Part shown: in pieces, positions 1 through 38,221 of the stretch
How the letters are laid out: each line of letters starts with the position of its first letter
Position numbering within the stretch: position 1 is the first letter of the stretch
Origin: Pseudopedobacter sp.
GTDB lineage: Bacteria; Bacteroidota; Bacteroidia; Sphingobacteriales; Sphingobacteriaceae
Length of the DNA: 38,221 nt
Direction: 5' to 3'
NCBI GenBank assembly: GCA_014378105.1
Contig: JACMOI010000177.1
Location: 1-38,221 of the forward strand
The notes under the pieces: generated by a model
What the model was told of the DNA's origin: nothing
The model's database searches: none
Seen by the model: the letters and a program-made list of their open reading frames with translations, nothing else
Made by a program: the position numbers and the translations under genes

Positions 1-260
1 AAATAAATCCCACCATTGCTAATTGCCTTGGCTTCTTTCTGCATAGTGGTGATTTCTTTCTTTAAATCTTTCTTTTGATCTCTTGTTAAACTGGACTTAT
101 CCATATTCTTAATTTCTTCAACTCTTTGAGAAATTTGATCCAATTTCATTTGCTGCTCAGTGGTTAAAGCTTTTTCATCTTTACCATCAGCAGCTTTTGC
201 TACATTAACTGATCCCGCTAAAAGCATTAACGAGAAGGCGAAGTACATAATTTTTTTCAT
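1..260 (-). CDS. Small secreted/membrane protein, 3' end missing
   Basis: The gene starts at an ATG on the minus strand and runs off the left edge, leaving 86 visible codons. It begins with a Sec signal peptide (MKKIMYFAFSLMLLAGS, cleavage likely after AKA). A Lys/Glu-rich helical stretch follows, with the motif AEE-like heptads and 'VEEIKNMDKSSLTRDQKK', and the visible part ends in AISNGGIY. Bacteroidota commonly encode short proteins of this form in which the GG(I/V)Y motif leads into one hydrophobic C-terminal helix. That helix would lie outside the window. Function is unknown and no enzymatic motif is visible. The 144-bp space upstream contains a dyad at 387-404 that may be regulatory. 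Confidence 0.7.
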   Translation of the reverse strand, partial: MKKIMYFAFSLMLLAGSVNVAKAADGKDEKALTTEQQMKLDQISQRVEEIKNMDKSSLTRDQKKDLKKEITTMQKEAKAISNGGIY

Positions 261-386
261 TTGATTTAAATTTTTGAGGTGAATACTATTAATTATAAAC
301 TAAATATCAAGCCAAAATCTTTCTTTTAGGTTTTAACTCCTATTTTTTAATTGAATATATGAAAGTTTAACACTATAAAAAAATTA

Positions 387-404
387 TGTACTACTTATAG
401 TACA
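387..404. repeat. Inverted repeat upstream of the small secreted-protein gene
   Basis: A perfect 6-bp dyad (tgtact, 6-nt spacer, agtaca) directly follows the stop codon of the exonuclease gene and lies 127 bp upstream of the minus-strand gene starting at 260. It could be an operator or a weak 3' hairpin. There is no T-tract, so an intrinsic terminator is unlikely. Confidence 0.35.
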
Positions 405-1787
405 TCAATTGCTCAAAATAAACTTCTTTGTTGGATTTAATTCTGCATAATCAGAAACAATTTTTTGTATAAATCGATAGGATGGATAAGGAGTGATAAA
501 TGACTTTGCAGATGCAATATTTTTTGGAACAATTTCTTGTGGTAAATACCCCATTCCAAAAAAATCTCCTTTATCAACTAATATACAGCTCCGTTCTAAT
601 TTATTTCTTCCATGGTCTAAAATAACATAAGAAACCTTTTCGGCTGATAAACTTTTGAGCATTTCATTTACTCTTAAATTATATCCCTCTGCACTTTCTA
701 TTTGATTGCAGGCACCCAAACACGTTCCATCATCAACCCCCAAACAAGATTTTTTAACTTTCTGCAAACTACAAAGCTTAGCACAAAGCCTAAACTCCTC
801 ACATAAAACCTTCAATTGATTGATACCCGAAAGCAAAGAATCAAACTGACAAAAAGGTTTAAAATATTTCATCTTCTTCCCTACCCCTAAGTGGATATAT
901 CCTTTTTGGTCTTCATAAACATACAAACCATAGCTTAACTCTGGCGATTTTGCTGCCTTATTTTGTGCGGGCCATAACCTTTTAATTTCTACATTCTCTA
1001 AAATCAAGGCTTGTAACTCGGTTCCACAAACCTGATGAGATATTTTTCTGATCTCTCTTAAAAATTCTTGCTTTTGCTTTCGCGGACTGTTATTTGAAAA
1101 ATGACTCAAAATACGTTGATGTAAATTTTTAGCCTTACCCACATAGATAATTTTATCCTTCTTATTCTTGAAATAATAAACGCCAGGCTGTCTGGGAATA
1201 TTTTCAATTTCTACCCGATTAATAAAAGAAGGTAAAGCAGCATCTTTGGCTTTTTGTTTCAAGGCTTCATTGATGTAATCATGTTCATCTGCATCTAACA
1301 TCATTTTAAACAGCGTAGTCGTTGCAAAAGCATCTCCCGCCGCCCTATGCCTGCTATTCGTTTCAATTTTTAAACTTCTACATAATTTCCCTAAACTGTA
1401 AGAAGGTAGCCCAGGGAAGACTTTTCGGGCTAACCTTACCGTACAAAGCTTCTTACTTTGCAAATGATAACCCTCTTTTTTTAAATGATGATGGACAAAG
1501 GAATAATCGAAGTTGACATTATGAGCGATAAATATCTTGTTATCCAATAATTTAAAAATAGTTTCTGCCACTTCTGAAAAAGCAGGCGCTTTTGATACCA
1601 TCACATCTGTAATACCAGTTAAACCCTGAATAAAAATAGGAATCTCTTGAAATGGATTAATCAAAGTCTCATATTGATCAATCACTTGCTCACCATCATG
1701 AATGAAAATAGCTATTTCAGTAATTCCATGCGCATTTGCATGACCCCCGGTGGTTTCAATATCTACAATAGCATACTGTTCTTTCAT
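405..1787 (-). CDS. DEDDh 3'-5' exonuclease fused to GIY-YIG (UvrC/Cho-like) nuclease
   Basis: A 460-residue two-nuclease protein. Residues 1-165 form a DnaQ/PolC-epsilon type exonuclease. The acidic ligands are visible as D9 and E11 (VDIETTGG), D94 (HNVNFDYSF), and H147 with D152 (HRAAGDA), so the DEDDh set is complete. Residues 198-280 are a GIY-YIG domain: PGVYYF at 201, IIYVGKAKNL at 213-222, R225, the catalytic Glu in LENVEIKR (E264), and N276. The C-terminal 180 residues carry a Cys-rich segment (LCAKLC, then CLG and TCLGAC), as in UvrC/Cho-like proteins. By family it should be a DNA-repair nuclease. It does not carry the helix-hairpin-helix part of true UvrC. The start is the first ATG, directly before the exonuclease strand 1. 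It is monocistronic and divergent from the FKBP gene. Confidence 0.9.
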   Translation of the reverse strand: MKEQYAIVDIETTGGHANAHGITEIAIFIHDGEQVIDQYETLINPFQEIPIFIQGLTGITDVMVSKAPAFSEVAETIFKLLDNKIFIAHNVNFDYSFVHHHLKKEGYHLQSKKLCTVRLARKVFPGLPSYSLGKLCRSLKIETNSRHRAAGDAFATTTLFKMMLDADEHDYINEALKQKAKDAALPSFINRVEIENIPRQPGVYYFKNKKDKIIYVGKAKNLHQRILSHFSNNSPRKQKQEFLREIRKISHQVCGTELQALILENVEIKRLWPAQNKAAKSPELSYGLYVYEDQKGYIHLGVGKKMKYFKPFCQFDSLLSGINQLKVLCEEFRLCAKLCSLQKVKKSCLGVDDGTCLGACNQIESAEGYNLRVNEMLKSLSAEKVSYVILDHGRNKLERSCILVDKGDFFGMGYLPQEIVPKNIASAKSFITPYPSYRFIQKIVSDYAELNPTKKFILSN

Positions 1788-1909
1788 TGCTCAAATCTAC
1801 ATAAATTACTTACTAATTTTATTAGTAATCATTAAAAAACATTGATCAATCATATTTACTTAGCTATTTCGTTTCTTATTTTTATCTTCACCGCAATTTA
1901 TTTAAAATC

Positions 1910-2611
1910 ATGATTAAAAAGACCATTTTAACTATAACAATTGCTGCCGCAACTTTGGTAGCTTCAGCGCAAGCTTCAAAAAATAAAGCCAAACCTGCTT
2001 CCGCGCCAGTTCCTATGACTGCTTTAGATTCTGCCAGTTATGCCTTCGGGTTAAAAATAGCTCAGGGATTAAAATCAGATGGCGTAAAAACCTTAAACTA
2101 TGGCTTGCTGACCAAAGCCATGGATCAAGTATTTAACAGCAAGACATTTCTAATTTCCGATGCGGAATGTGGCCCAGCAATCAGTAACTTTTTACAAAAA
2201 ACTAGGAATTCTAAATTTGAAGTAGTAGAATCTGTAGGAAAGAAATTTTTAGAAGAGAATAAAAAGAATCCAAAAGTAGTCGCTCTACCAAGCGGTTTGC
2301 AATACGAGGTAATTACCGAAGGTACTGGGCCAAAACCAATAGCTACCAATGAAGTAACCGTAAATTATAAGGGGACTTTAATTGACGGGAAACAATTTGA
2401 TAGTTCTTATGATAGGAATGAGCCTTTAACATTAGCATTAAACAGCGTCATCGCTGGCTGGACAGAAGGTGTGCAATTGATGTCTGTTGGCTCAAAATAT
2501 CGTTTTTATGTCCCTTACCAACTTGGGTATGGTGAAAGAGGCGCTGGTCAGGATATTCCGCCTTACAGTACTTTGATTTTTGACATCGAATTATTGAAAA
2601 TCGGTAAATAA
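1910..2611 (+). CDS. FKBP-type peptidyl-prolyl cis-trans isomerase, exported
   Basis: This 233-residue periplasmic folding catalyst has an N-terminal signal peptide (hydrophobic to about residue 21, ASAQA). An FKBP_N dimerisation domain follows (about 37-115, with SYAFGLKIAQGLK), then a C-terminal FKBP domain (about 125-232). Family landmarks in the latter are GLQYEV, VTVNYKGTLIDGKQFDSS, VIAGWTEGVQLM, GSKYRFYVP, LGYGERG and IPPYSTLIFDIEL. These match the FkpA/Mip class of proline isomerases. A strong terminator follows 20 bp after the stop, so the gene is a single transcription unit. It is divergent from the exonuclease gene, and the shared 122-bp gap must hold both promoters, though I see no perfect consensus there. 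Confidence 0.93.
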   Translation: MIKKTILTITIAAATLVASAQASKNKAKPASAPVPMTALDSASYAFGLKIAQGLKSDGVKTLNYGLLTKAMDQVFNSKTFLISDAECGPAISNFLQKTRNSKFEVVESVGKKFLEENKKNPKVVALPSGLQYEVITEGTGPKPIATNEVTVNYKGTLIDGKQFDSSYDRNEPLTLALNSVIAGWTEGVQLMSVGSKYRFYVPYQLGYGERGAGQDIPPYSTLIFDIELLKIGK

Positions 2612-2630
2612 AAAAAGATAAATACTACGG

Positions 2631-2673
2631 AAAGAAACCGATGAAGCCACAAGTTTTATCGGTTTCTTTATTT
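2631..2673 (+). terminator. Rho-independent terminator of the FKBP gene
   Basis: A 12-bp perfect stem pairs aaagaaaccgat (2631-2642) with atcggtttcttt (2658-2669) around a 15-nt loop, and is followed by a short T-rich run. It lies 20 bp after the FKBP stop. Confidence 0.8.
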
Positions 2674-2683
2674 GGGCGTTTTC

Positions 2684-2697
2684 CCGATAGCTATCGG
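2684..2697. repeat. REP-like palindrome ccgatagctatcgg, copy 1
   Basis: This perfect 14-bp palindrome is repeated exactly at 4715-4728. It opens a longer extragenic stretch (to about 2945) with motifs typical of dispersed Bacteroidota extragenic repeats (ggcttttcgct, ggtatccgctacaatcc). That stretch is interrupted by the 152-bp element at 2749-2900. Confidence 0.7.
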
Positions 2698-2738
2698 AAC
2701 AGGCTTTTCGCTCATACGGCTATTGGCATTATTCACAG

Positions 2739-2910
2739 GCCGGTATCCCAATGTCATTAAGTTAAGAAAAGTCGTCATGTTGAACGCTAGTGAAACATCT
2801 CACAAATAGGTTTAAAACTCTACCAGCTTAACTATCTTGTGAGATTTCTCGTTCCTCGAAATGACGTGAAACAGAAAAAAACCTTAACTTAATGACATTT
2901 GCCGGTATCC
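2739..2910. mobile_element. 152-bp MITE-like palindromic element with 10-bp direct repeats
   Basis: The element spans 2749-2900. Its ends are 18-bp terminal inverted repeats, caatgtcattaagttaag at 2749-2766 and its reverse complement at 2883-2900, with a single mismatch at the outermost base. It is flanked directly by a 10-bp direct repeat, gccggtatcc, at 2739-2748 and 2901-2910, as expected for a target duplication. Inner arms also pair (cgtcat near 2773 with atgacg near 2861; acatctcacaa at 2795-2805 with ttgtgagatt at 2837-2846), so the whole unit can fold into one long hairpin. It contains no ORF and would need a transposase in trans. Confidence 0.75.
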
Positions 2911-2998
2911 GCTACAATCCCTAACGCAAAATTCTATAGCATATCAGTATTGCTTTTATAAATCAAAACAACGATATTTCATTTTTGAATGCCCTATT

Positions 2999-3778
2999 AT
3001 GAATTTAAGAACTGTAAAAGTAACCCGCTACGTTACTCCTTTAAGAGAAGGAGGTTCTCTTCCTGCTATTGCCGAAGCGGACGACCGAAAATTATATGTA
3101 CTTAAATTTAAAGGTGCTGGACAAGGGCCTAACGCCCTCATTGCCGAATTATTAGGTGGCGAAATCGCCAGACAATTAGGATTTAATGTCCCAGAATTGG
3201 TGTTTGCCAACTTAGATGAAGCTTTTGGCAGAACAGAGCCCGATGAAGAAATTCAGGATCTCCTAAAATTTAGTACTGGTTTAAATTTAGCTTTGACCTA
3301 TTTGTCGGGTTCTATTACTTATGATCCAGCAGTGAAAACTTTGGATCCCGAAATGGCTTCTAAAATCGTTTGGTTAGATGCATTACTGATGAATATGGAC
3401 CGTACCGTTCGAAATACCAACATGCTCATGTGGCATAAAGATTTATGGCTAATAGATCATGGTGCTGCATTATATTTTCACCATTCATGGAGCAATTGGG
3501 AAGAACAGGCAAAATCTCCTTTCCTATTAATTAAAGATCATGTGTTACTCAAACAAGCTTCTGAAATTTCTAAATGGAATGCGCAATTAGTAAGTCTATT
3601 ATCGGATCAATTTATAGATGAAATAGTAAACCTAATTCCTAATGAATGGTTAACGGGCGAACATTTCACAAAACCACAGGATTATAGAAATGCCTACAGT
3701 TTATTCCTGAAAACCAGAATCAAAAATTCTTTAACCTTTGTAAAAACCGCAGAAGATGCCCGAGCTTCACTTATATGA
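2999..3778 (+). CDS. HipA-like kinase-fold protein (HipA_2 type)
   Basis: A 259-residue soluble protein with the layout of the HipA-like kinase family. K36 in YVLKFKG is the likely ATP-binding lysine. The catalytic loop is NMDRTVRNTN (D134, N139), and LIDHGAALYF (D153) takes the place of the metal-binding DFG aspartate. At 259 residues it is far shorter than HipA toxin (about 440) and lacks the N-terminal HipA subdomain. Databases often label such proteins wrongly as aminotransferases. It overlaps the DUF3037 gene by 23 bp, a conserved-looking pairing that suggests coupled translation and a shared task. The substrate is unknown. The kinase motifs look intact, so activity is plausible, but toxin function is not demonstrated. 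Confidence 0.8.
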   Translation: MNLRTVKVTRYVTPLREGGSLPAIAEADDRKLYVLKFKGAGQGPNALIAELLGGEIARQLGFNVPELVFANLDEAFGRTEPDEEIQDLLKFSTGLNLALTYLSGSITYDPAVKTLDPEMASKIVWLDALLMNMDRTVRNTNMLMWHKDLWLIDHGAALYFHHSWSNWEEQAKSPFLLIKDHVLLKQASEISKWNAQLVSLLSDQFIDEIVNLIPNEWLTGEHFTKPQDYRNAYSLFLKTRIKNSLTFVKTAEDARASLI

Positions 3779-4139
3779 ATACGCCGTCGTTCGTGTGGTA
3801 CCAAAGGTAGAACGCGAAGAATTCCTGAACATCGGGATGATCTTGTTTTGCAAGAAAACCAATTTTATTGAAGCTAAATTTCATTTGGATGCGCATAAAA
3901 TCTACTGCTTAGCTAAAGATTTAACCATAGAAGAATTACGGGAAAATATAAAAGCGTTCGAAAACATCTGTTTAGGTAAAAGTTGTAAATCACTGATTGC
4001 AGATTTAGATGGTCCCTCCCGCTTTCGCTGGCTAACCGCCTCCAGAAGCACCATTTTACAATGTTCTAAAGTTCATCCAGGGTTAAGTGAAAATCTCAAC
4101 CAAACTTTAGAAAATCTGTTTGATCAATTGGTTAAATAA
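3756..4139 (+). CDS. DUF3037 protein, partner of the HipA-like kinase
   Basis: 127 residues that match the DUF3037 pattern: YEYAVVRVVPKVEREEFLNIGMILFC at the N-terminus (residues 7 onward), a central helical part, and PSRFRWLTASRSTI near residue 87. The start lies inside the 3' end of the kinase gene (23-bp overlap), which implies translational coupling. Family function is unknown. Because DUF3037 genes recur beside HipA-like genes, the protein may be a regulator, antidote or substrate of the kinase (inference). No signal peptide or membrane segment is visible. It is followed by a strong terminator. Confidence 0.8.
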   Translation: MPELHLYEYAVVRVVPKVEREEFLNIGMILFCKKTNFIEAKFHLDAHKIYCLAKDLTIEELRENIKAFENICLGKSCKSLIADLDGPSRFRWLTASRSTILQCSKVHPGLSENLNQTLENLFDQLVK

Positions 4140-4165
4140 TAAACGGTATTAAAATACCATTCTAT

Positions 4166-4200
4166 AAAAAAGGGTCGCCATTTCAGGCGACCCTTTAATT
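4166..4200. terminator. Strong terminator after the kinase/DUF3037 pair
   Basis: An 11-bp perfect GC-containing stem pairs aaagggtcgcc (4169-4179) with ggcgacccttt (4186-4196) across a 6-nt loop. The A-tract before and T-tract after allow it to work in both directions, ending both the DUF3037 transcript and the truncated minus-strand frame at 4212-4376. Confidence 0.85.
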
Positions 4201-4211
4201 AAAAATAGGGT

Positions 4212-4376
4212 CTATTTCTCCTCCACAGTAGCAGAGGATACCGCCGAAGCCACCAATCCTGTGGTGGCCAAATAACCGACAATCGTACTGATCATTGCTG
4301 GTAAAGCAATAAGTGCCGCTAATAAGGCAGCGCCAATAGCCCCAATGGTTAATCCTATAGTCCCATGCTCGATATT
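4212..4376 (-). pseudogene. 5'-truncated hydrophobic Gly/Ala-rich peptide gene
   Basis: An open frame of 54 codons without a usable start begins straight after an in-frame TGA (4377-4379). Its product has real-protein character: GTIGLTIGAIGAALLAALIA, then LPAMISTIVGYLATTGLV, ending in SSATVEEK. That is one or two membrane-spanning segments with GxxxG-like spacing. This is reminiscent of class II bacteriocin-like or small pore-forming peptides whose double-glycine leader is gone, but the resemblance is only in composition. The missing 5' end abuts the truncated HTH gene on the other strand, so both genes were probably cut by one deletion at about 4365-4371. Confidence 0.45.
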
Positions 4377-4586
4377 TCACAAAGTACCTATTCAAAATTG
4401 GAAAGTGAAAGCTTGGAATTGAATATCAAACGATTGTATCAAATTTCTGAAATTTTAGACGTGAACGTTTATGATATTTTACCCCCTTCCAAACAATCTG
4501 CTATTGCTGTAACCAATTTTTTTCAAAAAATCTGGATCAGGATAGCGCTCTTCCTTAGAAAAAAGAGATATCAAACAACGCATTAA
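4365..4586 (+). pseudogene. N-terminally truncated HTH (XRE/Cro-type) regulator remnant
   Basis: The 73-codon frame starts inside what is normally a five-helix HTH domain. It has the recognition helix ISQSTYSKLE and the following helices (LELNIKRLYQISEILDVNVY), but helices 1 and 2 are missing. A basic tail of about 30 residues follows (FFQKIWIRIALFLRKKR). The apparent ATG at 4365 probably belongs to the neighbouring truncated peptide sequence, not to the original gene. A dead copy of the 3' half lies at 5021-5164. It is unlikely to bind DNA as it stands. Confidence 0.65.
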
Positions 4587-4620
4587 AATAGTTGAAAGTT
4601 TTAAACAAAACCAAGGAATT

Positions 4621-4659
4621 GGATAGTGATAGGATAGTGATAGGATAGTAAAAGGATAG
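4621..4659. repeat. 11-bp tandem repeat, about 3.5 units
   Basis: Two exact units of ggatagtgata (4621-4631, 4632-4642), a third that diverges at its end (ggatagtaaaa, 4643-4653), and a partial ggatag. It lies between the two HTH-remnant copies. The units are contiguous without spacers, so this is a simple minisatellite and not a CRISPR. Confidence 0.75.
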
Positions 4660-4691
4660 AATTAGTTTTTTAGGTCTTAAATTAACCACTA

Positions 4692-4750
4692 AAACCAAAA
4701 AAAGGCCTCACAATCCGATAGCTATCGGGACTGTAACTCTTTTTTGGTTT
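4692..4750. repeat. REP-like cruciform with ccgatagctatcgg, copy 2
   Basis: The outer arms aaaccaaaaaa (4692-4702) and ttttttggttt (4740-4750) pair perfectly. The core holds the 14-bp palindrome (4715-4728) identical to that at 2684-2697. It could act as a bidirectional terminator, but no intact gene ends next to it, so I treat it as a dispersed repeat. Confidence 0.65.
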
Positions 4751-5020
4751 GGTGATAAGGATATCTATTTCAAACCATATCCAGCTTGATTTATGATTAT
4801 GGATAGATTTAATATTTTTATTCAATAAAAAATAAAAGCCGGATTAGTTTGATGAATAATTTCGGTATTTAATCGAAATAGCAGTATTCTCTCCCCGTTT
4901 AATTAATCCTTAATGAGGATTGAAAAATGTTGTTGCGATTTAAAACATAATATTAAAATGGAATTAAAAATTGTGCACTTTACTAAAAACAAGGATCATT
5001 TAAAATAATTGCACATTTAT
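4751..5020. other. Gene-free AT-rich stretch within the decayed region
   Basis: Apart from short dyads (for example aatcct/aggatt near 4905-4922), I find no reading frame with protein character on either strand. Together with 5165-5381, which should hold the peroxidase promoter (no clear consensus seen), this looks like decayed DNA. Confidence 0.5.
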
Positions 5021-5164
5021 AAATTCCTTAAATTTTAGACTTGAGCGTCTATGATATATTAACCCCTTCCAAACAACCTGCTATTTCTATACCTAATTTT
5101 CCCAAAAAATAGGGCTCAGGGTAAGGATCTCTCTAAGAAGAAAGAGGGATCAAACAGCGCAAAT
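5021..5164 (+). pseudogene. Second, dead copy of the HTH-remnant tail
   Basis: Bases 5021-5164 align with 4441-4583 almost without gaps. Shared runs include aattttagac, ccccttccaaacaa, ctgctatt and atcaaaca. The equivalent reading frame is broken by several stops (TAA near the start, TAG, and two more TAA), so it is not coding. The copy shows a former tandem or paralogous arrangement of two related HTH genes. Confidence 0.7.
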
Positions 5165-5381
5165 AAATATGCAAGCTGGTTTTAATCTAAATATAGGTTA
5201 AGTTTAAGATTAGAATAGTTACACGATAATTTTTAACATTCTTGAAATTTAATTTTTTTTTAGGGTATGTCATCAGTTTTATCGGTTAGGTTTAAAAGCA
5301 ACAAAATAAATCCTCATGTAAAAATTGGGGGTTCATTTGCACTAAAACAAAAATTAAACAACCCTAAAGCTAACTGTATAC

Positions 5382-6431
5382 ATGAGAAAATTAAAAATTT
5401 TAATAGCAATCATCCTTACCGTTTGCTTATTTCAGTTTTGCGCTAAAGACAATTCGGCTTTAAATACGGTTTCAACATTGCTCAATCTACCAAGCTCGCC
5501 TTTAAACTATTTAGTGACTTACCCAACGCATGTAGTTACAGCATTAGCCGCTGCAGACAATACGCCGGCTAATAACCGATTGACCAATGAAGGGGCAACC
5601 TTAGGCAGAGTGTTGTTTTATGATAAACACTTAAGCCAAAACAACACCATTAGCTGTGCCAGCTGTCATAAGCCAGAACTTTCTTTTGATGATAATGTAG
5701 CTTTAAGCACCGGATTTAACGGAGGGAAAACAAGTAGAAACTCCATGTCGTTAATCAACTTACGCTTTTATCAAAACGGTAGAATGTTTTGGGATGAGCG
5801 AGCAGGATCTTTAGAAGCACAGGCCTTACAACCTATTCAAAACCATGTAGAAATGGGTTTAACATTAAATGAATTAGAGGCAAAAGTAAAAGGATTAGAT
5901 TATTATCCTGATTTATTCCTAAAAGCTTTTGGTTCTTCATCAATAGACTCTACAAAAATATCAAAAGCTATAGCGCAGTATGTGAGAAGCATCGTAACTT
6001 ATCAATCTAAGTATGATTTAGTGAAAGAGGGAAAAGCAAGTTTTACAACATCAGAAGCAAGAGGTGAACAAATTTTCTTAAACGCTGGCGGACCTACTTG
6101 TGCGAGTTGCCATACGCCGCCTATGTTTATTACCAGTAATCCAAGCCAAGGTTTTGGTTTGGCCGATAACAACGATATAGGAATTAGAGGATCCAATAAC
6201 TTTAAATCAGGTAGCTTAAGAAACGTGATGAATCGTACAAACTTATTTCATAATGGAAGTGTCTTAAGTGTGCAAGCCATGCTCAATGCTGGAGCCCCAG
6301 GTACAGGCTCAAGGCCTATTCCTCAACATTCAATTGCTCCACAAGACGTTCAGGATATGTTGAATTTCTTAAATACTTTAACAGATGAAACCATCTATAC
6401 TGATCCTAAATTCTCGAATCCATTTATATAA
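5382..6431 (+). CDS. Di-heme cytochrome c peroxidase / MauG-family lipoprotein
   Basis: 349 residues with a lipoprotein signal ending in LFQFC (C20). Two c-type heme sites are present: CASCH at 92-96 and CASCH at 240-244. Family landmarks are LGRVLFYDKHLS (74-85), RNSMSLINLRFY (119-130), MFWDERAGSLEAQALQPI (135-152), LRNVMNRTNLFHNGS (279-293) and a C-terminal LNFLNTL. CCP proteins reduce peroxide, while MauG/MbnH relatives use the same fold to oxidise Trp residues of a partner protein. The sequence alone does not separate the two. It is the first gene of a same-strand cluster with an ECF sigma factor, a YHYH protein and a SCO protein. The lipid anchor suggests a membrane-tethered location on the periplasmic side. 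Confidence 0.92.
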   Translation: MRKLKILIAIILTVCLFQFCAKDNSALNTVSTLLNLPSSPLNYLVTYPTHVVTALAAADNTPANNRLTNEGATLGRVLFYDKHLSQNNTISCASCHKPELSFDDNVALSTGFNGGKTSRNSMSLINLRFYQNGRMFWDERAGSLEAQALQPIQNHVEMGLTLNELEAKVKGLDYYPDLFLKAFGSSSIDSTKISKAIAQYVRSIVTYQSKYDLVKEGKASFTTSEARGEQIFLNAGGPTCASCHTPPMFITSNPSQGFGLADNNDIGIRGSNNFKSGSLRNVMNRTNLFHNGSVLSVQAMLNAGAPGTGSRPIPQHSIAPQDVQDMLNFLNTLTDETIYTDPKFSNPFI

Positions 6432-6482
6432 ATTTTTTAATTTTAACATGCGCTTTAAAACCTGCTTATAGCGAATCATAAA

Positions 6483-7007
6483 ATGTCTAATTCATTCAGT
6501 TTCGAAGAGATTTATCAGCTATACAGCAAACAAGTCTTCAACCTCTGTTTAAATTATGTTTACAATGCGGAGGATGCACAAGACATTACCCAAGAAACTT
6601 TTATTACCATTTTTCAAAAACTAAATCAATTTCAAGAAACATCATCATTAAAAACCTGGATTTATCGGGTAACTATTAATAAATGCCTCGACTTTCAAAA
6701 ATCAAAAAAAACACAAAAGCGTTTTGGAATTTTTATTTCCTTATTTCATTCGGAAACTAAAGAACCCATTTCCGAATTAGCTGATTTTAATCATCCAGGA
6801 GTAAGGATGGAAGACAAAGAAGAAATGGCCATTCTATTTCAAGCAATTGCGGAACTTTCAAACCAGCAAAAGACAGCAATCATCCTCACCAAAATAGATG
6901 GGTATCCACAGAAGGAAGTTGCAGAGATGATGAATATATCTATAAAAGCCGTTGAATCTCTAATACAAAGAGCGAAACGGAATATTTCAAAAAAAATAAA
7001 ACAATAA
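6483..7007 (+). CDS. ECF-type RNA polymerase sigma factor
   Basis: 174 residues with the two expected sigma domains. Region 2 is at about 7-75 (DAQDITQETFITIFQKL, then SLKTWIYRVTINKCLDF). Region 4 is at about 120-170 (LSNQQKTAIILTKIDGYP, QKEVAEMMNISIKAVESL as the HTH, QRAKRNI). The linker lacks regions 1 and 3, as in ECF sigma factors. The next gene encodes a small single-span membrane protein in the usual place of an anti-sigma factor. The sigma factor probably switches on its own cluster (5382-9772) on an envelope signal, which is inference from position. Confidence 0.9.
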   Translation: MSNSFSFEEIYQLYSKQVFNLCLNYVYNAEDAQDITQETFITIFQKLNQFQETSSLKTWIYRVTINKCLDFQKSKKTQKRFGIFISLFHSETKEPISELADFNHPGVRMEDKEEMAILFQAIAELSNQQKTAIILTKIDGYPQKEVAEMMNISIKAVESLIQRAKRNISKKIKQ

Positions 7008-7043
7008 GCGAAGGATGAATCAAAATAAATCGTCTAATACATT

Positions 7044-7325
7044 ATGGAACTGGAAAAGAATCTGGAAGTACTTAAAAAAATAGAAAAGCTAGAGGTACCC
7101 CCCTTCCTATTTGCGAAAGTGATACATCAATTTGAAGAACGTAAAAAACCACAACCTATAAAATCATTAGCCTGGACATTAGTTATGGGTACATCAATTT
7201 TATTGATTTTAAATATTTCGGTATGGATAAAGATGGATAAACAAACCCATACAACAGACATTAATACGCTTGCAAACAGTCTTGAATTGGGCAACAATAA
7301 TACTTTTTATTATGACCAAAATTAA
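7044..7325 (+). CDS. Small single-span membrane protein, likely anti-sigma factor
   Basis: 93 residues: a cytoplasmic, charged helical N-terminus (1-40), one membrane segment at about 43-62 (AWTLVMGTSILLILNISVWI) and a short periplasmic tail of about 30 residues. It starts 36 bp after the ECF sigma gene and overlaps the next gene by 14 bp. No ZAS zinc motif (HxxxCxxC) is visible, so identity as an anti-sigma factor rests on topology and position. Bacteroidota often use such minimal anti-sigma proteins beside a Spy/CpxP-like sensor. Confidence 0.65.
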   Translation: MELEKNLEVLKKIEKLEVPPFLFAKVIHQFEERKKPQPIKSLAWTLVMGTSILLILNISVWIKMDKQTHTTDINTLANSLELGNNNTFYYDQN

Positions 7326-7770
7326 GTTTTTAACCATTTGTGTCATTGTTCTTTTAATATTAAACTTAGGAACAATTACTTTTTTATTCACTGGAAGACC
7401 CTCTCGTCCTTTTAAAATAGAACAAGAAGGGCCAAAGAAAATCATCATAGAAAAATTAGGATTTAATAAAAATCAAATTGCTCAATATCAAATACTTATT
7501 CAAAAACATCAAGAATTAATTAAGGAAATACAGAAAAATATAAAAGAAAGAAAAAATGAGCTGTACGAAACACTATCCAATTCAGACACCTCAAAAGTAG
7601 CCATACTTGTGTTAAAAATAAGCGATTTACAGTTAGAAATTGAGAAAACGCATTACCACCATTTTCAGGACATCAAAGCATTATGCAAACCCAGTCAGCT
7701 CCCAAAATTTAAAAATTTAACAAACGATTTGGCAAAGCTATTTAGGCCAAAACAAGAGGTTCATCCATAA
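7312..7770 (+). CDS. Spy/CpxP-like periplasmic heavy-metal sensor protein
   Basis: The preferred start is the ATG at 7312 (MTKIKFLTIC), giving 152 residues. A start 42 bp upstream would put 14 odd residues before the signal anchor. After an N-terminal hydrophobic anchor (to about residue 27) the protein is almost all helix: LGFNKNQIAQYQILIQKH, KEIQKNIKERKNELYETL and LQLEIEKTHYHHFQDIKALC. This is the pattern of Spy/CpxP/CnrX-type proteins, in which the helical hairpin binds misfolded proteins or metals. The H-Y-H-H cluster could bind metal. Sitting directly after the putative anti-sigma factor, it may sense the envelope signal that frees the ECF sigma factor (inference). Confidence 0.7.
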   Translation: MTKIKFLTICVIVLLILNLGTITFLFTGRPSRPFKIEQEGPKKIIIEKLGFNKNQIAQYQILIQKHQELIKEIQKNIKERKNELYETLSNSDTSKVAILVLKISDLQLEIEKTHYHHFQDIKALCKPSQLPKFKNLTNDLAKLFRPKQEVHP

Positions 7771-7823
7771 ATAAAATAACTACAAATAAGTCAAAAATCC
7801 TTAAACATATTCAGATAAAAATC

Positions 7824-8585
7824 ATGAAAAAGACCCCTATATTTTTTATTGCTTTTATAGCAATCATCGTGAATGTAAGTTGTAAAAAAAGTAGTACAAC
7901 AATTACAACTGGAACATCCGGAACTTCAACTGTTCCAGATATATACAAGAAAATTTATGGTGCTACCAGCATCACCTCTGACGGGACTTATATTTACATC
8001 AAATCTAATGGGATGCCAGATCATAAAAGTGTTTATTATGCCTCCAGCAATACTTTATATGAGAATTTCACTGGAACCACATTTGGAAATAATAAATTTG
8101 TTAAAAATCCAAATACTATTAATTCGCAAAGTTTAACTTTTAAGATCCCCTTAAATCCAATAGTTGCTTCAAATCATTCAGCTACCCCATTAGGTCCAAT
8201 TGGTGTTGCGCTAAATGGAGTGCCTATTTTTAATCAATATGCAGGTCCAAATCAACCTTTAACAGGTGAAGTTGCAAGTTTCGACCAATGGTGGGGACAT
8301 CCACAAATGAGTGGACAATATCATTACCATGTAGAGCCTTTATACTTAACTACTGTAAAAGCAACTAAATCGTCTTTATTGGGCTTTTTACTGGATGGTT
8401 TACCAGTATATGGGCCTCAAGAAAATGGACAAACGGTTAACAATTCAATGCTCGATGCTTATCACGGACATACAACTGTTACTGCAGATTATCCAAATGG
8501 CATCTATCATTATCACATTACAGATACAGACCCATACATTAATGGAAGTGGCTTTTATGGTACAGCTGGTACGGTTAGTAATTAG
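7824..8585 (+). CDS. YHYH-domain lipoprotein
   Basis: 253 residues with a lipoprotein signal (VNVSCKK, Cys at about 20) and a Ser/Thr-rich linker. A YHYH domain (about 60-245) follows, named for two YHYH motifs seen here at 166-169 and 228-231. Further conserved elements are GPIGVALNGVPIFN, FDQWWGHPQ (W156, W157) just before the first YHYH, LLGFLLDGLPVYG, and DAYHGHT. The many His and Tyr residues suggest metal binding, but the biochemical role of the family is not established. Neighbours are a di-heme MauG/CCP-like enzyme and a SCO protein, pointing to periplasmic copper or redox chemistry. It overlaps the next gene by 29 bp. Confidence 0.88.
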   Translation: MKKTPIFFIAFIAIIVNVSCKKSSTTITTGTSGTSTVPDIYKKIYGATSITSDGTYIYIKSNGMPDHKSVYYASSNTLYENFTGTTFGNNKFVKNPNTINSQSLTFKIPLNPIVASNHSATPLGPIGVALNGVPIFNQYAGPNQPLTGEVASFDQWWGHPQMSGQYHYHVEPLYLTTVKATKSSLLGFLLDGLPVYGPQENGQTVNNSMLDAYHGHTTVTADYPNGIYHYHITDTDPYINGSGFYGTAGTVSN

Positions 8586-9138
8586 GGGCATTCTTTTTCT
8601 AACTTTATTTTCAGCTTGTAATTTCATTAGAAAGGAATCGAGCCTAAAACTAAATGCTGAGGATAAGTTTTTGACTGCCGTAAACGATTTAATAGTTTAT
8701 CAAGAAAAGCCTTTTACTGGGATGATTTACCAACTTTATCCTAACTCAAAAGATACCTTGTTCGTTAATAATTATACAGAAGGAAAAACCAATGGAGTCT
8801 CAAAAAAGTTTTATTCTCAGCATCAAATAAAAGAAATAAGATATTATAAAAATGGGTTAAAGGAAGGTGAATATTTAGCCTTATGGCCAGATGGAAAAAA
8901 GCAATCAGCCTATTTCTTTAAAGATGGAGAATATGAAGGTGTTTTTAGGGCGTGGAATGATGATGGGCAATTGATCCAAGAAATGCATTATGAAAAAGGA
9001 TATGAAGTAGGCTCACAAAAAATGTTTTATGATGACGGTAAAATCAGATGCAACTATCAAATGATTAACGGCAGAAGATATGGCTTATTGGGAACTAAAA
9101 ATTGTGTAAATGTATCAGACAGCGTTTTTATTAAGTAG
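8557..9138 (+). CDS. MORN/YwqK-type repeat lipoprotein
   Basis: The start is placed at ATG 8557 (MVQLVRLVIRGILFLTLFSAC), which gives a lipoprotein signal and 193 residues. A more upstream start would extend fully antiparallel to known signals inside the YHYH gene. The body has repeated motifs of the toxin-antitoxin YwqK/MORN type: TEGKTNGVSKKFYSQ, KNGLKEGEYLALWPDG, KDGEYEGVFRAWNDDG, EKGYEVGSQKMFYDDG. The 'antitoxin' label is a historical family name, and no toxin is present. It is likely a surface or periplasmic binding scaffold. It overlaps both neighbours by 29 bp, so it is clearly co-translated with them. Confidence 0.8.
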   Translation: MVQLVRLVIRGILFLTLFSACNFIRKESSLKLNAEDKFLTAVNDLIVYQEKPFTGMIYQLYPNSKDTLFVNNYTEGKTNGVSKKFYSQHQIKEIRYYKNGLKEGEYLALWPDGKKQSAYFFKDGEYEGVFRAWNDDGQLIQEMHYEKGYEVGSQKMFYDDGKIRCNYQMINGRRYGLLGTKNCVNVSDSVFIK

Positions 9139-9772
9139 CTTTTTATTGTTTGTGTCTTTATCAGGATGTAAATCTAAAATCGAAAAAGTGGAAGAAAAGC
9201 AACTTCCCTTTTATAACTCACCCGACTTTACTCCTATCTTTCTATCAAAAGATGAGAATTTAGAGCAAAAAATCCCTCATCAAATTGCTGACTTTTCTTT
9301 TACAGATCAGGAGGGAAAAACAATCACTCAGAAAGAAATAGAAAATAAAATTCATGTAGCAGATTTTGTTTTTACGAGCTGCGGTAGCATTTGCCCAGTG
9401 ATGTTAGATCACATGAAATTAATATCCAATGCTTTTGAAAATAATCCTAAAATCGAGTTTTTATCCTATAGCGTAACCCCGTGGGTTGATAACGTAAAAA
9501 GATTAAAGATTTACACTCAAATTCATAAAATCGATAATCCTAATTGGCATTTTTTGACAGGGAATAGAGCAGATATTTATAATTTAGCCCGTCAATCTTA
9601 CTTTGCAGAAGAGGATTTAGGCTTTACAAAAGACAGTACAAAGTTTTTGCATACGGAGCATATGTTATTGATAGACCAAAATAAACGTATTAGAGGAATA
9701 TATAATGGAACACTCGAGCTAGAGATGTATCAACTGATTAAAGATATTCAAACGTTATTAAAAAAGGGATAA
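9110..9772 (+). CDS. SCO1/SenC-family thioredoxin-fold lipoprotein
   Basis: 220 residues. A lipoprotein signal (FVSLSGC, C20) is followed by a thioredoxin fold. The copper/redox motif CxxxCP is visible as CGSICP (C91, C95), and the third ligand as the His in FLHTEHMLLID (H181, eight residues before the Asp as in SCO proteins). FSFTDQEGKTITQKE and VTPWVDNVKRLKIY are family elements. SCO proteins pass copper to, or reduce the cysteines of, CuA sites. No cytochrome oxidase gene is near, so its client here may be the YHYH protein or the di-heme enzyme (inference). It is the last gene of the cluster and converges with the queuosine transporter gene, one base apart. Confidence 0.9.
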   Translation: MYQTAFLLSSFLLFVSLSGCKSKIEKVEEKQLPFYNSPDFTPIFLSKDENLEQKIPHQIADFSFTDQEGKTITQKEIENKIHVADFVFTSCGSICPVMLDHMKLISNAFENNPKIEFLSYSVTPWVDNVKRLKIYTQIHKIDNPNWHFLTGNRADIYNLARQSYFAEEDLGFTKDSTKFLHTEHMLLIDQNKRIRGIYNGTLELEMYQLIKDIQTLLKKG

Positions 9773-9773
9773 T

Positions 9774-10547
9774 TTAATCTTCTTTAGCAGCGTTATCCAT
9801 TAATTGATGGGACAAATCTTTTCCTAAATAGCTATCGATAATATAATGAACACCATATAAAATAGGGGTCATCAACAATGCGACAATAAATTTATAGGCA
9901 TAACCCACTAAACCGATTGCTGCTACCATTTGCCAGGTATAATGATATTGTGGGTTTAAATAGAAAGCAATAAAAATCACGATAAAACTGTCTATAAGCT
10001 GAGATACAATCGTACTTCCCGTAGCTCTTAACCATAATTGCTTATCTCCAGTTATTTTTTTAATCTTATGAAAAATAAAAGTATCAGTTACTTGTCCTAC
10101 TAAAAATGCGGTAATGGAGCCTACTATAATCCACATTCCTTGACCAAATATACCAGTAAATGCATTATTCATATTAATATTCTGACCATTAATATTTTGA
10201 TTAATCCAAAAATCAGCAGGCACTAATTTAATATCTAAACCCGCAATAATGAAAGAATAAATTAATATAACAGCGGTCAAATAAGATAAAAACCTAATCC
10301 CTTTTAATCCAAAGTATTCATTAATAATATCTGTTAAAACAAAAATAATTGGCCAAGTAATCACACCTGCTGACATCACAAAGGACAAATCCTTTACTCC
10401 AAAAAGATTAATATTAAATTTGGCCAATCCTAAAGTTTCCTCCACAGAGAATAACTTAACGCCCATAAATTCAGAAAGTAAAGCGTCGGCTAAAAAAAAA
10501 CAGGCTAAAACTAAAAAAAGCTTATTCGTTTTATTAAAATGACTCAT
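9774..10547 (-). CDS. Queuosine precursor transporter (YhhQ/VUT family)
   Basis: A 257-residue inner-membrane protein with six or seven hydrophobic spans. Family signatures are ITWPIIFVLTDIINEYFG at about residues 63-80, LKGIRFLSYL, the central LVGQVTDTFIF, and LWLRATGSTIVSQLIDSF, followed by a final span ending in GVHYIIDS. YhhQ-type proteins import 7-cyano-7-deazaguanine (preQ0) or preQ1 for tRNA queuosine. One internal insertion (INQNINGQNINMNNAFTG) is the usual periplasmic loop of the Bacteroidota forms. It is divergent from the aminotransferase gene. Confidence 0.9.
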   Translation of the reverse strand: MSHFNKTNKLFLVLACFFLADALLSEFMGVKLFSVEETLGLAKFNINLFGVKDLSFVMSAGVITWPIIFVLTDIINEYFGLKGIRFLSYLTAVILIYSFIIAGLDIKLVPADFWINQNINGQNINMNNAFTGIFGQGMWIIVGSITAFLVGQVTDTFIFHKIKKITGDKQLWLRATGSTIVSQLIDSFIVIFIAFYLNPQYHYTWQMVAAIGLVGYAYKFIVALLMTPILYGVHYIIDSYLGKDLSHQLMDNAAKED

Positions 10548-10644
10548 CTTTAGGCTTTGTTATTTGTTTCAGACAAAAATTTCTTTAGATAGTTTTATTT
10601 GTCCTAAAAATAATCATACTTTAATAAAAAATTTATAGATTATT

Positions 10645-11790
10645 GTGATTAATATCTCTTCTAAATTAAGCCAAGTACAAAATTCCATTTTTTCTGTGAT
10701 GACATCTTTAGCAATAAAGCACAATGCCATCAATCTTTCGCAAGGTTTTCCTGACTTTCCTGTTTCTCCACAATTAATCAAACTGGTGAATAGTGAAATG
10801 AAGAAAGGAAATAATCAGTACGCTCCTATGCCTGGTATCTTGAGCTTAAGGGAAAGTATTTCAAAGAAAGTTGAAGCTTTACACCAGTCCTTCTATCATC
10901 CTGAAAAAGAAATTACCATTACAGCTGGAGGTACCCAGGCAATTTTTACTGCAATAGCTACAATCATTAGACCTAATGATGAAGCAATTATTTTTGAGCC
11001 CGCTTATGATTGTTACGCACCAACCGTAAAACTTTTTGGCGGTTTGGTAAAATCATTCGAGATGCAGGCGCCATTTTATGAAATAGATTGGGACATTGTA
11101 AAAAGATTGGTCACTGTAAATACTAAATTAATTATTATAAATTCACCACATAATCCGAGTGGTCAAATTTTAAATAAAGAAGATATTGATCAGTTGATCA
11201 TGATTACAAAAAACACGGATATTGCTATCATCAGTGACGAAATATATGAACATGTCATATTTGATAACGAAGATCATTTAAGTTTGTCCAGATATCCTGT
11301 ATTGAAAGAAAGAACCTTTGTGATCGCTAGTTTCGGAAAATTATTTCATACCACTGGCTGGAAGGTGGGATATTGTCTTGCTCCAGAATATTTAATGAAT
11401 GAGTTTAGAAAAATTCATCAATTTCAAGTTTTCAGTGTAAACACTCCTATTCAAATAGCGTTTAACGAATACATAAACCAATCAGATAGTTATCAGCATC
11501 TTGCATCTTTTTTTCAAAAGAAGAGAGATTTATTTAGGAGCCTTTTAAAGCAAACAAGATTTACGTTATTAGATTGTCGAGGATCTTATTTTCAAAATGT
11601 TAGTTTCGAAAAGATTACCGATGAAAAGGATTTAGATTTTGCTTTAAGAATGGTAAAAGATTATAAAGTCGCTGCCGTTCCAAATTCTAGCTTTTACAGT
11701 AGACAATCTGAGGGTAACACTTTACGTTTTTGTTTTGCGAAAAAAGAGGAGACGCTAGAGAAAGCGGCAGGTTTTTTGTTGAAAATATAG
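10645..11790 (+). CDS. PLP-dependent methionine aminotransferase (YbdL-like)
   Basis: 381 residues, fold-type I class I aminotransferase. Visible landmarks: LSQGFPDFPVSP (31-42), QYAPMPGILSLRE, TAGGTQAIF, NSPHNPSG (N170), ISDEIYEHV (D198, Y201), the Schiff-base lysine in SFGKLFHTTGWKVGY (K232), and LRFCFAKKEE near the C-terminus with the carboxylate-binding Arg. The pattern matches E. coli YbdL and kynurenine/glutamine transaminase K-like enzymes, which prefer methionine or aromatic amino acids. The start is GTG at 10645. The following omega-amidase gene supports a glutamine-coupled methionine salvage role. Confidence 0.88.
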   Translation: MINISSKLSQVQNSIFSVMTSLAIKHNAINLSQGFPDFPVSPQLIKLVNSEMKKGNNQYAPMPGILSLRESISKKVEALHQSFYHPEKEITITAGGTQAIFTAIATIIRPNDEAIIFEPAYDCYAPTVKLFGGLVKSFEMQAPFYEIDWDIVKRLVTVNTKLIIINSPHNPSGQILNKEDIDQLIMITKNTDIAIISDEIYEHVIFDNEDHLSLSRYPVLKERTFVIASFGKLFHTTGWKVGYCLAPEYLMNEFRKIHQFQVFSVNTPIQIAFNEYINQSDSYQHLASFFQKKRDLFRSLLKQTRFTLLDCRGSYFQNVSFEKITDEKDLDFALRMVKDYKVAAVPNSSFYSRQSEGNTLRFCFAKKEETLEKAAGFLLKI

Positions 11791-11853
11791 TGCACTCTAT
11801 TATCAACTATTTTAAATACTTTTAATAAAACCTAATCCATTAAAAATTTCATC

Positions 11854-12636
11854 ATGGATCAACTAAAGATTACAATTTTACAGGCGTATCTTTTTTGGGA
11901 GAACATCGATAAAAATCTTCAAAACATTAGTCTCAAACTTTCTGCCATAAGAGAAAAGACAGATTTAATCGTTTTGCCAGAAATGTTTACCACAGGCTTC
12001 ACCATGAATGCCGCAGATTTGGCTGAAGAAATGGACGGTAAAACGATGAAATGGATGAAGGAAAAAGCTAAATATTTTAATGCCGTAATTACCGGTTCAT
12101 TAATCATCAAAGAAAAAGATAAATTTTACAATCGTTTAATTTGGATGAAACCAGACGGAACCTATCATCATTATGATAAAAAACATTTATTTGGAATGGC
12201 TGGTGAGGATAAAGTTTATCAAGCAGGGAATAAGAAATTGATGGTTGAGCTGAATGGCTGGAAAATTATGCCTACTATTTGTTATGATTTAAGATTCCCA
12301 GTTTGGCTTAGAAACAATAATAATTTATATGATCTGTTATTGGTTGTTGCAAATTGGCCCGAGAAAAGAGCCCATCATTGGAGAACACTCATTCCAGCCA
12401 GAGCTATTGAAAATCAGTCTTACATCATTGCTTTAAATAGAGTTGGCCATGATGGGAATGAAATTTATTACAGTGGCGACACCACTTGTATAGACCCTCA
12501 AGGAAGAGTAGTGTATTACAAAAGAGATGAAGAGGATTTGTACACTTTTACTATTTATAAAAGCGAGATAGATAAAACAAGAGTAGAAATGCCTTTTTTG
12601 AACGATGCAGACTCATTCACGCTGCAAACTTCATAA
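11854..12636 (+). CDS. Nitrilase-superfamily omega-amidase (YafV/Nit2-like)
   Basis: 260 residues with the Glu-Lys-Cys triad: E43 in LPEMFTTGF, K109 in HYDKKHLFGMAGE, and C143 in TICYDLRFPVW. The segment RAIENQSYIIALNRVG is also typical. The combination YDK-HLF plus CYDLRFP is that of omega-amidases, which hydrolyse alpha-ketoglutaramate (or alpha-ketosuccinamate) to the keto acid plus ammonia. It lies 63 bp after a methionine transaminase gene. The two steps make glutamine-driven transamination irreversible. The start is ATG at 11854, and a terminator follows. Confidence 0.9.
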   Translation: MDQLKITILQAYLFWENIDKNLQNISLKLSAIREKTDLIVLPEMFTTGFTMNAADLAEEMDGKTMKWMKEKAKYFNAVITGSLIIKEKDKFYNRLIWMKPDGTYHHYDKKHLFGMAGEDKVYQAGNKKLMVELNGWKIMPTICYDLRFPVWLRNNNNLYDLLLVVANWPEKRAHHWRTLIPARAIENQSYIIALNRVGHDGNEIYYSGDTTCIDPQGRVVYYKRDEEDLYTFTIYKSEIDKTRVEMPFLNDADSFTLQTS

Positions 12637-12689
12637 AAAATTCATTTTGATAGCACAAATTTACAAAAAATTTAATTGATTTAGAAAAC

Positions 12690-12727
12690 CAGGGAAGACA
12701 AGTTTTACACTTGTCTTCTTTTTTTTA
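12690..12727 (+). terminator. Terminator after the transaminase/omega-amidase pair
   Basis: A perfect 9-bp stem pairs gaagacaag (12694-12702) with cttgtcttc (12710-12718) across a 7-nt loop, then a long T run. Confidence 0.88.
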
Positions 12728-12789
12728 TTAAATTTTTCTCCTTTAAAATAATTTCAAAACGTTTCCTGCAATAACTAATAAACAAAATT

Positions 12790-12797
12790 TATCTTTG
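12790..12797 (+). promoter_or_regulatory. Bacteroidota-type -7 box upstream of the PBP gene
   Basis: tatctttg fits the Bacteroidota -7 consensus TAnnTTTG exactly, 55 bp before the PBP start. A -33 TTTG at the usual spacing is not present (the region around 12762 reads tttcc), so the promoter call is moderate. Confidence 0.5.
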
Positions 12798-12852
12798 CTT
12801 AAGACGTTTATGAAACCTAACACATCATAAGCCGTTATATTTATCCATATTT

Positions 12853-15309
12853 ATGTTTAGAGAAATAAAAAGTAAGCCGCTCCGTATAACTTCTATATTT
12901 TTTTGTTTACTCGTCATAACTATATGTGCTGTTGAATTAAACTTTTTATGGCTGTTTGGATATTCACCTACTAAAAAAGATATTAAATTTCCTTCTTTGA
13001 GTGTTTCATCAGAAGTTTACACAGCAGACAGTGTTTTAATAGGAAAATATTATCGTGAAAATAGAACACCTGTCGACTTTAAAGAAATAGATACAAATGT
13101 AATTAACGCTTTAGTAGCCACAGAAGATGTTCGTTTTTATAAGCATTCTGGAGTAGATTTTTACTCTTTAGCATCTGGCTTAATTTCAACAGCTCAAGGT
13201 GATAAAAGAGGAGCCAGTACCATCACCCAGCAATTAGCGAAGAATCTTTATCGTACAAGATTAAACAAATCACAAGGTTTTATCAGAAAAATCCCCCTAT
13301 TAAATACCTTAGTTTCTAAATTCAAAGAGTGGTTAACTGCTTATAAATTAGAAGCCAACTACTCTAAAAATGACATTATTACCATGTACTTAAATACGGT
13401 GCCTTTTGGTAATAATTCATATGGGATCAATACCGCTGCTAAGCATTACTTTAATAAATCGGTTTCTAATATTAATGTTGATGAGGCCGCTTTATTAGTT
13501 GGCATGTTAAAAGCTACTTCAACTTATAATCCCATTAGAAATCCAGATAAAGCTATAGAAAGAAGAAATATAGTTTTAGCTCAAATGAATAAATATGGTT
13601 ATCTAACTACTCCAAATTATAAAAAAGCGTTATCTGTACCCATACATTTAGTGTTAGGTAAAGACAAAGGTAAAAATGAAGGTGACTCCTATCTAAGAAG
13701 CGCAGTATCCAAATGGTTAGACAAATGGTGTGAAGAAAATGATTATGATTTATATGAGGATGGATTAAAAATCTATACTACAATAGATTCAAAGCTTCAG
13801 AAATATGCCGAAGAGGCAGTACATGAGCAAATGAAAACGCTTCAAAACCGCTTTTATAATGTTTGGGGTGATCAAGAACCTTGGCGAGATTCTCAAGGAA
13901 ATATTATTCCGAATTTTATGGAGAACAATCTTCAGAAACTTCCATGGTATCCAGCCTTAAAAAGAAAGTATGAGTCTCAACCTGACTCGTTAAATGCATT
14001 TTTAAACGAACCTAAAAAGATGACAGTTTTTTCTTGGGATGGCGATAAAGATGTAAAATTTTCAACTATCGATTCCATAAAATATTATGCCAAAATCCTA
14101 AATACTGGGATGATGACACTAGATCCTTTTAGCGGAAAAATTAAAGTTTGGGTTGGTGGAGATGATCATACCTACTTTAAATACGATCATGTTAATCAAT
14201 CTAAACGTCAGGCAGGATCTACATTTAAGCCTTTCGCTTATTTGGCAGCTTTAGAAAGCGGAATGAGTCCTTGTGATAAGATGACCGACAAACCTGTTAA
14301 AATTGCTTACATGAATGGTGGGAAGCAAGAATATTGGGAACCAAAAAATGCAGATTGGAACTTTTCTTATAGAGAAATGTCTTTAAGATGGGCTATGGGG
14401 AAATCCGTTAATAGCATTACCGCACAAGTGACTGAAAAAGTAGGTTGGGACAATGTGGTAAAATATGCACATTTATGCGGTATCGAAAGTAAGTTGCAAT
14501 CTGTACCATCAGTAAGTTTAGGTACAAATGATGTCTCCGTTTTCGAAATGGTAAGAGCTTATGCAACTTTCATAAATAAAGGAAAAAAAGTTGACCCTAT
14601 TTTAGTTGAAAAAATAACTGATCAGGATGGAAATTTGATTGAAGAATTCAAATCAAAACAAGAACAAGTTTTAAGTAAAGAAATAGCTTGGTTAATGTTA
14701 TACATGTTTAGAGGCGGTATGGAAGAACCTGGTGGAACCTCACAAGCACTTTGGGAATGGGATTTATGGAAAAACAATAATCAAATTGGGGGTAAAACGG
14801 GTACTTCGTCGGATTATGTTGATGGGTGGTATATGGGGCTTACAAAAGATTTGATAACAGGAGTATGGGTAGGTGCTGATGATAGAAGTGTGCATTTCAA
14901 TAGCTCACAAACAGGCGAAGGATCAAGAACTGCGTTACCTATTTTTGCTAAATTTATGGAAAAAGTTTATAAAGATCCTACTACAGGCATTACAGAAGGA
15001 CCTTTCCCTAAACCAGATGTTGAAATCACGAGAGCTTATAATTGCCCTTCCCCTCGAATTGTGGTAGATACATTAAGTCAGGATAGTTTAGCTATCGATT
15101 CATTAAATATGCCAATTGAAGAGATAAAACCAGAGGTAATAGAAAAAGAAATAAAGCCAGCCGCTGAGTCAGATCCAATAAAAAAGGAGAAATCAAACGC
15201 AAGTCAACCAGCTTTGCCGAATAAACAAAATGATAATAATATTCAGAAAGATGAATTAACAAAACAAGAAGAACGCAAACTTAAAAGACAAAACAAGAAG
15301 AATAATTAA
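12853..15309 (+). CDS. Class A penicillin-binding protein (PBP1A-type)
   Basis: An 818-residue bifunctional peptidoglycan synthase. A single N-terminal membrane anchor (about 11-36) is followed by a GT51 transglycosylase: catalytic E91 in ATEDVRFYKHSGVD, RGASTITQQLAKNLY and a later NTVPFGNNSYGI. The transpeptidase domain has its three motifs in place: SxxK as STFK (S456-K459), SxN as SVN (S518-N520), and KTG (K648-G650, GGKTGTSSD). The last 90 residues are a charged, low-complexity Lys/Glu/Pro tail, common in Bacteroidota PBP1 proteins. It is monocistronic, and the next gene starts 100 bp later. All catalytic motifs are intact. Confidence 0.95.
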   Translation: MFREIKSKPLRITSIFFCLLVITICAVELNFLWLFGYSPTKKDIKFPSLSVSSEVYTADSVLIGKYYRENRTPVDFKEIDTNVINALVATEDVRFYKHSGVDFYSLASGLISTAQGDKRGASTITQQLAKNLYRTRLNKSQGFIRKIPLLNTLVSKFKEWLTAYKLEANYSKNDIITMYLNTVPFGNNSYGINTAAKHYFNKSVSNINVDEAALLVGMLKATSTYNPIRNPDKAIERRNIVLAQMNKYGYLTTPNYKKALSVPIHLVLGKDKGKNEGDSYLRSAVSKWLDKWCEENDYDLYEDGLKIYTTIDSKLQKYAEEAVHEQMKTLQNRFYNVWGDQEPWRDSQGNIIPNFMENNLQKLPWYPALKRKYESQPDSLNAFLNEPKKMTVFSWDGDKDVKFSTIDSIKYYAKILNTGMMTLDPFSGKIKVWVGGDDHTYFKYDHVNQSKRQAGSTFKPFAYLAALESGMSPCDKMTDKPVKIAYMNGGKQEYWEPKNADWNFSYREMSLRWAMGKSVNSITAQVTEKVGWDNVVKYAHLCGIESKLQSVPSVSLGTNDVSVFEMVRAYATFINKGKKVDPILVEKITDQDGNLIEEFKSKQEQVLSKEIAWLMLYMFRGGMEEPGGTSQALWEWDLWKNNNQIGGKTGTSSDYVDGWYMGLTKDLITGVWVGADDRSVHFNSSQTGEGSRTALPIFAKFMEKVYKDPTTGITEGPFPKPDVEITRAYNCPSPRIVVDTLSQDSLAIDSLNMPIEEIKPEVIEKEIKPAAESDPIKKEKSNASQPALPNKQNDNNIQKDELTKQEERKLKRQNKKNN

Positions 15310-15409
15310 ATTACACGATTAAAGAGTTATAATTTGAATGTCAATCTTATTTAAATAAAAAATCATTTTATAAATATTTCGTAATTATAACTATTACAAC
15401 TTTTAACAT

Positions 15410-18400
15410 ATGAAAAATAAAGCTCCTTTACCTTATTTGATAAAAGCCTGCTTACTGCTTTTTATTATAGTTTCTGCTTCGCTAAATGTTAAAGCCCAAT
15501 ATTTTGGTCAAAACAAGGTCCGCTACAAAAATTTAAAATTTAAAGTTTATCAAACACCCCATTTTGATCTTTATTACTATACTAAAAATGATAGTTTAAT
15601 TAAGAACTTTGCGAAGGAAGCAGAAGCTTGGTACGCATTACACCAACAAGTTTTCAGAGATACCTTTAAAAAGCCAAATCCAATTATTTTATATGGTAAC
15701 TCGCCAGAGTTTCAACAAACAACAGCAATAGACGGTGAAATTGGCGTAGGAACAGGTGGCGTGACCGAAGGTCTAAAAAACAGAGTGGTCATGCCTTTAC
15801 AAGAGATTAATTCTCAAACTCGTCACGTTTTAGGTCATGAGCTTGTTCACGCATTTCAATATCACTCTTTAATAGAAGGAGATTCCACTCAACTAGAAAA
15901 TTTAGGAAACCTTCCTCTTTGGATGATTGAAGGAATGGCCGAATATTTATCATTAGGTAAAGTAGATGCCAATACCGCAATGTGGATGAGAGATGCAGTT
16001 TTAAATAAAGACATTCCTACCTTAAAAGATTTAACAACCAACAATAAATATTTTCCATATCGCTATGGACAAGCATTTTGGGCTTTTATAGGCTCAACTT
16101 ATGGAGATACTACTATTTTCCCATTCTTTAAGTCAACAGCCAAATATGGTTACGAAATAGCTATTAGGAGGCAATTTGGTTATGATGACAAAACTTTATC
16201 TAGTTTATGGAAAAGTTCTTTAGAAAATGCTTACTTACCCTATTTAAAAGATACTACTCAAACTCCTATAGGAATAAAAATTGTTGACGAAACTAATGGT
16301 GGTGGGATGAATGTCGCTCCATCTATAAGTCCTGATGGAAGATATTTAGCTTATTTATCAGAAAGAGATTTATTCTCTATAGATCTCTATTTAGCTGATG
16401 CATCTACTGGTCGAACGATAAAAAAACTGTCCTCACAAATAAAAAACAGTCATATTGATAATTTCAATTTTATTGAATCTTCTGGCGCTTGGTCACCAGT
16501 TAGCAGACAGTTTGCATATAGTGTTTTTAGCGAAGGAAGAAATAAGCTAATTATTATTGATGTAGAAAGTGGTAAAACCATTCTTGAAAAAGGGATGGGT
16601 GATGTAGAGCAGTTTGGAAATTTAAGTTGGTCTCCTGACGGTGATAATATTGCCTTTTCGGGTTTGAAGTTTGGACAGAGCGATATTTTCAGTTATAACA
16701 CAAGTTCTGGTGATCTTACTCAACTTACCAATGACAAATACACAGACTATCAGCCTTCATATTCTGCTGACGGAAAGAAAATTGTTTTCTCTACAGACAG
16801 AGCAAGCATCATAAATGATAATATTATTGCCGCTATTCCAATGGGCATGGCAATAATGGACTTAAGTTCAAAGTCAATTAAAGAGGTTAATATTTTTCCT
16901 GGCGCAAATAATTTTAATCCATTATTTGCTTCCAAAGATTCTGAAATCTATTTTTTATCCAATAAGGATGGATTTAGAAATATGTATAGATATAATTTAG
17001 GCAGTGGAAAAGTTGAGCAATTAACTGATTACTTTACAGGCATTAGTGGTATTACAGAGAATTCTCCCGCTATGACTATTTCAAAAGAAGGTGATGTGAT
17101 TTACTCCTACTATCGTTCTCAGAAATATACACTCTATAATGCTAAAACATCTGAGTTTAAGGGTAAGCAGGTAGACCCAGAATCTATTGATCTTACTGCA
17201 GCCATATTGCCTCCACCAAAATCAGTTGGGGTAGATATCATCAATAAAAATCTTGAGAACTTCTTAGCTTATGATGATTTGCCTTTAGATTCGATTAAAT
17301 CAACGCCATTTAAGTCAAAGTTTAAACTTGATTATATTGCAAATACTGGTGGTGCAGGAATATCTACCAGCAGATTTGGAGCGGGTTTATCTGGTGGTGT
17401 TCAAGCAATATTTAGTGACATCTTAAGTAGAAATCAAATTTATGCTGCTGCTGCTGTAAATGGAGAAATTTACGATTTTGGTGGACAAATTGCTTATGTA
17501 AATCAACAAAGCAGATGGAATTGGGGAGGTTCACTATCTCATATTCCTTTTCAGTTTTTAAATTATGGTTATAATCCAAAAGCAACTTTAACGGATAAAA
17601 ATGGAAATACTTACACCAATGTTTATGAGCAATTTACAGATGTGACAAGAATCTTTCAAGAGTCTGTACAAGGATTTACCTCTTACCCATTCTCTAAAAT
17701 CACCAGAGTAGAGTTTGGAGCAGGAATCTCAAAGTATTCTTACCGAATTGATCGGTATAGCAGTTACTATTTATCTAACTCCTTCTACCCTGATTTAGTT
17801 AATAAAAAGAAAATCCCAATTGATGAATACAATAATGATAATGTAAGTATTTATCCTTACGGAAAATATTCTTTAATCCCATTCACTAGCGTTCAATTGA
17901 ATACAGCATTGGTTGGAGATAATTCATTCTCAGGTGTTGCTTCTCCGCTAAATGGCTACAGATATAGAATAGGAATAGAGCAAAATTTTGGTACTTTTCA
18001 GTACACTGCCCCCACCATTGATTTAAGAAAATACGTCAGAGTAAAGCCGGTTACATTTGCAGGAAGATTATATGGATATGGAAGAATTGGAAATACCAAC
18101 AATCAATTGTACCCCTTATTTATAGGTTACCCTTATTTAATCAGAGGTTACGAATCGAATAGCTTTTACGGAAAAAATGGTAGTCAAACTACGCTATCAA
18201 ACGGATTTGGTATCTCTCAATTAGTCGGAAATAGAATAGCAGTTGCTAATTTTGAGGTTAGATTACCTTTTACGGGTCCCAAAAAATTATCAGTAATTGA
18301 ATCAAAGTTTTTATTCTCTGAGCTGAACTTATTTTTTGATGCTGGATTAGCTTGGGATAAAGGAGATAGGATAGACTTAACTAAAAAGGCACCTCCCCTA

Positions 18401-18559
18401 AATAGTCGTAATGTAAAAGTACCTGCCTTAAGTGCTGGAATATCAACTAGAGTAAATGTTTTTGGATATTTTGTTTTAGAACCCTATTTAGCATTCCCCT
18501 TTAATAGAACTGATATTTCTAAACCTGTATTTGGTTTAGCTTTTTCACCAGGTTGGTAA
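15410..18559 (+). CDS. Gluzincin-like peptidase / TolB propeller / outer-membrane barrel fusion
   Basis: 1049 residues with a signal peptide (ends about residue 29, NVKAQ). Residues 35-270 form a metallopeptidase-like domain with HELVH (H143, E144, H147) and WMIEGMAEY (E174) as third zinc ligand. Residues about 300-600 carry TolB/WD-type propeller blades (ISPDGRYLAYLS, WSPDGDNIAFSG, YSADGKKIVFST). From about 650 to the C-terminus, repeated amphipathic strands (for example FGAGLSGGVQ, FAGRLYGYGRIG, ANFEVRLPF) end in FGLAFSPGW, with a terminal aromatic, as in outer-membrane beta barrels of the Omp85/bacterial surface antigen type. The enzyme would therefore sit at the outer membrane. The substrate is unknown. 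This architecture occurs in other Bacteroidota, often labelled only as a hypothetical or translocation protein TolB. Confidence 0.85.
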   Translation: MKNKAPLPYLIKACLLLFIIVSASLNVKAQYFGQNKVRYKNLKFKVYQTPHFDLYYYTKNDSLIKNFAKEAEAWYALHQQVFRDTFKKPNPIILYGNSPEFQQTTAIDGEIGVGTGGVTEGLKNRVVMPLQEINSQTRHVLGHELVHAFQYHSLIEGDSTQLENLGNLPLWMIEGMAEYLSLGKVDANTAMWMRDAVLNKDIPTLKDLTTNNKYFPYRYGQAFWAFIGSTYGDTTIFPFFKSTAKYGYEIAIRRQFGYDDKTLSSLWKSSLENAYLPYLKDTTQTPIGIKIVDETNGGGMNVAPSISPDGRYLAYLSERDLFSIDLYLADASTGRTIKKLSSQIKNSHIDNFNFIESSGAWSPVSRQFAYSVFSEGRNKLIIIDVESGKTILEKGMGDVEQFGNLSWSPDGDNIAFSGLKFGQSDIFSYNTSSGDLTQLTNDKYTDYQPSYSADGKKIVFSTDRASIINDNIIAAIPMGMAIMDLSSKSIKEVNIFPGANNFNPLFASKDSEIYFLSNKDGFRNMYRYNLGSGKVEQLTDYFTGISGITENSPAMTISKEGDVIYSYYRSQKYTLYNAKTSEFKGKQVDPESIDLTAAILPPPKSVGVDIINKNLENFLAYDDLPLDSIKSTPFKSKFKLDYIANTGGAGISTSRFGAGLSGGVQAIFSDILSRNQIYAAAAVNGEIYDFGGQIAYVNQQSRWNWGGSLSHIPFQFLNYGYNPKATLTDKNGNTYTNVYEQFTDVTRIFQESVQGFTSYPFSKITRVEFGAGISKYSYRIDRYSSYYLSNSFYPDLVNKKKIPIDEYNNDNVSIYPYGKYSLIPFTSVQLNTALVGDNSFSGVASPLNGYRYRIGIEQNFGTFQYTAPTIDLRKYVRVKPVTFAGRLYGYGRIGNTNNQLYPLFIGYPYLIRGYESNSFYGKNGSQTTLSNGFGISQLVGNRIAVANFEVRLPFTGPKKLSVIESKFLFSELNLFFDAGLAWDKGDRIDLTKKAPPLNSRNVKVPALSAGISTRVNVFGYFVLEPYLAFPFNRTDISKPVFGLAFSPGW

Positions 18560-18611
18560 TTTGTAAGGAAACAATAGTCAAATAGACTAAGAATTAAAAA
18601 ACTTAATAACA

Positions 18612-19145
18612 ATGAATAACGTTAATAAAAACATGAGAAAAGCATTAATCTTAATTGCAGTATTTTCTATTTCAGCTTTAGCTGCATGTAGTCAGACTTC
18701 TAGCAATAATACTAATAACCAAGCACTAATTTCTAGTGCCAAGAAAGGCAAATTCCCAGTATCAAAATCTGATGAAGAATGGAAGAAAATTCTAAGTCCG
18801 ATTTCTTACGAAATAATGGTCAAAGAGGGAACTGAACCACCTTATAAAAATCCATATTATAATAATCATAAAAAAGGAATTTATGTAAGTGCTTCAACTG
18901 GTGAAAAGTTATTCAGCTCAGATGATAAATTTGATTCTGGAACAGGATGGCCTAGTTTTACAAAACCCGCTGATGATAAATCAGTAATATGGGTTAAAGA
19001 TAATTCCTACGGAATGACAAGAGACGAAGTTATTGAAGCAAAAACAGGTTTACATTTAGGTCATGTTTTTAATGATGGCCCCGGTCCTACTGGTTTAAGA
19101 TATTGTATTAATTCAGCAGCACTCAAATTTATACCGGCTAAATAA
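18612..19145 (+). CDS. msrB: Peptide-methionine (R)-S-oxide reductase, lipoprotein
   Basis: 177 residues: a lipoprotein signal (ALAAC, C26), then the MsrB domain from about 45. Motifs are SYEIMVKEGTEPPY, GIYVSASTGEKLFSS, DSGTGWPSF, HLGHVFNDGPGPTG, and LRYCINSAALKF with the catalytic Cys C165. The zinc-binding CxxC pairs of many MsrB proteins are absent (GEKLF instead of CGxxLF), so this is a zinc-free form. A resolving Cys is not obvious, which implies thioredoxin acts directly or a sulfenic intermediate. It repairs R-methionine sulfoxide in envelope proteins. A second ATG at codon 8 would give an equally good signal peptide. Confidence 0.93.
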   Translation: MNNVNKNMRKALILIAVFSISALAACSQTSSNNTNNQALISSAKKGKFPVSKSDEEWKKILSPISYEIMVKEGTEPPYKNPYYNNHKKGIYVSASTGEKLFSSDDKFDSGTGWPSFTKPADDKSVIWVKDNSYGMTRDEVIEAKTGLHLGHVFNDGPGPTGLRYCINSAALKFIPAK

Positions 19146-19164
19146 ATTTAGATTTACAATTTCG

Positions 19165-19200
19165 TACAAAGGCCATCGCAAATTTGCGATGGCCTTTGTA
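19165..19200. terminator. Perfect 36-bp palindromic bidirectional terminator
   Basis: tacaaaggccatcgcaaa (19165-19182) is followed at once by its exact reverse complement (19183-19200). It sits between the convergent msrB and GIY-YIG genes and can end both transcripts. Confidence 0.88.
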
Positions 19201-19217
19201 TTTATATCAATTTATGA

Positions 19218-19556
19218 TTATGCAAAACTTAAAACTGATTGAGAAGTAAAAGACTTACTTCTCAACTGTTCGTAATTTAGACCTGGCGTTAAATCAATCC
19301 AATCTGAATTTACAGATCTAATCATTTTTTCTTTTTGAGGTCTAGTAAACCTATTTATAAATCTAAACCTCTGTTCAGCTTCATTTTCAGTATTTAACTC
19401 CTCGAAATAAACTAAACGAGTGAGCTGTTGGCCTGCATCAAAAAAAAGATTAGGCATTTTTCTATAAAAATTCATTGTACCCACAATATTTGCACTTAAA
19501 CCTACATGCAAGTTATTTCTGTTTCGGTCAGTAATAATAAAAACGTATTTCTTCAT
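19218..19556 (-). CDS. Degenerate GIY-YIG-fold protein
   Basis: 112 residues that align with the short GIY-YIG (YhbQ-like) family: YVFIITDRN for strand 1, LHVGLSANI where YIG should be, LVYFEELNTENEAEQRF, and a C-terminal SDWIDLTPG that resembles the family's 'NP.W.DL'. Several active-site positions are changed. YIG is HVG (17-19), the Arg after it is replaced (residue 26 is Gly), and the catalytic Glu position is Phe (F64). I infer a protein that keeps the fold but has lost nuclease activity, perhaps a DNA- or RNA-binding relic. Such sequences recur in Sphingobacteria. Divergent from the LexA-like gene. Confidence 0.75.
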   Translation of the reverse strand: MKKYVFIITDRNRNNLHVGLSANIVGTMNFYRKMPNLFFDAGQQLTRLVYFEELNTENEAEQRFRFINRFTRPQKEKMIRSVNSDWIDLTPGLNYEQLRSKSFTSQSVLSFA

Positions 19557-19660
19557 GTCCTAAATAGTATCTTATATTAAACTCATTTCATTAACCATCA
19601 GCTTCTTATTTTTTTATTCTTTTGTTTCAAAATAAATTGCTAATTTTATGAGTATAAAAA

Positions 19661-19677
19661 TACTAATTATTTTAGTA
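19661..19677 (+). promoter_or_regulatory. Candidate operator upstream of the LexA-like gene
   Basis: A perfect dyad tactaa-ttatt-ttagta ends 20 bp before the start of the HTH/S24 regulator gene, overlapping an adjacent smaller dyad (agtat/atact, 19651-19664). A TTTG at 19621 and taatttta at 19641 could be promoter elements, so the dyad would lie just downstream of the promoter, as an autorepression site would. Confidence 0.4.
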
Positions 19678-19697
19678 AAAACAAATATTTTTTTAAA

Positions 19698-20474
19698 ATG
19701 GGAAAAATATCCGAAAACATTAAATACCTAAGAAAGAAACAAGGTTTCACTCAGCAACAATTTGCAGACACTATGGAGATTAAAAGATCTTTGGTTGGCG
19801 CTTATGAAGAAGATAGAGCTGAACCTAAATATGATCTACTTAAAAAATTTGCTGAGTTTTTTGAATTAAGTATTGATGATCTAATCAATGAGAAGATTGA
19901 TGCACAATGGAAGCCTAAACCTAAAGGTGATGCGTCAAATGTTAGGGTATTGAGTATCACGGTTGATAAAGACGATAATGAAAACATAGAGTTAGTTCCT
20001 GTAAAAGCTAGCGCTGGCTATTTAAACGGTTATAGCGACCCTGAGTATGTGAGTACTTTACCTAAATTCTCATTACCGATATTTAAACAAGGAACTTTTA
20101 GGGCTTTTGAAGTAAAAGGTGACTCCATGCTTCCATTACCTAGTGGAGCCATCATTATTTCTGAATATGTAGAAAATTGGAATGATTTAAAAGTTGGAGA
20201 AACTGTCGTAGTAATTAGCAGAAACGAAGGTATTGTTTATAAAAGAATAGGAACTAAATTAAGGGTTGATAAAGGAATCAAATTAGTTTCAGATAATACT
20301 GTTTATGACCCTTATTATGTTGGTGTTGATGATATTATTGAGATTTGGAAAGCAAAAGCATTTATTTCGACAGAATTGCCACAACCTACACCAGAGCCAA
20401 CTATGGAAAGTTTAACAACTATGATGTCTCAAATGCAACGCTCTATCAGTCAATTAAAGAATGATAAAAATTAA
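19698..20474 (+). CDS. LexA-like HTH/S24-peptidase transcriptional regulator
   Basis: 258 residues. Residues 1-62 form an XRE-type HTH (LRKKQGFTQQQFADTMEIKR, SLVGAYEEDRAEPKYDLL). Residues 95-225 are a LexA/CI-like S24 domain, with S143 in VKGDSMLPL and K182 in GIVYKRIG as the Ser-Lys dyad, and ASAG (A106-G107) as possible self-cleavage site. The C-terminal 30 residues are a Met/Gln-rich helical tail (MTTMMSQMQRSISQL). True LexA has a winged helix and not an XRE domain, so this resembles phage-type CI repressors that Bacteroidota keep as chromosomal regulators. It could control a stress response, perhaps including itself through the dyad at 19661-19677. A terminator follows. Confidence 0.9.
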   Translation: MGKISENIKYLRKKQGFTQQQFADTMEIKRSLVGAYEEDRAEPKYDLLKKFAEFFELSIDDLINEKIDAQWKPKPKGDASNVRVLSITVDKDDNENIELVPVKASAGYLNGYSDPEYVSTLPKFSLPIFKQGTFRAFEVKGDSMLPLPSGAIIISEYVENWNDLKVGETVVVISRNEGIVYKRIGTKLRVDKGIKLVSDNTVYDPYYVGVDDIIEIWKAKAFISTELPQPTPEPTMESLTTMMSQMQRSISQLKNDKN

Positions 20475-20638
20475 TTCTTCTATTCAAAATATCTTCTAGA
20501 CATAAAACGAAAGAAACTACTTATATTATAAATCCATTATTAACGCAAATTTTTGGAGTAAATTGAAAAAGATTTAATCCTCTGATATCTTAAAAAATAA
20601 TAGCTAGTTGAAATAATCAAACTCAATTTAAAAGATTC

Positions 20639-20668
20639 AAAAAAGCCTCAATTTTCGAGGCTTTTTTT
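20639..20668 (+). terminator. Terminator between the LexA-like gene and bioF
   Basis: An 11-bp perfect stem pairs aaaaaagcctc (20639-20649) with gaggctttttt (20657-20667). The T-tract ends only about 20 bp before the bioF start codon, so it may act as an attenuator in the bioF leader and not only as the end of the upstream transcript. Confidence 0.85.
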
Positions 20669-20690
20669 ATTTTTACAAAAAAATAAAAAA

Positions 20691-21809
20691 TTGGAAGAAT
20701 TTCTAGTAAATAAAATTAATCAAAGAATAAAATCTGATTCGTTAAGAAGTTTAAAAAACTTATCTGGTTTAATTGATTTCTCTTCTAATGATTATCTCGG
20801 CTTTGCCAGGTCAGTCTCTTTAAAGAAAAACATTAATCACTTCATCGCACAAAATGAAAATTATTCTATTGGCGCAACCGGATCAAGACTATTATCTGGT
20901 AACAATGCTTTTGTCGAAGATTTAGAAATTGAATTAGCAAAATTTTATCAAGCTGAAGCTGGATTGATTTTCAATTCAGGATATGATGCAAATGTTGGCC
21001 TATTGTCCTGTATCGCTCAAAGAGGAGATACCGTTATTACCGATGAATTGATACATGCGAGTTTAATTGATGGTGCCCGCTTAAGTAATGCCAATAAGTA
21101 CATCTTTAAGCATAATGATTTAGAAAGTCTCGAAGAAAAATTAAGAAATAGCAGAGGAAATATTTTCATTGTTACCGAAAGTGTTTTTTCTATGGATGGA
21201 GATCAAGCTCCATTAATTGAAATTCTAAACTTAGCTAAAAAATATAATGCACATTTAATTGTAGATGAAGCACATGCTACGGGAGTAATGGGTGAAACTG
21301 GAAAAGGATTAGTTAATCAGTTAAATCTTGAAAAAGAAATTTTTGCAAGAGTTCACACCTTTGGGAAAGCAATAGGTTGTCATGGTGGAATTATATTGGG
21401 TAGTGAACAACTTCAAACTTTTTTAATCAACTTTTGCCGATCATTTATATATACTACCGCCCTTCCGTACCATAACTTGGTTTGTGTGAAATTTGCTCAT
21501 CAAGAGCTAGAAAACGATAAAATTAGCTTATCAAAATTGAAAAATAATATTAATTATTTTAAGCTAAAAAGTTTTGAAATTTTGAAAGAAATAGATTCAA
21601 CTGATAGTGCAATTCAATCCATCATCATTCCAGGCAATGAAAAGTGTAAATCGATTTCATTAAAAATGCAAGAGCTAGGGTTTGATGTTAGAGCTATATT
21701 GAGCCCTACAGTTCCAGAAGGAAAAGAAAGAATTAGAGTTTGTTTACACAGTTTTAATTCGAAAACTGAAATCGAAGATTTGTTAAAAAATATAAGCAAA
21801 TTGATATGA
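20691..21809 (+). CDS. bioF: 8-amino-7-oxononanoate synthase
   Basis: 372 residues. BioF joins pimeloyl-ACP (or -CoA) and alanine in a PLP-dependent decarboxylative condensation. Visible motifs are SSNDYLGFA (31-39), YSIGATGSRLLSGNN, GYDANVGLLS, TESVFSMDGDQAPL, VDEAHATGVMG (D192, H195) and the PLP lysine in HTFGKAIGCHGG (K226). The start codon is TTG at 20691 (no ATG or GTG fits in frame upstream), about 20 bp after the T-tract of a terminator hairpin. The 3' end overlaps bioD by 4 bp (ATGA). bioA and bioB are not in this window. Confidence 0.92.
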   Translation: MEEFLVNKINQRIKSDSLRSLKNLSGLIDFSSNDYLGFARSVSLKKNINHFIAQNENYSIGATGSRLLSGNNAFVEDLEIELAKFYQAEAGLIFNSGYDANVGLLSCIAQRGDTVITDELIHASLIDGARLSNANKYIFKHNDLESLEEKLRNSRGNIFIVTESVFSMDGDQAPLIEILNLAKKYNAHLIVDEAHATGVMGETGKGLVNQLNLEKEIFARVHTFGKAIGCHGGIILGSEQLQTFLINFCRSFIYTTALPYHNLVCVKFAHQELENDKISLSKLKNNINYFKLKSFEILKEIDSTDSAIQSIIIPGNEKCKSISLKMQELGFDVRAILSPTVPEGKERIRVCLHSFNSKTEIEDLLKNISKLI

Positions 21810-22426
21810 ATAAAATTTACTTTATTACCGGAATTGGAACGGAAATAGGAAAAACGTTGATTTCGGCCATTTTGGTTGAAAAGCTTAAAGCTGATTATTG
21901 GAAACCAATTCAATCGGGAGATTTAGATTTTTCTGACACAATTAAAGTTAAAAATTTGATTAACAATAAAAAATCAATTTTCCATCCTGAAGCATATCGT
22001 TTAACCCAACCCTATTCTCCACACTATTCAGCAAAATTGGATAATGTTGAAATTGATTTAAATAGATTTAAATGTCCAGAAACAGATAATCATCTAATAA
22101 TTGAAGGTGCTGGTGGGTTAATGGTTCCATTGAATGAATATCATTTAATGATTGATTTAATTAAAAAACTAAACGCAGAGGTTATTTTAGTTTCAAAAAA
22201 TTATTTAGGTAGTATTAACCACACTTTACTCTCAATAGAAGCTTTAAAAAATCGTGATATTCCTATTAAAGGAATCATTTTTAATGGTTCATCAAGTCCT
22301 TCAACTGAAGAAATTATTTTAAAAATGTCAGGTATTAGCTGTCTTGGAAAAATTGAGGAATTAAATGAGATTGATTCAAAATCAATCATAAGAGCTGGGG
22401 AACATATTTCTTTACAAAATAACTGA
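21806..22426 (+). CDS. bioD: Dethiobiotin synthetase
   Basis: 206 residues. BioD closes the ureido ring of biotin with ATP and CO2. The P-loop is at the very start (TGIGTEIGKT, residues 8-17, K16), then KPIQSGD (substrate loop), HYSAKL, and IIEGAGGLMVPLN (the metal/ATP site). These match the family. ATGA overlap with bioF shows co-translation. At 206 residues it is a little short, but complete. Confidence 0.9.
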   Translation: MNKIYFITGIGTEIGKTLISAILVEKLKADYWKPIQSGDLDFSDTIKVKNLINNKKSIFHPEAYRLTQPYSPHYSAKLDNVEIDLNRFKCPETDNHLIIEGAGGLMVPLNEYHLMIDLIKKLNAEVILVSKNYLGSINHTLLSIEALKNRDIPIKGIIFNGSSSPSTEEIILKMSGISCLGKIEELNEIDSKSIIRAGEHISLQNN

Positions 22427-22452
22427 TATTTCAATCAGAATTAGTAAAAAAC

Positions 22453-22487
22453 AAAAAAGCCCTAAGGATGAACTTAGCGCTTTTTTT
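22453..22487. terminator. Terminator between convergent bioD and rpmA
   Basis: The stem aaaaaagc..ctaag pairs with cttag.gcttttttt around gatga with one C/C mismatch, followed by T residues. The flanking A and T tracts allow function in both directions. Confidence 0.75.
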
Positions 22488-22503
22488 ATAATTTGAGAAT
22501 AAA

Positions 22504-22968
22504 TTATTCTCCTTTATCTTCTTTTTTTGCTGCAGTCTTTTTTGCTGGAGTTTTTTCTTTTGCGGTAATTTCTTTCTTAACTACTGCTTTTTTTGTAGGC
22601 TCTTTTTTCTCGTCTTTAACTTCTACTGCAGGCGCAGCTTCTTTAACTTTTACCTCTTTTTTTGCTACTACTTTCTTTGTAACTGGTTTGTCTTCAGCTA
22701 CGGTAGCAGAAAAATCGAAAGGTACTACAGAAACATAAGATTTGTTATCTGCTTTTTTTCTGAAAGAAACTTTACCATCAATTAAAGCAAACAAAGTATG
22801 GTCTTTACCAATACCTACGTTTTTCTCTGGATGGTGTTTAGTGCCGCGTTGACGAACAATAATATTCCCTGCAATTGCAGCTTGTCCACCAAAAATTTTG
22901 ATCCCTAAACGCTTACTTTGTGATTCTCTACCGTTATTCGAGCTACCGGCTCCTTTTTTGTGTGCCAT
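22504..22968 (-). CDS. rpmA: 50S ribosomal protein L27 with long basic tail
   Basis: 154 residues. Residues 1-84 are canonical L27 ([52 protein letters not shown]). The N-terminal tail has no cleavable extension, so it starts with the functional form. The remaining 65 or so residues are a low-complexity Lys/Ala/Glu/Val/Pro sequence ([40 protein letters not shown]), which other L27 proteins (about 85 residues) lack. The tail resembles histone H1-like C-termini and may contact rRNA. It is downstream of rplU, 47 bp apart, in the usual order. Confidence 0.95.
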
Positions 22969-23015
22969 GGTTCTATATCTTTTTTGCTAAAACTTAGCTA
23001 ATGTTAACGTTAAAA

Positions 23016-23327
23016 TTAAATTGAGATGCTATCGATCTGGATTTTGGTAAAAGATTGACGGTGACCGTTTTTCTTTTTATATCCTTTTCTTCTTTTTTTA
23101 TGGAAGATAATTACTTTATCCCCTTTTAAATGAGACACGATCTTAGCTGAAACTTTAGCACCTTTGACAGCAGGAGTACCTACCGTAAATTTACCTTCGT
23201 TTTCTACTAACAAAACATTGTCAAATTCAATACTAGCGCCTTCATCACCTTGTAATCTGTGTACAAAAAGATGCTGGTCTTTAGCAACTTTAAATTGCTG
23301 TCCGGCTATATTTACTATTGCGTACAT
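23016..23327 (-). CDS. rplU: 50S ribosomal protein L21
   Basis: 103 residues that match L21 throughout: [14 protein letters not shown] at the start, [33 protein letters not shown], and the C-terminal [31 protein letters not shown]21 binds 23S rRNA beside L20. It is the first gene of the rplU-rpmA operon, with a clear promoter 39 bp upstream. Confidence 0.97.
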
Positions 23328-23365
23328 TGTTAATTAATTTATTTATGTATATAAAAATTGAGGTG

Positions 23366-23396
23366 CAAATATAGGGATATAATTTATTTAAACAAA
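23366..23396 (-). promoter_or_regulatory. rplU promoter, Bacteroidota consensus
   Basis: On the minus strand TTTG (23393-23396) is followed after exactly 19 nt by tatatttg (23366-23373), matching the Bacteroidota primary sigma consensus TTTG-N19-TAnnTTTG. The -7 box lies 38 bp before the rplU start. Confidence 0.85.
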
Positions 23397-23454
23397 CCCT
23401 GCTGCAAATTTAATTTAACTTATATAACACCACTAAATTTTGCCAATTAATCTA

Positions 23455-23910
23455 TTAATAATCAGGTCTATTAATAATTGCTTGTTGAATAATAGCTTCT
23501 CTTAAATCAAATATTCTTTTTTCTTTTTGCTCCTCTTCTGGAAACTTAAATTCATGATGATGTTTTGCATGAATTTCTCTTCCTTTTAAAACTTCTTCTA
23601 CTGGTTCTTCAGGATTGTAAAAATCATTTACTACTTCTTTTGCTACTTTTTGCTTGTTCCTTACTTCCTCCCTCCTCATTTGGAGCTCTTTCTTTTTATC
23701 ATCTAAAAAACTGGTAGACTGAAAGTGTCCTTCCGTATAGTCTTTTTTAATCTCCCCTCCTACAAAATCATCAGGAAATGCTTCAGAACTATTTTGTTCT
23801 GGTTGCTTAAGTGATCTAGATCTAGACTTTTGCTGCTCTTTTATATAATTGTTGTAAGCATTATATAAGAAAAACGCAATAGGAATAAGTATATAAATGA
23901 ATTTTTCCAC
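23455..23910 (-). CDS. Single-span membrane protein of unknown function
   Basis: 151 residues. An N-terminal membrane anchor (about 4-17, FIYILIPIAFFLYNAY) precedes a long, charged, mostly disordered cytoplasmic part, with a helical Lys/Arg/Glu run at 75-95. The C-terminus has a short conserved-looking segment (FDLREAIIQQAIINRPDY) that recurs at the end of other Bacteroidota small membrane proteins. I do not recognise a function. It shares the 277-bp AT-rich upstream region with the divergent small lipoprotein. Confidence 0.75.
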   Translation of the reverse strand: MEKFIYILIPIAFFLYNAYNNYIKEQQKSRSRSLKQPEQNSSEAFPDDFVGGEIKKDYTEGHFQSTSFLDDKKKELQMRREEVRNKQKVAKEVVNDFYNPEEPVEEVLKGREIHAKHHHEFKFPEEEQKEKRIFDLREAIIQQAIINRPDY

Positions 23911-24134
23911 TGAGTAAATTACTAAAAAAGTTATTGATTCTTATAATGATTAATTAAATGGTTTTTATTTATCAAGTTATCATAAATGGATTGAAAATTA
24001 AATTTAAATTCTTAAAAATTGATTAATTAAACATTATAATACTTTTTTTTAAATAAAAACCCGTTTTATTTATCAAATAAATTGAATAATTATCGTTTTT
24101 TTAATAAAAATGCAGAATAAAAGAATTAGATTTT

Positions 24135-24142
24135 TACATTTG
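24135..24142 (+). promoter_or_regulatory. -7 box of the small lipoprotein gene
   Basis: tacatttg is an exact TAnnTTTG match 45 bp before the ATG at 24188. The -33 region (about 24112) is not consensus. It lies in the long AT-rich divergent intergenic region 23911-24187. Confidence 0.6.
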
Positions 24143-24187
24143 TTTTTATAGAATTTATTAATCAATAATTAAAAGAAAAAAATTAAC

Positions 24188-24364
24188 ATGAAAAATTTAT
24201 TCAAATTTGGATTTTTTGCCTTAGCAATTTCATTATCTGTTGTAGCTTGTAACTCAAACAAACCAGCTGAAGAAGCTACAGATTCAACTACTATGTCTGA
24301 TTCTTCAATGATGGATTCAACCATGATGGATTCTACAATGATGGATTCAACTAAAGCTATGTAA
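24188..24364 (+). CDS. Small lipoprotein with MMDST repeats (58 aa)
   Basis: A short gene on the plus strand with its own -7 box and its own terminator. The product has a lipoprotein signal (ISLSVVAC, C21), and the rest (about 37 residues) is acidic and low-complexity. Three near-identical MMDST units (41-45, 46-50, 51-55) follow SDSS. The many Met and Asp residues could bind metal ions (inference). The lipobox, the flanking signals and the codon pattern all support a real gene. No function is known to me. Confidence 0.8.
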   Translation: MKNLFKFGFFALAISLSVVACNSNKPAEEATDSTTMSDSSMMDSTMMDSTMMDSTKAM

Positions 24365-24375
24365 TTTTAAAGCCC

Positions 24376-24411
24376 AAAAAAGCCTTCCGAAAATTCGGGA
24401 GGCTTTTTTTA
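24376..24411 (+). terminator. Terminator of the small lipoprotein gene
   Basis: The stem aaaaagccttccga pairs with ttcgggaggcttttt (one G-T pair), followed by a seven-T run, just after the stop at 24364. Confidence 0.88.
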
Positions 24412-24440
24412 TTGCCGAAAATTTTGATTTAATTTTAGCC

Positions 24441-25610
24441 ATGCAACTTCACGACAAAATTCTAACTACATCCTATTCTAACTATCGTCACAAAAAGCTT
24501 GTAGACAGAACTTTTAATTTTAATACCATTAATGATATTATTCAAAATGATTTCCCTCATTTAGAGTGGGTAAGTTTGGGGCAATCTTTCGAAGGTAGAT
24601 CTATAAGAATGGTCAAAATTGGCTCTGGTAAAACTACTTTAATGCTTTGGAGCCAAATGCATGGAGATGAGCCTACCGCAACAGCAGCGATATTTGATTT
24701 ATTAAATTTCTTTGAAAGTGATAAACCTATGGCTAAACATTTACTCAATAAGTTAAATATTGTTTTCATCCCTGTTGTTAATCCCGATGGTTTAGAAGTA
24801 TTTACTCGCAGAAACGCACAAAAAATAGACATCAATAGAGATTTAATCTCTCTTCAAAGCCCAGAAGCTAGAATTTTAAAAAAAGCATTTGAGAATATTA
24901 AACCAGATTTTGCATTCAACCTTCATGACCAAAGTTCTTTGCATTGTACCCCTAATCAGATCCCCGTAGGAATTTCATTATTAGCACCAGCCTCTGATAA
25001 TAAATTAAGTGTGACCTGGAACCGCGAACAAGCCATGAAAATTATTGGAGGAATGAATCATTTACTTCAAAAATTAATTCCAAATCAAGTTGCAAAATTT
25101 AAAGATGACTACGAGTCAAGAGCCTTTGGAGATCATTTTCAAAAATATTGCCCTACAATTTTGGTTGAGTCCGGCTTTTTAGCTCACGATTTCGAGAAGC
25201 AAGAAATCAGGAAACTAAATTTTTATGTATTGCTTGAAGCGTTTTATAGTATTTCGCTAAAATCTTATCAAGAAATAGATTTGATGAATTATTTAATGAT
25301 TCCTTTTCAAAGTCAAAACTTATTACATCTTAAAATATGTAATTGTACGATCTCTGTTGGGGAGAAAACTTTTCAGGTTGATTTAGGATTAAATTATACT
25401 GAAAGCCTTAGAAAAGAGAATCGAGTTTTAGAAAAAAGTTTTGAATTGGTAGAAATTGGAGATTTAAGCACCATGGAAGCTTATGAAAATATTGATGCAT
25501 CGAACTTATCAGTCCGAACAAGCTTTTCTCTCAATAATCTTGCTGATATTGTCATAACAAATAAGGAAGAAGAAATTATTCATCAATGGAAATCAGGAAT
25601 AAGAGTTTGA
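24441..25610 (+). CDS. M14-family zinc carboxypeptidase-like protein
   Basis: 389 residues without a signal peptide, so likely cytoplasmic. The M14 zinc site is visible as HGDEP (H74, E77) and NLHDQ (H162). NPDGLEVFTRRN and INRDL (R133) are substrate-binding motifs, and the catalytic Glu is in TILVESGF (E243). The C-terminal 130 residues carry a beta-rich extra domain that I cannot assign. The family removes C-terminal residues or splits peptide or gamma-linked substrates. Its start is 16 bp from the ATG of no better alternative, and the gene lies 42 bp upstream of the SpmAB-like gene, on the same strand. Confidence 0.85.
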   Translation: MQLHDKILTTSYSNYRHKKLVDRTFNFNTINDIIQNDFPHLEWVSLGQSFEGRSIRMVKIGSGKTTLMLWSQMHGDEPTATAAIFDLLNFFESDKPMAKHLLNKLNIVFIPVVNPDGLEVFTRRNAQKIDINRDLISLQSPEARILKKAFENIKPDFAFNLHDQSSLHCTPNQIPVGISLLAPASDNKLSVTWNREQAMKIIGGMNHLLQKLIPNQVAKFKDDYESRAFGDHFQKYCPTILVESGFLAHDFEKQEIRKLNFYVLLEAFYSISLKSYQEIDLMNYLMIPFQSQNLLHLKICNCTISVGEKTFQVDLGLNYTESLRKENRVLEKSFELVEIGDLSTMEAYENIDASNLSVRTSFSLNNLADIVITNKEEEIIHQWKSGIRV

Positions 25611-25652
25611 TTTTTATTAAATCTTTATAATCTTTAGAGAAATTTAAACCGC

Positions 25653-26885
25653 ATGGCTTTAAACTACGTTTGGATTGCCTTTTTCTTAGTTTCATTTGTT
25701 GTTGCATTAATCAAATTAATCTTCTTTCAGGATTATGCGATTTTTCAAACTATGGTGAACAGCACTTTCGACATGTCAAAAACAGCTGCTGAACTATCAT
25801 TAGGATTGGTGGGCATCATGACCTTTTGGTTGGGTATTATGAAGATTGGTGAGAAAGGTGGAATGATTCAAATCTTTGCAAAGATAGTTGGACCTTTCTT
25901 TCATAAAATATTTCCAGAAATTCCTAAAAATCATCCTGCTTTTGGTTCAATTTTGATGAATTTCTCGGCTAATATGTTAGGACTAGATAACGCAGCTACT
26001 CCTCTTGGTCTAAAAGCCATGAAAGAGTTGCAGGAATTGAATCCTAATAAAGAAACAGCATCAAATGCGCAGATTATGTTTTTGGTACTAAACGCATCAA
26101 GTTTAGTCTTGATTCCTACGAGTATCATGGCATTTAGAAAAGCCTCCGGAGCAGTTAATCCTTCTGATATTTTTGTTCCTTGTATGATTGCTACTTTTTT
26201 TTCCACTTTGGTGGGATTAATAGCTACGTCTATCTATCAAAAAATAAATTTATTTCAAAAGACTATCCTACTTTATCTTGGAGCGATAGCTGTTTTTATA
26301 TTTGGTTTGCTTTACTATTTCACCACCATTTCTCAGGAGCAAATAGAATTAGTGTCTAATGTTTTCGGGAACACTTTATTATTTACCATCATCATCTCTT
26401 TCATCACTCTGGCCCTATTTAAAAAGGTAAATGTATTCGAAACGTTTATTGATGGCGCTAAAGAAGGTTTTGATGTTGCCATAAAAATTATTCCTTATTT
26501 GGTGGGTTTATTGGTAGCAATTGGTGTTTTGAGAGGTTCAGGAGTTTTAGATTTCTTAACCCAAGGAATTGGAAGTTTATTTGCGCTATTAGGAATGGAT
26601 ACTTCTTTTGTACCTGCTTTACCTGTCGCATTTATGAAACCTTTAAGTGGAGGTGGTGCAAGAGGATTAATGGTAGAATTGATGAAGAATAGTGGCGCAG
26701 ACAGTTTTCCATCTAGAGTGGCTTGTGTCATTCAAGGCTCAACAGAAACTACTTTTTACGTATTGGCAGTTTATTTTGGATCAGTTTCTATAAAGAAGAC
26801 TCGGCATGCATTACCAGCAGCATTATTAGCTGAGTTAGCAGGGATTATTGCTGCTATCATCATCTCTTATATATTTTTTAAATAA
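25653..26885 (+). CDS. SpmA-SpmB fusion (nucleoside-recognition/Gate domain membrane protein)
   Basis: A 410-residue multi-span membrane protein. The N-terminal half corresponds to SpmA (SANMLGLDNAATPLGLKAMK at 105-124). The C-terminal half corresponds to SpmB (MKPLSGGGARGLMVELMK at 328-345, then STETTFYVLAVYFGS). In endospore formers SpmA and SpmB are separate proteins needed for spore core dehydration. In Bacteroidota, which do not sporulate, they occur fused, and the transported compound is unknown. About ten hydrophobic segments are visible. A 13-bp hairpin (26893-26925) follows the stop. Confidence 0.88.
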   Translation: MALNYVWIAFFLVSFVVALIKLIFFQDYAIFQTMVNSTFDMSKTAAELSLGLVGIMTFWLGIMKIGEKGGMIQIFAKIVGPFFHKIFPEIPKNHPAFGSILMNFSANMLGLDNAATPLGLKAMKELQELNPNKETASNAQIMFLVLNASSLVLIPTSIMAFRKASGAVNPSDIFVPCMIATFFSTLVGLIATSIYQKINLFQKTILLYLGAIAVFIFGLLYYFTTISQEQIELVSNVFGNTLLFTIIISFITLALFKKVNVFETFIDGAKEGFDVAIKIIPYLVGLLVAIGVLRGSGVLDFLTQGIGSLFALLGMDTSFVPALPVAFMKPLSGGGARGLMVELMKNSGADSFPSRVACVIQGSTETTFYVLAVYFGSVSIKKTRHALPAALLAELAGIIAAIIISYIFFK

Positions 26886-26892
26886 CACACTA

Positions 26893-26925
26893 ATGAATCA
26901 TAAAATAATTGCTTTTATGGTTCAT
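26893..26925 (+). terminator. 3' hairpin after the SpmAB gene
   Basis: The arms atgaatcataaaa and ttttatggttcat pair over 13 bp with one G-T pair and a 7-nt loop. No T-tract follows, so it may protect the transcript's 3' end and not terminate strongly. Confidence 0.5.
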
Positions 26926-27162
26926 CAGGGTAAAGCTAAAACAGTGCTTTTTATAAAAATCAATAAGATAACTTTTTAAAATAGCGTTAATTAAAATGAA
27001 TACTCCCTTAAGATTATATATATCCTTACCATCTGAACCACCCGCTCCTAAATAACTTTTCAATCTATCTATCAAAGATTTGGCATTAATTTTATGCTTA
27101 ACTTGTATCAATCAAAAAATTTTCTGAAACAAATCGTAATTTCTAAAATTAAATTCAATAAA

Positions 27163-29196
27163 ATGAAAAAAGTATTTTTCCTATTTCTCGCTATTTGGAC
27201 TCATGACGCCCACGCTCAAAAAAATTTAACTCCAGAAATGCTTTGGAAATTGGGTCGAGTTGGCGGCGAAACCATTACTCCAAATCAAAAAAATATAATT
27301 TATGGTGTTTCTTACTATAATCAGGAAATTAATAAGACTGAAAGAAATTTATATACTATCCCTTTAACAGGTGGAACGGCGAAACAAATTACAAAAGCTA
27401 CTGGAGGAGAATCTGTAGTCAGCATCAACCAAAAAACTGGAGCAATTATTTACAGTTATAAAGGCCAATTATGGACGATGGATGAAAATGGTTTAAATCC
27501 TAAACAATTAACCTCTTACGCTGATGGTTTAGAAAATGTAAGGATCTCTCCAGATGCTAAACATATTCTTTTTACGAAAGATGTTTCTATCATTAAAAAC
27601 ATCGCTAACGAAAAATATAAAGACTTACCAAAATCCAATGCATACATCTTTACAGATTTAAGTTACAGACATTGGGATACTTGGGAAGATGGGAAATTTT
27701 CACATGTATTTGTTGCCGACTACGCCAATGGAAAAATCAGCAATGCCGTCGACATCATGAAAGACGAACCTTATGACACTCCTCAAAAAGCTTTTGGTGG
27801 TTTAGAAGATGTGATTTGGTCTCCAGACAGTAAAGCTATTCTATATGTTTCTAAAAAGAAATATGGAAAGGATTATGCGCAAAGTACCAATACCGATTTA
27901 TATCATTATGATTTACTAAACAAGCTTACTTTAAATCTAACAGATGGTATGGTAGGCTACGATACGCAACCAGCATACAATAAAGATGGCTCTCGTTTAG
28001 CTTGGACAAGTATGTTAGAAGATGGTTATGAATCGGATAAAAGTGATATCAGAGTTTATGACTATAAATTAAACCAATGCTATAATTTAACAAAAGATTG
28101 GGACGAGACCGTTAATAGTTTTGTTTGGAGTAATGATTACAGCAAAATCTATTTCTTAGCTTATGATAATGGAACCGAGCAACTTTATGAAATCTCTCTT
28201 GAAAAGGATTTAGCTAAAAACTCAGTAAATAACATCAAAGAAGTCACTAAAGGTCGTTGGGATATCAATGGAATTATAGGACAGGCTGGAAATACGATGG
28301 TTGTTTCTAGAACCGATATGAATCATGCAGCTGAACTTTTTAAGGTTGATTTAAACAATGGAGAAGTTTCTCCGCTAACGACTGTAAACAAGACTGCTTA
28401 TGCAGGAATTGCCATGAGTGAAATTGAGGCAAAAACCATTAAAACTACCGATGGAAAAGACATGCTCACTTGGGTGATTTATCCTCCGGGATTTGATCCA
28501 TCAAAAAAATATCCTACCCTTTTATACTGCCAAGGTGGGCCGCAATCTGCCCTTTCGCAGTTTTATTCATTACGTTGGAATTTTCAATTAATGGCAGCAC
28601 AAGGGTACATTATAGTAGCACCAAACCGCAGAGGAATGCCAGGACATGGTGTGGAATGGAATAGAGAAATCAGTGGAGATTGGGGTGGTCAAGCGATTAA
28701 GGATTATTTATCAGCAATAGATGAAGTTTCAAAAGAACCTTATGTAGATAAAAATAGATTAGGTTGTGTTGGCGCAAGCTATGGTGGATATTCTGTTTAC
28801 ATGCTAGCCGGCATTCATGAGAATAGGTTTAAAACTTTTATTGCTCACGAAGGCTTATTTGATTTGAGAAGCTGGTACGGTACAACAGAAGAGTTGTTTT
28901 TTGCAAATAAAGATATTGGTGGAAACTATTGGACTGCGAATTCACCAAAATCATATAAAAATTTTAATCCTGTTGAATTTGTGAAAAATTGGAATACGCC
29001 AATTATGATTGTTCAAGGTGGAATTGATTACCGAGTACCTGTTGAACAAGGTTTAGAAGCTTTTCAGGCTGCACAACTAAAAGGCATTAAAAGTAAACTT
29101 TTGTATTTCCCCGAAGAAAATCATTGGGTTTTAAATGGTCAGAATGCGTTGGTTTGGCAAAGAGAATTCTTTGATTGGTTAAAAGAAACTTTATAA
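27163..29196 (+). CDS. S9-family prolyl oligopeptidase / dipeptidyl peptidase
   Basis: From ATG 27163 the product has 677 residues. This start gives a proper signal peptide (MKKVFFLFLAIW...DAHAQ); the upstream ATG at 27094 would add 23 non-signal residues. An N-terminal beta-propeller of several blades (TPNQKNIIYG, VRISPDAKHILFT, VIWSPDSKAILYVS, AYNKDGSRLAWTS) precedes the alpha/beta-hydrolase domain. The catalytic triad is S539 in GASYGGY, D622 in GGIDYRVP and H654 in EENHWVL. S9 enzymes of this kind release dipeptides in the periplasm. The distance of 9 bp to the permease gene suggests an operon for peptide breakdown and amino-acid uptake. Confidence 0.92.
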   Translation: MKKVFFLFLAIWTHDAHAQKNLTPEMLWKLGRVGGETITPNQKNIIYGVSYYNQEINKTERNLYTIPLTGGTAKQITKATGGESVVSINQKTGAIIYSYKGQLWTMDENGLNPKQLTSYADGLENVRISPDAKHILFTKDVSIIKNIANEKYKDLPKSNAYIFTDLSYRHWDTWEDGKFSHVFVADYANGKISNAVDIMKDEPYDTPQKAFGGLEDVIWSPDSKAILYVSKKKYGKDYAQSTNTDLYHYDLLNKLTLNLTDGMVGYDTQPAYNKDGSRLAWTSMLEDGYESDKSDIRVYDYKLNQCYNLTKDWDETVNSFVWSNDYSKIYFLAYDNGTEQLYEISLEKDLAKNSVNNIKEVTKGRWDINGIIGQAGNTMVVSRTDMNHAAELFKVDLNNGEVSPLTTVNKTAYAGIAMSEIEAKTIKTTDGKDMLTWVIYPPGFDPSKKYPTLLYCQGGPQSALSQFYSLRWNFQLMAAQGYIIVAPNRRGMPGHGVEWNREISGDWGGQAIKDYLSAIDEVSKEPYVDKNRLGCVGASYGGYSVYMLAGIHENRFKTFIAHEGLFDLRSWYGTTEELFFANKDIGGNYWTANSPKSYKNFNPVEFVKNWNTPIMIVQGGIDYRVPVEQGLEAFQAAQLKGIKSKLLYFPEENHWVLNGQNALVWQREFFDWLKETL

Positions 29197-29205
29197 AGTG
29201 TCTTT

Positions 29206-30492
29206 TTGAACGATTCAGATAAAATATCTTTAAAAGATGCCATTTCAATTGGAATTGGAGGAATGGTTGGTGGGGGTATTTTCGCCGTATTAGGATTAGC
29301 AGTATCATTAGGAAAAGGAGGAACTCCCTTTTCCTTTTTAATTGCTGGGATTATTGCTTTGCTCACTGCTTACAGTTATGCCAAACTTTCTGTCGCCTTA
29401 CCAGATAAGGGTGGTACCGTAAAGTTTATCAATACTGGTTTTGGGAAAGGGATTTTTAGCGGAGGAATCAATAATTTATTATGGGTAAGCTATATCATTA
29501 TGCTTTCGCTATATGCTTCTGCTTTTGGGTCCTACGCTCCCAACTTATGGGAAATTACTAGTCAAAAAGGATTAGACAGTCATATATACTTAAGTGCCAT
29601 CATCATTTTAGCTACAGCTATTAACTATTACAGCATTAAAGTTGTAAGTAAAATAGAGTCTTATGCGGTTATCATCAAACTAATCATCCTTTTCGCCTTT
29701 GTACTCATTGGTGCATATGGCCTTTTTGGAAATAAGAATATAAGTCAATTGGCAATAAGCAGCTGGGAAGCCCCACTTCAATTGATTACCGCGGGGATGG
29801 TGATATTTGTAGCTTACGAGGGCTTTGAGCTCATTGCTAATGCCGCCCCAAACATAGAGAATCCTAAAAAGAATATTCCAAGAGCCTATTTTACAGCAGT
29901 AATTATTGTGATTATTCTATACATCGTCATCGCCATCATCACTATTGGTTCATTACCTTTCGCCGAAATCGCCAAAGCTCAAGATTATGTTTTAGCAGAG
30001 GCCGCAAAACCAATGCTTGGTCGGGTAGGGTTTAGTGTGATTACCGTTGCAGCACTTATTTCCACTTTCTCTGCCATTAATGCTACACTTTATGGTGGCA
30101 GTAGCGTAAGTTATGAAATTTCTGAAGATGATGAGTTACCGCATTCATTAACAGGGATTTTTTGGAATCAACCAATTGGTTTAATGATTACGGCAATCGC
30201 AACCTTATTAATTGCAAATACGCTTAATTTAAAAAGTATCTCTACCGCAGGTAGTGTAGGCTTTTTAATGATTTTTGCTATGGTAAATTTGGTAGCATTT
30301 AAAAACCATAAAGATTACAATGCTAATAAATTTATTACCCTTACAGGAGGTTTACTATGCTTTTTAGCCATGATTGTTTTAATTATTCAACAATTCAAAA
30401 CAAATCCAACTGGGATTATTATTTCATTAAGTATTGTTATTCTTTGCTTTATAGTCGAAATTATCTATAAAAAAAGAAAAAAGAATCTATAA
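29206..30492 (+). CDS. APC-family amino-acid permease
   Basis: 428 residues with about 12 hydrophobic spans. The N-terminal motif IGIGGMVGGGIFAVLG is the substrate-binding break in TM1 of the APC family, followed by AYSYAKLSVALPDKGGTVKF and, near the middle, FVAYEGFELIANAAPNIENP, the TM6 unwound region. The start is TTG at 29206, 9 bp after the S9 peptidase stop, which implies co-transcription. Substrate is not evident from sequence, but peptides or amino acids released by the peptidase would fit. It is convergent with a small unknown gene and overlaps its stop by 6 bp. Confidence 0.88.
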   Translation: MNDSDKISLKDAISIGIGGMVGGGIFAVLGLAVSLGKGGTPFSFLIAGIIALLTAYSYAKLSVALPDKGGTVKFINTGFGKGIFSGGINNLLWVSYIIMLSLYASAFGSYAPNLWEITSQKGLDSHIYLSAIIILATAINYYSIKVVSKIESYAVIIKLIILFAFVLIGAYGLFGNKNISQLAISSWEAPLQLITAGMVIFVAYEGFELIANAAPNIENPKKNIPRAYFTAVIIVIILYIVIAIITIGSLPFAEIAKAQDYVLAEAAKPMLGRVGFSVITVAALISTFSAINATLYGGSSVSYEISEDDELPHSLTGIFWNQPIGLMITAIATLLIANTLNLKSISTAGSVGFLMIFAMVNLVAFKNHKDYNANKFITLTGGLLCFLAMIVLIIQQFKTNPTGIIISLSIVILCFIVEIIYKKRKKNL

Positions 30493-30747
30493 AAGCGTTT
30501 TTATAAAGGTATTTCCGATTTTCAAAAGTTCTTTTTGAGTAACTTCATCTTGACCCACTTGATGTTTTAATAACAGCGACTCGTTAATCTTTATAAATCC
30601 ATTGGTTAACTTTACGATTATGATATCATCACTGTAATGGAAATGTTCTATGTAAGCTCCCAAGTCAGTTTGTAAAGCTTTAACTCTTCTAATTAAATAA
30701 ATAAGATCGTTTTTCTGAACATCAGAATTGATATCTACTATTGCCAT
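30487..30747 (-). CDS. Small conserved-looking protein of unknown function (86 aa)
   Basis: A soluble 86-residue product without signal peptide, with alternating charged and hydrophobic residues that look like a real alpha/beta fold: VQKNDLIYLIRRVKALQTDL, then YSDDIIIVKLTNGFIKINESLLL. I do not recognise a family. Its 3' end overlaps the permease stop by 6 bp. Its leader carries a strong hairpin at 30771-30797 whose T-tract points toward the gene, a possible attenuator. Confidence 0.6.
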   Translation of the reverse strand: MAIVDINSDVQKNDLIYLIRRVKALQTDLGAYIEHFHYSDDIIIVKLTNGFIKINESLLLKHQVGQDEVTQKELLKIGNTFIKTLL

Positions 30748-30770
30748 TTTATAAAAATAATCTTCAATAA

Positions 30771-30797
30771 AAAGGAGAATTAACAGTTATCTCCTTT
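30771..30797 (-). promoter_or_regulatory. Terminator-like hairpin in the leader of the 86-aa gene
   Basis: Arms aaaggaga (30771-30778) and tctccttt (30790-30797) pair perfectly, extended by taac/gtta inside the loop with a 2-nt bulge. On the minus strand it is followed by ttttta, so it could stop or attenuate transcription into the 86-aa gene, or block antisense from the metal operon. The stem end is 24 bp upstream of the start codon. Confidence 0.5.
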
Positions 30798-30811
30798 AGA
30801 TTTAATATTCA

Positions 30812-30824
30812 AACTTTGAAAGTT
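30812..30824 (+). promoter_or_regulatory. Candidate operator dyad ahead of the metal-efflux operon
   Basis: aacttt-g-aaagtt is a perfect 13-bp palindrome in the AT-rich region 30798-30931 upstream of the HYC_CC_PP gene. Three copies of aacatt and another dyad (aggt-tttt-acct, 30867-30878) lie nearby. No regulator gene is in the window, so binding is only a suggestion. Confidence 0.35.
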
Positions 30825-30931
30825 AACATTAATTTAACATTAAATTTATAATTTTTTAAATTAATTAGGTTTTTACCTTTATTTAACATTCGAAATTAGT
30901 TGTTAATCATTTTTTAGTTTAATTTTACTTC

Positions 30932-31366
30932 GTGAAGTTTTTAAAGCAAGTTATGATCTTATTACTTTCTCTGATGGTGTTCATCACCTCTTCAGGGTTA
31001 ACAGTTAATTTGCATTACTGCGCTGGAAAATTACAACAAGTAAGTCTACAACAAGATCAAAAAGATTGTTTGATGAAGATGAATACAGTTATCAAAAACT
31101 GTGAAAGTAAAACTTCAAATATTAAATCTTACTCAAACTGTTGTCAAAACCATCAAATTATCGCTAAGGCGGATACAAAAATTACAAAGGCAAAAGAAGA
31201 CAATATTTTAGTGAAGTCTTATGCTGTTTTAAAAACTTATTTTATTTCCTTATTCTCTTTCTCTCTTGAGGGCGAATATAACTCAGACGATTCAAATAGT
31301 GAAAATTCACTTTTTCCAATATTAAAAGAAGGATTATACATCCTTCTTCAAAACTTTCGTGATTAG
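30932..31366 (+). CDS. HYC_CC_PP-type metal-associated protein
   Basis: 144 residues from a GTG start at 30932. After a signal peptide (MILLLSLMVFITSSG) come the family's motifs LHYC (H28, Y29, C30) and NCC (C70, C71), with C46 and C57 between them. The Pro-Pro element of the family name is not obvious here. Bacteroidota encode this small protein at the head of CusA-type efflux operons, and the Cys/His content suggests it binds copper or another soft metal in the periplasm. It precedes the split RND pump by 76 bp. The stop codon lies inside a 9-bp inverted repeat (31359-31367 with 31415-31423). Confidence 0.8.
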   Translation: MKFLKQVMILLLSLMVFITSSGLTVNLHYCAGKLQQVSLQQDQKDCLMKMNTVIKNCESKTSNIKSYSNCCQNHQIIAKADTKITKAKEDNILVKSYAVLKTYFISLFSFSLEGEYNSDDSNSENSLFPILKEGLYILLQNFRD

Positions 31367-31423
31367 GATTCTCCTATTTTCCTAACAGCGTTCTATTAAA
31401 GGCTTTTTTTCAAGCCTAATCAC
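31359..31423 (+). repeat. Inverted repeat spanning the HYC_CC_PP stop and the cusA leader
   Basis: gtgattagg (31359-31367) and cctaatcac (31415-31423) pair perfectly; a second smaller hairpin (aggcttttttt/caagcct) sits at the 3' side. The structure lies just before cusA (start 31443). It may set the relative expression of HYC_CC_PP and the pump by partial termination or RNA processing. Confidence 0.45.
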
Positions 31424-31442
31424 TTATTAATTTATTTATTTC

Positions 31443-32732
31443 ATGATTGAGAAACTGATATCCGTATCACTTCGCAATAGATTTATGGTTCTGCTAATTG
31501 CAGTTATTCTTTTTGGATTTGGTGTTTTCGCTATCCAAAATAATAAAATTGATGCCATACCTGATCTTTCTGAAAATCAAGTAATTGTATTTACAGAATG
31601 GCAAGGTCGCAGTCCAAAAATCATTGAGGATCAAATTACTTACCCCTTAGTCACTGGACTGCAAGGCATTCCGAAGGTCAAATATGTTAGAGCCAATTCT
31701 ATGTTTGGAATGAGCTTTATTTATATCATTTTTAAAGATGGGGTTGACCCCTATTGGGCAAGGTCTAGAGTTTTAGAAAAATTAAGTACGGTTAAAAACA
31801 CATTACCTACTGACGTTTCACCGACTCTTGGACCCGATGGAACTGGTGTTGGTCATGTTTTATGGTATACGCTAGAAACCAACGGAATGGATTTAGGAGA
31901 GCAAAGAGCCATACAGGACTGGTATGTAAAATTTTCTTTGCAAAATGTGGATGGTGTTAGTGAAATTGCTTCATTCGGAGGATTTCAGAAACAATATCAA
32001 ATCACTATTGACCCTAACAAATTAAGTTATTTCAAACTGGGTATTTCTGATGTGATGAAATCCATAAAAAGTAACAATAACGAAGCTGGAGGTAGGAAAT
32101 TTGAATTAAGTGACCGTGGCTACATCATAAAAACAGATGGTTATCTAAAGAATATTCAGGAAATTGAAAATCTTCCCATTAAAACCAATAATTCTATTCC
32201 TATAAAAGTAAAGGATGTTGCCCAAGTGCAAATGGCGGGTGACAGTAGGTTAGGTATTTTCGATTATAATGGAACAGGAGAAGCAGTGGGTGGCATTGTA
32301 GTGATGCGATACGGTGAAAATGCTGATGAAGTGATTGACCGGGTAAAAGCTAAAATGATAGAGGTTGCCAAAGGCTTACCTGAAGGTGTGAAATTTAATA
32401 TCGTTTACGATAGAAGCGGTTTAATCAAAGAATCCGTCAATAGTATTAAGCATACTTTAATAGAAGAAATGATAGTGGTTTCTTTAATCGTCATCATCTT
32501 TCTTTTGCATTGGAGAAGCGCCATCAGTATCATCATCCAAATCCCAATTACCATTGCTGCAAGTTTTATCATCTTAAATGCATTTGATATCAGTTCCAAT
32601 ATTATGTCGCTTACAGGTATTGCATTAGCTATCGGTGTGATTGTAGATAATGGGATTATCATGTCGGAGAATTCATATAAACAGTTGTCCATAAGACAAG
32701 CTGAGTTAAACGCTAAATCGGAAGAGAAATGA
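31443..32732 (+). CDS. cusA: RND heavy-metal efflux pump, N-terminal half (CusA-like)
   Basis: 429 residues that match the first half of CusA/CzcA pumps: TM1 (MVLLIAVILFGFGVFAI), IDAIPDLSENQVIVFTEWQG, YPLVTGLQGIPKVKYVRANS, LPTDVSPTLGPDGTG, GFQKQYQITIDPNKL, VYDRSGLIKESVNSIKHTL, and TM2-TM4. The proton-relay Asp in TM4 is present (IGVIVDNGIIMSEN, D402). The protein then ends in the cytoplasmic loop that normally joins TM4 to TM5, in a charged sequence (RQAELNAKSEEK). The stop TGA overlaps the ATG of the second half (ATGA). Family pumps are about 1040 residues in one chain, so this is either a natural split or a frameshift. Confidence 0.9.
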   Translation: MIEKLISVSLRNRFMVLLIAVILFGFGVFAIQNNKIDAIPDLSENQVIVFTEWQGRSPKIIEDQITYPLVTGLQGIPKVKYVRANSMFGMSFIYIIFKDGVDPYWARSRVLEKLSTVKNTLPTDVSPTLGPDGTGVGHVLWYTLETNGMDLGEQRAIQDWYVKFSLQNVDGVSEIASFGGFQKQYQITIDPNKLSYFKLGISDVMKSIKSNNNEAGGRKFELSDRGYIIKTDGYLKNIQEIENLPIKTNNSIPIKVKDVAQVQMAGDSRLGIFDYNGTGEAVGGIVVMRYGENADEVIDRVKAKMIEVAKGLPEGVKFNIVYDRSGLIKESVNSIKHTLIEEMIVVSLIVIIFLLHWRSAISIIIQIPITIAASFIILNAFDISSNIMSLTGIALAIGVIVDNGIIMSENSYKQLSIRQAELNAKSEEK

Positions 32733-34672
32733 GCAGATTGAAAAATATATTTAAAAGAAAATCCGATAATAGCTACGTTAAGCTAGACGAAAAAGAACGC
32801 TTATCTATTATCGAAAGGGCTTGTCAGCAAGTTTCTAGAGGAGTTTTTTATTCTACAATAATTATCATCACTTCGTTTTTACCGGTGTTCTTATTAACCG
32901 GGCAGGAAGGAAAATTATTTCACCCCTTAGCTTATACCAAAACGTTTATTCTTTTGGTGGATGCCATTTTGGTAGTGACTTTAGCTCCCGTTATGATTTC
33001 TTTTTTTATGAAAGGAAGATTTCGGTCAGATAATCATAATCCTATTAACAGATTTTTAGAGCGTATTTACGAACCTTTAATTAGGAAGTGTTTGAAGTAC
33101 AGAAAAACTACTTTAGGTATCAATCTACTAGCCTTAATCATTAGTATTCCGATGTTATTTAGCCTAGGCAGAGAGTTTATGCCACCATTAGACGAACAGT
33201 CTATTCTCTTTATGCCAGTTACGCTTCCTGATGTTTCAAACAGCGAAATTAAAAGGATTTTACAAGTGCAGGATAAAATCATCAAGAGTACTCCTGAAGT
33301 CGAGAAAGTATTAGGAAAAGCTGGTAGAGCCAATACCGCAACAGACAACTCTCCTATCAGCATGATTGAAACCATCATTCTGTTAAAGCCAAAAGACCAA
33401 TGGAGACCAGGGATGACCAAGAAAAAAATCGTAGAGGAATTGGATGGAAAACTTCAAATTCCAGGTGTGGTAAACGGTTGGACGCAACCCATTATCAATC
33501 GTATCAATATGTTATCAACGGGTATCAGAACTGATGTCGGTGTAAAGGTATATGGTCAAAATTTAAATGAAATTGCGAAGGTTGAAGACCAGATAAAAGC
33601 AAGATTAGAAGGAATTCCGGGGGTGAAAGATTTATATGTTGAACCAGTTACTGGGGGTAAATATTTGGAAATCACAATTAAAAGAGACGAATTAGCAAGA
33701 TATGGATTAGACATAGATGATGTAAATGCCACTGTAGAGGCCGCTATTGGGGGACTTCCTTTTGCAAATACCGTAGAAGGGAGACAAAGATTTGATATTT
33801 CTGTCCGTTTGGCTCAAGACTATAGAAATAGCATTGAGAAACTGAAACGTATTCCTATCAATTCACCAGATGCGGGCACCATTCCGCTTTCTTCGGTAGT
33901 AGAAATCAAATTAGCGGACGGACCTCCAATGATTACCTCAGAAAATGCTTTGCTTCGTGGTGCGGTAATGTTCAATGTGCGGGATCGAGATTTAGGAACT
34001 ACGGTAGATGAAGCAATGAAAAAGCTAAATGGAGAAATCAATCTGCCGAAAGGCTATTTCTTAGAATGGAGTGGACAATATGAGAATTTAATCCGCGGAG
34101 AGAAAACACTCTTACTTATTTTACCAGTAGTATTGGTCATTATCTTTTTAGCACTTTATTTAGCTTTCAAATCTGCTAGAGAAGCTTTCTTAAGTTTAAT
34201 CACTATACCATTTGCTTTAATTGGAGGTGCTTATATGGTTTATTTCTACGGTGTTAACCTCTCCATTGCGGTGGCGGTAGGCTTTATAGCCTTATTCGGA
34301 ATTGCAGTGGAAACCGGAGTAGTGATGGTGATTTATTTAAACGATGCGATGCAACAGCTGGTGAAAGAAAAGGGAAACTCCAGAGAAACCATCACCAAAG
34401 AAGATATCAAACAATATGTGATCATGGGTGCTGCCAAAAGACTTCGTCCAAAGATTATGACGGTTTGTGTGGCTTTATTCGGTTTGATTCCCGTTTTATG
34501 GAGTAATGGTGTAGGTAGCGATGTCATGTTACCTATTGTACTTCCCATGATTGGCGGAGTGCTTACCTCTTCTACTCACATCTTATTGGTTACCCCGCTC
34601 ATTTTTCTGATGAGTAAAGAGTATGAATTAAATAAATATGGAAAACTGGAGGTATTAGATGTTAAACACTAA
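32729..34672 (+). CDS. cusA: RND heavy-metal efflux pump, C-terminal half (CusA-like)
   Basis: 647 residues continuing the pump from the TM4-TM5 loop: ERACQQVSRGVFYSTIIIIT (TM5), FLLTGQEGKLFHPLAYTKTF, the large periplasmic domain (LGREFMPPLDEQSILFMPVT, GKAGRANTATDNSPISMIET, QPIINRINMLSTGIRTDVGV, VEAAIGGLPFANTVEGRQRF), and TM7-TM12 with GGAYMVYFYGVNLSIAVAVG, IAVETGVVMV and RPKIMTVCVALFGLIPVLWS. It begins with its own ATG preceded by the purine-rich ggaagag, plus an extra basic linker (RLKNIFKRKSDNSYVKL) not needed by the fold. In its own frame the region upstream closes with TAA at 32714, so only 32717-32732 could hold a single frameshift. Both halves are otherwise intact. The last 14 bp overlap the TolC-like gene. 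Confidence 0.9.
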   Translation: MSRLKNIFKRKSDNSYVKLDEKERLSIIERACQQVSRGVFYSTIIIITSFLPVFLLTGQEGKLFHPLAYTKTFILLVDAILVVTLAPVMISFFMKGRFRSDNHNPINRFLERIYEPLIRKCLKYRKTTLGINLLALIISIPMLFSLGREFMPPLDEQSILFMPVTLPDVSNSEIKRILQVQDKIIKSTPEVEKVLGKAGRANTATDNSPISMIETIILLKPKDQWRPGMTKKKIVEELDGKLQIPGVVNGWTQPIINRINMLSTGIRTDVGVKVYGQNLNEIAKVEDQIKARLEGIPGVKDLYVEPVTGGKYLEITIKRDELARYGLDIDDVNATVEAAIGGLPFANTVEGRQRFDISVRLAQDYRNSIEKLKRIPINSPDAGTIPLSSVVEIKLADGPPMITSENALLRGAVMFNVRDRDLGTTVDEAMKKLNGEINLPKGYFLEWSGQYENLIRGEKTLLLILPVVLVIIFLALYLAFKSAREAFLSLITIPFALIGGAYMVYFYGVNLSIAVAVGFIALFGIAVETGVVMVIYLNDAMQQLVKEKGNSRETITKEDIKQYVIMGAAKRLRPKIMTVCVALFGLIPVLWSNGVGSDVMLPIVLPMIGGVLTSSTHILLVTPLIFLMSKEYELNKYGKLEVLDVKH

Positions 34673-35909
34673 AAAACATATTATTACGCTTTCGCTGATG
34701 CTTTTGGGTATTACAGCTTCCTATGCTCAAGAAAAGCTTAGTTTAGATAGCCTCATTCAAGTAATCAAAAAATCTAATCCCGAGTTAATGGTTTATGACC
34801 AGCAGATAAAGAGCCAGGATGCGAAAATTGATGGCGCCAGTGCATGGATGGCGCCAATGGTAGGTGTGGCTAGTTTTATGACTCCTTATAATAATTTCTC
34901 CAGACCGGGTAATCAGCAGGATGGTTCTTTCATGCTCACCGCCGAACAAAAATTCCCGAATAAAAGTAAGATTAACAGTACCAAAAACTTCTACACCGCA
35001 CAAGCTGCGATCACCAAAGAGGGAAAGGCGGAAAACTTTAATCAATTAAGGGCAATGGCCAGATCAATTTATTTCGAGACTTTGGTTCTCGAAAGAAAAT
35101 TACAATTTGATCAGCAAAACCTTGAAATATTAAAGAATTTAAAGAAGCTATCTGAAATCAGGTACACCTATAACAAAGCTGAATTGGCAGAAATTTATCA
35201 GATGGAAGCTAAGATCTATCAACTCCAAAATAAAATATCTGATACGCATGCCAATATCAATATCGGTAAAATTAAACTGAATACATTAATGAATCGAGAT
35301 GTTGAAACCACTTTTCAGTTAGATAGTAAAGCGATGGATTTCACTTTAATAAATACCCTTAACGAACAGGAAATCAGTGAAAAAAGGAGTTTAAGTAAAC
35401 AATATGATGCGCAAATTAAAAGTCTGCAATTAGAGAATAAAATGATTGCGGCTGATGCTAAACCTGAGTTTAGCTTACAGTTTAACCACATGATTACCTA
35501 CAATACCATTATGCCAAATCAATTTAGTTTAATGGCAGGTATTAGTATTCCTTTTGCGCCGTGGGCTGCCAAATCTTATCAATCTAAATTAAAATCAAAT
35601 GAGTTTGAGACCGCAGCAATGCAACAACAAAAAGAAAGCTTCATCATTAATAATATTGGAATGATAAAGACCCAGGAGGAACATCTAAAGCACATTAAAA
35701 TGGAGCTAGACTTATATGAGCAAAAGATTATCCCAGCTTTGCAAAAAAGTTATGATGTCAATCTCCTAAACTATCAGGAAAATAAAGCCGATTTATTAAC
35801 TGTATTAAATGCTTGGAAGGATTTAAACGAAGCGCAACTAGATGAGCTCGATTTATCAAACACCTATTATCAAATGCTAGCAGAATATGGAAAGAATGTG
35901 GAGAAATAG
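34659..35909 (+). CDS. TolC/CusC-like outer-membrane efflux protein
   Basis: 416 residues with a signal peptide (ITASYAQ, to about residue 23). The rest is mostly long coiled-coil helices with the two-repeat OEP pattern: LDSLIQVIKKSNPELMVYDQ, then LRAMARSIYFETLVLERKL and YTYNKAELAEIYQMEAKIYQ for repeat 1, and ESFIINNIGMIKTQEEHLKH, SYDVNLLNYQENKADLLTVL, NAWKDLNEAQLDELDLSNTY for repeat 2. It supplies the outer-membrane channel for the RND pump. Overlap with both neighbours (14 and 23 bp) shows tight translational coupling. Confidence 0.9.
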   Translation: MLNTKKHIITLSLMLLGITASYAQEKLSLDSLIQVIKKSNPELMVYDQQIKSQDAKIDGASAWMAPMVGVASFMTPYNNFSRPGNQQDGSFMLTAEQKFPNKSKINSTKNFYTAQAAITKEGKAENFNQLRAMARSIYFETLVLERKLQFDQQNLEILKNLKKLSEIRYTYNKAELAEIYQMEAKIYQLQNKISDTHANINIGKIKLNTLMNRDVETTFQLDSKAMDFTLINTLNEQEISEKRSLSKQYDAQIKSLQLENKMIAADAKPEFSLQFNHMITYNTIMPNQFSLMAGISIPFAPWAAKSYQSKLKSNEFETAAMQQQKESFIINNIGMIKTQEEHLKHIKMELDLYEQKIIPALQKSYDVNLLNYQENKADLLTVLNAWKDLNEAQLDELDLSNTYYQMLAEYGKNVEK

Positions 35910-37197
35910 AGTAGAGAGTTTGGCGCTAAGCGTTCAAAGTGAAAAGTTAAGAGTAAAAAGCCTAAAGAAAACTACTTTTCTTCTTATTGCTTGTTGTTTT
36001 ATACTTTCTACTTTACTATTGGGTTGCCAATCCAATACCGATAAAAAAACTGGAAAAACTAAGCAAAAAGGAGTCGTTAAATACACTTGCTCCATGCACC
36101 CTCAGGTAATTAAAGATGGCCCAGGTACCTGCCCTATTTGTTGGATGGATTTAGTGAGGTTAAACCATCAGGATGTGCATTTAGCTGTTGATGCTGATTT
36201 AAAAGATTTAATAAAGCCTACCAACGAGTCTATTGTCTCAAACATCAAAACCATTCATCCTCAAGAATTGAGTCTTTCGGACACGATTCTGTTAAATGGA
36301 AAAGTAAGTTACGATACGAGACAAATTAAAACCATTACTGCCCGTTTTGGTGGAAGAATAGAGCGAATGTTTGTGAAGTACAATTTTCAGAAAGTGGTTA
36401 AAGGCCAAAAAATTATGGAGGTTTATAGTCCAGATTTAGCTGCCGCTCAACAAGAGTTATTGTATTTAAAAGCACAAGATGACCCATCGTTATTAACAAG
36501 AGCAAAAGAAAAAATACGATTATTAGGTATTGACAATCAACAAATTAATCAGATTATTAAAAGTGGAAAAGTAAATTATCATCTCCCCATTTATAGTAAT
36601 TATAGTGGTTATGTGGTTGACCCCGTAATGGATAAAAGACTAAATGAAAAGACCGATAATACGTTTAATGATGCACAAAATGCTATTGCTTTTTTGCAAG
36701 GTCAATATATTAAAACAGGTGATATGTTATTTAAAGTATTCAACCAACAACAAGTATGGGGAATATTTTATGTGGATGCGCATCAACAACAGCATTTAAA
36801 AAGCAATCAATCCATAGGTATCATTTATAAAAGGGACACCCTTCAAACGAAAATCAGTTTAGTCCAACCTTATTACGATGGTGGACAACCTTACACTTTG
36901 GTAAGGGTAACGCTAAATAATGACCAGGAGCAATTCCACATTGGCGAATTTTTAAAAGCGCAATACATCTCCCCTGCAATTCAGGGTTTATGGGTTCCTA
37001 CAAATTCCGTTTACAAGTTGGGAAATAGATCCATTATTTTTATAAAGGAGCAAAATATTTTAACTGCGAAAGTTGTACAAACAGGCGCTACAGTTGGAAA
37101 GCAAATTCAAATTATAAATGGGCTGCAAAAAGGAGATGAAATTGCTGAAAGTGCAGCCTATTTAATAGATACAGAAAGTTTTATTCAAATCAATTGA
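35887..37197 (+). CDS. Periplasmic adaptor (CusB/HlyD-like) with heavy-metal-binding domain, first copy
   Basis: 436 residues. A lipoprotein signal ends in STLLLGC (C47). The segment before it is long (about 27 residues ahead of the hydrophobic core), so a later start, such as TTG near codon 12, may be correct. Next comes the small heavy-metal-binding domain (KYTCSMHPQVIKDGPGTC, then CPICWMDLV, 67-90; C68, H71, C82, C85). The usual CGM is CWM here. The HlyD/CusB adaptor follows: GRIERMFVKYNFQKVVKGQK, long helical hairpin at about 190-230, YSNYSGYVVD, and barrel strands to AESAAYLIDTESFI. It bridges pump and channel, and may hand metal to the pump. It overlaps the TolC-like gene by 23 bp. Confidence 0.88.
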   Translation: MERMWRNRVESLALSVQSEKLRVKSLKKTTFLLIACCFILSTLLLGCQSNTDKKTGKTKQKGVVKYTCSMHPQVIKDGPGTCPICWMDLVRLNHQDVHLAVDADLKDLIKPTNESIVSNIKTIHPQELSLSDTILLNGKVSYDTRQIKTITARFGGRIERMFVKYNFQKVVKGQKIMEVYSPDLAAAQQELLYLKAQDDPSLLTRAKEKIRLLGIDNQQINQIIKSGKVNYHLPIYSNYSGYVVDPVMDKRLNEKTDNTFNDAQNAIAFLQGQYIKTGDMLFKVFNQQQVWGIFYVDAHQQQHLKSNQSIGIIYKRDTLQTKISLVQPYYDGGQPYTLVRVTLNNDQEQFHIGEFLKAQYISPAIQGLWVPTNSVYKLGNRSIIFIKEQNILTAKVVQTGATVGKQIQIINGLQKGDEIAESAAYLIDTESFIQIN

Positions 37198-37201
37198 TGT
37201 T

Positions 37202-38221
37202 ATGAAGACTTTAAAATTTATATTATTTCTGATTTTAACAGTTGGCTTCGCTAGCTGTAAAAATGAGCATAAAAAAGAGAAAACAACTACCCGTTTTTCT
37301 TTGCATTATACTTGCCCTATGCATCCCCAAATTATGGAGGATAAACCTGGTAGTTGCCCTATTTGCAATATGGATTTGGTGCCTGTAAAAACACAAGATA
37401 AGGATGCGGGTCTCACTTTAAGTGATACTCAGATCCAGTTGGGAAATATCAGAACTATCGAAATTGGGACACAAAATTTTTCGGATAGCAAATTACTGAA
37501 TGCTGTTTTAGTAACCAATCCCGAAAACACACAAGTAATTTCTAGTAAGTTTGCAGGAAGAGTTGATCAACTTTATGAGCAGGAAACAGGTGTGAAAGTA
37601 AATAAAGGGCAAGCATTGTTCCTAATTTATAGTGAAGAATTACTTTCTTTACAGAAAGATTATTTGCTGAATGACAAGCAAAGTGAAGCTTTTCCTAATG
37701 AACCTATTTATCAAAAACTGGTAAAAGCTGCTGCTCAAAAATTGAGTTTGTATGGTTATTCGAAACAACAAATTGCTCGATTAGGGAAAAGTGGTAATAT
37801 GAATCCTCATATTACGGTTTACGCTCCAGGAAGTGGATTAATTACCGAGATTAATTTAACAGAAGGTCAATATATAATGGAAGGTTCTCCCCTTTTTAAA
37901 ATCGAAAACTTAAATCAATTATGGGTGGAAGCTGACTTATATCCATCAGAGATAAAAGATGCGCAATTAGGCAAAAAAATAAAAGTAAGTGTAAATGGAT
38001 TTGAAAATGAACCAATTGAATCGCGAATTTCATTTATCGACCCACAGTTTAATGGAAATAGTCAGATTTTAAAAGTTAGAGCAGTAATCTCTAATTCTAA
38101 ACAACAATTTCAGCCAGGTATGCAAGCCAGCATAAGTTTTCCTTATCAGGGAAATGAGGGTGTCATATCATTACCAAATGATGCCGTGATGCGAGAAGAG
38201 AGCGGCGATATAGTGTGGGTG
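37202..38221 (+). CDS. Second CusB/HlyD-like adaptor with heavy-metal-binding domain, 3' end missing
   Basis: The gene starts 4 bp after the stop of the first adaptor and is open to the window end (340 codons seen). A lipoprotein signal (TVGFASC, Cys at 19) precedes a heavy-metal-binding domain of the standard form (HYTCPMHPQIMEDKPGSC, then CPICNMDLV). The adaptor domain follows: FAGRVDQLYEQETGVKVNKG, VYAPGSGLITEINLTEG, LWVEADLYPSEI, and FQPGMQASISFPY. It resembles the first copy in plan, but the body sequence is much closer to standard CusB. Two adaptors in a row suggest a heteromeric adaptor ring, or separate early and late metal-binding steps (inference). Confidence 0.88.
   Translation, partial: MKTLKFILFLILTVGFASCKNEHKKEKTTTRFSLHYTCPMHPQIMEDKPGSCPICNMDLVPVKTQDKDAGLTLSDTQIQLGNIRTIEIGTQNFSDSKLLNAVLVTNPENTQVISSKFAGRVDQLYEQETGVKVNKGQALFLIYSEELLSLQKDYLLNDKQSEAFPNEPIYQKLVKAAAQKLSLYGYSKQQIARLGKSGNMNPHITVYAPGSGLITEINLTEGQYIMEGSPLFKIENLNQLWVEADLYPSEIKDAQLGKKIKVSVNGFENEPIESRISFIDPQFNGNSQILKVRAVISNSKQQFQPGMQASISFPYQGNEGVISLPNDAVMREESGDIVWV

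Follow-up and report, generated by a model that had tools for sequence, protein, structure and literature searches.

A Conserved Two-Gene Form of a CusA-Type Metal-Efflux Permease, Predicted to Assemble from Two Chains, in Bacteroidota

The Pump Locus of Pseudopedobacter sp.

The window, i.e., the whole stretch of 38,221 nucleotides analyzed here (contig JACMOI010000177.1 of assembly GCA_014378105.1, Pseudopedobacter sp.), carries on its forward strand two open reading frames which together cover a heavy-metal RND permease. Chain 1, with 429 aa and an ATG start, is encoded at 31443–32732 and comprises the N-terminal part through TM4, and chain 2, with 647 aa and likewise an ATG start, is encoded at 32729–34672 and comprises TM5–TM12 with the second periplasmic domain (TM numbers by CusA homology). 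The chain 1 stop and the chain 2 start overlap in the tetranucleotide ATGA (32729–32732, forward strand), and a purine-rich ggaagag is found at 32720–32726 on the same strand. An earlier note, made from the sequence alone, had described two frames of 429 and 647 codons with a 4-bp ATGA overlap and ggaagag before the second ATG; re-reading of the coordinates bore out both items. Bacteroidota show little reliance on purine-rich ribosome sites.

The pump genes have neighbors on the same strand. Just 5′ of the pump genes lies a gene for a small HYC_CC_PP family protein (30932–31366; NCBIfam NF047658, E 6.6e-15), relatives of which also precede the pump genes in four other loci (L273, L275, L276, and L281). 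Downstream are a TolC-like outer membrane factor (34659–35909; Pfam OEP, E 3.9e-25), a CusB-like periplasmic adaptor with a heavy-metal-binding domain (35887–37197; Pfam HlyD_D23 and HMBD), and a second CusB-like adaptor with the same kind of domain, which runs off the contig end (37202–38221). Genes for CusB-like adaptors and TolC-like channels adjoin the split pump in other loci as well as in the window. Elsewhere in the window, an ORF at 8395–9138 shares 191 nt, in another frame, with the end of a YHYH-domain ORF (7824–8585), and is followed by an SCO1/SenC gene at 9110.

Two Frames Corresponding to One Permease

The two frames divide the permease family profiles between them almost without remainder. 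In Pfam ACR_tran (1021 positions), frame 1 corresponds to 2–418 and frame 2 to 416–1019, and in TIGR00914 (the CusA/CzcA family, 1051 positions), to 1–429 and 428–1035, respectively; taken singly, the frames score 450.2 and 637.9 bits against TIGR00914, each below the curated cut-off of 701.45. Both halves align along CusA of Escherichia coli (E 2.5e-118 for chain 1 and 8.8e-166 for chain 2). When aligned with the solved CusA structure, frame 1 reaches chain index 427 and frame 2 sets in at 435, which puts the break at approximately CusA residues 420–428 (M1 being index 8), at least 15 residues past D405 of TM4, i.e., in the loop after TM4 where it had been located before. AlphaFold2 models of the chains taken singly, from 37-row alignments, are poor (mean pLDDT 66 and 60) and carry no weight as structural evidence; a Foldseek search with them still gave CusA entries at the top for both chains, with rmsd values of about 11 and 14.

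Extra residues had also been noticed on each side of the break, and these are real: the linker, counted as the chain 1 tail plus the chain 2 head, has a median of 49 residues over the 116 split representatives, whereas it measures 19–30 in six one-frame members within the clade and has a median of 28 in 25 one-frame outgroup members. The chain lengths themselves are stable, with medians of 428 residues for chain 1 (111 measured) and 644 for chain 2 (116 measured). Since two frames are found in the window and in most of the clade in place of the one chain of about 1040 residues, a customary feature outside the homology definition of the family, the window pump is a two-chain variant of the CusA/CzcA family and no typical member of it.

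Distribution of the Split Form

A protein search with frame 1, which by design returned only proteins of 0.55–1.75 times the query length, gave 120 relatives of 415–435 aa among the matches listed, some of them on contigs longer than 100 kb, in Pedobacter, Pelobium, Daejeonella, Arcticibacter, Desertivirga, and others. Second-half matches were collected from genome samples of the same family, the same class, and the phylum, which overlap in some genomes. In the family sample, 104 out of 301 genomes have a match at E ≤ 1e-150, and the 115 matches consist of 108 frames of 632–735 aa, four of 1051–1100 aa, and three shorter ones (461, 439, and 300 aa). The class sample has matches at E ≤ 1e-130 in 56 out of 395 genomes, 58 of the 65 being 631–728 aa and seven 958–1082 aa. 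In the phylum sample (296 genomes, 116 with a match), the best 23 matches are all half-length (643–728 aa) and are followed by long frames, almost all of them exceeding 1,000 aa, with three shorter (725, 815, and 913 aa). The closest named loci, taken as the best 80 of at least 560 recovered by searching with aligned split members, are split in 78 cases, including Pedobacter, Chitinophaga, Flavobacterium, Spirosoma, Larkinella, and Cyclobacteriaceae, and the other two (L105 and L116) begin inside the chain 1 gene at a contig end. Throughout this survey, whose scope is Bacteroidota, 242 fetched loci were reduced to 207 distinct ones, namely 164 split, 33 one-frame, and 10 without an adjacent first half (the two contig-end loci and eight permuted genomes, see below); 164 out of 207 is no prevalence, because many of the loci were chosen as outliers or outgroup.

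Thus, comparison of the junction with relatives, which the earlier note had proposed as a check, finds the split recurring across Bacteroidota genera. A close relative with one intact frame, which the note had named as the refuting observation, was not found; the one-frame members within the clade show second-half identities of about 55–72% and linkers of ordinary length.

Split pumps also occur on Bacteroidota plasmids (L080, Fibrisoma limi pFLIM01; L283; L284). The plasmid records matched number 3053, of which 3041 are below 60% identity. In the Mucilaginibacter robiniae plasmid (L283:11448–12808), the first adaptor after the split pump is annotated as two short genes with a 4-bp overlap.

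In the literature searched, no description of a split CusA/CzcA or other RND permease was found, by which absence from print is not implied. A study of gene-order variants of heavy-metal pumps on plasmids does not contain the word “split” in its main text (PMC8272295), nor does a paper listing CusA-like proteins of Bizionia contain it (PMC11213822).

Junctions, Intervening Genes, and Permuted Operons

The break point in the protein is conserved, while the DNA of the junction is not. Among the 116 representatives, the halves overlap by 4 nt in 21, 11 nt in 17, 1 nt in eight, 8 nt in six, 14 nt in two, and 23 nt in one, abut exactly in one, and are separated by gaps of up to hundreds of nucleotides in the remainder, as counted by beginning chain 2 at whichever start codon lies closest to the stop of chain 1, a rule that biases towards small gaps. 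The relative frame of the halves takes all three values (59, 48, and 9), and chain 1 ends with TAA in 70, TGA in 34, and TAG in 12. Of the idea of a two-subunit pump with coupled translation, a real two-gene permease is strongly supported by the conserved split, the intervening genes, and the eight permuted genomes. The coupling is the weaker part: an overlap of 4 nt is seen in only these 21 representatives, and the ATGA is a local detail and not a conserved device. A conserved KNIFKK-like start of chain 2, seen in close relatives, was considered as a further argument and dropped, as it is found in only 34 or 42 of the 116, depending on the way of writing it; what is left is a basic tendency, with a median net charge of +3 in the first 15 residues.

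The halves are 59–952 nt apart in 17 out of 195 split loci, picked out because the distance from the first stop to the conserved core exceeded 150 nt; two pairs (L006/L054 and L082/L151) appear to be the same loci, and 16 were inspected, L151 being omitted as a copy of L082. Judging from labels read from the sequence, methyltransferase-like genes lie between the halves in Fibrella rubiginis (L082) and Chitinophaga japonensis (L111), a four-helix-bundle-like gene in Pedobacter segetis (L054), and genes for small heavy-metal-binding proteins in L166, L169, L170, and L172; only the protein of L166 (as L282) was matched by BLAST, to an HMBD-bearing adaptor. The genes with heavy-metal-binding-type motifs look as if recruited into the operon. 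Another frame, of 194 aa, lies between the halves in L176, and in several other separated loci the intervening DNA is short and holds no clear gene.

There are more distant arrangements. In eight genomes, no first half adjoins the second half. A first-half search of these and three further genomes found one in 11 out of 11, and in all eight permuted genomes it is an open frame of 424–483 aa on the same contig and strand, 3.6–5.9 kb downstream of the second half. The order is then second half, channel, two adaptors, in five out of eight at least one further gene, and first half. The eight genomes form one branch in the trees of both halves, with SH-aLRT support of 100 and 99%. Two permuted operons (L223/L280 in G845 and L218/L274 in G830) are in genomes placed outside the class of the window, which may reflect horizontal transfer.

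Key Residues and Constraint

CusA has an established three-methionine metal site, M573/M623/M672, and an established proton relay formed by D405, E939, and K984 (PMC8092243). By alignment, the counterpart of D405 is D402 of chain 1 (codon at 32646–32648), which is D in each of the 114 rows whose first half was usable; this count does not take in the permuted rows and three more. The others are on chain 2: M162 (33212–33214), M212 (33362–33364), and M261 (33509–33511), corresponding to M573, M623, and M672, are M in 125 out of 125 rows, and E528 (34310–34312) and K575 (34451–34453), corresponding to E939 and K984, are kept in 116 (Q in eight, S in one) and 119 (L or I in six), respectively; all these codons are on the forward strand. 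Some members may work differently, given the nine replacements at E528 and the six at K575. With D402 on chain 1 and E528 and K575 on chain 2, each chain lacks a part of the relay, and neither alone should be able to pump. CusA E625 is kept. Of the three transmembrane methionine pairs of CusA, only M391–M1009 is kept as a pair (M388 in 113 out of 114 and M600 in 125 out of 125), and M403–M486 and M410–M501 are mostly lost; M755 is lost, and M271 is outside the count. The site methionines and one plasmid copy lying among copper genes suggest a pump of the Cu(I)/Ag(I) type like CusA rather than of the divalent type like CzcA.

Both frames are under constraint. Against the nearest relative (L002), dN/dS is about 0.02 for frame 1 (0.003/0.154) and about 0.03 for frame 2 (0.004/0.154); against six other relatives tried, dS was saturated or not computable. 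In one genome (G024, locus L019), a frameshift interrupts chain 2, and this copy may be decaying.

Trees of the Two Halves

In the second-half tree (156 rows), all split members fall into a 131-row group with 99% support, which includes six one-frame rows at four places, and the rows outside the group are one-frame. The one-frame members within the group carry the same two parts in one chain. The one-frame label changes five times on the chain 2 tree and five times on the chain 1 tree (152 rows, four of the 156 having no usable first half; L019, whose second half is short, was omitted from the trees), and a mixture-model tree of 69 rows gives five changes too. An AU test rejects a topology in which the split rows form a single clade to the exclusion of the one-frame rows (p 1.5e-61). 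Distances in the chain 1 and chain 2 trees correlate with r 0.86 over 122 rows, as would fit two chains that belong together, and as shared descent by itself would also predict.

Alternative Explanations

Seen in the window alone, a one-base insertion or deletion near 32717–32732 would give the same picture as a natural break, and a frameshift mutation or sequencing error had been named as an alternative. The source genome is a 191-contig assembly with an estimated contamination of 6.38%. The break of an ordinary single gene by an error of sequencing or assembly, or by a recent frameshift, is refuted by the split being conserved in independent genomes: the break is common to more than 100 of them with different junction DNA, the halves elsewhere are separated by genes or permuted, and dN/dS is low in both frames, which leaves it a negligible probability. 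Hardly more credible is a full-length pump made by programmed frameshifting or stop-codon readthrough. A slip within the 4-nt overlap of the window could in principle join the frames, but the halves stand in all three relative frames with all three stop codons, and separated or permuted halves are not joinable in this way. The varied junctions, the intervening genes, and the permuted order thus rule out sequencing error, and also rule out frameshifting and readthrough as a general explanation. That the chains are made while the pump is a relic, or that each has acquired a separate new function, might be suggested by the frameshifted chain 2 of G024 and has a slightly better, still very small chance. 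It is opposed by the low dN/dS of both halves, the invariant metal-site residues, the presence of the partner genes, and the finding of chain 1 in every one of the eight genomes where it is not beside chain 2. In all, this is a natural and old two-gene form of a CusA-type permease.

For the origin of this two-gene form, the history favored by the trees consists of one fission, a single permutation, and four re-fusions, which is the likely course, with the exact number of fission and fusion events unsure, as the trees are quick ones in which some long branches meet. The ancestor was likely one continuous chain, which a single cut in the cytoplasmic TM4–TM5 loop divided, with a few later re-fusions. 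Or the split may have been acquired repeatedly, each time from a one-chain ancestor, and never reversed by fusion: one-frame members with ordinary linker lengths are nested among the split ones, and the loop seems to tolerate breaks. This would require 16 independent fissions against one fission and four fusions, or 11 and nine after collapsing branches with less than 80% and 95% support, respectively, and is unlikely.

A Predicted Two-Chain Pump

Very probably, then, two separate genes conserved in many Bacteroidota encode products that would assemble into one CusA-type metal-efflux permease; we infer this assembly of both chains. Chain 1, with TM1–4 and the first periplasmic domain, would dock with chain 2, with TM5–12 and the second, by way of contacts that in one-chain CusA lie within the protein, and three such two-chain protomers would make up the trimer. 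The path of the protons would be a relay to which both chains contribute, D402 from chain 1 and E528 and K575 from chain 2. On chain 2, M162, M212, and M261 would bind Cu(I)/Ag(I), which would then move on to the adaptor and the outer channel.

A bolder and rather improbable proposal is that Bacteroidia possess an obligate two-subunit RND permease (4 TM + 8 TM) that arose by one fission and survived permutation, that genomes with two or three copies may swap chains between paralogous loci to form mixed pumps, and that the ends set free by the cut, the basic start of chain 2 among them, may have become sites for assembly or control. Three second-half matches each are found in five genomes (G144, G048, G667, G454, and G455), which raises the question of mixed chains; one of the three in G048 is partial, and one in G455 is a distant one-frame gene.

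RND efflux permeases have been studied as single chains. A natural and widespread cut inside the first repeat would mean that continuity of the TM4–TM5 loop is dispensable, and, as the cut separates the proton-relay aspartate on chain 1 from its partners on chain 2, docking, coupling, and stoichiometry become testable with separate tags. There is also a consequence for annotation: in two plasmid records (L283 and L284), the two halves each bear the label of an efflux RND transporter permease subunit, and with halves annotated singly in this way, such pumps may be overcounted in Bacteroidota, and a half may be mistaken for a broken gene.

Comparison with Known Systems

The closest characterized system is CusA of E. 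coli, the HME-RND copper/silver permease (PDB 3k07, 3t51, and 7kf5–7kf8), with which the pump shares the full-length alignment, the metal site, the proton relay, and the CusB- and TolC-like partners, the difference being that CusA is one chain and the present permease is encoded as two, broken after TM4 and with a linker about 20 residues longer. Other classes of Bacteroidota have one-chain CusA/CzcA relatives (L225, L226, L229–L233, and L237–L241), the nearest of which form the sister group in the tree; these relatives are about 40–52% identical over chain 2 and differ in having a single frame of about 1046–1135 residues with an ordinary linker.

Two genes for one RND pump are also known in MdtB and MdtC, two different proteins making one pump, each of them a complete 12-TM chain. 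In the present case, it would take both chains to make up a single protomer. SecD/SecF, an RND-fold transporter for protein secretion, can likewise be two chains, and has been reviewed as a heterodimeric 2 × 6 TM arrangement with a fused protein in Thermus (PMC8277102). SecD/SecF is not a tripartite efflux system and is cut between its two six-TM repeats (6 + 6), whereas the cut in the Bacteroidota permease lies inside the first repeat (4 + 8).
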